The notes under the pieces are model-generated. The model was not told the DNA's origin. It made no database searches and worked only from the letters and a program-made list of their open reading frames with translations. Source: a virus. From it: a DNA stretch of 34,433 bases. The stretch spans positions 1-34,433 of the IMG/VR virus record IMGVR_UViG_3300022752_003751. One strand, 5' to 3'. Position numbers and translations under genes: made by a program. Each line of letters opens with the position of its first letter. Within the stretch, counting starts at the first letter, position 1. This document shows positions 1 to 34,433 of the stretch, piece after piece.

Positions 1-119
1 CTATCTGCGGCCTGAATCAGGGCCTGTGCCAGTTCTTTCAGTGCGGCACGTTCTCCCACTATGTAGGCAGGGTCTTTAACATCTTTACCTGTATATATTT
101 GTAGTCGTGATTTAATCAT
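1..119 (-). CDS. Partial hypothetical protein, N-terminal 39 residues
   Basis: An open frame starts at an ATG (117-119) and runs off the window edge, so only the N-terminus is visible (begins MKSRLQIYTG after MI; ends near ALIQAAD). The ATG overlaps the TGA of the amidotransferase-like gene upstream in an ATGA arrangement, the coupling used throughout this phage. The visible part is polar and probably helical (GERAALKELAQALIQAA). It has no recognisable domain and I assign no function. That it is a real gene rests on the overlap and the unbroken frame. Confidence 0.6.
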   Translation of the reverse strand, partial: MIKSRLQIYTGKDVKDPAYIVGERAALKELAQALIQAAD

Positions 120-760
120 TTGTTTATCAATGTGTTTACAAAATCTAAAAGAAGTTCATGATGTTGATTATTGTGCCATCGATTTTTCATAAATTTCTTC
201 CTGTACCAATAATTTTGGCTTTCGGGGTGGCATCCAATTAGTCCGATATTACCTTGAATGATTGCCATAGGATCGCCGTTGGCATATCTTGAAATCGTTT
301 CAAATGTCCTCTCATTACCTATATAAGTACACCCATCATAGAAAAACATGTCGTAGTGTTCATCATACCAAGTTATATCAGCAGTTGTAGCGTACGATCG
401 TTTCACATCTGCACCAGGACGTTTTATATATTGAACAACATCGATATTCTCTAGTAGATCAAAGTACCAAGGGCCTGCCCAATATGCTCCCATGCATATG
501 CCTAGATACTTTCCTCCATATTCAATATACTCTGCCATCATATTTCCTTGACGTCGAGTAAAAAAATTATAATGAGTATGACTATCTCCAATACCTCCTG
601 GAAACATTACAGCAGTGTAGTCTTTAAGAATGACGCGGTTAAACTGTTCTTTTGTAAATAGATCAATCTTATAATAAGGTGACAATGCTTCAACCATGCC
701 ATTACAGCAGTCGATACTACATTCAGGGTGATGATTGAACAAAGCCAATTTTAATTTCAT
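116..760 (-). CDS. Class I glutamine amidotransferase-like protein (BPL_N-type fold)
   Basis: This 214-residue protein has the layout of a class I glutamine amidotransferase/DJ-1-like alpha-beta domain. It has an N-terminal strand (LKLALFNHH), a VMFPGGIGDS loop, a nucleophile elbow GKYLGICMGAYWAG with the Cys near residue 90, and a late GLIGCHPES segment supplying a His-Glu pair. This pattern resembles the BPL_N family (the N-terminal domain of some biotin-protein ligases). No synthetase or ligase partner domain is attached, so substrate and reaction are unknown. Its ATG overlaps the TGA of the DNA polymerase gene upstream (ATGA) and it has only a weak ribosome binding site, so translation is probably coupled to the polymerase. 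Fold confidence is good; function is open. Confidence 0.7.
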   Translation of the reverse strand: MKLKLALFNHHPECSIDCCNGMVEALSPYYKIDLFTKEQFNRVILKDYTAVMFPGGIGDSHTHYNFFTRRQGNMMAEYIEYGGKYLGICMGAYWAGPWYFDLLENIDVVQYIKRPGADVKRSYATTADITWYDEHYDMFFYDGCTYIGNERTFETISRYANGDPMAIIQGNIGLIGCHPESQNYWYRKKFMKNRWHNNQHHELLLDFVNTLINK

Positions 761-2421
761 ACTAATTCTTGTAGTTTGATTCTTTTATGCTTGTATACTG
801 TAACATATTCTGTGTTATTTTTATACCCCAATTTGCCCGTTCCCCATATGATAGGGTGTTCATGTAGGCTCACAGCATGAGGTAGAACCACATCCAAGTA
901 ACGACCATTGCCTGTGCCCAGTGTGACGAATGTGATATACTCTTTGGGCTTTGATTTAAACACACGATAGTTTGCTACCAATCCACAGAACTCTACCTGC
1001 CCAGGCTTGCGTACTTCTTGGCACACAGGTATAAAACTCTTTGAACGCCACCGACCCATTTTCATTAGATCCTCAATTTCACCACCTTGACCTATGGAAG
1101 GCACAGCACCTGCTAACTTTGCTTCTTGCCAATAGACCCAACGAGCATATGATCCTTGACAATGTTTTAGAGCAGCACGCCAAAATGCTTCGGGATTATG
1201 TGCCTTCTGATAGGCCAGAGCCCAGATTAGTCTACCTAAGTTTATAGCATGAGCACGACATAGGCCGAAATGGCTCAGTTCTTTCAGCGCCATAAACACA
1301 TCGTCCTTACGTGGATGATCCCCTACTAGTTGTAGGAACTCAAACATCTTTTCTTCGTTCTTTTTGGCAAAGGCACGGCGCCACATGTCTGCGGTATACG
1401 TATCACAGCCTAGAATTTCTGATATAAGTTCTATGGCATCATCTTCGAACACTATGGTATCTTGAAATCCATCCTTTGACCAGTCTTGAAAGAATGAAGC
1501 CTTACGACGACCTTGTGTAGCCACAGGTCTTATTAGTGCTGTGGCTAAGGTGCAGTCACTCTTGCTCTTAGGACGAATAGCACGAAACAGACGCTTCATA
1601 GCAGGACTTTCTCCCTGCGTCACACCCAGTATATCACCACGACATAATAGTTCGCTGGTAGCCTCATCATGTTCGGGATAGTCAGACAATGAACGTTGTT
1701 CTATTTCCCATAGTTGACTCAGTCCTCTATTGGCAAGTATGTCTATTTTAAAGTGTTCAAGATCTTCAATTTCATACTTGTCCAGTAGAATTTGATTCTC
1801 GGCATTGATTAGGCTTTTAGGCACTGATCGATCGAAGATCAGTATGCCACCACAGTGTTTAGATATACAGCGTTTCTTACCTAGTAGTTTTTTAACTAGC
1901 CTTTTGGCATCTTCGGCAAACTCGGGCACAACCTTATCGAGATCAATATTGCGAGGTAGTCTACCCTTGGCACCATATCTCTTAGCGGCCTCACGTATGG
2001 CAGATTTTTCTTTATAGGTTACATAGTTTGACACACGGGCTGATTGTCCTGGCCATCGTTTGTAGATCCTGTTCATCACAGTTTCTTGTTGCCAGTGAGG
2101 GAAGTCTAGATCTATGTCTGGTAAGTCGTCACGCTTAGGATTCATAAAACGTGCTAAGGGTATGCGTTCCTTAACAGGATCTACATCTGATATAGCCATT
2201 AGATAGCAGATCAGGCTTGAGCCTGCTGAACCTCTGGTTATGTGTGGAATGTCTCGAGTTAGGTCCAGTATTTCTCTAACTCTGAGAAAGTGTTTGGCAA
2301 AACCTAGTTGTGCTATTAGTTCTAATTCTTCTGCTAGTCTTGTGTTATATTCTTCAGTATCGGGTATTTGCCTGGTAAATTTAGTGATGAGGTGTTCTAG
2401 TTCCCTGTATCTTGATTCCAT
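757..2421 (-). CDS. Miniature family C DNA polymerase (DnaE/PolIII-alpha-like)
   Basis: This 554-residue protein aligns by eye with the palm-fingers core of bacterial DNA polymerase III alpha. RGSAGSSLICYL (63-74), DVDPVKERIPLARFMNPKR and PDIDLDF (101-107) match the DnaE palm, and D102 and D104 correspond to catalytic Asp401/Asp403 of E. coli. FKIDILANRGL supplies the third aspartate at D227. KHCGGILIF (188-196) resembles the KHAGGVVI fingers motif. The C-terminus has an OB-like segment (FCGLVANYRVFKSK). Cellular DnaE is about 1,160 residues; this protein lacks the whole N-terminal PHP domain and the tau-binding tail. All three metal ligands are present, so it is probably active rather than decayed. 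The start ATG has an AAGG element upstream. T4-type phages normally replicate with a family B enzyme, so its role (repair, accessory or main replicase) is unclear. Confidence 0.85.
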   Translation of the reverse strand: MESRYRELEHLITKFTRQIPDTEEYNTRLAEELELIAQLGFAKHFLRVREILDLTRDIPHITRGSAGSSLICYLMAISDVDPVKERIPLARFMNPKRDDLPDIDLDFPHWQQETVMNRIYKRWPGQSARVSNYVTYKEKSAIREAAKRYGAKGRLPRNIDLDKVVPEFAEDAKRLVKKLLGKKRCISKHCGGILIFDRSVPKSLINAENQILLDKYEIEDLEHFKIDILANRGLSQLWEIEQRSLSDYPEHDEATSELLCRGDILGVTQGESPAMKRLFRAIRPKSKSDCTLATALIRPVATQGRRKASFFQDWSKDGFQDTIVFEDDAIELISEILGCDTYTADMWRRAFAKKNEEKMFEFLQLVGDHPRKDDVFMALKELSHFGLCRAHAINLGRLIWALAYQKAHNPEAFWRAALKHCQGSYARWVYWQEAKLAGAVPSIGQGGEIEDLMKMGRWRSKSFIPVCQEVRKPGQVEFCGLVANYRVFKSKPKEYITFVTLGTGNGRYLDVVLPHAVSLHEHPIIWGTGKLGYKNNTEYVTVYKHKRIKLQELV

Positions 2422-2481
2422 GTTGTGCCTTTATAGTTGCCATAATATGGAATATTTAATGCCGAGATACAGGGATTTGGT

Positions 2482-2856
2482 TTAATTTTGAAAACTTGCT
2501 TTCTGTGCGGCCTGTAGTCTCTCTTCATCAGTTAGTTCGTAACATTTGGGCAAGCGGTTAGGATCACGTAGTAGATCGTATTCCGACCTTTTAGTATAGG
2601 TCTTTCTAAAGTGACGGAATACCAACCAAGTGGCAAATGCCATACTTACTACCGCTACATGTCCAATTACATTATAGCCGATGAAATAGAGTTCTCCTGC
2701 CCACAGACTAAATGCCACTGCCCAAAAACTGGCCAGTAACACACTGGTGATATATTTGATCTGTGGTGGAGCATCTTTTAGAGCATTACGATTGGGATCA
2801 AGTAGTGCTACGAAAGCACGATATAGAGCAATGAGGAATTTAATAAGTCCAAACAT
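2482..2856 (-). CDS. Small membrane protein, unknown function
   Basis: The 124-residue product has two or three hydrophobic segments, at about residues 2-18, 34-53 and 58-80 (IKYITSVLLASFWAVAF and YNVIGHVAVVSMAFATWLVF). A basic, polar C-terminal tail follows (HFRKTYTKRSEYDLLRD). It is probably an inner-membrane protein with a cytoplasmic tail. Size and topology would also suit a holin-like protein, but no lysis gene is adjacent and I see no family signature. An AGGAGACA ribosome binding site precedes the ATG. It lies downstream of a 52-residue membrane ORF and probably shares its promoter at 3070-3098. Confidence 0.65.
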   Translation of the reverse strand: MFGLIKFLIALYRAFVALLDPNRNALKDAPPQIKYITSVLLASFWAVAFSLWAGELYFIGYNVIGHVAVVSMAFATWLVFRHFRKTYTKRSEYDLLRDPNRLPKCYELTDEERLQAAQKASFQN

Positions 2857-2878
2857 AGTCTGTGTCTCCTGTTAAAAA

Positions 2879-3037
2879 TTAAGATTCTTTGTCAGTCTTT
2901 TTACCGCAGAGATCTGGGTAAAATTGTTCATTACATATATTGGTTACAGCATGGTGCTGATCTTTGATAGAATATAAACCAATGCCGATCAGAATTGGTA
3001 GCCCAAAGGCTACAAACGTAGCAATTAAATACTTCAT
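2879..3037 (-). CDS. Short single-pass membrane protein, 52 residues
   Basis: I place the start at the ATG at 3035-3037 because AAGGA lies six bases upstream; a longer reading frame from 3067 has no such support. The product begins MKYLIATFVAFGLPILIGIG, one hydrophobic segment that could be an anchor or an uncleaved signal. A short polar tail with two cysteines follows (ITNICNEQF... DLCGKKTDKES is the pattern, with a gap). It is not a lipoprotein by lipobox. A sigma70-like promoter lies just upstream at 3070-3098. Function unknown. Confidence 0.55.
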   Translation of the reverse strand: MKYLIATFVAFGLPILIGIGLYSIKDQHHAVTNICNEQFYPDLCGKKTDKES

Positions 3038-3069
3038 AGTGTGTCCTTGTGTATTTGTCCTAAACAACG

Positions 3070-3098
3070 ATTATACACTATTTAACACCGCTGGCCAA
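3070..3098 (-). promoter_or_regulatory. Sigma70-like promoter, TTGGCC-17-TATAAT
   Basis: On the minus strand a perfect -10 box TATAAT (3070-3075) has a TTGGCC -35 box (3093-3098; 4 of 6 consensus bases) 17 bases upstream. The predicted start near 3063 would transcribe the two small membrane-protein genes. It overlaps the end of the aldolase-like gene. Confidence 0.55.
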
Positions 3099-3710
3099 GA
3101 CTATTTGGCAAATATGTTCCAAGCGTTCTATGTGTTCAAATGCTCGCCATGGTGTAGTATCTATAGCAACTACACCGTGTCCCTTAATACCCACTATGTC
3201 ATAGGCAATATTGCCGAACTGATCTAATTCTAAGGCACGGTGGCATTCGTCTGCTAGTTCTTGGCTGATTGGAGCAACATCTCCTACATTAGGTGCTACC
3301 TTGGTATAACGACTGAGTTCAGGAAAGTCTTTAACCAGATCTTGTAGCACTATGCCACGGTGCATGGCTGCTATGGTGTATGTTGGGTGAAGATGAACTA
3401 CCACACGAATATCTTCCGAGTGCTGTCCCATCTGGCGTTGTAGTCCCCAATGTAATGGCAGTTCTCCACTGGGCTGTAAATTACCACTGATATCATCTTG
3501 TTCTATAACTTCAGGATATTCTGTCGTACCCTTATTGGCAATACGAATCTTTTTGAACATGTCGTATTGTAGTTTTTGTTTGCGCACACCACTTGGTGTT
3601 ATATAAAAATGATTACGATCGTGATATCTAATACTGAGATTACCGTCTCTACTGGTAATCCAATTACGATGGTATGCTTCTGCTAAAACATCGCAGCAAG
3701 TTTCTAACAT
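3078..3710 (-). CDS. Class II aldolase/adducin-family protein
   Basis: The 210-residue protein has the family's sequence of motifs. These are DGNLSIR (22-28, the sGNlS phosphate loop), ITPSGVRK (37-44), PSGELPLHWGL with a catalytic-type Glu83, metal ligands H106 and H108 in VVVHLHPTYT, and a third His178 in GIKGHGVVA. The set is complete for a zinc-dependent enzyme of the fuculose-1-phosphate aldolase, ribulose-phosphate epimerase or methylthioribulose-phosphate dehydratase type, and the length is typical (about 210-230). Substrate cannot be read from sequence. A GGGAGACGCA element precedes the ATG, very similar to the leaders at 2856 and 33817. In a phage it would be an auxiliary metabolic gene or a sugar- or nucleotide-modifying enzyme. 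Confidence 0.8.
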   Translation of the reverse strand: MLETCCDVLAEAYHRNWITSRDGNLSIRYHDRNHFYITPSGVRKQKLQYDMFKKIRIANKGTTEYPEVIEQDDISGNLQPSGELPLHWGLQRQMGQHSEDIRVVVHLHPTYTIAAMHRGIVLQDLVKDFPELSRYTKVAPNVGDVAPISQELADECHRALELDQFGNIAYDIVGIKGHGVVAIDTTPWRAFEHIERLEHICQIVLASGVK

Positions 3711-3724
3711 TGCGTCTCCCTGTG

Positions 3725-4021
3725 TTACATTTTACCGCTTAATTCTTGACTTAGTTGGCTTTCTTCACCGGCACCTAAGATACAGGCAGTCTTACCTTTA
3801 AACTCAATTATAGTCCAGCCTGAAGTTTCTTTGTTATAGAATATGCTGTAGGTGTGTTCCTTTTGATCAACTCCCATCCAGAATGGTTTTTCTTTATATT
3901 CCTTTCCAGTGAGAGCAGTAATGACAGATTGAGTGTCTGCGCACATTACGGCCTTATAGGCAGTTTGTTGAGCATGAGCAGTGAATGAAAATAACAACAA
4001 TACTAATAAGAATTTTTTCAT
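3725..4021 (-). CDS. Small secreted (periplasmic) protein
   Basis: The 98-residue protein starts with a classic signal peptide, MKKFLLVLLLFSFTAHAQQ, with a probable AHA cleavage after residue 17. The mature part is about 80 residues with two cysteines (C27 and C80), which could form a disulfide in the periplasm, and a Trp/Tyr-rich centre (EKPFWMGVD, YSIFYN, GWTIIEF). I recognise no family. It sits between the curli-type block and the aldolase gene. A 100-base spacer upstream contains a small palindrome, so it is probably not co-translated with the curli genes. Confidence 0.6.
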   Translation of the reverse strand: MKKFLLVLLLFSFTAHAQQTAYKAVMCADTQSVITALTGKEYKEKPFWMGVDQKEHTYSIFYNKETSGWTIIEFKGKTACILGAGEESQLSQELSGKM

Positions 4022-4062
4022 GTAGTTGCTTTATAAACAGGATCCGTTTTGGGAGATCTACA

Positions 4063-4076
4063 CGCTACACGTAGCG
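4063..4076. repeat. Perfect inverted repeat CGCTACACGTAGCG
   Basis: A 14-base perfect inverted repeat lies in the 100-base spacer between the 77-residue ORF and the small secreted protein. The first half is part of a tandem CTACACG-CTACACG. GGATCC occurs near both ends of the spacer. There is no downstream T run on the minus strand, so it is a poor terminator; a protein-binding site or mRNA hairpin is possible. Confidence 0.35.
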
Positions 4077-4121
4077 ATTAAGAAGGCCAAATAGTTTGCT
4101 GTAAGGATCCTATGTTTGTAT

Positions 4122-4355
4122 TTAATGTTTTGTAGAGAAGTTTGCCAATAAAAGATCACGGATCATTTCTAACTCTTGATCTGAAGATACTATGATTTTT
4201 TCATCTAAATCAGAGTCACCTTCCCAAATATTTTTAGGTAGTCTAAGAAATAGATAAATGTCACGCCAGGTTGTTGTTACGCCTTGACTATAACATAGTT
4301 CAATTACACGAAATATTTGTAGACAAATTTCCTTATGTAAATTGTTTACGTTCAT
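4122..4355 (-). CDS. Hypothetical 77-residue protein at end of curli-type operon
   Basis: This small acidic, helical protein begins MNVNNLHKEICLQIFRVIEL and contains WRDIYLFLRLPKNIWEGD. It has no signal peptide, so it is probably cytoplasmic, unlike the exported proteins encoded just before it. Its ATG overlaps the TGA of the curlin-repeat gene upstream (ATGA) and an AGGG element precedes it, so it is probably the last gene of the curli-type operon. I recognise no family. A regulator or chaperone role can only be guessed from position. Confidence 0.6.
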   Translation of the reverse strand: MNVNNLHKEICLQIFRVIELCYSQGVTTTWRDIYLFLRLPKNIWEGDSDLDEKIIVSSDQELEMIRDLLLANFSTKH

Positions 4356-5662
4356 GGCGAACCCTGTGTTACTGTTACGGAGCAGCCACTCATATTCGCG
4401 CAGGCTTGAGTGATGTTATAGACTTGATTAATTGTTCCTTGCTGAGTAAGATTTAGTGTAGAAGCACCACCTGCATTGGCTAGGTTGATTGTGGCGCGAT
4501 GGCTACCTGTTCCTGTTTGTGTGGCGTTTACTGTGTGACCCGAACCTGCTACAACTAGATCCATAAATTGAGCACCTGCTGCTCCTTGAAGCACATTGAT
4601 ATAATTGCTATTACCTGAGATATTCGCATAAAATGTATGATAAACACCTGCTCCCCAGGCCTGATTAACATTTACTGTGTTGGTATTACCTAGTATCTCA
4701 GTTCGATTATAGTGCCCTGAATTAGCACCACCTGCATTGGTTTGATTAAAATGTACAGTATTTGTGCTTCCTACAACTTTCAAATCTATAAAATGTCCGC
4801 CACTCTCTACGCCATCTTTCCATACGTTAGGCCAAGTGCCGTTCCAACCTTGTAATAGGCTAATAGTATTGCTTGTTCCATTTACATCTAATTCTATAAG
4901 ATTCCGTCCCGCACCATCTCCTTGACGAACTCTCAGTGTGTTAAAGTTTCCAATCAGTTGAGCATCACCTTGACCACCTCTACCCTGTATGACATTAACA
5001 GGACCTTCTTGTATAATATCTACTGTAGGGTTATTACCGCTTTGTGTAATGCTTACTTTGTTACCTGTAGGAAGTGCTGCTAAACGAGCACGGTCTGAGT
5101 TTTTTTGTGCGAGATCGGCGGCTGTTTCACTGCTGCTATACCAATTGGCGCTACCCCCTCCTTGTGCGGGATCTACTGCCATAACATAATTACTATCTAA
5201 AACTTGATAAGTTCCATCAAGTTCTGGATCCCACCATACCCAAAATTTCCAGTCTTGACCTCCGCTGTTGTAAGCCCAAAACTCTATTTTGACAATATCA
5301 CCAGGTTTAGCAGTATAAGAACCAAATCCATAATTACAGCAGTTATAGGTAGCAACGGTCTGGCCATTAATCCTTAAAAATCCTTCATCATCATAGCCAG
5401 CGGCAAAGTTTATAGTTCTATTAATACCGTTGTTAGTGCCTGGCCATCTTAACCAAGTATAGGCATAAAACCAAGCACCACTATTACCATTGCCATCTAT
5501 AGCAATACTATTCCAATAGCCATCCACTGTCCAACCATTATCAGCGCTGCCTTGAACACGCCACTGGGCATGTGCAGGAGTGACTGCTATAAAAACTAAA
5601 CTTAGGCATAGTATAAGAACAAATATGCCAAATCCTGTTACCCATTTATATCCGTATTTCAT
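4352..5662 (-). CDS. Curlin-repeat amyloid-like protein with N-terminal beta domain
   Basis: The 436-residue protein has a long signal peptide (hydrophobic core about 8-28, TPAHA cleavage near residue 32). Residues 36-155 are rich in Trp, Tyr and Gly and resemble a PA14-like or lectin-like beta-sandwich (YDDEGFLRINGQTVATYN, GDIVKIEFWAYNSGG). From about 200 to the end it carries at least seven curlin-type repeats, with spaced Asn and Gln in patterns such as VSITQSGNNPTVDIIQEG, SNTISLLQG, NTNTVNVNQAWG and STLNLTQQG. These match the CsgA/CsgB Asn-x5-Gln logic for beta-helical amyloid strands. CsgA is about 150 residues, so this is a large fused version. The ATG overlaps the FecR gene's stop. I infer export through the CsgG-like pore upstream and surface display; adhesion by the N-terminal domain is a guess. 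Confidence 0.75.
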   Translation of the reverse strand: MKYGYKWVTGFGIFVLILCLSLVFIAVTPAHAQWRVQGSADNGWTVDGYWNSIAIDGNGNSGAWFYAYTWLRWPGTNNGINRTINFAAGYDDEGFLRINGQTVATYNCCNYGFGSYTAKPGDIVKIEFWAYNSGGQDWKFWVWWDPELDGTYQVLDSNYVMAVDPAQGGGSANWYSSSETAADLAQKNSDRARLAALPTGNKVSITQSGNNPTVDIIQEGPVNVIQGRGGQGDAQLIGNFNTLRVRQGDGAGRNLIELDVNGTSNTISLLQGWNGTWPNVWKDGVESGGHFIDLKVVGSTNTVHFNQTNAGGANSGHYNRTEILGNTNTVNVNQAWGAGVYHTFYANISGNSNYINVLQGAAGAQFMDLVVAGSGHTVNATQTGTGSHRATINLANAGGASTLNLTQQGTINQVYNITQACANMSGCSVTVTQGSP

Positions 5663-6792
5663 CTGTATGTTTGATTAATTATAATCTGTCCTTGGGGGCG
5701 TCCTGAACTAAAATTGTTACTGATATTCATCATATCTTGTGTAACACTGACTTGGACTTGTGTGTTCATTTGTAGTGAAACCTGAGCAACATTACGACCA
5801 TTTTGACTCACTGATTCTACTGCCCAACCTACCTGTTTGGTTTCACTTTTATCTTTATATATTTTACGTAGCCATTCTGGATCTTCTGATTTGGTTTCTT
5901 CCTTGGCAGTTGATGCAGGAATTTCTTCTTTAACTTCAGCCTGTGCTACTGTGGTTTTTGAGTCAGTAGAGGCCTGGGCTTGTTGAGCCTTTTTAGCATC
6001 TGCCGCCTGGTTACTTGCGACTTGTTCTGAGTTATCACCACCATCTTTGCTCTCTTCTTTGCTCTCTTTCTTTGAGTCATCTTTCTTCACTCCTGGAACA
6101 CCTGCTTGTGCTGCTGCTGCTCTTGCTGCTGCTACCAACGGAGCACCACTCATTGTGGGCGGTGGGCTTACTAATAAGTTTGTGCCAACTGGCGTATTAA
6201 ACAGATTGACCGTTATAGGTGGACTCGGTGGAGCACCTGCTGTTTCTACCATGGTTGCCTGATATGGTCTATTCATATTAATGGTGCTAGGACCGCTGGT
6301 TACATCAATAGCCCCGCTTTTACACTCGTCGCCTACGCACTGAGGCATAAGAATAACAGTTGATGCACCTACTTCATTGACTGCCATGACAAAGTCAGTG
6401 CCACGCACAGCGATTGCCGCAGTTGGTGTATTAATTTTCACAGCATTAGGGTTAGCACCGGCTATGGCACCACTTACATAGCGCACAGCGCCGCCAGTGG
6501 CCTTTAGACCAAGTTTTCCTCCCTGAGCATTTTTAGGATCATAAACAAAATCATCAATAACCAAACTACTGTGTTCCGTGACTGATACTGTAGTATTGTC
6601 CTTAAAAGTAATTTTAACCTTGCCATTCTTTGTTTCAATCTTATCATTAGTTTGAATCACCGTTCCCTTGGCTATTGTCACAGAATCTTTACCACGTTTT
6701 ATTGTGCCACTGCCTGTGATCTCTGTAACTGAACCTATGTCTGCCCAGGCCGTGGTGGCGCAAAATAATAAACTTAAAAAGTAATAACGCAC
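5659..6792 (-). CDS. Exported FecR-domain protein in curli-type operon
   Basis: It starts at GTG (6790-6792): AAGGAG lies five bases upstream, and no ATG fits better. A signal peptide (MRYYFLSLLFCATTAWA) is followed by a FecR domain at about 18-190, with GSGTIKRGKDSVTIAKGTVI, IETKNGKVKITFKDNTTVSV and TPTAAIAVRGTDFVMAV, the last being the typical xAVRGTxF core. Next comes a proline- and alanine-rich stretch, then a Ser/Lys/Glu low-complexity linker (about 235-310). The C-terminus (about 325-377) is a beta-prone Gln/Asn segment (VSLQMNTQVQVSVTQD) that faintly resembles a curlin strand. Known FecR domains occur in sigma-regulator proteins and in peptidoglycan-associated exported proteins. Here there is no sigma factor or membrane helix, so a structural or periplasmic scaffold role beside the curlins is the better inference. 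Confidence 0.8.
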   Translation of the reverse strand: MRYYFLSLLFCATTAWADIGSVTEITGSGTIKRGKDSVTIAKGTVIQTNDKIETKNGKVKITFKDNTTVSVTEHSSLVIDDFVYDPKNAQGGKLGLKATGGAVRYVSGAIAGANPNAVKINTPTAAIAVRGTDFVMAVNEVGASTVILMPQCVGDECKSGAIDVTSGPSTINMNRPYQATMVETAGAPPSPPITVNLFNTPVGTNLLVSPPPTMSGAPLVAAARAAAAQAGVPGVKKDDSKKESKEESKDGGDNSEQVASNQAADAKKAQQAQASTDSKTTVAQAEVKEEIPASTAKEETKSEDPEWLRKIYKDKSETKQVGWAVESVSQNGRNVAQVSLQMNTQVQVSVTQDMMNISNNFSSGRPQGQIIINQTYR

Positions 6793-6801
6793 GACAACTC
6801 C

Positions 6802-7668
6802 TTATGGTGTTGTTCTTTGGATTATATTCCAAACTCCGCTACTGCCCACAGTGGTAATTTTAACTACATTGTCCTGTGTGCCTGCTTGACTGATAGCGAA
6901 CCTATTACTTGCTCCATTTACATCCATCCAAACACTGCTACCATAGGCGCTGTTACCTGTTTGACTGATATTAAACACATTGAAGTTACCTGCCACGGTG
7001 ATAGTTTGATTATGCTTATTACCTACAGAGTCAATGTTAAATTCATTGCTGTTTCCACTGGTCACTGTGATTTGACTGTTTAGATCATCACCTGTGCCAC
7101 GAAACTGTATGGTATTGCTATTACCTGTAAATTTCCAATTCAGCACAGCATCTTTACAACCTGTCAATGCTGTTCCTGCTGAACTTGATCCTGATCCGCA
7201 TAGGACATCAGCAAAATTACTGTTGCCTAATTGTTGAATAGTAATATCTACTCCCTGTGCTGCTACATCTGGGCTTATGGCCTTCATAGCAATGGTGTTA
7301 TTGTTACCTACCTGATTTAATATAATGTTATGATCGTCGCCACGTAGGTATATGGCACTGTTTACTGTATATTGACGCACACCACCTGCGTTTAGTCGAT
7401 CCACAATACCTGTTATAATTTTGCTATAGGTTGAATCACTGCCTGCTGTATTGCCACTACCTGTTTGTGTAATGCTGACATTAGGACGTTCGCCGTCTTG
7501 ATCTACGAACACACGATTGGTAGCACTTTGTGTCAGTGCTGTGGCTGTGCCAGCCATTACTCCCACTGTGGGATCAACGGGAGTTGTTGGGGTTGGTGCT
7601 GCCACTGTGGTTTGTGCTGCTACCGGAAATGCTGAGATCATCAGCAGTGTTAATAGTGTTTTTTTCAT
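6802..7668 (-). CDS. Secreted curlin-repeat protein (CsgA/CsgB-like)
   Basis: I place the start at the ATG at 7666-7668, which has GGAG five bases upstream and opens directly into a signal peptide (MKKTLLTLLMISAFPVAAQ, cleavage near 19). A start six codons earlier lacks this support. The 288-residue product carries a Pro/Thr-rich stretch, then repeats of the form Gly-Asn-x-Asn-x-Ile-x3-Gln. These are VSITQTGSGN at 64-73, HNIILNQVGNNNTIAM at 113-128, ITIQQLGNSNFADV at 142-155, GNSNTIQF at 182-189, FNVFNISQTGN at 229-239 and NRFAISQAGTQDNVVK at 255-270. This is curlin-like spacing. A CGS/GCKD pair of cysteines sits mid-protein, unusual for curlins. It is probably a subunit exported by the CsgG-like channel encoded just upstream. 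Confidence 0.78.
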   Translation of the reverse strand: MKKTLLTLLMISAFPVAAQTTVAAPTPTTPVDPTVGVMAGTATALTQSATNRVFVDQDGERPNVSITQTGSGNTAGSDSTYSKIITGIVDRLNAGGVRQYTVNSAIYLRGDDHNIILNQVGNNNTIAMKAISPDVAAQGVDITIQQLGNSNFADVLCGSGSSSAGTALTGCKDAVLNWKFTGNSNTIQFRGTGDDLNSQITVTSGNSNEFNIDSVGNKHNQTITVAGNFNVFNISQTGNSAYGSSVWMDVNGASNRFAISQAGTQDNVVKITTVGSSGVWNIIQRTTP

Positions 7669-7685
7669 GTTCGCTCCGTCCTTCA

Positions 7686-8597
7686 TTAGTTTGTTTTAAC
7701 TGGTTGGCCGCTGGAGTCGACCAATCCTTGATTTGGGGCTGATTCAGTAGACTGGGGGGCAGTTTTGGGCTGCGGTGTCGAAACCAAGTTATGTTTCACT
7801 TGCTCCTTGTATTTCCACAGTCCTTGGCTTTCTCCTTGACGAATAAGTTCTATTACACCCGCTTCTATGGCCGAACGTAGAGCATAGTTGCCCGGTTCAT
7901 TAAAAGTCTGACTTGAGTCTAATTCAAAGGCTCTTGTGGCAGTGTTGAAGAATTTAAATGTAGTAACACCTTCTGCTGTAGAAAGTAAGTTCTTTTCAAT
8001 AGTGACGCTGGTTAATACTTCACCTGTTTGAACACTGACCAGTCTTAGACTAATAACGACTAAATCTTGTGTATATTGAGTATATGGCCCTATGCCCAAC
8101 CAACGTGCTCCTGTACCACCTGTCAGTGTGTTTGAATTATAATCTATAATACCGCCCTCAATGATAACACCTGCTAGTGTCATCGGTGGCAGCATCTTGG
8201 CCTTTTCACCATCATAGATCTCACGAGTCTGTTTGATCATTTGACGTTCTTTTAGTAGGTTATCTAAACCAACACGTTCGACCACAGTAAACCATTGACG
8301 ATTGCCTGCTTCTGCCAATGTCTTAATTAGATAACTTTCTGCGCCTTGTGTAACAGCAGATGAAAACAAACTTAAAGTATTACTTGGCTTACGTTGTCCT
8401 GTTAGGTCTCTAAAGTTGTATACCGCTACAGTGATTGGAGGACCCATTGGTGCTGGAATGGTATTTAGGTCTTTCAACATGTTTTGGCTAACTCTGGGAG
8501 GAGTATCTAATTTAGCCTCTAAAACAGGACGCATGGCATTACAACCACCTAAGGCTATACTTGCTGCTAATATTGATAATTTTAAAGTGTTCTTCAT
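7686..8597 (-). CDS. csgG: CsgG-family curli secretion channel, outer-membrane lipoprotein
   Basis: The 303-residue protein (E. coli CsgG is 277) begins MKNTLKLSILAASIALGGC. The LGGC lipobox predicts lipidation at Cys19 and outer-membrane targeting. Its body follows CsgG closely: ITVAVYNFRDLTGQRKPS, QGAESYLIKTLAEAGNRQWFTVVERVGLDNLLKERQ, LAGVIIEGGIIDYNSN, a GGTGARWLGIG turn and DLVVISLRLVSVQTGEVLTSV. Known CsgG forms a nine-subunit pore that secretes unfolded curlins. A Pro/Ser/Gln-rich extension lies at the C-terminus. The ATG follows the csgF stop by one base (TAATATG); I prefer it to a TTG four codons upstream. With csgF beside it and curlin-like genes after it, the assignment is strong. 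Confidence 0.92.
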   Translation of the reverse strand: MKNTLKLSILAASIALGGCNAMRPVLEAKLDTPPRVSQNMLKDLNTIPAPMGPPITVAVYNFRDLTGQRKPSNTLSLFSSAVTQGAESYLIKTLAEAGNRQWFTVVERVGLDNLLKERQMIKQTREIYDGEKAKMLPPMTLAGVIIEGGIIDYNSNTLTGGTGARWLGIGPYTQYTQDLVVISLRLVSVQTGEVLTSVTIEKNLLSTAEGVTTFKFFNTATRAFELDSSQTFNEPGNYALRSAIEAGVIELIRQGESQGLWKYKEQVKHNLVSTPQPKTAPQSTESAPNQGLVDSSGQPVKTN

Positions 8598-8598
8598 A

Positions 8599-9072
8599 TT
8601 AGAATCCAAAACTTGCTATAGGAACTTTAACAACAGTGACCGTGCCTGCTTTATCAACCACTGTCAAAGTAACATCTTTATCTGTTTTTACCCAGGTTAT
8701 AGTATTGCCGTCTAAACTAAACACTCCGCTTGAAGGGTTTACACATCCTGGAATCGCTAATCCGTCTGCACCTTGGCATTTATTTTGGAATAGGTTTGTG
8801 CTGAGTTGACTGGCCAATTGAGCATATACTTGACTGGTAAATAGGCTCATAAAGCGAGCCAATGGTGTATTCTGTGCTTCGGCTAACAATTTAGCCTCTT
8901 CTGATTTCTTTTGACTTTCTATATTATCCTTACGTGCCTTTTCTATACTGTCTATAGTAAGAACATGGCTGCTCCAGTTTTGTCCATTGAAACTGGGGCT
9001 TTTGAATTGTTGGACTAACTCTGCCTGAGCCAACAATGGTAGGAAAAACAATGCTAACGCAATCTTCTTCAT
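8599..9072 (-). CDS. csgF: CsgF-like curli assembly factor
   Basis: This 157-residue secreted protein has a signal peptide MKKIALALFFLPLLAQA. The mature N-terminus, ELVQQFKSPSFNGQNWSSH, has the form of the CsgF segment (FxNPxFGG) that inserts into the CsgG pore. An AEAQNTPLARFMSLFTSQVYAQLASQL helix corresponds to the CsgF central helix, and a C-terminal beta sheet follows (ITWVKTDKDVTLTVVDKAG resembles [20 protein letters not shown]). Cleavage near residue 17 and a size close to E. coli CsgF (138) support it. Two cysteines flank GADGLAIPG, a feature I do not recall in E. coli CsgF. It is the first gene of the curli-type operon, has an AGGAG site, and lies 20 bases after a T4-type late promoter. 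Confidence 0.85.
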   Translation of the reverse strand: MKKIALALFFLPLLAQAELVQQFKSPSFNGQNWSSHVLTIDSIEKARKDNIESQKKSEEAKLLAEAQNTPLARFMSLFTSQVYAQLASQLSTNLFQNKCQGADGLAIPGCVNPSSGVFSLDGNTITWVKTDKDVTLTVVDKAGTVTVVKVPIASFGF

Positions 9073-9092
9073 ATTCGCTCCTAAGTTATATA

Positions 9093-9100
9093 TATTTATA
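9093..9100 (-). promoter_or_regulatory. T4-type late promoter TATAAATA upstream of csgF
   Basis: The minus strand reads TATAAATA, an exact match to the T4 late consensus, 20 bases before the csgF ATG. The predicted +1 near 9087 leaves a short leader holding the AGGAG ribosome binding site. This places the curli-type operon in late infection if the phage keeps T4-style late transcription. Confidence 0.7.
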
Positions 9101-9125
9101 GGAAGCCAAGTTAAAATACATTACA

Positions 9126-9497
9126 TCAGCGTAATAACAAAAACCAAATGATAAACAGATAACAGATATGGTGAGCCATTTGATCAGCGCCAAATTCTCT
9201 CCAAAATCTGGGAGCCATCATATTTTTAGTTCCGTATTTTACCTTAAACCAATCAATATGATAGTGAGCGAACCCTTCTAATATACTAATTGTTAGAATC
9301 ATTACAGGTTCTACAGCATGTATCAAACTGAATAACAGCAGTGCTATCACTGTCCATAACATATGGTCTAAACTGTGGCTTATACCAACAGGATCACCGT
9401 ATAGACCTTTTTTAACTGTTTGATCGTAGGTTTGAATGAAAAAGTCTGCGTACCAATGTTTGGCCTGTAGCAGAAACATTAATAGTAATATTTCCAT
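9126..9497 (-). CDS. DUF3307-family membrane protein
   Basis: The 123-residue protein has three or four hydrophobic segments with the conserved polar signature of DUF3307. LLQAKHWYADFFIQTYDQTVKKG sits near the N-terminus, SHSLDHMLWT follows, EGFAHYHIDWFKVKYG is central (the H-x2-D-W-x-K pattern), and FGADQMAHHICYLFIIWFLLL is at the end. His/Asp residues within membrane segments are typical of the family, whose biochemical role is unknown. Upstream is CTAAATA with exactly five bases before the ATG and no Shine-Dalgarno element, so its mRNA may be leaderless. It lies between the curli operon and the probable packaged protein. Confidence 0.75.
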   Translation of the reverse strand: MEILLLMFLLQAKHWYADFFIQTYDQTVKKGLYGDPVGISHSLDHMLWTVIALLLFSLIHAVEPVMILTISILEGFAHYHIDWFKVKYGTKNMMAPRFWREFGADQMAHHICYLFIIWFLLLR

Positions 9498-9502
9498 ATA
9501 AC

Positions 9503-9510
9503 TATTTAGT
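9503..9510 (-). promoter_or_regulatory. Late-type promoter ACTAAATA, five bases before ATG
   Basis: The minus strand reads ACTAAATA, the CTAAATA form of the T4-type late box. It ends five bases before the DUF3307 ATG. If the last A is -6, the A of the ATG is +1. No ribosome binding site lies between. Confidence 0.45.
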
Positions 9511-9521
9511 ATCTACTATAC

Positions 9522-10577
9522 TTAAGTGCTTATATTATTTTGTTGTGGTTCTTGACCCATAGGAATTTTACTACCTACAGGTTTATTGATATTTTGTATG
9601 CTTTTAGGTTCTTGAATAGGTTGAGTGGCCTGCTGTGATTGTTGTTTAATAACTGTATCATACGCTTCATCTATAGATTTCCAAGCCCTACCGCCATTAG
9701 GATAGGCAGTGACACGAGCATAACGGATACCAAAATCACTTCGATCTGCGCTGAATCTAACGGTCATCACTGGATCATATTGATCGCCCGGTGTGTCACC
9801 ATTACTCCAAGTATGATTTCCTTTGATTACATATCCACCACCTTGTGTTTTTTCTAAAACAGGATGACCTTGTAGCACTAGGTCTACATTGCTGGGACCG
9901 TTTTGCCCACTCTGAAAATTCTTACCAAATACAACAGCATTTTTTAAGTTAATGCTGGTGATCAATTTACCATATGTGGGACCTCTTTGCATTTCTTGCC
10001 CAACTATGGCCTTAAGTTTTTGCACAAAATCTGCTACTTCTGGATCTCTTGCTAGATGACTCACTCCGCCCCATTGACCAAATCCTTTAGGACTATTACC
10101 ATCCTTTAGGCTTATCCAAGCCACTTCTGTTCCAGATGGATCTACTATGGCTGCATCTGCTTTTACGGTGCCTGGAACTTTTACAAGACCAGCAGCCTCT
10201 ACAGTCCTTTTGCCTACTGTCAGTGATATGCTCGGTAGTCCTTTTAATCGTTCTTTTATAGCAGAATCCAATGCTATGATTTGGCCTTCTTCTTTTTCAA
10301 GACGACCACCTTGCGCTTCTGCAGGTTTTACCTGTATGGTAGCGCCATCATACTTAACCATTTTACCATCATCTGAAATTTCTGCATCCGGAAATATTTG
10401 TTTTATATCTTGTATTACATTATATCTTTGATTGGCAGGTACAACTACCTTCGATGTAAAGTTAGTTTTTTTAATAACATCATAACCTAAAGGTTCTAAG
10501 TATTGTATTATTTCATCAGAATTTGTTTTTTCTGAAATAATAGTTATTGTTTCATAAATGAACTCATTTGATCGCAT
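9522..10577 (-). CDS. Probable packaged protein with T4-type capsid-targeting N-terminus
   Basis: The 351-residue protein begins MRSNEFIYE. This fits the T4 capsid-targeting peptide (MKTYQEFIAE), with a final I-x-E that T4 prohead protease gp21 cleaves after. The interior has a Q/E-rich linker, then KADAAIVDPSGTEVAWISLKDG. That segment looks like a PD-(D/E)xK-type nuclease core (D...S-x-K) but has Ser where Glu is usual, so I hold that loosely. FGIRYARVTAYPNGGRAWKS lies further on, and the C-terminus is Gln/Pro-rich. A CATAAATA late box ends seven bases before the ATG and there is no ribosome binding site. I infer a late protein carried inside the head, possibly injected. The nuclease idea could be wrong; a structural internal protein is the alternative. 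Confidence 0.6.
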   Translation of the reverse strand: MRSNEFIYETITIISEKTNSDEIIQYLEPLGYDVIKKTNFTSKVVVPANQRYNVIQDIKQIFPDAEISDDGKMVKYDGATIQVKPAEAQGGRLEKEEGQIIALDSAIKERLKGLPSISLTVGKRTVEAAGLVKVPGTVKADAAIVDPSGTEVAWISLKDGNSPKGFGQWGGVSHLARDPEVADFVQKLKAIVGQEMQRGPTYGKLITSINLKNAVVFGKNFQSGQNGPSNVDLVLQGHPVLEKTQGGGYVIKGNHTWSNGDTPGDQYDPVMTVRFSADRSDFGIRYARVTAYPNGGRAWKSIDEAYDTVIKQQSQQATQPIQEPKSIQNINKPVGSKIPMGQEPQQNNIST

Positions 10578-10584
10578 AATAAAA

Positions 10585-10592
10585 TATTTATG
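10585..10592 (-). promoter_or_regulatory. Late-type promoter CATAAATA
   Basis: The minus strand reads CATAAATA (7 of 8 to TATAAATA). It overlaps the stop codon of the bilin reductase gene and ends seven bases before the ATG of the probable packaged protein. No Shine-Dalgarno element intervenes, so the leader would be at most a base or two. Confidence 0.5.
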
Positions 10593-11259
10593 CGGCTTCT
10601 GGAAACAGAACTTCGTCTACAAATCTTAAAATTGTAGGTTCGGGTACACCCATAGCAATCATGCTTTTAACAACTTGTGGATTTTGCTTTTGATAATAGC
10701 AATATCTATTTTGTGCCATATGGAAATCTCCTCCAGAGGTCTGTGTAAGTCCGACATTTTTAAGATAGTAATCTAGTGTTTCTAAAGCAAGGTCACATAA
10801 TCTATCTACTTCTTCCTCATCTTGTACATTACCTGCGGCTATCATACTAGAACTGAATATTTGCTTGGCCCATTCAGGGAGTTCTCTTGGTTTATTCCAT
10901 TTTTTATCTTTTACATTATCAGAAAACCATTTTATCATAAAATGATTAGGATCACCTGCTGCGCTAAAATCGTGGAACGCACCTGTAATTTTACTGCGTC
11001 CAGTAACGGCATCAAATCCCCATATAGGACTAGGATCATTGTAATGTGGGAAAACAGTTGAATGAAGTATGTAAATTCCGTGTGAAACCCGCTTATCTAC
11101 AATTTCTATATGCGCTCTGCGATACCTAATACTAGACCACAGATTATTTTCCCAATCATAATTTTCGTTTAGTTTTTCTTCTATTGGTTCACCTGTGATA
11201 TTAAAACGCCTTGTTAAATTCAAAGCCAATTCTTCAATTTTGTTCCAGATCTCCATCAT
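10588..11259 (-). CDS. Ferredoxin-dependent bilin reductase (PcyX/PebS-like)
   Basis: The 223-residue protein has the bilin-reductase core. RRAHIEIVD (48-55) matches the family's kmHLE segment. ILHSTVFPHYNDPSPIWGFDAVTG follows, with H66 and D83 at positions resembling PcyA His88 and Asp105. KITGAFHDFS (90-99) matches the conserved VTaaFmDfS strand. The C-terminal helix ends ILRFVDEVLFPE. Known enzymes reduce biliverdin IX-alpha to phycoerythrobilin or phycocyanobilin using ferredoxin. Directly upstream is heme oxygenase, which makes biliverdin; the genes overlap by 26 bases. From memory, PcyX-type enzymes with a nearby heme oxygenase occur in oceanic phage contigs, the best match here. The final product cannot be read from sequence. 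Two adjacent ATGs are possible starts; AAGGA favours the second (11256). No ferredoxin gene is in the window. Confidence 0.82.
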   Translation of the reverse strand: MMEIWNKIEELALNLTRRFNITGEPIEEKLNENYDWENNLWSSIRYRRAHIEIVDKRVSHGIYILHSTVFPHYNDPSPIWGFDAVTGRSKITGAFHDFSAAGDPNHFMIKWFSDNVKDKKWNKPRELPEWAKQIFSSSMIAAGNVQDEEEVDRLCDLALETLDYYLKNVGLTQTSGGDFHMAQNRYCYYQKQNPQVVKSMIAMGVPEPTILRFVDEVLFPEAA

Positions 11260-11776
11260 AATCCTTCATCATTTTAATTGCCCAATCAAAGGCAGTATTT
11301 GCTTCAAGGCCTAAACCATCATGAAGTTTTGACCTAAGCGTTTGCATTAACATTGGAGCATTAGTAAATTCAAGTGCAAGATGAGATCCCGGAACTATCT
11401 TTTTAATCATTTGGCCACCGAACATATCACCCATATGCCAAGTATATAGATGTGCTAGAACTTTATCAGCATCATTGCCTATATGATCCAAATACTCTCC
11501 GTATTCTAAAACAGGTTTTCTTATTGAATGAATGGTAACACCTTCGTTCATAATTGTATAATCTTGCAAAAGATAATAAGAACGTTTAATATCTTGTAAA
11601 TTATCTAATAATCCAAGTTGTCCAGCGTGGAATTCAATTTTATTGTAAAAGTAACTTTTTTGTTTAGTCCAAGACACCCATAGATCCATAGGTAGTTGTT
11701 TTTTAAACACTGCTTTCATGAATGGGGTTGATTCTGCCTCTGTATGTTTTTCTTTGGTAAATTCTTTTAATGACAT
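11234..11776 (-). CDS. Heme oxygenase (HO-1 type)
   Basis: The 180-residue protein matches the heme oxygenase fold. The proximal heme ligand lies in FTKEKHTEAES (H11). The distal helix is HLYTWHMGDMFGGQMIKK, in which GDMFGGQ corresponds to the conserved GDLSGGQ. The length is somewhat below the usual 210-240. The enzyme opens heme with oxygen and reductant to give biliverdin, iron and CO in the cytoplasm. Its ATG follows the clpS stop by one base and has no ribosome binding site, so it is probably translated by re-initiation after clpS. Its own end overlaps the bilin reductase start. Together they form a two-step heme-to-bilin pathway. The C-terminal helix FDWAIKMMKDYDG completes the fold. 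Confidence 0.88.
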   Translation of the reverse strand: MSLKEFTKEKHTEAESTPFMKAVFKKQLPMDLWVSWTKQKSYFYNKIEFHAGQLGLLDNLQDIKRSYYLLQDYTIMNEGVTIHSIRKPVLEYGEYLDHIGNDADKVLAHLYTWHMGDMFGGQMIKKIVPGSHLALEFTNAPMLMQTLRSKLHDGLGLEANTAFDWAIKMMKDYDGDLEQN

Positions 11777-11777
11777 A

Positions 11778-12083
11778 TTATTCAGGTTCGATTTTAATTT
11801 CTAATGGGAATCCGTTGGATCTGGCCAAATGTACAGATTCAACAGTTTTTTGTTCTGCGATTTCATAGAAGTATAAGCCTACTACAGCACTGCCTTCATT
11901 GTGAACTTTTAAGGTGAGATCTTTGGCCACTGCTTCGTTGTGTTTAAAAATTTTAATTAGTAAAACAATAACGAATTCTGCAGGAGTGACATTATCGTTT
12001 ATAAAAATAACTTTATACTTTTTAGGTACTCTGTTTTTTTCAAAAACTTGTGGGGATTTTTCAACTACAGCGTCAGTAGACAT
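11778..12083 (-). CDS. clpS: ClpS-like adaptor of the Clp protease
   Basis: The 101-residue protein reads as ClpS. The N-terminal extension (about 1-20) is followed by KKYKVIFINDNVTPAEFVIVLLIKIF, LKVHNEGSAVVGLYFYEIAEQK and a C-terminal strand FPLEIKIEPE. Known ClpS binds N-degron substrates and hands them to ClpA or ClpC. Binding-pocket residues N29, D30 and H61 are present, but the second Asp of the usual N-D-D is Asn (N31), which might shift specificity. An exact TATAAATA box ends five bases before the ATG and there is no Shine-Dalgarno element, so the mRNA may start at the AUG itself. It heads a tight operon with heme oxygenase and bilin reductase. No Clp ATPase is encoded here, so it would act on the host's. 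Confidence 0.85.
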   Translation of the reverse strand: MSTDAVVEKSPQVFEKNRVPKKYKVIFINDNVTPAEFVIVLLIKIFKHNEAVAKDLTLKVHNEGSAVVGLYFYEIAEQKTVESVHLARSNGFPLEIKIEPE

Positions 12084-12088
12084 AATTA

Positions 12089-12096
12089 TATTTATA
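12089..12096 (-). promoter_or_regulatory. T4-type late promoter TATAAATA abutting clpS
   Basis: The minus strand carries an exact TATAAATA ending five bases before the clpS ATG. With T4 geometry (+1 six bases past the last A) transcription would start on the A of the ATG. It follows the hsp20 terminator at once. Confidence 0.65.
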
Positions 12097-12101
12097 TATA
12101 A

Positions 12102-12124
12102 TTAAGGGGCTTTATGCCCCTTAA
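12102..12124 (-). terminator. Terminator hairpin after hsp20
   Basis: A perfect nine-base-pair stem (TTAAGGGGC / GCCCCTTAA) with an ATAAA loop lies just after the hsp20 stop codon. A TTATATATAA tract follows on the minus strand instead of a clean T run, so termination may be partial. The inner GGCATAAAGCC is identical to a hairpin in the hsp20 leader. Confidence 0.65.
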
Positions 12125-12127
12125 CTA

Positions 12128-12568
12128 TTACTCGCCTTTGATTTCTAATTTGCGTGGTTTTAGTGAATCTGGAATAATTCTTTCTAATTTTATAGTAAGA
12201 ACTCCATTTTTAATTTTGGCATCACCTACTTCTATATGTTCTGCCAAAGGCCAAGTGCGAGTAAAATCACGTGATGCTAATCCATGATGAAGATAAGTTG
12301 TAGTCTCTTGATCATCTCTTAAACGTTCACCTTTAACAATCAAAAGATCTTGATCAACTTCAACCGAAACTTCAGTTTTTTCAAAACCTGTTACTGCTAC
12401 CTGTAATTCATAAGAGTTAGTATCAGTTTTAATGATATTATAAGGGGGATAGTTATTGTTGATTTGATTTGCGAAACGACGTTCAAAGTCGTTGAACAAT
12501 GTGTCGAATCCTAATAGGGCTCTGTTCAAAGCACCTGTATCAAAACGTACTAATTGAGTTTGTGTCAT
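12128..12568 (-). CDS. Small heat-shock protein (Hsp20/alpha-crystallin, IbpA-like)
   Basis: The 146-residue protein has an N-terminal arm (RFDTGALNRALLGFDTLFNDFERRF). The alpha-crystallin domain at about 38-130 contains YNIIKTDTNSYELQVAVTGF, VSVEVDQDLLIVKGER and a late G-V-L-T-I strand in KIKNGVLTIKLERI. A short tail with an I/L-x-I-like anchor (RKLEIKGE) follows. It matches class A bacterial IbpA in length and layout. Known members hold unfolded proteins for refolding by DnaK, which is encoded immediately upstream. The gene has its own sigma70-like promoter overlapped by an exact T4 late box, and a structured leader ending in a hairpin that pairs the ribosome binding site. Marine T4-type phages often carry Hsp20; the pairing with DnaK is the unusual part. 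Confidence 0.92.
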   Translation of the reverse strand: MTQTQLVRFDTGALNRALLGFDTLFNDFERRFANQINNNYPPYNIIKTDTNSYELQVAVTGFEKTEVSVEVDQDLLIVKGERLRDDQETTTYLHHGLASRDFTRTWPLAEHIEVGDAKIKNGVLTIKLERIIPDSLKPRKLEIKGE

Positions 12569-12576
12569 TTTAATTT

Positions 12577-12643
12577 CTCCTTAAAAAAGTAAGATATTGG
12601 CTTTATGCCTATTGTGAAGCCCTACTATAGGTACCTCACAACA
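12577..12643 (-). promoter_or_regulatory. hsp20 5' leader, candidate RNA thermometer
   Basis: The minus-strand leader can fold three hairpins. The first is a long one near its 5' end, TGTGAGG pairing with CTTCACA, with an inner CCTA/TAGG stem (about 12612-12642). The second is GGC-ATAAA-GCC (12599-12609). The third, at 12577-12593, pairs CTT-A-CTT with AAGGAG (bulged A, UUUU loop), so the whole Shine-Dalgarno is inside the stem. The last two hairpins recur before dnaK, with a C-G pair replaced by U-G in the RBS stem. Weak, U-rich pairing of the RBS is how ROSE and fourU thermometers act. This is a structural reading by eye, not a fold calculation. Confidence 0.55.
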
Positions 12644-12651
12644 TATTTATA
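12644..12651 (-). promoter_or_regulatory. T4-type late promoter TATAAATA, hsp20
   Basis: The exact TATAAATA box begins on the last base of the sigma70 -10 box TATAAT, so the two promoters are fused. Predicted late +1 is near 12638, a few bases inside the early transcript. Confidence 0.65.
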
Positions 12652-12679
12652 TTATACTGTGTGTGTCTAAAAAAGTCAA
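12651..12679 (-). promoter_or_regulatory. Sigma70-like promoter TTGACT-17-TATAAT for hsp20
   Basis: On the minus strand TTGACT (12674-12679, 5 of 6) is followed after 17 bases by a perfect TATAAT (12651-12656). The -35 box lies just past the dnaK stop codon. Predicted +1 is near 12644. With the overlapping late box, hsp20 can be expressed both early and late. Confidence 0.75.
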
Positions 12680-12681
12680 TA

Positions 12682-14583
12682 CTAATTTTTAACCTCAGTG
12701 AAAGATGCATCAACAACATTGTCATCTTTTTTCGATTGAGATGATCCAGATTCTTGTTTGGCTTTTTCTGCCTGTTGTTTAGCAGTAATAGCAGGCATAG
12801 CACTATTAATCAATTCCATAACAGAGTTTTTAATTGCTTCTGGATCTTCTCCTTTCATAACTTCATCAAGTTTGTTCAATGCCTCGTTTATTTTGGTTTT
12901 TTCTTCATCGCTAAGTTTATCATCAACTTCAGCTAAATCTTTTTTAACTGTATAGATTTGGCTTTCTGCTTGGTTTCTAGCCGTAATCAATTCACGCATT
13001 TTTTTATCAGACTCAGAATTTTCTTCTGCTTCCTTAATCATACGTTGAATTTCAGTTTCACTTAGTCCACTAGAACTTTTAATTGTAATTGTATTTTCTT
13101 TGCCTGTTTTTTTATCCTTGGCACTGACATTTAAGATTCCATTGGCATCCACATCAAAGGTAACTTCAATTTGCGGAATTCCTCTGGGAGCAGCCTGTAT
13201 ATCGTTTAGATTAAAATCACCTAATAATTTATTATATACCACTAGGTCACGTTCACCTTGATATATTCTTATAGTAACAGCAGGTTGATTATCTTGTGCA
13301 GTGCTAAAAGTTTCTGTGGCCTTAGTCGGGATTGTTGTATTCTTGTTTATTAACTTGGCCATTACTCCACCTTGAGTTTCAATTCCTAAACTCAATGGAG
13401 TTACATCCAATAATAAAACATCTTTACGATCTCCTGCTAGCACAGCACCTTGAATTGCTGCGCCAACGGCTACCGCTTCGTCTGGATTAACATCTTTTCT
13501 AGGAGTTTTGCCAAATAAAGATTCTACAGCCTCTTGTACCTTAGGCATACGTGTCATACCACCAACAAGTATTACTTCATCAATATCTGATGCAGTTACA
13601 CCTGCATCCTTCATGGCAATACGACAAGGTTCAATACTTCGTGCGATAAGATCATCTACAAGGCTTTCTAATTTAGCCTTGGTTATATTAATATTCAAAT
13701 GCTTTGGACCACTAGCATCTGCTGTTATGTAAGGTAAATTTACAGAAGTTTGTTGACTATTTGATAATTCGATTTTGGCTTTTTCAGCGGCTTCTTTTAA
13801 TCTTTGAAGTGCCAAAACATCTTTTGTAAGATCTACACCTTGTTCTTTTTTGAAAGTCTCAACAAGATAATCCATTAAACGTTGATCAAAGTCTTCACCA
13901 CCTAGGAAAGTATCACCGTTGGTGCTTAAAACTTCAATTTGCTTGTCATTATCGATATTGGCGATTTCAATGATACTGATATCAAAAGTACCTCCACCTA
14001 AGTCATACACAGCAATTTTACGATCTTTTTTATCTGTTTTATCTACACCATAGGCCAATGCCGCTGCTGTAGGTTCGTTAATAATACGTAATACTTCTAA
14101 TCCTGCAATACGACCTGCATCTTTGGTAGCCTGTCTTTGACTGTCGTTAAAGTATGCTGGTACTGTAATAACTGCCTGAGTTACTGTTTGTCCAAGATAA
14201 TCTTCAGCAGTTTTTTTCATTTTACGTAAAACTTCTGCGCTGATCTGTGGTGGCGCAATTTTTTCATTATTGGCCTCAACCCAAGCATCGCCGTTATCGG
14301 CTTCTGTGATTTTAAAAGGCATTAAATCTATATCTTTTTGTACTGCTTCTTCTTTATACTTACGCCCAATTAATCGTTTGGCAGCATAGATTGTATTTTT
14401 AGGATTAGTAACTGACTGCCTTTTGGCACTTGCGCCTACAAGGATTTCATCAGAAGTATAGGCAACAATACTAGGTGTAGTCCTTGCACCTTCTGAGTTT
14501 TCTATTACACGGGGATTTCCATTTTCGATGACTGCCACGCAGCTATTGGTGGTACCTAAATCGATACCTATGACTTTACTCAT
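12682..14583 (-). CDS. dnaK: Full-length DnaK (Hsp70) chaperone
   Basis: The 633-residue protein is near the size of E. coli DnaK (638) and keeps every hallmark. These are [14 protein letters not shown] at the N-terminus, [73 protein letters not shown] and the linker [14 protein letters not shown] near 390. The substrate domain has [17 protein letters not shown], and the C-terminal helical lid ends in [12 protein letters not shown], like the bacterial VVDAEFEEVK tail. It should bind ATP and unfolded proteins with host DnaJ and GrpE, neither of which is in the window. A GATAAATA late box lies about 70 bases upstream, and the leader has the same RBS-hiding hairpin as hsp20. A whole dnaK is rare in phages and suggests capture from a bacterium. 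Confidence 0.97.
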
Positions 14584-14591
14584 TATCTGTT

Positions 14592-14624
14592 CTCCTTAAA
14601 AAGTGAGTAATTTGGCTTGTGCCA
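14592..14624 (-). promoter_or_regulatory. dnaK 5' leader, candidate RNA thermometer
   Basis: The minus-strand leader has TGGC-ACAA-GCCA (14613-14624), then a hairpin at 14592-14607. In the second, CTC-A-CTT pairs with AAGGAG: six pairs, one bulged A, a UUU loop. The ribosome binding site AAGGAG is therefore fully paired. Both elements align with the hsp20 leader in the same order, including the bulged A. The genes are otherwise unrelated, so shared structure here suggests common post-transcriptional control. Confidence 0.55.
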
Positions 14625-14654
14625 TTGTAACATCCATTAGGTCTATTACAGTTT

Positions 14655-14662
14655 TATTTATC
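14655..14662 (-). promoter_or_regulatory. Late-type promoter GATAAATA upstream of dnaK
   Basis: The minus strand reads GATAAATA (7 of 8 to the T4 late consensus), 71 bases before the dnaK ATG. It lies just after the stop codon of the 93-residue gene. No sigma70-like -35/-10 pair was found here. Confidence 0.55.
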
Positions 14663-14664
14663 AT

Positions 14665-14946
14665 TTAATTTTCATGCACCACATGATCGGGTACAGGATT
14701 TACTTTATCTAAATAAATCTTTTGATATTCCGCTTTGGACTTCTCTCTATCATATTCTAGATCAACTTCTTTTTTGGCCAGTGCATAAAGAGGATCCATA
14801 TATTTGTTTAACAAACGTTGACTTAGTTTATCTAATACCTGCTCTACGTTAAGACCTTTTTTAAGATTTTGGTAAGCAATATTGACTTCATATTGTCTTG
14901 CTCTTTCACACCAGTCTTCATAAAGTTCATTATCATGTGATTTCAT
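14665..14946 (-). CDS. Hypothetical helical protein, 93 residues
   Basis: The protein is mostly helical and charged, with the run YEVNIAYQNLKKGLNVEQVL followed by DKLSQRLLNKYMDPLYALAKKE. That part loosely resembles the C-terminal dimerisation helices of glutamyl-tRNA reductase (a VLxxLtxRLxNKLLHP pattern). It has no catalytic domain of that enzyme, so the likeness probably reflects a shared helical hairpin rather than a role in heme synthesis. The ATG overlaps the stop of the upstream 69-residue gene (ATGA). dnaK follows downstream with its own promoter. I believe similar small proteins occur in T4-type marine phages, but cannot confirm it here. Confidence 0.6.
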   Translation of the reverse strand: MKSHDNELYEDWCERARQYEVNIAYQNLKKGLNVEQVLDKLSQRLLNKYMDPLYALAKKEVDLEYDREKSKAEYQKIYLDKVNPVPDHVVHEN

Positions 14947-15152
14947 TTATATCTCAAAGCAAAATATGTAGCAAGTTTTTCATTATAAAATATAAAGTTA
15001 GTATAACGCCTTTCTTCACCTTCTAGTGATATTTTAGCCTGAAAATGTGCAAAATCAAAATCAATTGCCTGTTTATAGCCCTTTGATCTTAATTGACGCA
15101 CAATTTCAAGTGCCTCATCGGGTTTTATATCCCATAAACGTATGGCTATCAT
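14943..15152 (-). CDS. Hypothetical protein, 69 residues
   Basis: A small alpha-beta protein: IRLWDIKPDEALEIVRQLRSKG gives a strand-helix start, and DFAHFQAKISLEGE with YTNFIFYNEKLATYFAL gives strands and a final helix. It has no signal peptide, metal motif or known family signature. It is coupled at both ends: its ATG overlaps the TGA of the phosphoesterase gene and its own TGA overlaps the next ATG. The tight ATGA chain (phosphoesterase, this gene, the 93-residue gene) argues for a real gene. Confidence 0.6.
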   Translation of the reverse strand: MIAIRLWDIKPDEALEIVRQLRSKGYKQAIDFDFAHFQAKISLEGEERRYTNFIFYNEKLATYFALRYK

Positions 15153-15979
15153 ACCTCTAATATCAAATTAGGATTCCAACCTGTATCTGGTTCAAAACCT
15201 TCATACCCCCTTGGATTACAAACTATTCTTGTAGAACCTATCATATAATCAAAGCAATCGTGTGTATGTCCATGTGTCCATAACTTTATTTGAGGATGAT
15301 TTAAAATAAATTCATTCAAATCACTACTATAGGCACCGTTAAGGTGATAGTCTTTTTCATACTTAGGTTTTACACTTATTTTACTAGGAGCATGATGACC
15401 CACAACTACGTATTTACGATCATTGTCTTTCTCTACAACATTTTTAATAAAATCAAGACTTTCTCTATGCCTTTGTAAAGTGGTATAAGGACTTAACTTA
15501 CTGTACTGTTTTGTACTATCTCTTATTGTATGATAGTCATTCATGCTTGCCTTACAGATATGAATTGAAGTTGAATCTCCTTTATTGAAATTTGTCCATA
15601 AGGTAGATCCTATAAAAGTGATATCTGATATTTGTTTTGTTTCCATTTCTAAAAAATAGATATTAGAAAATCTATCACATTCTTCTTTTAACCATGTGAT
15701 TGCGTCTGGAAATTTTCCGTGATAGAACTCATGATTTCCTGCAATATAAATTACATGAGGAAATTCTAAACTTACGTGTTTTAGAAAATTTCTAAATCTT
15801 TCTGCCTTTCCACGTTGAGTAAATGAAACAGGAAGATCAGCATCATTTGCCTTAAACTCATGGAGATTTTGCGCAATCATAATATCTCCGCCCAGGATTA
15901 AAACATCAGCAGAATTTAAATTTTTAATTTCTATTTCACTAAATTCTAAATGTAGGTCACTGACCAATTGTATCTTCAT
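15149..15979 (-). CDS. Calcineurin-like metallophosphoesterase
   Basis: The 276-residue protein has all five metallophosphoesterase blocks. These are VSDLHLEF (D-x-H, residues 6-13), LGGDI with the bridging Asp, AGNHEFYHG, VVVGHHAPS and WTHGHTHD. It should bind two metal ions and hydrolyse phosphomonoesters, phosphodiesters or nucleotides, but substrate is not readable. After the last motif comes VCNPRGYEGFEPDTGWNP, common in the subgroup of small phosphoesterases that includes phage proteins. The stop of the upstream 84-residue gene lies one base before its ATG and its end overlaps the next gene, so it is part of the small-gene operon at 14665-16986. A role in nucleic-acid or nucleotide processing during infection is plausible. 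Confidence 0.88.
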   Translation of the reverse strand: MKIQLVSDLHLEFSEIEIKNLNSADVLILGGDIMIAQNLHEFKANDADLPVSFTQRGKAERFRNFLKHVSLEFPHVIYIAGNHEFYHGKFPDAITWLKEECDRFSNIYFLEMETKQISDITFIGSTLWTNFNKGDSTSIHICKASMNDYHTIRDSTKQYSKLSPYTTLQRHRESLDFIKNVVEKDNDRKYVVVGHHAPSKISVKPKYEKDYHLNGAYSSDLNEFILNHPQIKLWTHGHTHDCFDYMIGSTRIVCNPRGYEGFEPDTGWNPNLILEV

Positions 15980-15980
15980 T

Positions 15981-16235
15981 TCATTTCCATTTTAACACGA
16001 ACCATTGATATTCATTATTTGAAGCAAGATAAATTCGTGTATTAAAATTATCATGTATCCAAGCCCATTTTTGATCTACAAGACCAGAAATGTCTAATTC
16101 TGCACTAGGACCCCAGGTTTGCCAACACCAATTTCTTACTTCTACAAATTTATGCAGCTCCCCATAACCAAAACTGGCAAAATATTTAAACCTGCTGTTT
16201 CCATTGTGTCTTTTATCTAATTTACCTATTTTCAT
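15981..16235 (-). CDS. Hypothetical protein, 84 residues
   Basis: A small aromatic-rich protein with seven Trp in 84 residues (VRNWCWQTWGPSAEL, DQKWAWIHDNF, EYQWFVLKWK). Beta strands are likely. No signal peptide or family signature is visible. Its start overlaps the end of the exonuclease gene by 14 bases in another frame and its stop is one base from the phosphoesterase ATG. The similar N-terminus, RFKYFASFGYGELHKFVEVRNW, has the look of a compact single-domain protein. Function unknown. Confidence 0.6.
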   Translation of the reverse strand: MKIGKLDKRHNGNSRFKYFASFGYGELHKFVEVRNWCWQTWGPSAELDISGLVDQKWAWIHDNFNTRIYLASNNEYQWFVLKWK

Positions 16236-16749
16236 TTAATTTCTTCATAATATTTTGGACACCAATAGATTGCCTTATTGCATCTTGCAGTGCATCATGT
16301 TTATTTCCTTTTGGCATGTCTGGGTTATATCCCAAATCAAATAAGGTTCTTGTATCACGCAATTGCCAATAATTCCAAGGTAGTGATTTGTTTAATTGCC
16401 TATATAAATCTTCAATTATTACTAGATCAAATGTTGCTCCGTGTGACCAAAAAGCGTCACACCCCCAAGCAAATTTATGAAAACGATCTAGAGCATCTAC
16501 AAGAGAAATTCTATCGTTCGGACTAAACGCTTCTTCCATGATCTTAGAGTCTTGTTTAGCCCACCAATCTATTGTATTAGGATCAATTTCTCTACCCAAT
16601 TTATCCTGATCATCTAAATCAATTTTGAAATAGATAGAATCAAAATACCCTTCACTATAAGGATCAAAATGGACAGCCCCAAGACTAAGAACAACTGCTC
16701 TGGGGCTAACTGCCATTGTTTCCATATCAACCATTAAATGTTTGGCCAT
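16222..16749 (-). CDS. DnaQ-like 3'-5' exonuclease (DEDDh type)
   Basis: The 175-residue protein shows the DEDDh exonuclease set: D8 and E10 in MVDMET, D108 in SHGATFDLVIIEDLY, and H151 with D156 in HDALQDAIRQ. LSLGAVHFDP after the first motif and DTRTLFDLGY before the last are typical of the phage and bacterial group that includes T4 DexA and the Rv2179c-like exonucleases. It should degrade single-stranded DNA or RNA from the 3' end with two metal ions. The stop codon of the upstream 78-residue gene abuts its ATG. With the miniature polymerase lacking any proofreading domain, a repair or proofreading role is possible, but T4 DexA-like turnover of nucleic acid is equally likely. Confidence 0.85.
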   Translation of the reverse strand: MAKHLMVDMETMAVSPRAVVLSLGAVHFDPYSEGYFDSIYFKIDLDDQDKLGREIDPNTIDWWAKQDSKIMEEAFSPNDRISLVDALDRFHKFAWGCDAFWSHGATFDLVIIEDLYRQLNKSLPWNYWQLRDTRTLFDLGYNPDMPKGNKHDALQDAIRQSIGVQNIMKKLNENR

Positions 16750-16986
16750 TTAATTAAGTTTCCTTTTTCTCTCTGTGTCTAATTCATACATGTTGGCTAA
16801 TTTTTCTGCCAGTTCTGGATCTTCTTCAAATAATTGCTCTATGTCCACTGGTTTACTATTTTCTAATAATTCTCCAGATGAAAATTTTGTCTCCAGATCT
16901 TTAATTAAAGCGTCTAGTTCTTCCTGTGTACCTTCAAAAGTATCAAAGGCACCGGGCATAAAAGTAATTTTAAGTTTTTTAGTCAT
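16750..16986 (-). CDS. Small acidic protein, possibly from a leaderless early mRNA
   Basis: The 78-residue product is acidic with a lysine-rich start (MTKKLKITFMPGAFDTFEG) and helices ALIKDLETKF and EEDPELAEKLANMYELD. I recognise no family, though short acidic proteins with this FxGTxEELDALI motif seem common in T4-type phages. A perfect-consensus sigma70 promoter ends five bases before the ATG and there is no Shine-Dalgarno element, so transcription should start at or next to the A of the ATG. It heads an early operon that would run through the exonuclease and phosphoesterase genes. Confidence 0.65.
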   Translation of the reverse strand: MTKKLKITFMPGAFDTFEGTQEELDALIKDLETKFSSGELLENSKPVDIEQLFEEDPELAEKLANMYELDTERKRKLN

Positions 16987-16991
16987 GCTGT

Positions 16992-17020
16992 ATTATAACA
17001 TGACTAATCTAATATGTCAA
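16992..17020 (-). promoter_or_regulatory. Consensus sigma70 promoter TTGACA-17-TATAAT
   Basis: Both hexamers are perfect: TTGACA at 17015-17020 and TATAAT at 16992-16997, 17 bases apart. Only five bases separate TATAAT from the ATG of the small acidic protein, so the start site coincides with the start codon. The -35 box overlaps the last codons of the bS21 gene. Confidence 0.85.
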
Positions 17021-17250
17021 TACATCTTTTTTGGTAGTTCTTGATTACGTAGTTTTTTCAACCATCTTGCTCTGGCTGCGCCCTTTTTTCGCTTTTTTTC
17101 TGTAGTTGGTTTTTCATAATACATTCGACTACGTAGTTCTTCTAAAATACCAGAATCATCAACTTTTTGTTTGAATTTCTTAATTGCTGTATTGATAGGC
17201 ATATCTCCGCATACAATCTTATTTCCTAAAATTTGTTTATTTTTACTCAT
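17017..17250 (-). CDS. rpsU: Ribosomal protein bS21
   Basis: The 77-residue protein matches bS21 throughout. It has a short start (KIVCGDMPINTAIKKFKQKVDDSGILEEL), the conserved RSRMYYEKPTTEKKRKKGAARARW block and a basic tail. Known bS21 sits on the 30S platform near the anti-Shine-Dalgarno and helps start-site selection. Phage copies are known, including, as I recall, in marine myophages, and are thought to enter host ribosomes. This copy has no Shine-Dalgarno element of its own: after an AATAAATA late box the leader is a short T-rich run. Its last codons hold the -35 of the next promoter. In a phage with many apparently leaderless mRNAs, ribosome remodelling is a reasonable inference. Confidence 0.93.
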   Translation of the reverse strand: MSKNKQILGNKIVCGDMPINTAIKKFKQKVDDSGILEELRSRMYYEKPTTEKKRKKGAARARWLKKLRNQELPKKMY

Positions 17251-17267
17251 ATGTTATTTGAAAAAAA

Positions 17268-17275
17268 TATTTATT
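17268..17275 (-). promoter_or_regulatory. Late-type promoter AATAAATA upstream of bS21
   Basis: The minus strand reads AATAAATA (7 of 8), overlapping the stop codon of the 133-residue gene and ending 17 bases before the bS21 ATG. The predicted leader of about 11 bases is T-rich with no Shine-Dalgarno. Confidence 0.5.
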
Positions 17276-17672
17276 CATCCAAATGACTTTTAACTATCTC
17301 ATCTAAAAAATATCGAACATCTGGTAATCTATTTGAATTTATGTATTTCAACGTATTAGAAGAAATTTCATTTAAAGTTTTATAATATACATTTGGTTTA
17401 CTTAAAATGTATCCTAACAACAGACTAGTTTCATCTGATAAATCATCTATATCTATAAAGACCATTGTGGCCTTTGATAATGATGTTAAAAGCCATTTAG
17501 CATCATTATCTCCATTATAGTAATATAGGTTTAAATCCTTATCACTTTCGTTTACTCCTAACCAATCTGTTATAGTTTCTTGATCTTTTTCATTTATATC
17601 AACAAGCAATATTGAAGAACTGGAGTTTTCAAAATAATCTGGTGGGGTAATAAGAGTGATTTTATTTTTCAT
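17271..17672 (-). CDS. Hypothetical protein, 133 residues
   Basis: A cytoplasmic alpha-beta protein with alternating strands and helices: KITLITPPDYFENS, SILLVDINEKDQETITDWLG, LNLYYYNGDNDAKWLLTSLSKATMVFIDIDD and LLGYILSKPNVYYKT. The layout (a phosphate-loop-free Rossmann-like order with FIDIDD acidic strand end) faintly recalls nucleoside deoxyribosyltransferase or receiver-like folds. No catalytic motif confirms either. Its start overlaps the end of the upstream membrane-protein gene by 11 bases. Function unknown. Confidence 0.6.
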   Translation of the reverse strand: MKNKITLITPPDYFENSSSSILLVDINEKDQETITDWLGVNESDKDLNLYYYNGDNDAKWLLTSLSKATMVFIDIDDLSDETSLLLGYILSKPNVYYKTLNEISSNTLKYINSNRLPDVRYFLDEIVKSHLDE

Positions 17673-18741
17673 TTAGTCTTTTTTTAACATCGTTAAGTAA
17701 TTGAGATGGTATTTGTTCCATTGTTAATTGCTTGGCATTTATCATGTTAGCATAATAATCTGCTAATACACTCCCACCCCTATGTTCTTTTACACTGATT
17801 TTAACGTTTTTTATATCTACAGGCTTAGACCATGGATCAACAGATTCAAGATTACTTATTTCTTTAGGTTCTTCATAGGTTTCTTTTTGGATTATTTGTG
17901 ATATGACATCATCCTGTTTTGTTTGTTCTTGGGCAAGTGGATTGACTTGCTGTTGATAAACTTCACGATGTTGTCTAAATTCATTAAAACTTATTTGACT
18001 GGCCAATAACAATATTATTGCCAAAGGATCAAATACTATGATTAATATAATAATAACCCAAGTTACAGACTTTTCTAAAACAGTTTGATCTGTTTCTCCA
18101 TAGAAGAAAGCAGCAATATACTTTAAAGGACCTACCTCCGATTCCACTTGCCTAACCTGCGCACGTATAGGTGCGGCTTCGTTATTAAGTTCACTAAGTC
18201 TTTTCTGTTCGGCCTCAATCTCTTGGGAAACACGAGTGCGATCCCTTTGTTGGCTTTTACGTAAAGCAATGGATTTATCCGCACCTTTTTCGTCCTGCGA
18301 TCGTGCCATAACTTGGTCCACTGCCTCGTCCATTTGTTTAAGTTCGCGGCGCTTGGTTTCAATAATTTCTTTGGAAGTTTTAATTTTTTCATCATAAATT
18401 GCCAGTTGACCTAAAATTTCCCCACTAACAAGATTTTGATCACTATGGGCCTTGGATAAAAAACCGAAAATGCCCATGCTTGTAATCAGCATGAGCAAGA
18501 TTATAGCACTAATAAGATAAACTCTTATGGTTTTTGGTGCGATAGACCAATTTTGTTTTAACCATAATGTGGCAACAAGTTTGCCAATTTCTAATGCCAC
18601 GCCCATAATAATAATAGGCACAGCGGCAGCACTGAATATTGCCGTAAGACCAACCACACTGTAGTATACTGCCACACCTGAAATAGCCAATCCACTAATT
18701 AATGCCAAATAGGCTAAAAATATCTCATTGAATTTACTCAT
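17662..18741 (-). CDS. Membrane protein with long cytoplasmic or periplasmic coiled coil
   Basis: The 359-residue protein has four likely membrane segments: about 10-30, 33-52 (AAAVPIIIMGVALEIGKLVA), 72-95 (VYLISAIILLMLITSMGIFGFL) and 228-248 (VTWVIIILIIVFDPLAIILLL). Between the third and fourth lies a long charged coiled coil (about 120-205). The C-terminal tail is polar and Gln/Glu-rich. I believe a protein with this layout is widespread in T4-type marine phages, but its function is unknown to me. The CTAAATA late box ends five bases before the ATG, with no ribosome binding site, so this is another candidate leaderless late mRNA. Confidence 0.7.
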   Translation of the reverse strand: MSKFNEIFLAYLALISGLAISGVAVYYSVVGLTAIFSAAAVPIIIMGVALEIGKLVATLWLKQNWSIAPKTIRVYLISAIILLMLITSMGIFGFLSKAHSDQNLVSGEILGQLAIYDEKIKTSKEIIETKRRELKQMDEAVDQVMARSQDEKGADKSIALRKSQQRDRTRVSQEIEAEQKRLSELNNEAAPIRAQVRQVESEVGPLKYIAAFFYGETDQTVLEKSVTWVIIILIIVFDPLAIILLLASQISFNEFRQHREVYQQQVNPLAQEQTKQDDVISQIIQKETYEEPKEISNLESVDPWSKPVDIKNVKISVKEHRGGSVLADYYANMINAKQLTMEQIPSQLLNDVKKRLNEK

Positions 18742-18746
18742 AGAGA

Positions 18747-18754
18747 TATTTAGT
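18747..18754 (-). promoter_or_regulatory. Late-type promoter ACTAAATA, five bases before ATG
   Basis: The minus strand reads ACTAAATA then TCTCT then ATG. Spacing is the same five bases as at clpS and the DUF3307 gene. This puts the T4-type +1 on the start codon. Confidence 0.45.
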
Positions 18755-18770
18755 GGTCTATTTCAGCAAA

Positions 18771-19280
18771 TTAACTAAGCATATGATGATCTGTTACTTC
18801 GATACAAAATTCAATGAATTCATCATTATCTAAATGCTGTTTCAGACAATTGGCTTTCCAGGTAACAAGTTGAATATTGCCCTTAATATATCCTTTAGAA
18901 CTATCAATCCTATCTATAGTGCAAGAGTTAGGATTACACCATTTTCCTAACCAAAATGTCCCACCTCTTTTAAATTCTAGTTGTTTTCCTGTTAAGGCGC
19001 ATTGCCATTCTTGTTCTTCACCTAGTTCAAATAGGTAATCTAAATCAATATCAACTTCCAAGTCAAATCCATCTCTATTTAAAGCACGACTGATATTCGC
19101 ATTTAAGAATGCTAAGATGTCTTTAACCTCATAAAATTCTTCTTCTGCTGCATCATAATCAGACTCAGTTAGTAAAACTTCTCCATCTCTGCTATAAACT
19201 GGAAACTCTTTCACTGAACTTCTGCATGGACCCCTGTAACTGTAAAACTTTTTATAGGTTTCTGTGTCAAAAATTCTCAT
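18771..19280 (-). CDS. HNH-like nuclease-family protein
   Basis: I start it at the ATG at 19278-19280, which has GGAG five bases upstream; a longer frame from 19361 overlaps the neighbour and lacks a ribosome binding site. The 169-residue protein ends with WQCALTGKQLEF, then a loop, then CNPNSCTIDRIDSSKGYIKGN and IQLVTWKANCLKQHL. This Cys-x3-G ... C-N-P ... D-R-I-D ... G-N-I-Q-L-V layout is typical of phage HNH/His-Me-finger proteins. The catalytic His seen in active HNH enzymes is not obvious (DRID instead of DHI), so activity is uncertain. It could be an HNH-derived DNA-binding protein or a free-standing homing-type nuclease. Confidence 0.65.
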   Translation of the reverse strand: MRIFDTETYKKFYSYRGPCRSSVKEFPVYSRDGEVLLTESDYDAAEEEFYEVKDILAFLNANISRALNRDGFDLEVDIDLDYLFELGEEQEWQCALTGKQLEFKRGGTFWLGKWCNPNSCTIDRIDSSKGYIKGNIQLVTWKANCLKQHLDNDEFIEFCIEVTDHHMLS

Positions 19281-19281
19281 A

Positions 19282-19674
19282 CTATCTCCGCATAGTTGAA
19301 ATATCTTTTGCTTCACTGTTAGAAAAAATCGGTACTGCATTACTCTTGTGCATGGTACCAATACCTATAATTTTATCTCCTGTATAAACAGGTGCATCTT
19401 TCTTAAGAGCATTTCCTAATCCACTGTCTAAACTACGGATTGCACCTGTCATAGGTCTACCTGGAGGGGGGGCAAGTTTGTATACCAAAGGTTTGGCATT
19501 AAGAGCCTGCTTCTTTTTCTTTTCTTCTTTTTCTATGTTGTATTTTTCTTTTAAGGATTTCCAGTTGTTTTCTAACTCTTCATGTTTACGTTTTGCTTCA
19601 GAAGAGATCCATTTAAATTTGCCCTTGCGCTTACCTGTAGTGGAAAGCCAAGGACCTTCAAGATGCATACTCAT
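19282..19674 (-). CDS. Hypothetical basic protein, 130 residues
   Basis: A lysine-rich, probably mostly disordered protein: a helical EEKKKKQ stretch (SSEAKRKHEELENNWKSLK) is followed by VYKLAPPPGRPMTGAIRSLDSG and a C-terminal segment DKIIGIGTMHKSNAVPIF. The last two blocks look conserved in type (KLAPPPGR and GTMHKSNAVPIF are common in T4-type phage hypotheticals). It starts MSMHLEGPW directly after a 49-residue gene with a three-base gap. No domain assigned. Confidence 0.6.
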   Translation of the reverse strand: MSMHLEGPWLSTTGKRKGKFKWISSEAKRKHEELENNWKSLKEKYNIEKEEKKKKQALNAKPLVYKLAPPPGRPMTGAIRSLDSGLGNALKKDAPVYTGDKIIGIGTMHKSNAVPIFSNSEAKDISTMRR

Positions 19675-19677
19675 ATA

Positions 19678-19827
19678 TTATTCTGATACTCGTGAATAGT
19701 TAAGAACATTACCTTGCCCATATTGGGCTTCAGCAAGCATTTTGGCCTCATAATCATTGTTGGCATAAACAAAAGTATTGGCAGTTTGATAAGCATTCAA
19801 TCTAACCCAAATAGCATATTTGTACAT
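19678..19827 (-). CDS. 49-residue protein behind a perfect sigma70 promoter
   Basis: This small gene has an ATG at 19825-19827, an AGGAG site seven bases upstream and a TAA at 19678. The product begins MYKYAIWVRLNAYQTANTFV and contains NNDYEAKMLAEAQYGQGNVLNYSRV, a compact strand-helix-strand pattern. I believe proteins ending in YGxGNVLNYxR are recurrent in T4-type phages, but the function is unknown. Its promoter is the best early-type box in the window, so it may be strongly expressed at infection onset. Two base-pairs separate its stop from the next gene's start region, making it the head of an operon at 18771-19827. Confidence 0.75.
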   Translation of the reverse strand: MYKYAIWVRLNAYQTANTFVYANNDYEAKMLAEAQYGQGNVLNYSRVSE

Positions 19828-19859
19828 GATATTCTCCTAAAAGTTTGTGCAGTTCAAGT

Positions 19860-19888
19860 ATTATATGATACCTTCACTGTGCTGTCAA
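19860..19888 (-). promoter_or_regulatory. Consensus sigma70 promoter TTGACA-17-TATAAT
   Basis: Perfect hexamers at consensus spacing: TTGACA at 19883-19888 and TATAAT at 19860-19865. Predicted +1 near 19853, giving a 26-base leader with AGGAG for the 49-residue gene. The -35 box overlaps the end of the M15 peptidase gene. Confidence 0.88.
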
Positions 19889-20778
19889 CTGTTGCTTAAA
19901 TCATACAGTCCAGTAACCCCCGGTCCTTTGCAGTTTTTGTCATTCATAAAGGTTAACACCTGCGCTCTATTACCACCAGCACTAAATGAAATATGGTGCC
20001 AAGGCTTACCTGTACCTGTAGTTTTATACTCCAAAATGAACTGATCAAATCTTATATTATCTCTTACCCAAAGTGCTCTAGTAAAATAGTCTGCTTTACT
20101 TGCACTGCTATATTGTATATCAGCGGCCATACCTTTTGGATGTTGACTTGTACCGTTACCACTGCTTTTCCTAAAAGTGCAAGTTATTACCGCATCCTTG
20201 AATTTAGTTTTGATCGGATCTATACAATTTATTACCAACAATCTCAAACTATCAACTACTGCTTGAACCGTTTGCCCATTTTGAGGAGCCACAGTTTTAA
20301 CATCATATGGAAAGATAACATATGGTTGCTTGGTAACTGTTTTTACATACCACTTAGTACCAGAAGTCGCCGTACCATCGTATAAAAGTGTTTCATCGAC
20401 ATCAGTTGCTAATGTGGCACTTCCTGATGTTATACCTGCTCCACCTGGGGCCGCACCTGTATCGCTTTTGGCAGGAGTTTGTCCTGCCTTTGCTCCTTTA
20501 TCAAGGTCATATTGTGTGATAACACCTTGCTTGATTAATTCTTGCTGTTTAGCAGTGACCACTGCTTCATCTTCTTCACCATCAATCTCAAAAACTGCCT
20601 TTTCTCTATCAAAACTAGGACTAGCTATGGCTGCTAGAACGAAACTTTCAGCATTTCCAGGTGCATCCCAAAGTGCCACTTGTGTGCCATTTATAAAAAC
20701 ATTACCACTGTTATATACATCAGTGACACCTGGAAAATTATAATCTTTTTGAGGAGTAGCATTTTTGATATATGGCAT
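19885..20778 (-). CDS. M15-type peptidase with PAAR-like N-terminus, probable tail lysin
   Basis: The 297-residue protein has a C-terminal peptidase M15A-type domain. It has SQHPKGMAADI (211-221), with H213 and D220 as zinc ligands, and PWHHISF (259-265), where W260 and H262 form the W-x-H of the family. Known members cut the peptide crosslinks of peptidoglycan. The N-terminus (MPYIKNATPQKDYNF, VYNSGNVFINGTQVALWDAPG) has the small beta-repeat look of PAAR-type spike tips, an inference. A disordered Gly/Ala/Pro-rich linker (about 95-125) joins them. No signal peptide or holin is nearby, so a cell-wall-cutting tail component is more likely than a lysis endolysin. AGGA precedes the ATG. Confidence 0.75.
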   Translation of the reverse strand: MPYIKNATPQKDYNFPGVTDVYNSGNVFINGTQVALWDAPGNAESFVLAAIASPSFDREKAVFEIDGEEDEAVVTAKQQELIKQGVITQYDLDKGAKAGQTPAKSDTGAAPGGAGITSGSATLATDVDETLLYDGTATSGTKWYVKTVTKQPYVIFPYDVKTVAPQNGQTVQAVVDSLRLLVINCIDPIKTKFKDAVITCTFRKSSGNGTSQHPKGMAADIQYSSASKADYFTRALWVRDNIRFDQFILEYKTTGTGKPWHHISFSAGGNRAQVLTFMNDKNCKGPGVTGLYDLSNS

Positions 20779-20786
20779 ATAAAATC

Positions 20787-21077
20787 CTAAATTTTAACTT
20801 CCATATTTACAGCACTTTCTAGGTATTGATCGCATGCCTCTTTTCTAGTTTTGGCGATAATAAATGTTTGACTTTTTTTAATACTATGTTCTTTTCTTTC
20901 TGACAATAGGCACCAAGGAATCATACCTAAATTTCCATTTGAACCCATAGTTAAAACACAAGGACTACTGATAGTAATTTCATCACCGAATTCTTCTTTG
21001 AATAGAGCGATCAACTCTTCTCCATTGATAAGTTTTATAGTTATAACCTCATCTTTTTTAAATTTATTAATTAACAT
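20787..21077 (-). CDS. Hypothetical beta-rich protein, 96 residues
   Basis: The order of segments, KDEVITIKLINGEELIALFKEE, DEITISSPCVLTM, GMIPWCLLS and QTFIIAKTRKEACDQYL, suggests an Sm-like small beta barrel followed by a helix. That fits a family of small phage proteins I believe are common in T4-type marine phages. No Hfq-type RNA-binding signature is present, so RNA binding is only a possibility. AAGGA lies seven bases before the ATG. It lies between the nrd block and the M15 peptidase, probably part of one operon. Confidence 0.6.
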   Translation of the reverse strand: MLINKFKKDEVITIKLINGEELIALFKEEFGDEITISSPCVLTMGSNGNLGMIPWCLLSERKEHSIKKSQTFIIAKTRKEACDQYLESAVNMEVKI

Positions 21078-21088
21078 AATTTTCCTTT

Positions 21089-21571
21089 TTAATCTTCACC
21101 AATGAGTCTTTCCAATGTTTTGTAATGATCGTAGGCCTTTTTCAAAGCAGCAAACTTTTCTAGTTTCTCAGGATCTGGTTCTTGCAGCACCGCTAATCTA
21201 TCCTCAATTTTTTTCAACAGATGTAGGATACTATGTCCTTGAATTTTTACATCACCTTCAAACTCTGCATCACCTTTAACTGACAGTGTTTTATCTATTG
21301 TAGATCCACTAGAAGTAATGGAAGGCCAACTAAGAGGATTCCAACCAGCACCAGTTCCGTTGGTATTAAGGACATAATTACCAGCCGCCCCATATTGTCC
21401 TGCTCCTGAAATAGCATTTGAATAAGCGTTGAGAGATGTATCTATACTGATGGTGTCTAAATTAAGGTCTTCAATACTTAATGGTTTAATCTGTTCAGTA
21501 TCTAGAGCAGATATAGCAGGTGATGACATATTATCACCTGCTGAAATTGTAAATTCTTTATCATTATCCAT
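21089..21571 (-). CDS. Virion-associated-looking protein, 160 residues
   Basis: The N-terminal half is disordered and Ser/Thr/Asn-rich (SISALDTEQIKPLSIEDLN type). A middle motif, YVLNTNGTGAGWNPL, resembles the sequence used in phage tail fibre proteins. Beta strands KTLSVKGDAEFEGDVKIQG, a pattern of short G-D-V repeats, come next, then a coiled-coil C-terminus (ILHLLKKIEDRLAVLQEPD). This is the layout of a small tail or fibre accessory protein. The start overlaps the glutaredoxin stop by eight bases. I do not recognise a named family. Confidence 0.6.
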   Translation of the reverse strand: MDNDKEFTISAGDNMSSPAISALDTEQIKPLSIEDLNLDTISIDTSLNAYSNAISGAGQYGAAGNYVLNTNGTGAGWNPLSWPSITSSGSTIDKTLSVKGDAEFEGDVKIQGHSILHLLKKIEDRLAVLQEPDPEKLEKFAALKKAYDHYKTLERLIGED

Positions 21572-21800
21572 TTGCTGCCTCTAGTAAATATTTCTTTAAC
21601 TCAGTATATCCTCCTATAAGACAATTATCAATAAAAATCTGAGGTACTGATCTTGCTGTCGGTACTGCCTCTAATAATTCTTCTTTAGTCCATCCATCAC
21701 CAATTTTACGTTCTTCAAATTCTATACCACGTTGCTTTAATAGTACTTTTGCCTGATCGCAAAAGTTACAATGATATTTAGACCATAGAATTGCCTTCAT
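21564..21800 (-). CDS. Glutaredoxin (NrdC/GrxC-like), CNFC active site
   Basis: I place the start at the ATG at 21798-21800, with AAGGAG seven bases upstream; a longer frame would overlap the nrdB end. The 78-residue protein begins MKAILWSKYHCNFCDQAK, with the C-x-x-C redox site at 11-14. It continues with VPQIFIDNCLIGGYTEL, the cis-Pro (VP) and GG glutathione-binding elements of glutaredoxins. It should reduce the C-terminal CEAC of the phage NrdA. It lies 11 bases after nrdB, forming nrdA-orf-nrdB-grx, a standard T4-type nucleotide operon. Confidence 0.9.
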   Translation of the reverse strand: MKAILWSKYHCNFCDQAKVLLKQRGIEFEERKIGDGWTKEELLEAVPTARSVPQIFIDNCLIGGYTELKKYLLEAANG

Positions 21801-21810
21801 ATTTTTCTCC

Positions 21811-22911
21811 TTATAGTGCGGGCAGATCATCATATTCAATTACATCACTCATAACTCCAATGACATAATTTGTTGATTCGTTCTCTTGTAGAGCGGTCTG
21901 TTTCTTATTGATATTGACATGCTTGTTGAACCAAGGAATAGGACTTGTTTTAGGATGTTCCTCATTGTACTTAATGCCTATCTCTTTTAATCTTACAAAT
22001 GCTGTATAGTCAACAAAATCCTTGAGAATGTGTGGATTAAGTCCTATAACCACGCCTTTACTGAATAGGTAATCTGCCCAGGTTTTTTCTTCTTTGATCA
22101 CGTCCATATACATGTTATATACTTCGCTACGGCATTCGTCAACAATATCGGCAAATCTTTGGTCATCCTTTACCACTTGATTGATAAGGAAAGCAGTCCA
22201 TTCTGTATGTAATAATTCATCCTGCAATATGAGACTGATAATATTCCCATTACCAATGAATATTCGGTTTTCAACCATTGCCAGACTGGTTGCAAAACTA
22301 ACCATAAATCTCAACGCTTCTAAAGCATAACTGGCATTCAAGGCCAACCAAATTGCTTTTATATGATCCTTTTCATCTACATCAAATCCTGCTTCTTTGG
22401 CACAGTTTATTTTATGCAGACGGTCATAATACCGACCCACACTAGCAGCCATATCAATAATTTCTTTGGTGTCATGAATTTTGTTGAATTCTTCTTTAGG
22501 AACACCATAGACATTGCGTATGATATGACTATAACTTTTGCTATGAATATTGGTTTCAAAGAACGACCAGTTATTTACAAGTGCCTCTAATTCAGGTATA
22601 CTGATTACAGGGCTAAAAATTTGACTTGGTGCTCTACCCTGTATACTATCTAGGGCAGTTTGACGTAAAAGGTTGCTGGTAAAGATATGCCTAACTGCAT
22701 CGCTGGCCTCTTTAAAATCTATTTTATCTTTGGTCAAACTGACTTCTTCGGGAACCCAAAAAAATCCTCTGGCTAGTTCTTCAAATTTTTGTATTCTTGG
22801 ATATTTTACTTCCTCAAATCTCTGTACTGTGACAGGTCCTTCTACATCCAAAAACATCTTTCTTTTAAGATAATTTGTTTGTCTGCCTATATTATATTGA
22901 CTACTGCTCAT
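21811..22911 (-). CDS. nrdB: Ribonucleotide reductase class Ia small subunit
   Basis: The 366-residue protein matches NrdB. TALDSIQGR carries the first Asp ligand. WSFFETNIHSKSYSHIIRN carries the Glu, His and radical Tyr. YALEALRFMVSF and LQDELLHTEW carry the remaining Glu and His ligands. The C-terminus, VIEYDDLPAL, resembles the NrdA-docking tail. An oddity is E-T-N-I-H: E. coli and most relatives read E-T-I-H, so one residue is inserted between ligands E and H while H-to-Tyr spacing is kept. AGGAG lies seven bases before the ATG. The gene follows an 79-residue ORF that overlaps nrdA. Confidence 0.95.
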   Translation of the reverse strand: MSSSQYNIGRQTNYLKRKMFLDVEGPVTVQRFEEVKYPRIQKFEELARGFFWVPEEVSLTKDKIDFKEASDAVRHIFTSNLLRQTALDSIQGRAPSQIFSPVISIPELEALVNNWSFFETNIHSKSYSHIIRNVYGVPKEEFNKIHDTKEIIDMAASVGRYYDRLHKINCAKEAGFDVDEKDHIKAIWLALNASYALEALRFMVSFATSLAMVENRIFIGNGNIISLILQDELLHTEWTAFLINQVVKDDQRFADIVDECRSEVYNMYMDVIKEEKTWADYLFSKGVVIGLNPHILKDFVDYTAFVRLKEIGIKYNEEHPKTSPIPWFNKHVNINKKQTALQENESTNYVIGVMSDVIEYDDLPAL

Positions 22912-23140
22912 ATGGATCTCCTATTGATCCATCATCATTGTATTCAATTACAATGCCACCTTCTCCATTGGATCTAACGGTTCTAATATCGTCTTGTCGT
23001 AAGGCAGTGAGCAACATGCCCACTGCTTCATCGTCTATTTTTACATATTCATGAAATCCATGATAGGCAAAAAGTTTTACGATTTCTCTTTTTGCCTCCT
23101 CGGTATCCATTTGCCCATCTTGGAAATTATCATCGGTCAT
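22901..23140 (-). CDS. 79-residue protein between nrdA and nrdB
   Basis: The start is the ATG at 23138-23140, overlapping the nrdA TGA (ATGA). The product is acidic (MTDDNFQDGQMDTEEAKREI), with a helical core KLFAYHGFHEYVKIDDEAVGMLLTALRQ and a C-terminal strand GGIVIEYNDDG. It overlaps nrdB by 11 bases at its end. No family is recognised. Its position inside the nrd operon, coupled on both sides, suggests a regulatory or assembly role in nucleotide reduction, but this is only positional. Confidence 0.65.
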   Translation of the reverse strand: MTDDNFQDGQMDTEEAKREIVKLFAYHGFHEYVKIDDEAVGMLLTALRQDDIRTVRSNGEGGIVIEYNDDGSIGDPYEQ

Positions 23141-25446
23141 AATACACAGGCCTCGCAATTTTCTTCATCTTGAAGTATCTCCTCTATCTTCACTGTGGCA
23201 GTGGTTATTTCTGCCTTGGCACCAACCTTGTTGATCAAACTATAATAAATTGTCTTTATACCCCATTTGTATGCAAGCATTAAATTTCTAGCCACCATTG
23301 TGGCAGGAACCTTTGCTCCTGCATAATGTGCAGGATTATAAAATGTATTCGTGCTAATACTTTGATCAATATATGCAGCCAACACAGCGGCTGTTTTAAG
23401 ATAGGCCACGCAATCTTTTTGCTCCCACATCAACTCATATCTATTTTTAAGTCTCTTATATTCAGGAACCACCTGCACAAACGAACCTGCTTTTGATTCC
23501 TTAACACTGATCAGTTCCATTGGCATTTCAATACCATTTGTTGAGTTTAGAACGACAGAACTAGATTCCACAGGAGCCACGGCCATTAATGTGCCATTTC
23601 TTATACCATATTTTTTCATACGTTCACGTAATGTCTCCCAATCTAGGCTTGGAGTAAAATCAGTTAATGTGTTGACACCACTGTTTCTTCTCTCCCAAGG
23701 AAATATGCCTCGGCCATAATAAGTATATGCGCTACGTTTACAGGCTCCACGTTCTTGTGCTAGTTCTACACTGATTTCTGTGAGATAAAAAGCCTGATGT
23801 TCCATCCAGCGTTTTACTTCGGCGAGACTGTCTTTTTCGCCATACTTCATCCCTTTACGGGCATGCCAATAGGCAAGGTTAGTAATGCCCACGCCTAATG
23901 GTTCAAAATCGGTATTGGCCAGTTGACTTTGTATAGATAAGAAATCTTGATAGTTAAGCAGATTACTCAGTGAGCGAACCAATACTCTACAGGCCTTTCG
24001 CATATCCTGAGGATTGCGGAACGCACCCCAGTTAATCGACCCAAGTGTGCAAAGAGCAATTCGTCCCTCAGGATCTTCAATTCTTTGGAAAGGCTTCGTG
24101 GGTAATAATATCTCCTGGCATAGATTTGATTGATAAATCGGATCAGTGCTTGTATCAAAGGGCCCTTGTTGGATGACGTTGTCAATATTGACAAGGTATA
24201 TTCTACCAGTGTCAGTTCTTTCTTTAAGAATACCATTTTTGAATATTTCATCTGCTGGTAATACTTTTTTCTTCTTTGTCTTATCTTGCTCATAGCGTAG
24301 ATATAATCTTTCAAATTCCTTGCTGTCTCTATAGTAGGCCTCGTATAGGTCAGAAACCTCGTGGGGATCAAAAAGTGTTATATTCTCTTTATTCTTAAAC
24401 CTATTCCAAAATAGAGCATTGACCACAACACTGTAATCCATTTGACGGACACGAGTTTCTTCTGTGCCCTGATTATTTTTTAATACAATAAGATCTTCAA
24501 ATTGATAATGCCAAATGGGAAAAGTTACAGTACAACTTGCGTTACGTATTCCGCCTTGACTACAACTACGCAGATCTGAAAACCATTTCTTTAAGAATGG
24601 GATCATACCTGTATGTTTGATTTCTCCATTACGGATAGGGGCACCTAAAGGTCTGATTCGGCCAATTTCCAAGCCTATGCCAGCACGTTTACTGGCATAC
24701 TTGGCCATCATTTCTCCTGCTGCGAATATTGAATCCAATGTATCATCGCTGCTAATAAGAACGCAACTGCTGAACTGTTTAGTTGTAGTGCCAAGGCCAG
24801 CAAGCACAGGAGTAGCAAGAGTAAAGTGCCCATCACTCGCACATTCATAATATTCCTTCACATATTTCAATCTTTTGTCTTTTTGCTCGCTGTGAAAGGC
24901 AGTTGCGGCTGCTACAGCGTATCGAACTTGAGGAGTTTCATATATTTGTCCAGTTGCTCTGTTTTGTACTAGATATTTTTCACATAACTGAGCAATGGCT
25001 GCGTAGGTATAGTTTTCATCTTTATGATGATCTATAAAAAGATCAATGATGTTCCATTCATCTTCTGTATACCAATCCAGTAGTTCTGGGGTATACATGC
25101 CAAGATCTACATTCTTTTTGACAATCTGATAAAGTTTTGGAGGATCATAATTATTATAGACCTCCTTTCTTAACATGGAGTTCTTTTGGCGACCTGCTAC
25201 ATATTGATAATTAACATTGTTGATTTCTATGTTTTCTGTTTCATCTATTAGATTCACCATTGCTTTCAGTAGTAGTTCGTCAATGGTTTTTGTTTTCATG
25301 CCATCGTGAAGTTCTAATTGGGCCTTTATTTCAATCATGCTAGGGCTCACACCGTCTATACCCCTGCAGGCATTGGCAACCTGTCTCTGTATCTTACTAA
25401 TATCTAGGGGAACACGATCCCCATTCCTTTTGACCACTGTGATCAT
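23137..25446 (-). CDS. nrdA: Ribonucleotide reductase class Ia large subunit
   Basis: The 769-residue protein has an N-terminal ATP-cone (MITVVKRNGDRVPLDISKI to about 85), so dATP feedback may be kept. The catalytic barrel has FSSCVLISSDD (the C225-type cysteine), YQSNLCQEILLPT (C439, E441 type) and ALCTLGSINWG (C462 type). A MAVAPVESSSVVLNST segment near 600 matches PTASTS-type loops of the family. The C-terminus, EENCEACVL, ends in a C-x-x-C pair reduced by glutaredoxin. The start has AGAGGTGAAGTCC upstream. It begins the nrdA-orf-nrdB-grx operon and converts ribonucleotides to deoxyribonucleotides for phage DNA synthesis. Confidence 0.96.
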   Translation of the reverse strand: MITVVKRNGDRVPLDISKIQRQVANACRGIDGVSPSMIEIKAQLELHDGMKTKTIDELLLKAMVNLIDETENIEINNVNYQYVAGRQKNSMLRKEVYNNYDPPKLYQIVKKNVDLGMYTPELLDWYTEDEWNIIDLFIDHHKDENYTYAAIAQLCEKYLVQNRATGQIYETPQVRYAVAAATAFHSEQKDKRLKYVKEYYECASDGHFTLATPVLAGLGTTTKQFSSCVLISSDDTLDSIFAAGEMMAKYASKRAGIGLEIGRIRPLGAPIRNGEIKHTGMIPFLKKWFSDLRSCSQGGIRNASCTVTFPIWHYQFEDLIVLKNNQGTEETRVRQMDYSVVVNALFWNRFKNKENITLFDPHEVSDLYEAYYRDSKEFERLYLRYEQDKTKKKKVLPADEIFKNGILKERTDTGRIYLVNIDNVIQQGPFDTSTDPIYQSNLCQEILLPTKPFQRIEDPEGRIALCTLGSINWGAFRNPQDMRKACRVLVRSLSNLLNYQDFLSIQSQLANTDFEPLGVGITNLAYWHARKGMKYGEKDSLAEVKRWMEHQAFYLTEISVELAQERGACKRSAYTYYGRGIFPWERRNSGVNTLTDFTPSLDWETLRERMKKYGIRNGTLMAVAPVESSSVVLNSTNGIEMPMELISVKESKAGSFVQVVPEYKRLKNRYELMWEQKDCVAYLKTAAVLAAYIDQSISTNTFYNPAHYAGAKVPATMVARNLMLAYKWGIKTIYYSLINKVGAKAEITTATVKIEEILQDEENCEACVL

Positions 25447-25478
25447 AGGACTTCACCTCTTTTGTTTGGATGAGATAT

Positions 25479-25913
25479 TTACCTAGGAGCCCTCAGTTCT
25501 ATTAGGTTTTCAACTATAAATGACTCAGGAATTAAATGGGCCGGAATGGGGCCATTTTCATCGTAATTAAGTGCCCAGATATTATCTACATAGACTATAT
25601 TATATTCAATATTTTTCTTGTTGTCTATCATTGTTTTGATTAATATCGCCGAATCAGAAAATTTAGCAGTTAGTTGCAGTGTTTTTGCAATCATAACAGC
25701 CCTAGTGAAATCATCATATCTATTTTCAGAAATTATTTCCCATGGTGTAGGCCATAACTCATAGTCTATTCTATCAATATTATGGTTATAGGGAATAAAA
25801 GGGACGTTTTTCCAATAATTGCAAACAATCTGTAAAGGATTTTCAACTTCTTCTAAGATTTTTCTAAGGTTTCGCCATGAATCTAAGCGAAGTTCAATTT
25901 CATCATATTTCAT
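25479..25913 (-). CDS. Hypothetical protein beside the tail fibre, 144 residues
   Basis: An alpha-beta protein with the notable tract YELWPTPWEIISENRYDDFTRAVMIAKTL, and a beta C-terminus (IEYNIVYVDNIWALNYDENG). WPTPWEI-type tracts are, as I recall, common in a small protein encoded next to fibre genes of T4-type marine phages. The ATG overlaps the fibre gene's stop (TAATG). It may be an assembly chaperone or attachment accessory, inferred only from its place after the fibre. Confidence 0.65.
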   Translation of the reverse strand: MKYDEIELRLDSWRNLRKILEEVENPLQIVCNYWKNVPFIPYNHNIDRIDYELWPTPWEIISENRYDDFTRAVMIAKTLQLTAKFSDSAILIKTMIDNKKNIEYNIVYVDNIWALNYDENGPIPAHLIPESFIVENLIELRAPR

Positions 25914-28021
25914 TAATCATATAGTATATGTGGTTCGAACTGAACATAAACATCACTTGAATAACCAAATGCACTACCTCCTAATCTTGTATCACTTTGA
26001 GTATCTGTTACAACTATTGCATTTATAGTAGTGTTAAATGATGTTGTAAGTGCTGTTGCACTACCTGTCCAAGTAAATGTAGCAAGTGAATTATTAACGC
26101 CTATTGAATTAACATAAATTATAAGATCATTTAATGGAGTTAGTCCTGCAAGTCCCCTTGTTCCTCTAATACGTATAGTATCACCAACTTCGTAATTTTG
26201 ACCCCCTGCTCCAACCAGAGTTACATTAGAATATGATCCTGTAGATGTTGTACCTGTATATGGATAAGGACTTACCGTAACACTAAATTCTGCATTTGTA
26301 CCCCTTGGTCTAGGATTATATATCCAAAATCTTATATAACGTTCTGTGACACGTTTTTCATATGGAAATACAAAACCATCTCCATTAGGACCATCATATA
26401 TTGCACCGTCACCGTAATTGAAATGGTAATTATCTGACACTAGAATTTCTGGATCGTTACCTGAACTAACGTTAACACTGAGTGTACCTTGCCTATCTAA
26501 TTGAGGTGGACTTCCAGGTACATAAACAAGATATTTGGCTGTTAAAAATTGCTGTTCACCTGTAATAGGTAGATAAAAAACACTTCCAGAAACATTGGTA
26601 GATGAAGAATATCTACCAACAGTTTTTGTTATTGGAATGCTATAATCTAAAACACCACGACCATCAATTAGAGGAAAATATGTAGAACTATTAGAACTTT
26701 CTAATCTAATTTTTTCTCTGGCAAAATAATCATTTTGACTTAAATTACCCCAAGTTCCAAAATATATGATACTGGTTCCAGTAGTGGCAATATCTCCACT
26801 GGCGTCTAAGAAATTTGCAACATTTTCAAACCTATTAGAAGAACTTATGATATGTGCTGATAAATTCGTTCCGCTGCTGATGCCTGCATATATACCTTGA
26901 GAATGTATAGTGCTAAATCTAGAATTCTCAATTTTTACTGAAGTAGGACCGTTAACATCTAAATTACTAGGGTTATTAAAATTCACTCCATATTTTAAAA
27001 ATTCAAAAGAGCAATTATTAATATAGATATCATATATGTTGTATCTTGATACAATACCCGAATTTAATCCTGTAAAGACACAATTTTCTATACTAATGTG
27101 CTCGACTGCGGTGGTATTATTACCTCTAATGTCTATGGCCACGCAGGTCGAACTACTTATTATTATTGATGCAGTGGTTAAAATACCTCCAGAAAATCTA
27201 ACATCTTTAACAGATGTATAAGCGGTATTATCTAAAGAAAGCATACTAACACCAGTAGTGGCTGTTGAAGGATTGTCTAATGTAATTTTTTCAATAGAAA
27301 TATATTGTGGTTTGGGTAATGCACTTCCCATTGTAATTGGTGCTGTGTCAAAACTTACGCCGGCCCCATCTATAGTCTCAAAAAAATGAAATCCTGGCCC
27401 GCTTGATCTTATAATAGTGCTATTCATACCATCTCCTACGATCCTTACCCCTCTTGGTAATGGAATAGTTTGATGGATGACATATATTCCTGCAGGAAAA
27501 TATAACGTTTTTCTAACTTCAGTGGTTGTATTAATTGCTCTTAGAGCAGTGGTTCTCCAAGATGCAGTATTATTATTGAATTCACCCGGTTCATCAAATA
27601 ATCTTCTAACAGCGATGCTAATGGCACTGGTATCTACTGTGGTGCCATCACCTTGTGCTCCAAAATCTTTTACATTAGCAAAATCATCTAATTTCTGTTG
27701 TAATGTTCTATAATATTCAAATGCATTTTGTCCAGGTACCCAGGTACTACTTGTTATACCTGTTGTTTTTTCAAATGTGTAAAGGGTATTATCTAAATTT
27801 ATATTAGATTCTCGTGCTGATCTGAAAAGGTTTCTAAGGTCATTTTCAGTTAAGATTCTTACGTTGGCATCTCTACTTCCGCCATCTACTCGTCTTAATC
27901 CAATGTATAGATTTTCAGTATCACTTGCCCAGCCTAATTCACCACTATCTAATACTGGAACGCCGGTTTGATTTTCTTGTCCGCGACGAACTTGAATTTT
28001 GCTAATTTCAACAACTGGCAT
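25913..28021 (-). CDS. Tail fibre/spike with pectate-lyase-like beta helix
   Basis: The 702-residue protein starts with the marine T4-type attachment motif (VEISKIQVRRGQENQTG, LDSGELGWASDTENLYIG). A pectate-lyase-like entry motif, VKDFGAQGDGTTVDTSAI, then leads a long series of parallel beta-helix turns (about 110-430) with Asn, Ile and Ser ladders. The C-terminal half (about 430-700) is beta-rich with NYEVGDTIRIRGT and ends YVQFEPHILYD. The beta helix could bind or cut a surface polysaccharide; no catalytic residues can be named. A GATAAATA late box lies upstream. It is probably one of the host-range determinants. Confidence 0.82.
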   Translation of the reverse strand: MPVVEISKIQVRRGQENQTGVPVLDSGELGWASDTENLYIGLRRVDGGSRDANVRILTENDLRNLFRSARESNINLDNTLYTFEKTTGITSSTWVPGQNAFEYYRTLQQKLDDFANVKDFGAQGDGTTVDTSAISIAVRRLFDEPGEFNNNTASWRTTALRAINTTTEVRKTLYFPAGIYVIHQTIPLPRGVRIVGDGMNSTIIRSSGPGFHFFETIDGAGVSFDTAPITMGSALPKPQYISIEKITLDNPSTATTGVSMLSLDNTAYTSVKDVRFSGGILTTASIIISSSTCVAIDIRGNNTTAVEHISIENCVFTGLNSGIVSRYNIYDIYINNCSFEFLKYGVNFNNPSNLDVNGPTSVKIENSRFSTIHSQGIYAGISSGTNLSAHIISSSNRFENVANFLDASGDIATTGTSIIYFGTWGNLSQNDYFAREKIRLESSNSSTYFPLIDGRGVLDYSIPITKTVGRYSSSTNVSGSVFYLPITGEQQFLTAKYLVYVPGSPPQLDRQGTLSVNVSSGNDPEILVSDNYHFNYGDGAIYDGPNGDGFVFPYEKRVTERYIRFWIYNPRPRGTNAEFSVTVSPYPYTGTTSTGSYSNVTLVGAGGQNYEVGDTIRIRGTRGLAGLTPLNDLIIYVNSIGVNNSLATFTWTGSATALTTSFNTTINAIVVTDTQSDTRLGGSAFGYSSDVYVQFEPHILYD

Positions 28022-28042
28022 AGATAATATCCCCTTATAGGA

Positions 28043-28050
28043 TATTTATC
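28043..28050 (-). promoter_or_regulatory. Late-type promoter GATAAATA upstream of tail fibre
   Basis: The minus strand reads GATAAATA (7 of 8), 21 bases before the fibre ATG, with AAGGGGA in the leader as a possible ribosome binding site. Confidence 0.5.
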
Positions 28051-28768
28051 AGTAGACCAGTTGTTTGGTTCCGCCTAGATTCATTAAATAGTATTCTTCT
28101 ACCTTATCTAACCATAGATCTTGATATTTGACAAATTCATCTGGCCAAAGATCAAATTGTTGATATTGTAAGTCTCTAGAGCACATGAATACATGGCCTT
28201 CTTTGATATCAGTTCCATATACTTCATTATGTGCTAGTATATAGGCAACTAATTGCATTTTATAATCTTCAACCCATTCTTCTTTTTTTGGCTTATTTGT
28301 TTGCTTGTAGTCGCAAACACTAGGATTACCTTTATATACTGCAACAAGATCCGTAGTTCCGGAATATAAGCCTGGAAAATACAAACTTTGTTCCATTGCC
28401 CATACTTCGTCTACAAATTTCAAACCTTGTTCAATTATTATATCTGCCATTTTATTTGCCTGTACATGAACAGGGTTATTTCCTGGCTGTCGTTGAATAC
28501 CTGCAATGAATCTCTCTAAATTACCATGCATGGCTGTGCCTATGCCTGCCGCTTCTTGCGTGATTTGTTGGGCTTTTTCATGCCCAATTCTATCTCTCCA
28601 TTCATTCAGTGCAGTCATGTCTTTAGTAGCACTGAGAATGGTTGTAACGCTGGGAAGACTTTCACCGTCTGGGGTTAGATATACCCTTTTTCTTGTTAAA
28701 GGGTCATTGATTTGCTTGCAATTTTTATATTTAAAACGTTCAATAAAAGGAGGTGGAGTATAATTCAT
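28049..28768 (-). CDS. RecB-like PD-(D/E)xK nuclease
   Basis: The start is the ATG at 28766-28768; the TTG one codon upstream is not needed. The protein (239 residues) has the RecB/Cas4-type nuclease motifs. These are a GTAMHGNLERF helix (H81), the catalytic core SGTTDLVAVYKG (D140) with CDYKQ (D153-x-K155), and the QLVAY helix (Q172-x3-Y176). This is the family of phage exonucleases acting in recombination or DNA breakdown. Its promoter is a consensus sigma70 pair (TTGACA-16-TATAAT) with six bases from TATAAT to the ATG and no Shine-Dalgarno, so the mRNA should start exactly on the A of the ATG. This suggests early expression. Confidence 0.82.
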   Translation of the reverse strand: MNYTPPPFIERFKYKNCKQINDPLTRKRVYLTPDGESLPSVTTILSATKDMTALNEWRDRIGHEKAQQITQEAAGIGTAMHGNLERFIAGIQRQPGNNPVHVQANKMADIIIEQGLKFVDEVWAMEQSLYFPGLYSGTTDLVAVYKGNPSVCDYKQTNKPKKEEWVEDYKMQLVAYILAHNEVYGTDIKEGHVFMCSRDLQYQQFDLWPDEFVKYQDLWLDKVEEYYLMNLGGTKQLVY

Positions 28769-28774
28769 CAAGTA

Positions 28775-28802
28775 ATTATACTAGAATAAAATCATATGTC
28801 AA
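28775..28802 (-). promoter_or_regulatory. Consensus sigma70 promoter TTGACA-16-TATAAT
   Basis: Perfect hexamers, TTGACA at 28797-28802 and TATAAT at 28775-28780, with a 16-base spacer. Six bases separate TATAAT from the nuclease ATG, so +1 falls on its A. The -35 box overlaps the stop region of the neighbouring gene. Confidence 0.82.
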
Positions 28803-29146
28803 ATTTTTGGAGTTAATTGCCTGGCATTGCTTGCTGCCATAGCATCTACGCTGGGGCCAGACCCTTTACTTGGTAAAATTGCTGCCTCTGGTTTGTTTAA
28901 GATAATTGTACCCTTGTCGGTGATATCAAATACATCACCTGTTGGATCAATTTTATCTTTAAATGCCTTTAATGTATCAATATCAGTAATGCTAAATCCT
29001 AAATCCCTAGCAATGTCTTTTATTACAGCAAGAGGCAATTCTCTCGACCCACCAGATTTTTTTGCCTGACCTTGTCTTACAGCCAAAGCACTCCTAAGAG
29101 ACCCGATATCATAAGTCGGGTCTTCAAAGAGTTCTTTTATTTTCAT
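28799..29146 (-). CDS. Probable packaged protein with capsid-targeting-like N-terminus
   Basis: The 115-residue protein begins MKIKELFED, fitting the T4 capsid-targeting form (M-K...E-L/F-x-x-E) with an L-x-E cleavage site after residue 8. After it the protein is polar and helical: SLRSALAVRQGQAKKSG, DIARDLGFSITDIDTLKAFKDKI and a beta turn GTIILNKPEAAI. Its ATG overlaps the TGA of the scaffold-like 525-residue gene (ATGA). A 25-base inverted repeat lies in its codons 8-16. I infer a small internal head protein. Confidence 0.6.
   Translation of the reverse strand: MKIKELFEDPTYDIGSLRSALAVRQGQAKKSGGSRELPLAVIKDIARDLGFSITDIDTLKAFKDKIDPTGDVFDITDKGTIILNKPEAAILPSKGSGPSVDAMAASNARQLTPKI
29099..29123 (-). 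repeat. Coding-region hairpin in capsid-targeted gene
   Basis: A perfect eight-base-pair inverted repeat (AGACCCGA / TCGGGTCT) with a nine-base loop sits just after the predicted cleavage codons. No T tract follows. It could slow ribosomes or be chance. Confidence 0.35.
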
Positions 29147-30720
29147 TTTGCTAATCGAGTTATAATGCTATGTGATTCTGCTAGTTTACGTTGAAAGCGA
29201 TTTTCACGCATTTCACGACCTGAGGCTTCTGGACCCCCGGCCGCTGCATCAGCAGCCCCAAATTCATCAGCAGTAGGTTCATTCATTAGATCAGGTCCTG
29301 CTGCATCCATATCAGGTTCTGGTGCTGTATCCATCCCCATGGGTTCTGAAGGCATTTGACCTCCGGCCAATGCTGCTACTGCATTTGAGATTGACTCGCG
29401 TTGTTGAGTAAGAACTTCTAATGTAGCACTTAATGCTGGGCCTACGGCCTGCTTAAATGCATCTGCCTCTGCGGGTCCAAAGTCAGCACGGATAGCATCA
29501 GCAAGTTCAATCATACTCTTAGTTTGGTATTGGCCAACACGTTGCATCCAACTGGTATAATCATTTACCATATCACCTGCGGCTGTAATTGCCTTGGCTT
29601 TACCCTCTTCATCCTCACTTAATAGATAGGCTAGACTTTCATTTACCCTACGTACATTCTGTTTAAAAATTATGTTAGATTCTTCTAACTTACCAGCCTT
29701 CTTTAATTTTTGGCGAACAGCACCTGCTACACGCTCACCTGCTGCCTTGCTGCCATACTTTTGGCCTGCTTTCTTGGCAATTTTAGCAAAGTTCTTGCCT
29801 GGCTTACCTTCGTCCTTGCCTTCATACATTCCGCCACATTCTTTTAGGCCATGGACTGGACATTTCTTACCTTTTGGTGTGTGATTACACTTGTCATCGG
29901 CTTCTTTTAAGCGTCCATCTTTTTCTGCTGATCTTAACATTGCTGCACGATCAGCATAACTACTACGCTTGACATCTTTAGCGGCTTTCTTTTCACCCGG
30001 TGTAGGATTTTTAACATGCTTTAACGGATCAAACTTTTCTTCCTTTACACCTGGCTCATCTTGTTTTGCGCTCTGTGCCTTGCCCTTGACTAACTTACCT
30101 TTAACCTGTGTAGCATGTAGTCTTGCTGCCTGATCACCTTGCTTGCCTTGATGAAAACTGGTAAAGGGAACTTTACCCTCTGGTGGTTTGCTATCATGCT
30201 CTGGATTGTCATATCCCTTACCTGAAATACGACGACCTTCGTCTGCTTTAACATCTTTCTTCTTTCCACCTTTTTGATCTTTACCAGTAGCACCGGCAAT
30301 TACATCGCCTCTAGTAACTTTATCAAAAGGTGGGTAATTGTTGGCAAGATTACCGTCATTGGTTCCTTTTGCCTTTTTAGTATACTTAGGTGCCCTGACA
30401 CCTTTTTTGGCTTCTGATAGTGCATCTAATGCATCTAACTTGTCTCTTAATTTTTTGATGTCTTCACCTAACATTTCTTTGATCCTTTTATTGAGCAATT
30501 CTAACATTGCTTTATCTTTTTGATAATCATCATCTGTTAAAAGAGCATTGATACCGGATATACCTTCTTTTTGAAATACTCTAGTTCTTAATTTATTTCT
30601 AAAATCCTCTAATTGCTCTCTATCATAACTTTCAATATCAACTTTTAAACCAAACTGTCGTGAGATATTTTCTAATAAATCGTTACTGGTTAGTTCTTTG
30701 TTAAAATCTTTAGTTTTCAT
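29143..30720 (-). CDS. Head scaffold or internal protein, 525 residues
   Basis: I start it at the ATG at 30718-30720; the TTG at 30735 in the longer frame is not supported, and TTGGATATATCT precedes the ATG. The protein has a helical N-terminus (MKTKDFNKELTSNDLLENI), a long Lys/Gly-rich disordered centre with KKGVRAPKYTKKAKGTNDG, a CNHTPKGKKCPVHGLKECGG cluster at about 284-303 that looks like a zinc-binding knuckle, and a helical C-terminal third with Met/Pro/Asp-rich stretches. It ends LAESHSIITRLAK. Many L-x-E sites occur, as in T4-type core proteins cut by the prohead protease. I infer a prohead core or internal virion protein; a zinc-knuckle virion protein is an alternative. Confidence 0.55.
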   Translation of the reverse strand: MKTKDFNKELTSNDLLENISRQFGLKVDIESYDREQLEDFRNKLRTRVFQKEGISGINALLTDDDYQKDKAMLELLNKRIKEMLGEDIKKLRDKLDALDALSEAKKGVRAPKYTKKAKGTNDGNLANNYPPFDKVTRGDVIAGATGKDQKGGKKKDVKADEGRRISGKGYDNPEHDSKPPEGKVPFTSFHQGKQGDQAARLHATQVKGKLVKGKAQSAKQDEPGVKEEKFDPLKHVKNPTPGEKKAAKDVKRSSYADRAAMLRSAEKDGRLKEADDKCNHTPKGKKCPVHGLKECGGMYEGKDEGKPGKNFAKIAKKAGQKYGSKAAGERVAGAVRQKLKKAGKLEESNIIFKQNVRRVNESLAYLLSEDEEGKAKAITAAGDMVNDYTSWMQRVGQYQTKSMIELADAIRADFGPAEADAFKQAVGPALSATLEVLTQQRESISNAVAALAGGQMPSEPMGMDTAPEPDMDAAGPDLMNEPTADEFGAADAAAGGPEASGREMRENRFQRKLAESHSIITRLAK

Positions 30721-30744
30721 AGATATATCCAACAAATTATCTTT

Positions 30745-30752
30745 TATTTATG
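30745..30752 (-). promoter_or_regulatory. Late-type promoter CATAAATA
   Basis: The minus strand reads CATAAATA (7 of 8), 24 bases before the ATG of the 525-residue gene and overlapping the stop of the 154-residue gene. Confidence 0.45.
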
Positions 30753-31212
30753 TAATTTTTATAAGTTTGTTATATCCTTCTAGGATCTTATTTTTATAAT
30801 AAATTTTTTTTCTCCTAGCAGATTTATACTTTTCGCCTAATATTTCAGCCTTGTCATAATTTTTACCTTCAAAGTTTTTGGTATAGTAAGACTTTGTGAG
30901 TTGTTCATCAAAAGTATAGTGTCCATATTTTCTATCAAGATCAAGTATTTCTCTATTAGTCCAGCGCCCTAGTGCAAGATTATTAGCAAAAATAGCAGCA
31001 GAATGAGGCAAATTTATTCCTTTGGCTATAACATTATTATTTGTGTCTGAAACAGTGTAGAAACCACTGTCTTCTTTTTTAATCAAAAATGTGCCTATCC
31101 GTATGGAACCATCACTTGATTTTTTTGCAGGAACAAGTCCTTTCTTCCTTAGAGAAAGTTCTATATTTTTTTTGAGAGCAGATAATTCTTGAATTATATA
31201 ATGATCTGTCAT
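30748..31212 (-). CDS. Hypothetical virion-region protein, 154 residues
   Basis: A basic protein with a helical start (IIQELSALKKNIELSLRKKG), a small beta region (IRIGTFLIKKEDSGFYTVSD) and a helical end (DKAEILGEKYKSARRKKIYYKNKILEGYNKLIKI). GINLPHSAAIFANNLALGRW resembles a recurrent motif of T4-type phage hypotheticals, as far as I recall. The ATG overlaps the TGA of the packaged-protein gene upstream (ATGA). It lies within the head-gene block, so a virion role is plausible. Confidence 0.6.
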   Translation of the reverse strand: MTDHYIIQELSALKKNIELSLRKKGLVPAKKSSDGSIRIGTFLIKKEDSGFYTVSDTNNNVIAKGINLPHSAAIFANNLALGRWTNREILDLDRKYGHYTFDEQLTKSYYTKNFEGKNYDKAEILGEKYKSARRKKIYYKNKILEGYNKLIKIT

Positions 31213-31607
31213 TTTACGCTAGGGGTTTTTGGTTTAGCCTGCATGATAGACTTTACCAAGACATTCATCTGTGTAGGTACACCGGGTTTAGTCATAGTTG
31301 CCTTGGTATAATCTGCAATGGCCTTTTGTTGTTCAGGTGGTAAAGTATCAATATTTTTATTTTGTTGAACAGCATCAAAGGCACGCAAAAAATCATCTGT
31401 ACTCTTTACATTAATTTGATTTTGTTTGAGCAAATTATTCAATTGTTGACTTTTTGGATCATTGACATTAGGTTGTGTTTGTTGCTGACTAGTGGCAGTT
31501 GCAGGCTTATCACTTGGTTTATTACTGACAGATTGAACTGTACCTACCTGGCCTGTAGATGATCCAGTGGTACCTATAGTTTGTTCAAAAAGTTCAAATA
31601 TCTTCAT
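31209..31607 (-). CDS. Probable packaged protein with capsid-targeting-like N-terminus
   Basis: The 132-residue protein begins MKIFELFEQ, almost the same as MKIKELFED of the 115-residue gene, again fitting T4 capsid-targeting with an L-x-E cut after residue 8. The rest is Gln/Thr/Pro/Ser-rich and probably disordered (SDKPATATSQQQTQP), with helices SQQLNNLLKQNQINVKSTDDFLRAFDAVQQ and PEQQKAIADYTKATM. It lies one base after the membrane coiled-coil gene. Two genes with the same N-terminus in one cluster support the targeting idea. Confidence 0.6.
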   Translation of the reverse strand: MKIFELFEQTIGTTGSSTGQVGTVQSVSNKPSDKPATATSQQQTQPNVNDPKSQQLNNLLKQNQINVKSTDDFLRAFDAVQQNKNIDTLPPEQQKAIADYTKATMTKPGVPTQMNVLVKSIMQAKPKTPSVK

Positions 31608-31608
31608 G

Positions 31609-31842
31609 TTATAATTTTTGTATCATAACAATGACTAAACCAAGCACACTGGCTAATACTGTGCCTGCTGTACCTATTAAAACTTTAATGGTACTTAGAT
31701 GACTGTCTTTTATTGTAGATGATAAACTCTCAACCTTGCTTTCTATGGCAGCAAGTCTATGTTCAACTTCTTTATATCTTATAGCACAAATTTCAACATG
31801 TGCTTCTAGATTTTCTCTTTCAATGTCTGTTGGACCGGGCAC
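31609..31842 (-). CDS. Coiled-coil protein with C-terminal membrane anchor
   Basis: The start is GTG (31840-31842), with AAGGA nine bases upstream. The 77-residue product has a polar N-terminus, a heptad-rich helix (CAIRYKEVEHRLAAIESKVESLSSTIKD) and one C-terminal membrane segment (TIKVLIGTAGTVLASVLGLVIVMIQKL). This layout resembles XhlA-type or holin-associated small proteins, but no lysis neighbour is present here, so a lysis role is only possible. Another reading is a membrane-bound assembly factor for the head. Confidence 0.6.
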   Translation of the reverse strand: MPGPTDIERENLEAHVEICAIRYKEVEHRLAAIESKVESLSSTIKDSHLSTIKVLIGTAGTVLASVLGLVIVMIQKL

Positions 31843-31878
31843 GTTCTTATATCCTTTCTAGAACTTTTACTGCGGAGC

Positions 31879-32304
31879 CTAAATTGTGCCTGTGATTGCC
31901 TTGATGATGGTATTTTTAGTGGCAGGATCTTTGAGATCAAAAATTGCCTTAGCAATATTTACCGTTTCTGTAAGATTTTGGACAACTGGCACACCGTGAA
32001 CATCATCAATTAAGTGTCCTATTTCATCATCTCCATTACTATAAACACCACTTCTATCAGGACTAAATCTAAAAGTCCAAACATTTTGTTTTCCTTTGTA
32101 GGTAGTACCAAATTCTAAACCTTTAATATCACATGTTTCCATAATAGGGTCAGTTTCAAAACTAATATTTGATCGTAATTCAACACATTGTTTTAGAGTG
32201 GCAAAATTTCTAAATTGATCATGCTCTTTTAGACGTCCCCTTACTGGCCTATTAACCTTTGAATTTGTAATATCAATTAATGTTTGTATTTCAATTATTA
32301 TCAT
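31879..32304 (-). CDS. Hypothetical protein, 141 residues
   Basis: A beta-rich start (IIIEIQTLIDITNSKVNRPVRG) leads into mixed segments, FRNFATLKQCVELRSNISFE and GTTYKGKQNVWTFRFSPDRSGVYSNGDDEIG, and a helical end (DPATKNTIIKAITGTI). RFSPDRSGVY is an unusual, compact motif. No known family is recognised. A late box (AATAAATA) lies 21 bases before the ATG with a weak AGG site, and the strong terminator after the neighbouring gene isolates this gene from it. Confidence 0.55.
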   Translation of the reverse strand: MIIIEIQTLIDITNSKVNRPVRGRLKEHDQFRNFATLKQCVELRSNISFETDPIMETCDIKGLEFGTTYKGKQNVWTFRFSPDRSGVYSNGDDEIGHLIDDVHGVPVVQNLTETVNIAKAIFDLKDPATKNTIIKAITGTI

Positions 32305-32324
32305 GTTATATACCTATATAACGT

Positions 32325-32332
32325 TATTTATT
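32325..32332 (-). promoter_or_regulatory. Late-type promoter AATAAATA
   Basis: The minus strand reads AATAAATA (7 of 8), just downstream of the terminator of the 136-residue gene and upstream of the 141-residue gene. It restarts late transcription after termination. Confidence 0.55.
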
Positions 32333-32335
32333 CAC

Positions 32336-32360
32336 AAAAAAAGCGGCCGAAGCCGCTTTT
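32336..32360 (-). terminator. Strong intrinsic terminator with UUCG tetraloop
   Basis: On the minus strand AAAAGCGGC-TTCG-GCCGCTTTTTTT forms a stem of five G-C pairs extended by A-T pairs, with the stable UUCG loop and a T7 tract. It lies shortly after the stop of the 136-residue gene, ending its transcript. Confidence 0.92.
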
Positions 32361-32377
32361 GGTATCCTAATAATTTA

Positions 32378-32788
32378 TTAGGAAATTGCAGGCCAACCTG
32401 CTGTAACAGTGGTCTGCCATACGTTTACACTCTGTAGAGCACCTGTTGATGTTCCAGCAGCCTGAACTAATGTCTGTAGATATGCAGCCATAGTTTCGTT
32501 ACCAGCTGTACCATCATAGTTATCGCTTGGGTAGTCACCACCTAAAGCAGCCACGGCGATAGGAACAACTGTTCCTGCTGTTTGAGGAGGCATTACCATC
32601 TCTACGCTGACACGACTTTGAATTGCTTCTAGGGCCTGAACAACGGGGCTTCTAACACCAGCAGTTGTAGCACTGGTCTTGTTATGTACACTTGATGTGA
32701 AAGTGATTTGAAACAACTGTAGACTTACACCATTCTTGAAAATTGGTAATGGATGTACGGTCTCATTTTTCTTTGTAATACTTGGCAT
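32378..32788 (-). CDS. Probable abundant virion protein, 136 residues
   Basis: A Ser/Thr/Val-rich protein with a short N-terminus (MPSITKKNETVHPLPIFKNG), a strand ITFTSSVHNKTSATT, the segment VVQALEAIQSRVSVEMVMP and a C-terminal helix MAAYLQTLVQAAGTSTG. It lacks charge-rich regions and looks like a small capsid or tail decoration protein. It is the only gene here flanked by a late box (AATAAATA), a full AGGAGAAATC leader and a very strong terminator, a single-gene unit typical of highly expressed virion proteins. Name and exact role unknown. Confidence 0.65.
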   Translation of the reverse strand: MPSITKKNETVHPLPIFKNGVSLQLFQITFTSSVHNKTSATTAGVRSPVVQALEAIQSRVSVEMVMPPQTAGTVVPIAVAALGGDYPSDNYDGTAGNETMAAYLQTLVQAAGTSTGALQSVNVWQTTVTAGWPAIS

Positions 32789-32833
32789 TTGATTTCTCCT
32801 AAATCTTTAAGTGTATCAACACTTTTATGTTTT

Positions 32834-32841
32834 TATTTATT
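32834..32841 (-). promoter_or_regulatory. Late-type promoter AATAAATA
   Basis: The minus strand reads AATAAATA (7 of 8), 45 bases before the ATG of the 136-residue gene, giving a leader of about 40 bases that ends in AGGAG. Confidence 0.6.
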
Positions 32842-32862
32842 CCAAAATTATAAATTTACCAT

Positions 32863-33129
32863 CTATAAACTTTTTTTAGGTTCTTTACTATCCCTTAATT
32901 TTCTAATACCCCTGGTAAATTTATTTGGATCATTACTTTTAATACTATTAATTAACCTTCTTTCCAATTCGTTCGCTTGTTCTAATGAATAATTTTCTTT
33001 AATCATAGATAGTAAATTTATAGCACCGTTTATTATGTGAGCGGCCCTAGTCTCTATGACAGCTTCATTGTCCCTTTTAGTAACAATGCTATTAAGTTCT
33101 TCCATTAAACTTTTGGTAGTTTTTTTCAT
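32863..33129 (-). CDS. Small helical virion-region protein, 88 residues
   Basis: I start it at the second ATG (33127-33129), with AAGGA upstream. An ATG at 33147 abuts the late box and would fall before the transcript's +1. The product is all-helical and charged: MKKTTKSLMEELNSIVTKRD, ETRAAHIINGAINLLSMIKE and LERRLINSIKSNDPNKFTRGIRKLRD. The pattern of ETRAxHIIxxAINLL and SNDPxKFxRGIRKL is, as I recall, widespread in T4-type marine phages. A small core or internal head protein is plausible. Confidence 0.65.
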   Translation of the reverse strand: MKKTTKSLMEELNSIVTKRDNEAVIETRAAHIINGAINLLSMIKENYSLEQANELERRLINSIKSNDPNKFTRGIRKLRDSKEPKKSL

Positions 33130-33147
33130 TAAAATTTTCCTTATCAT

Positions 33148-33155
33148 TATTTATT
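33148..33155 (-). promoter_or_regulatory. Late-type promoter AATAAATA
   Basis: The minus strand reads AATAAATA followed at once by ATG; the real coding start is 18 bases further, after an AAGGA. This and the plus-strand box at 33208-33215 form a divergent late promoter region. Confidence 0.55.
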
Positions 33156-33207
33156 TGAAACAAATTGAATATAAAATAGTTCTTTTGTGCAATGCAGCAA
33201 TAACTTG

Positions 33208-33215
33208 CATAAATA
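33208..33215 (+). promoter_or_regulatory. Late-type promoter CATAAATA, plus strand
   Basis: The plus strand reads CATAAATA (7 of 8), 33 bases before the ATG of the 57-residue gene. It marks the strand switch of the window: genes to its left run leftward, genes to its right run rightward. Confidence 0.5.
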
Positions 33216-33248
33216 TTATCACACATATACATATATAGGAGAATATAA

Positions 33249-33422
33249 ATGTCTATATCAGCACTCATGCTCGGTATCCTCGAGCGCCTCGCTGAAATGT
33301 TTCCTAATGACTCTTACCAGAGTAAGCTGGATTCATATCTAAGCAGAAAAAGCATTACAGATGCTGCAACTCTTGAAAATTATATCAAAGAGTTTGAATA
33401 CCAATCCCACAAGGAGAAATAA
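33249..33422 (+). CDS. 57-residue helical protein
   Basis: The first gene of the plus-strand block. ATG at 33249 has AGGAG eight bases upstream. The product begins MSISALMLGILERLAEMFPN and ends with a helix TDAATLENYIKEFEYQSHKEK. It is soluble and helical, with no known family. Just downstream, three tiny coupled ORFs continue the operon. Confidence 0.7.
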   Translation: MSISALMLGILERLAEMFPNDSYQSKLDSYLSRKSITDAATLENYIKEFEYQSHKEK

Positions 33423-33426
33423 TATA

Positions 33427-33537
33427 ATGACCTACATTCTTGCAGTATTACATAAAATTTACCTAGCCCTAGAAGCCAGTGGCCATGCACGGGCCCGCAG
33501 ATATATGAGCGATCATAATTCAGGAGCATGGAAATGA
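33427..33537 (+). CDS. 36-residue basic micro-protein
   Basis: ATG at 33427, GGAG ten bases upstream (inside the previous stop region), TGA at 33535-33537. The product MTYILAVLHKIYLALEASGH continues with a basic ARARRYMSDHN. It overlaps the next ATG (ATGA). Start, RBS and coupling support translation despite the length. Function unknown. Confidence 0.55.
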   Translation: MTYILAVLHKIYLALEASGHARARRYMSDHNSGAWK

Positions 33538-33641
33538 AAACATTAAAGATGATCTATGACATATGGTGTACTGGTCTATTGGCCAGTCATCTTACTCGCC
33601 GTGGTAAGTGGCAAAGTGCTGTGAGGTTGATGAACAAATGA
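33534..33641 (+). CDS. 35-residue basic micro-protein
   Basis: ATG overlaps the stop of the previous micro-gene (ATGA) and its own TGA overlaps the next ATG. The product is MKTLKMIYDIWCTGLLASHL followed by TRRGKWQSAVRLMNK. Its layout (IY, then an AS, then paired Arg) echoes the 36-residue neighbour, so they may be distant duplicates. Function unknown. Confidence 0.5.
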   Translation: MKTLKMIYDIWCTGLLASHLTRRGKWQSAVRLMNK

Positions 33642-33784
33642 TTATAACTTCAATAATTATATTTGCTTTTTTATTAGCAGTTGTGGCCATAGATGAATTG
33701 CTAGAACATAAACCTGTATTAGGTGAAGAATGGGAATTTACTAAAATACATTTTAAGCCAAGATCTATTGACATATATAAATAA
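33638..33784 (+). CDS. 48-residue membrane micro-protein
   Basis: The ATG overlaps the previous stop (ATGA). The product has one membrane segment (MIITSIIIFAFLLAVVAIDE) and a charged tail (EFTKIHFKPRSIDIYK). The final codons hold the -35 box of the next promoter. Its size and topology would suit an inner-membrane anchor or a small regulator. Confidence 0.55.
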   Translation: MIITSIIIFAFLLAVVAIDELLEHKPVLGEEWEFTKIHFKPRSIDIYK

Positions 33785-33795
33785 AAACGTATAAT
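33768..33795 (+). promoter_or_regulatory. Consensus sigma70 promoter TTGACA-16-TATAAT with late box in the spacer
   Basis: TTGACA at 33768-33773 and TATAAT at 33790-33795 are both perfect, 16 bases apart. The spacer holds an exact T4 late box TATAAATA (33776-33783). Early +1 near 33802 and late +1 near 33789 would both transcribe the 96-residue gene, whose ATG has GGGAGACA upstream. This is the plus-strand counterpart of the hsp20 fusion. Confidence 0.8.
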
Positions 33796-33816
33796 GATTC
33801 ACACAGGGAGACAGTT

Positions 33817-34107
33817 ATGTTTAATCAACCTTTACTCTTTATAGACAGTGTGCAAAATGCCAAGCGGCAATTTGTAGAAAAGTATGTTCGTCATCCCGAC
33901 ATAAAAGCGGATATGATAATCTATATTGATGCTCAAAGTAAATTTTTGCACAGTGCTGTAGAGGCCACAAGCAATATTATTTCAACATGTGGCAGAGAAA
34001 TACTACATACCAAAGTAGAAAAATTAGTCAATCCTTTCAGTATTGACTGGTTCAAGGCAGGTTGGGATGCCTGGTCTGCACAAAGTCGTGCAGAACATAA
34101 GGCCTAA
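33817..34107 (+). CDS. Hypothetical protein, 96 residues
   Basis: A helical protein starting MFNQPLLFIDSVQNAKRQFV, with a central SKFLHSAVEATSNIISTCG and a C-terminal FSIDWFKAGWDAWSAQSRAEH. The long amphipathic helices and final W-x-A-W tract loosely recall phasin-like proteins, but I would not assign that. The dual early/late promoter implies expression throughout infection. GGGAGACA lies seven bases before the ATG. Confidence 0.65.
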   Translation: MFNQPLLFIDSVQNAKRQFVEKYVRHPDIKADMIIYIDAQSKFLHSAVEATSNIISTCGREILHTKVEKLVNPFSIDWFKAGWDAWSAQSRAEHKA

Positions 34108-34141
34108 CACAAGACATACACATACACGAAAGGAGAATAAT

Positions 34142-34426
34142 ATGTCTAATAGCGATCGTATTTTACCAGAAGTAAAATTACCTGAAGTAAAATTCAACAA
34201 GAATGGTTATGAAATCCGCACAGATATTCTACATATGGCCAAAGAGATGGTGCAGGCAGAATATACCTACAAATGGCAGGGTTGGGAAATGAGCGCTAAA
34301 CGTGATGAAAAGACTGGACAGATTGTAAACACAGTCGGAATGCCAGAGTTTCCTGGACTTGAACAAGTTCTAGCAACTGCGGAAAAGATGTATGCATTTG
34401 TCAACGCAGCAGGCGGCAGAAGATAA
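34142..34426 (+). CDS. Conserved-looking T4-type phage protein, 94 residues
   Basis: The start is the ATG at 34142, with AGGAG seven bases upstream; an earlier frame beginning at 34043 overlaps the upstream gene. The product has a tandem LPEVKLPEVKF start, then NGYEIRTDILHMAKEMVQAE and a KRDEKTGQIV turn, and ends with a helical PGLEQVLATAEKMYAFVNA. I recall proteins of this form as widespread in T4-type marine myoviruses, with unknown function. It is downstream of the 96-residue gene and probably shares its promoter. Confidence 0.72.
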   Translation: MSNSDRILPEVKLPEVKFNKNGYEIRTDILHMAKEMVQAEYTYKWQGWEMSAKRDEKTGQIVNTVGMPEFPGLEQVLATAEKMYAFVNAAGGRR

Positions 34427-34433
34427 ACCTATC

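Follow-up and report, generated by a model that had tools for sequence, protein, structure and literature searches.

The closest described systems are the hemO-pcyX cassette of pelagiphages (Mosig EXVC030M; PcyX EBK42635) and the hemO-pcyA/X-valaS cassettes, in which, as in the locus analysed here, a heme oxygenase (HO) gene adjoins a gene for a ferredoxin-dependent bilin reductase (FDBR) of the same family (PMC11480375). The purpose of HO and FDBR genes in phages of non-photosynthetic hosts has been called enigmatic (PMC11480375). Phage ClpS proteins and whole phage Clp sets also have precedents (PMC7824862, PMC6102473). Glutamyl-tRNA reductase (GluTR) is a heme-dependent target of ClpS1 and the Clp protease in chloroplasts, and the Salmonella enzyme, too, is a substrate of Clp (PMC7966870). 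A preliminary description of our locus had held that a link between proteolysis and bilin synthesis would be new. A link between Clp and tetrapyrrole synthesis as such is not wholly new (PMC7966870). We found no description of a clpS-HO-FDBR operon in a literature search that covered few subscription journals. Our analysis points, with a probability of roughly 0.6, to a late, translationally coupled tricistronic clpS-HO-pcyA operon downstream of a phage proteostasis block, whose co-expression would drain heme.

Layout of the clpS-led operon

The window, meaning the whole 34,433-nucleotide stretch of viral DNA that we analysed, carries on its minus strand, in order, dnaK, hsp20, a hairpin, the element TATAAATA, clpS, HO and FDBR. 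The upstream neighbour dnaK (Hsp70) lies at 12682..14583 (633 aa; Pfam HSP70, 2.8e-257), and hsp20 at 12128..12568 (146 aa; Pfam HSP20, 1e-15) is immediately upstream of clpS. The three genes that follow were identified as previously proposed: clpS at 11778..12083 (101 aa; Pfam ClpS, 1.9e-24), HO at 11234..11776 (180 aa; Pfam Heme_oxygenase, 7.2e-14) and FDBR at 10588..11259 (223 aa; Pfam Fe_bilin_red, 1e-15). HO starts 1 nt past the clpS stop, and FDBR starts 26 nt inside HO, in agreement with the proposed heme-to-bilin pathway encoded by overlapping genes. Next downstream, also on the minus strand at 9522..10577, is a gene for a 351-aa protein without known function (phrog_13937, 1.9e-38), whose MRxxEF start is shared by proteins encoded after FDBR in many loci. 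A partial curli operon (csgF, csgG, a curlin-repeat protein and a FecR-domain protein) occupies 5659-9072 of the same strand; a curli operon is known in pelagimyophages (PMC7029224).

A terminator-like hairpin 3' of the hsp20 stop (TTAAGGGGC-loop-GCCCCTTAA, with a GC-rich 9-bp stem, at 12102..12124 on the minus strand) separates hsp20 from the clpS operon and leaves clpS as its first cistron, as had been claimed. Among relatives, a GC stem is found no more than 50 nt upstream of the start in 49 of 57 distinct clpS genes. Between hairpin and gene, TATAAATA, a putative T4-type late promoter element (12089..12096, minus strand), ends 5 nt before the clpS ATG. Across the whole window TATAAATA is not enriched (four copies, all intergenic, versus 5.06 expected by chance). 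In relatives, a TAAATA core stands 3-8 nt before the start of 23/57 distinct clpS genes versus 62/860 other genes; for hsp20, HO and FDBR the counts are 0/52, 2/62 and 0/64. Because the core recurs at clpS starts and is nearly absent from those of the other three genes, the promoter-like element belongs to clpS and heads the operon, which sustains the earlier proposal of a late-promoter-like element at this position. With such spacing, a T4-type late promoter would start transcription at about the ATG, and the clpS mRNA may thus be leaderless. Rfam and tRNA scans gave no match.

Conservation of the clpS-HO junction

Scans with window queries returned 38 (FDBR), 51 (HO) and 22 (ClpS) viral loci; as clpS and HO themselves served as queries, the numbers of linked loci should not be read as frequencies in the population. 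The order (dnaK)-hsp20-clpS-HO-FDBR recurs in dozens of distinct contigs, and 34 of the first 112 loci, many of them cut short, include dnaK. For 46 of the 51 distinct clpS genes with an HO, the spacing to HO is -4 to +9 nt; the exceptions carry a ketosynthase insert (L016, L017, L062, L064) or a 34-nt gap (L009). We rejected alaS as the inserted gene, the insert, which occurs between clpS and HO in L016, L017 and L062-L065, being of the FabF ketosynthase type. The overlap of HO and FDBR is kept except in L009 and group C. The neighbourhood is therefore not unique to this contig, and the conserved clpS-HO pairing that the preliminary description had proposed looking for in related phages is widespread: after clustering at 80% identity, 65 of 81 HO representatives are clpS-linked, the deepest linked pair being 24% identical. 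On the HO tree, which like our other trees is a quick search with a midpoint root for drawing only, the clpS-linkage label needs ~5 changes and the unlinked groups (the pelagiphage type and group B) nest among linked ones; linkage as the ancestral arrangement is a likely reading of this tree.

A search of the operon DNA against cultured phages gave no match. GTDB genome matches of FDBR with clpS were limited to two, a Neomarinimicrobiota MAG (L114) and a Rickettsiales MAG (L115). We rejected both as bacterial relatives: they carry the phage-type hsp20-clpS-HO-FDBR cluster and are likely phage contigs binned into MAGs.

We also scanned with a ClpS profile whose alignment mixed HO-linked and unlinked ClpS, which biases the following rates. 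In the 78 loci scored among the best 80 of at least 558, hsp20 is directly upstream of clpS in 74, HO is directly downstream in 47, and a GMP-reductase/IMPDH gene follows clpS in 13. A scan with the Mosig HO yielded 80 loci, of which 74 have FDBR; neither clpS nor hsp20 occurs in any of the 80. With hsp20-clpS found apart from HO (in GMP-reductase phages and in Pseudomonas phage PA5oct), and HO-PcyX found in Mosig apart from ClpS, clpS is anchored to hsp20 and not to HO.

It is quite possible, at a little under even odds, that clpS and HO-FDBR are neighbours only. The site behind hsp20-clpS and the late promoter would then be a slot for auxiliary metabolic genes, in which HO-FDBR landed once and was kept by descent, the proteins having separate jobs. 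The GMP-reductase/IMPDH or other genes that follow clpS elsewhere fit such a slot, as do the ketosynthase inserts, the PA5oct and Sinorhizobium phage Phosso arrangements, and the HO-FDBR pairs of pelagiphages and group B that exist without clpS. The junction itself is harder to square with it: its -4 to +9 nt spacing persists across HOs that are 24-40% identical, whereas the outer genes change, and promoter-like elements are almost absent in front of HO and FDBR themselves. That ClpS and the bilin-making enzymes are co-expressed, on which the coupled-operon reading builds, is well supported.

ClpS, the Clp machine and the bilin enzymes

Of 24 records searched, 15 encode ClpP, and 14 of these 15 belong to a set of 22 long viral clpS-HO contigs; full-length ClpA is encoded (~750 aa) in 10 of 20 contigs and one more (G017), each time together with ClpP. 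The phage ClpA comprises Clp_N, two AAA domains and a GFGS loop, and its best NCBIfam model is TIGR02639 ClpA (885 bits, below the NCBI equivalog cut-off); ClpX with a zinc finger is also present in relatives. Neither ClpA nor ClpP was found in the window's closest relatives, G022, G023 and G024, all partial contigs. Behind the catalytic His, some ClpPs (among L282, L283, L284, L285) contain additional residues (MIHRVSSGTRGTSGSVHVQ...) that others lack. Three loci contain a dnaJ-peptide deformylase-clpA operon (L286 676-4220, L289 783-4400, L290 627-4161), with the deformylase gene directly before that of the N-degron unfoldase. Leucyl/phenylalanyl transferase (Aat), which makes N-degrons, was found in none of 24 records.

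Given how many relatives have genes for ClpP and for full-length ClpA, the ClpAP protease that ClpS serves is most likely run or redirected by the phage. ClpA or ClpP also occurs in clpS phages without HO; this company of Clp proteins and hsp20, with and without HO, marks the Clp machine and hsp20 as the natural partners of ClpS, and HO-FDBR as a frequent, tightly coupled addition to the clpS/Clp/hsp20 set.

A closer tie, in which ClpS-ClpAP removes the host's hemoproteins or its 5-ALA-forming enzyme (HemA/GluTR or AlaS) and so frees heme or steers tetrapyrrole flux into HO-FDBR, seems to us unlikely. It has a parallel in the chloroplast and Salmonella GluTR precedents (PMC7966870), and several clpS-HO phages bring their own ClpAP and their own 5-ALA synthase (AlaS above cut-off in 6/24 records). 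Mosig, however, manages without ClpS and ClpP, and some phages have ClpS but no HO. As ClpS is found alongside hsp20 and ClpA/ClpP also where HO is missing, its pairing with HO is not obligatory, and for the same reason, together with the ClpS-free HO-PcyX of Mosig, we rate a biochemical link between ClpS or N-degron proteolysis and bilin making as possible and no higher.

The window HO is of the HO-1 type, keeping the proximal His and the GDxxGG distal-helix motif, and its PDB matches are HO-1/HO-2. Among the 81 HO representatives the proximal His and the Gly are kept in 81/81 and the Asp in 80/81.

For the reductase, the preliminary description had pointed to viral pathways of the PcyX type. 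Alignment to 2d1e, 3i95 and 5owg places window residues E52/H66/D83 at PcyA Glu76/His88/Asp105; the column of residue 52 holds residue 76 of 2d1e, Gln76 of the E76Q mutant 3i95 and the Asp of PcyX 5owg. The PcyX hallmark Asp55, present in 5owg, Mosig, group C and group E, is thus replaced by Glu in the window. The predicted model (pLDDT 90) has an FDBR fold, with PcyA and then PcyX as top folds. Across 84 FDBR representatives, a set that holds two cyanophage PcyA sequences twice, the Glu76-position column contains D 36, E 34, S 6, N 5, Q 2 and H 1, and the catalytic His88 and Asp105 are invariant (84/84). Glu-type and Asp-type sequences form separate clades (support 95-99), both mostly clpS-linked, and the product type (Glu76 versus Asp55) switches across the tree as clpS linkage stays.

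That the enzyme is instead a PcyX with phycoerythrobilin as its product, in line with the customary annotation in phages, appears improbable. PcyX 5owg is its best solved relative by sequence (169 bits versus 44 bits for PcyA), and the two belong to the same phage family. Yet the window has Glu in place of Asp55, a residue described as catalytic and specific to PcyX (PMC11480375); Glu76 is PcyA-specific, required for 18-vinyl reduction and absent from PcyX (PMC10151467); the two types fall into separate supported clades; and phycocyanobilin is the product of a freshwater phage enzyme that lacks Asp55 (PMC11480375). Given the Glu at the Glu76 position, where PcyX has Asp, the window FDBR is PcyA-type at the product-determining residue, with phycocyanobilin the likelier product, within a family whose structure-function rules are described as not reliably predictable (PMC13193486).

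Other features of the bilin module vary. Tandem FDBRs, with an Asp-type (PcyX-like) first and a Glu-type (PcyA-like) second, occur in L016 (6321-7666), L062 (7488-8866) and L064 (7488-8866). In group E (L026-L037) a DUF454 membrane protein gene precedes alaS-FDBR or FDBR, and in many group A loci a DUF454 gene also lies ~3-6 kb upstream, on the strand opposite to the module; the protein is a possible partner. A Fer2 ferredoxin was found in none of 22 phage relatives, appearing only in Mosig and one MAG, so electrons for FDBR must be host-derived. No phytochrome PHY domain was found in 21 records, and accordingly no phage-side use of bilins. In another setting, a relative of the bilin reductases is joined to an AAA+ machine: PDB entries 8xqw and 8xks show a PcyA-like protein within the chloroplast Ycf2-FtsHi AAA+ motor complex.

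Aligned to E. coli ClpS (E. coli numbering), the window ClpS keeps the pocket residues N34, D35, T38, H66 and L99 and the ClpA-docking residues E79, E82 and K84, with D36 changed to Asn, the gatekeeper M40 changed to Ala and an N-terminal extension of ~18 aa. Its predicted model lies 0.6-1.2 A from ClpS structures, confirming the fold; the top matches include 3g1b and 3g3p, engineered Caulobacter M53A proteins with the same Met-to-Ala change. The M53A mutation relaxes ClpS specificity. Of 129 ClpS sequences compared, nearly all retain the pocket and docking residues. M40 is replaced in 42/94 HO-linked versus 8/35 other ClpS, a difference that relatedness alone may explain; the HO-linked proteins have Met in 52/94 and otherwise mostly Val or Ile. 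The Met gatekeeper is variable and not required for ClpS, plant ClpS1 having Arg (PMC7966870). By its pocket, fold and docking residues, the window protein is a predicted ClpAP N-degron adaptor that would deliver substrates.

ClpS inhibits ClpAP on ssrA substrates. The phage protein might likewise sit on host ClpA and block degradation of ssrA-tagged and other non-N-degron proteins, protecting late phage proteins, and the ~18-aa extension would suit this role. We consider it doubtful: N34, D35, T38 and H66 are kept in 94/94 HO-linked ClpS, and mere blocking would not need them. Least probable of all is a private phage ClpAPS N-degron protease, with its adaptor co-made with HO and FDBR, that couples proteolysis of host hemoproteins or of gatekeeping enzymes of the tetrapyrrole pathway to the conversion of heme into bilins and iron and whose relaxed gatekeeper (Ala, Val, Ile) widens the N-degron code.

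A probable coupled operon and its described counterparts

For the timing, activities, product and purpose of the linkage, we infer the following. The clpS-HO-pcyA genes would be expressed as a late, coupled operon behind the dnaK and hsp20 proteostasis block. ClpS would feed ClpAP, using the phage's own ClpA and ClpP in many relatives and the host's in others, perhaps including the window phage. HO would open heme to biliverdin IX-alpha, iron and CO, and FDBR would reduce the biliverdin, most likely to phycocyanobilin in the window phage, whose enzyme is of the Glu76 type, and to phycoerythrobilin in Asp-type relatives. Late co-expression would be the simplest explanation of the linkage: while host proteins are cleared, heme would be drained, iron recovered (the window encodes the phage's own class I ribonucleotide reductase) and reactive biliverdin removed.

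The individual parts of this arrangement are met elsewhere in other combinations. Bradyrhizobium ORS278 brings HO, PcyA and AlaS together in a hemO-pcyA-alaS-bphP island (PMC11480375), which differs from the window in being bacterial and phytochrome-linked, with clpS not reported. Agrobacterium phage Atu_ph07 encodes a whole Clp set, ClpX/A/B/P/S (PMC6102473). The jumbo phage PA5oct has an hsp20-clpS pair like that of the window, and Phosso a looser sHSP-tk-clpS order with the sHSP two genes before clpS; in neither is the next gene HO or FDBR, and we rejected these next genes as diverged HOs, as they had no profile match. The freshwater phage CB_2 is likened by description: its PcyA, an FDBR without Asp55, was shown to make phycocyanobilin, and its cassette is described as broken and with valaS, the paper's text mentioning no clpS (PMC11480375). 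Pelagiphage hemO-pcyX cassettes also belong to T4-like aquatic phages, and AlaS is encoded elsewhere in some window relatives too. The window differs from Mosig in that its operon is led by clpS with hsp20 upstream, whereas Mosig lacks ClpP and its complete genome contains no ClpS, and in that its FDBR has the PcyA Glu76 where the PcyX of the Mosig-type cassette has Asp55. The well-studied HO-FDBR cassette thus nests within phages whose operon is led by clpS, many of which encode all or the greater part of a Clp protease. This points to bilin synthesis taking place in a setting of protein turnover under phage control, with ClpS as a concrete partner.
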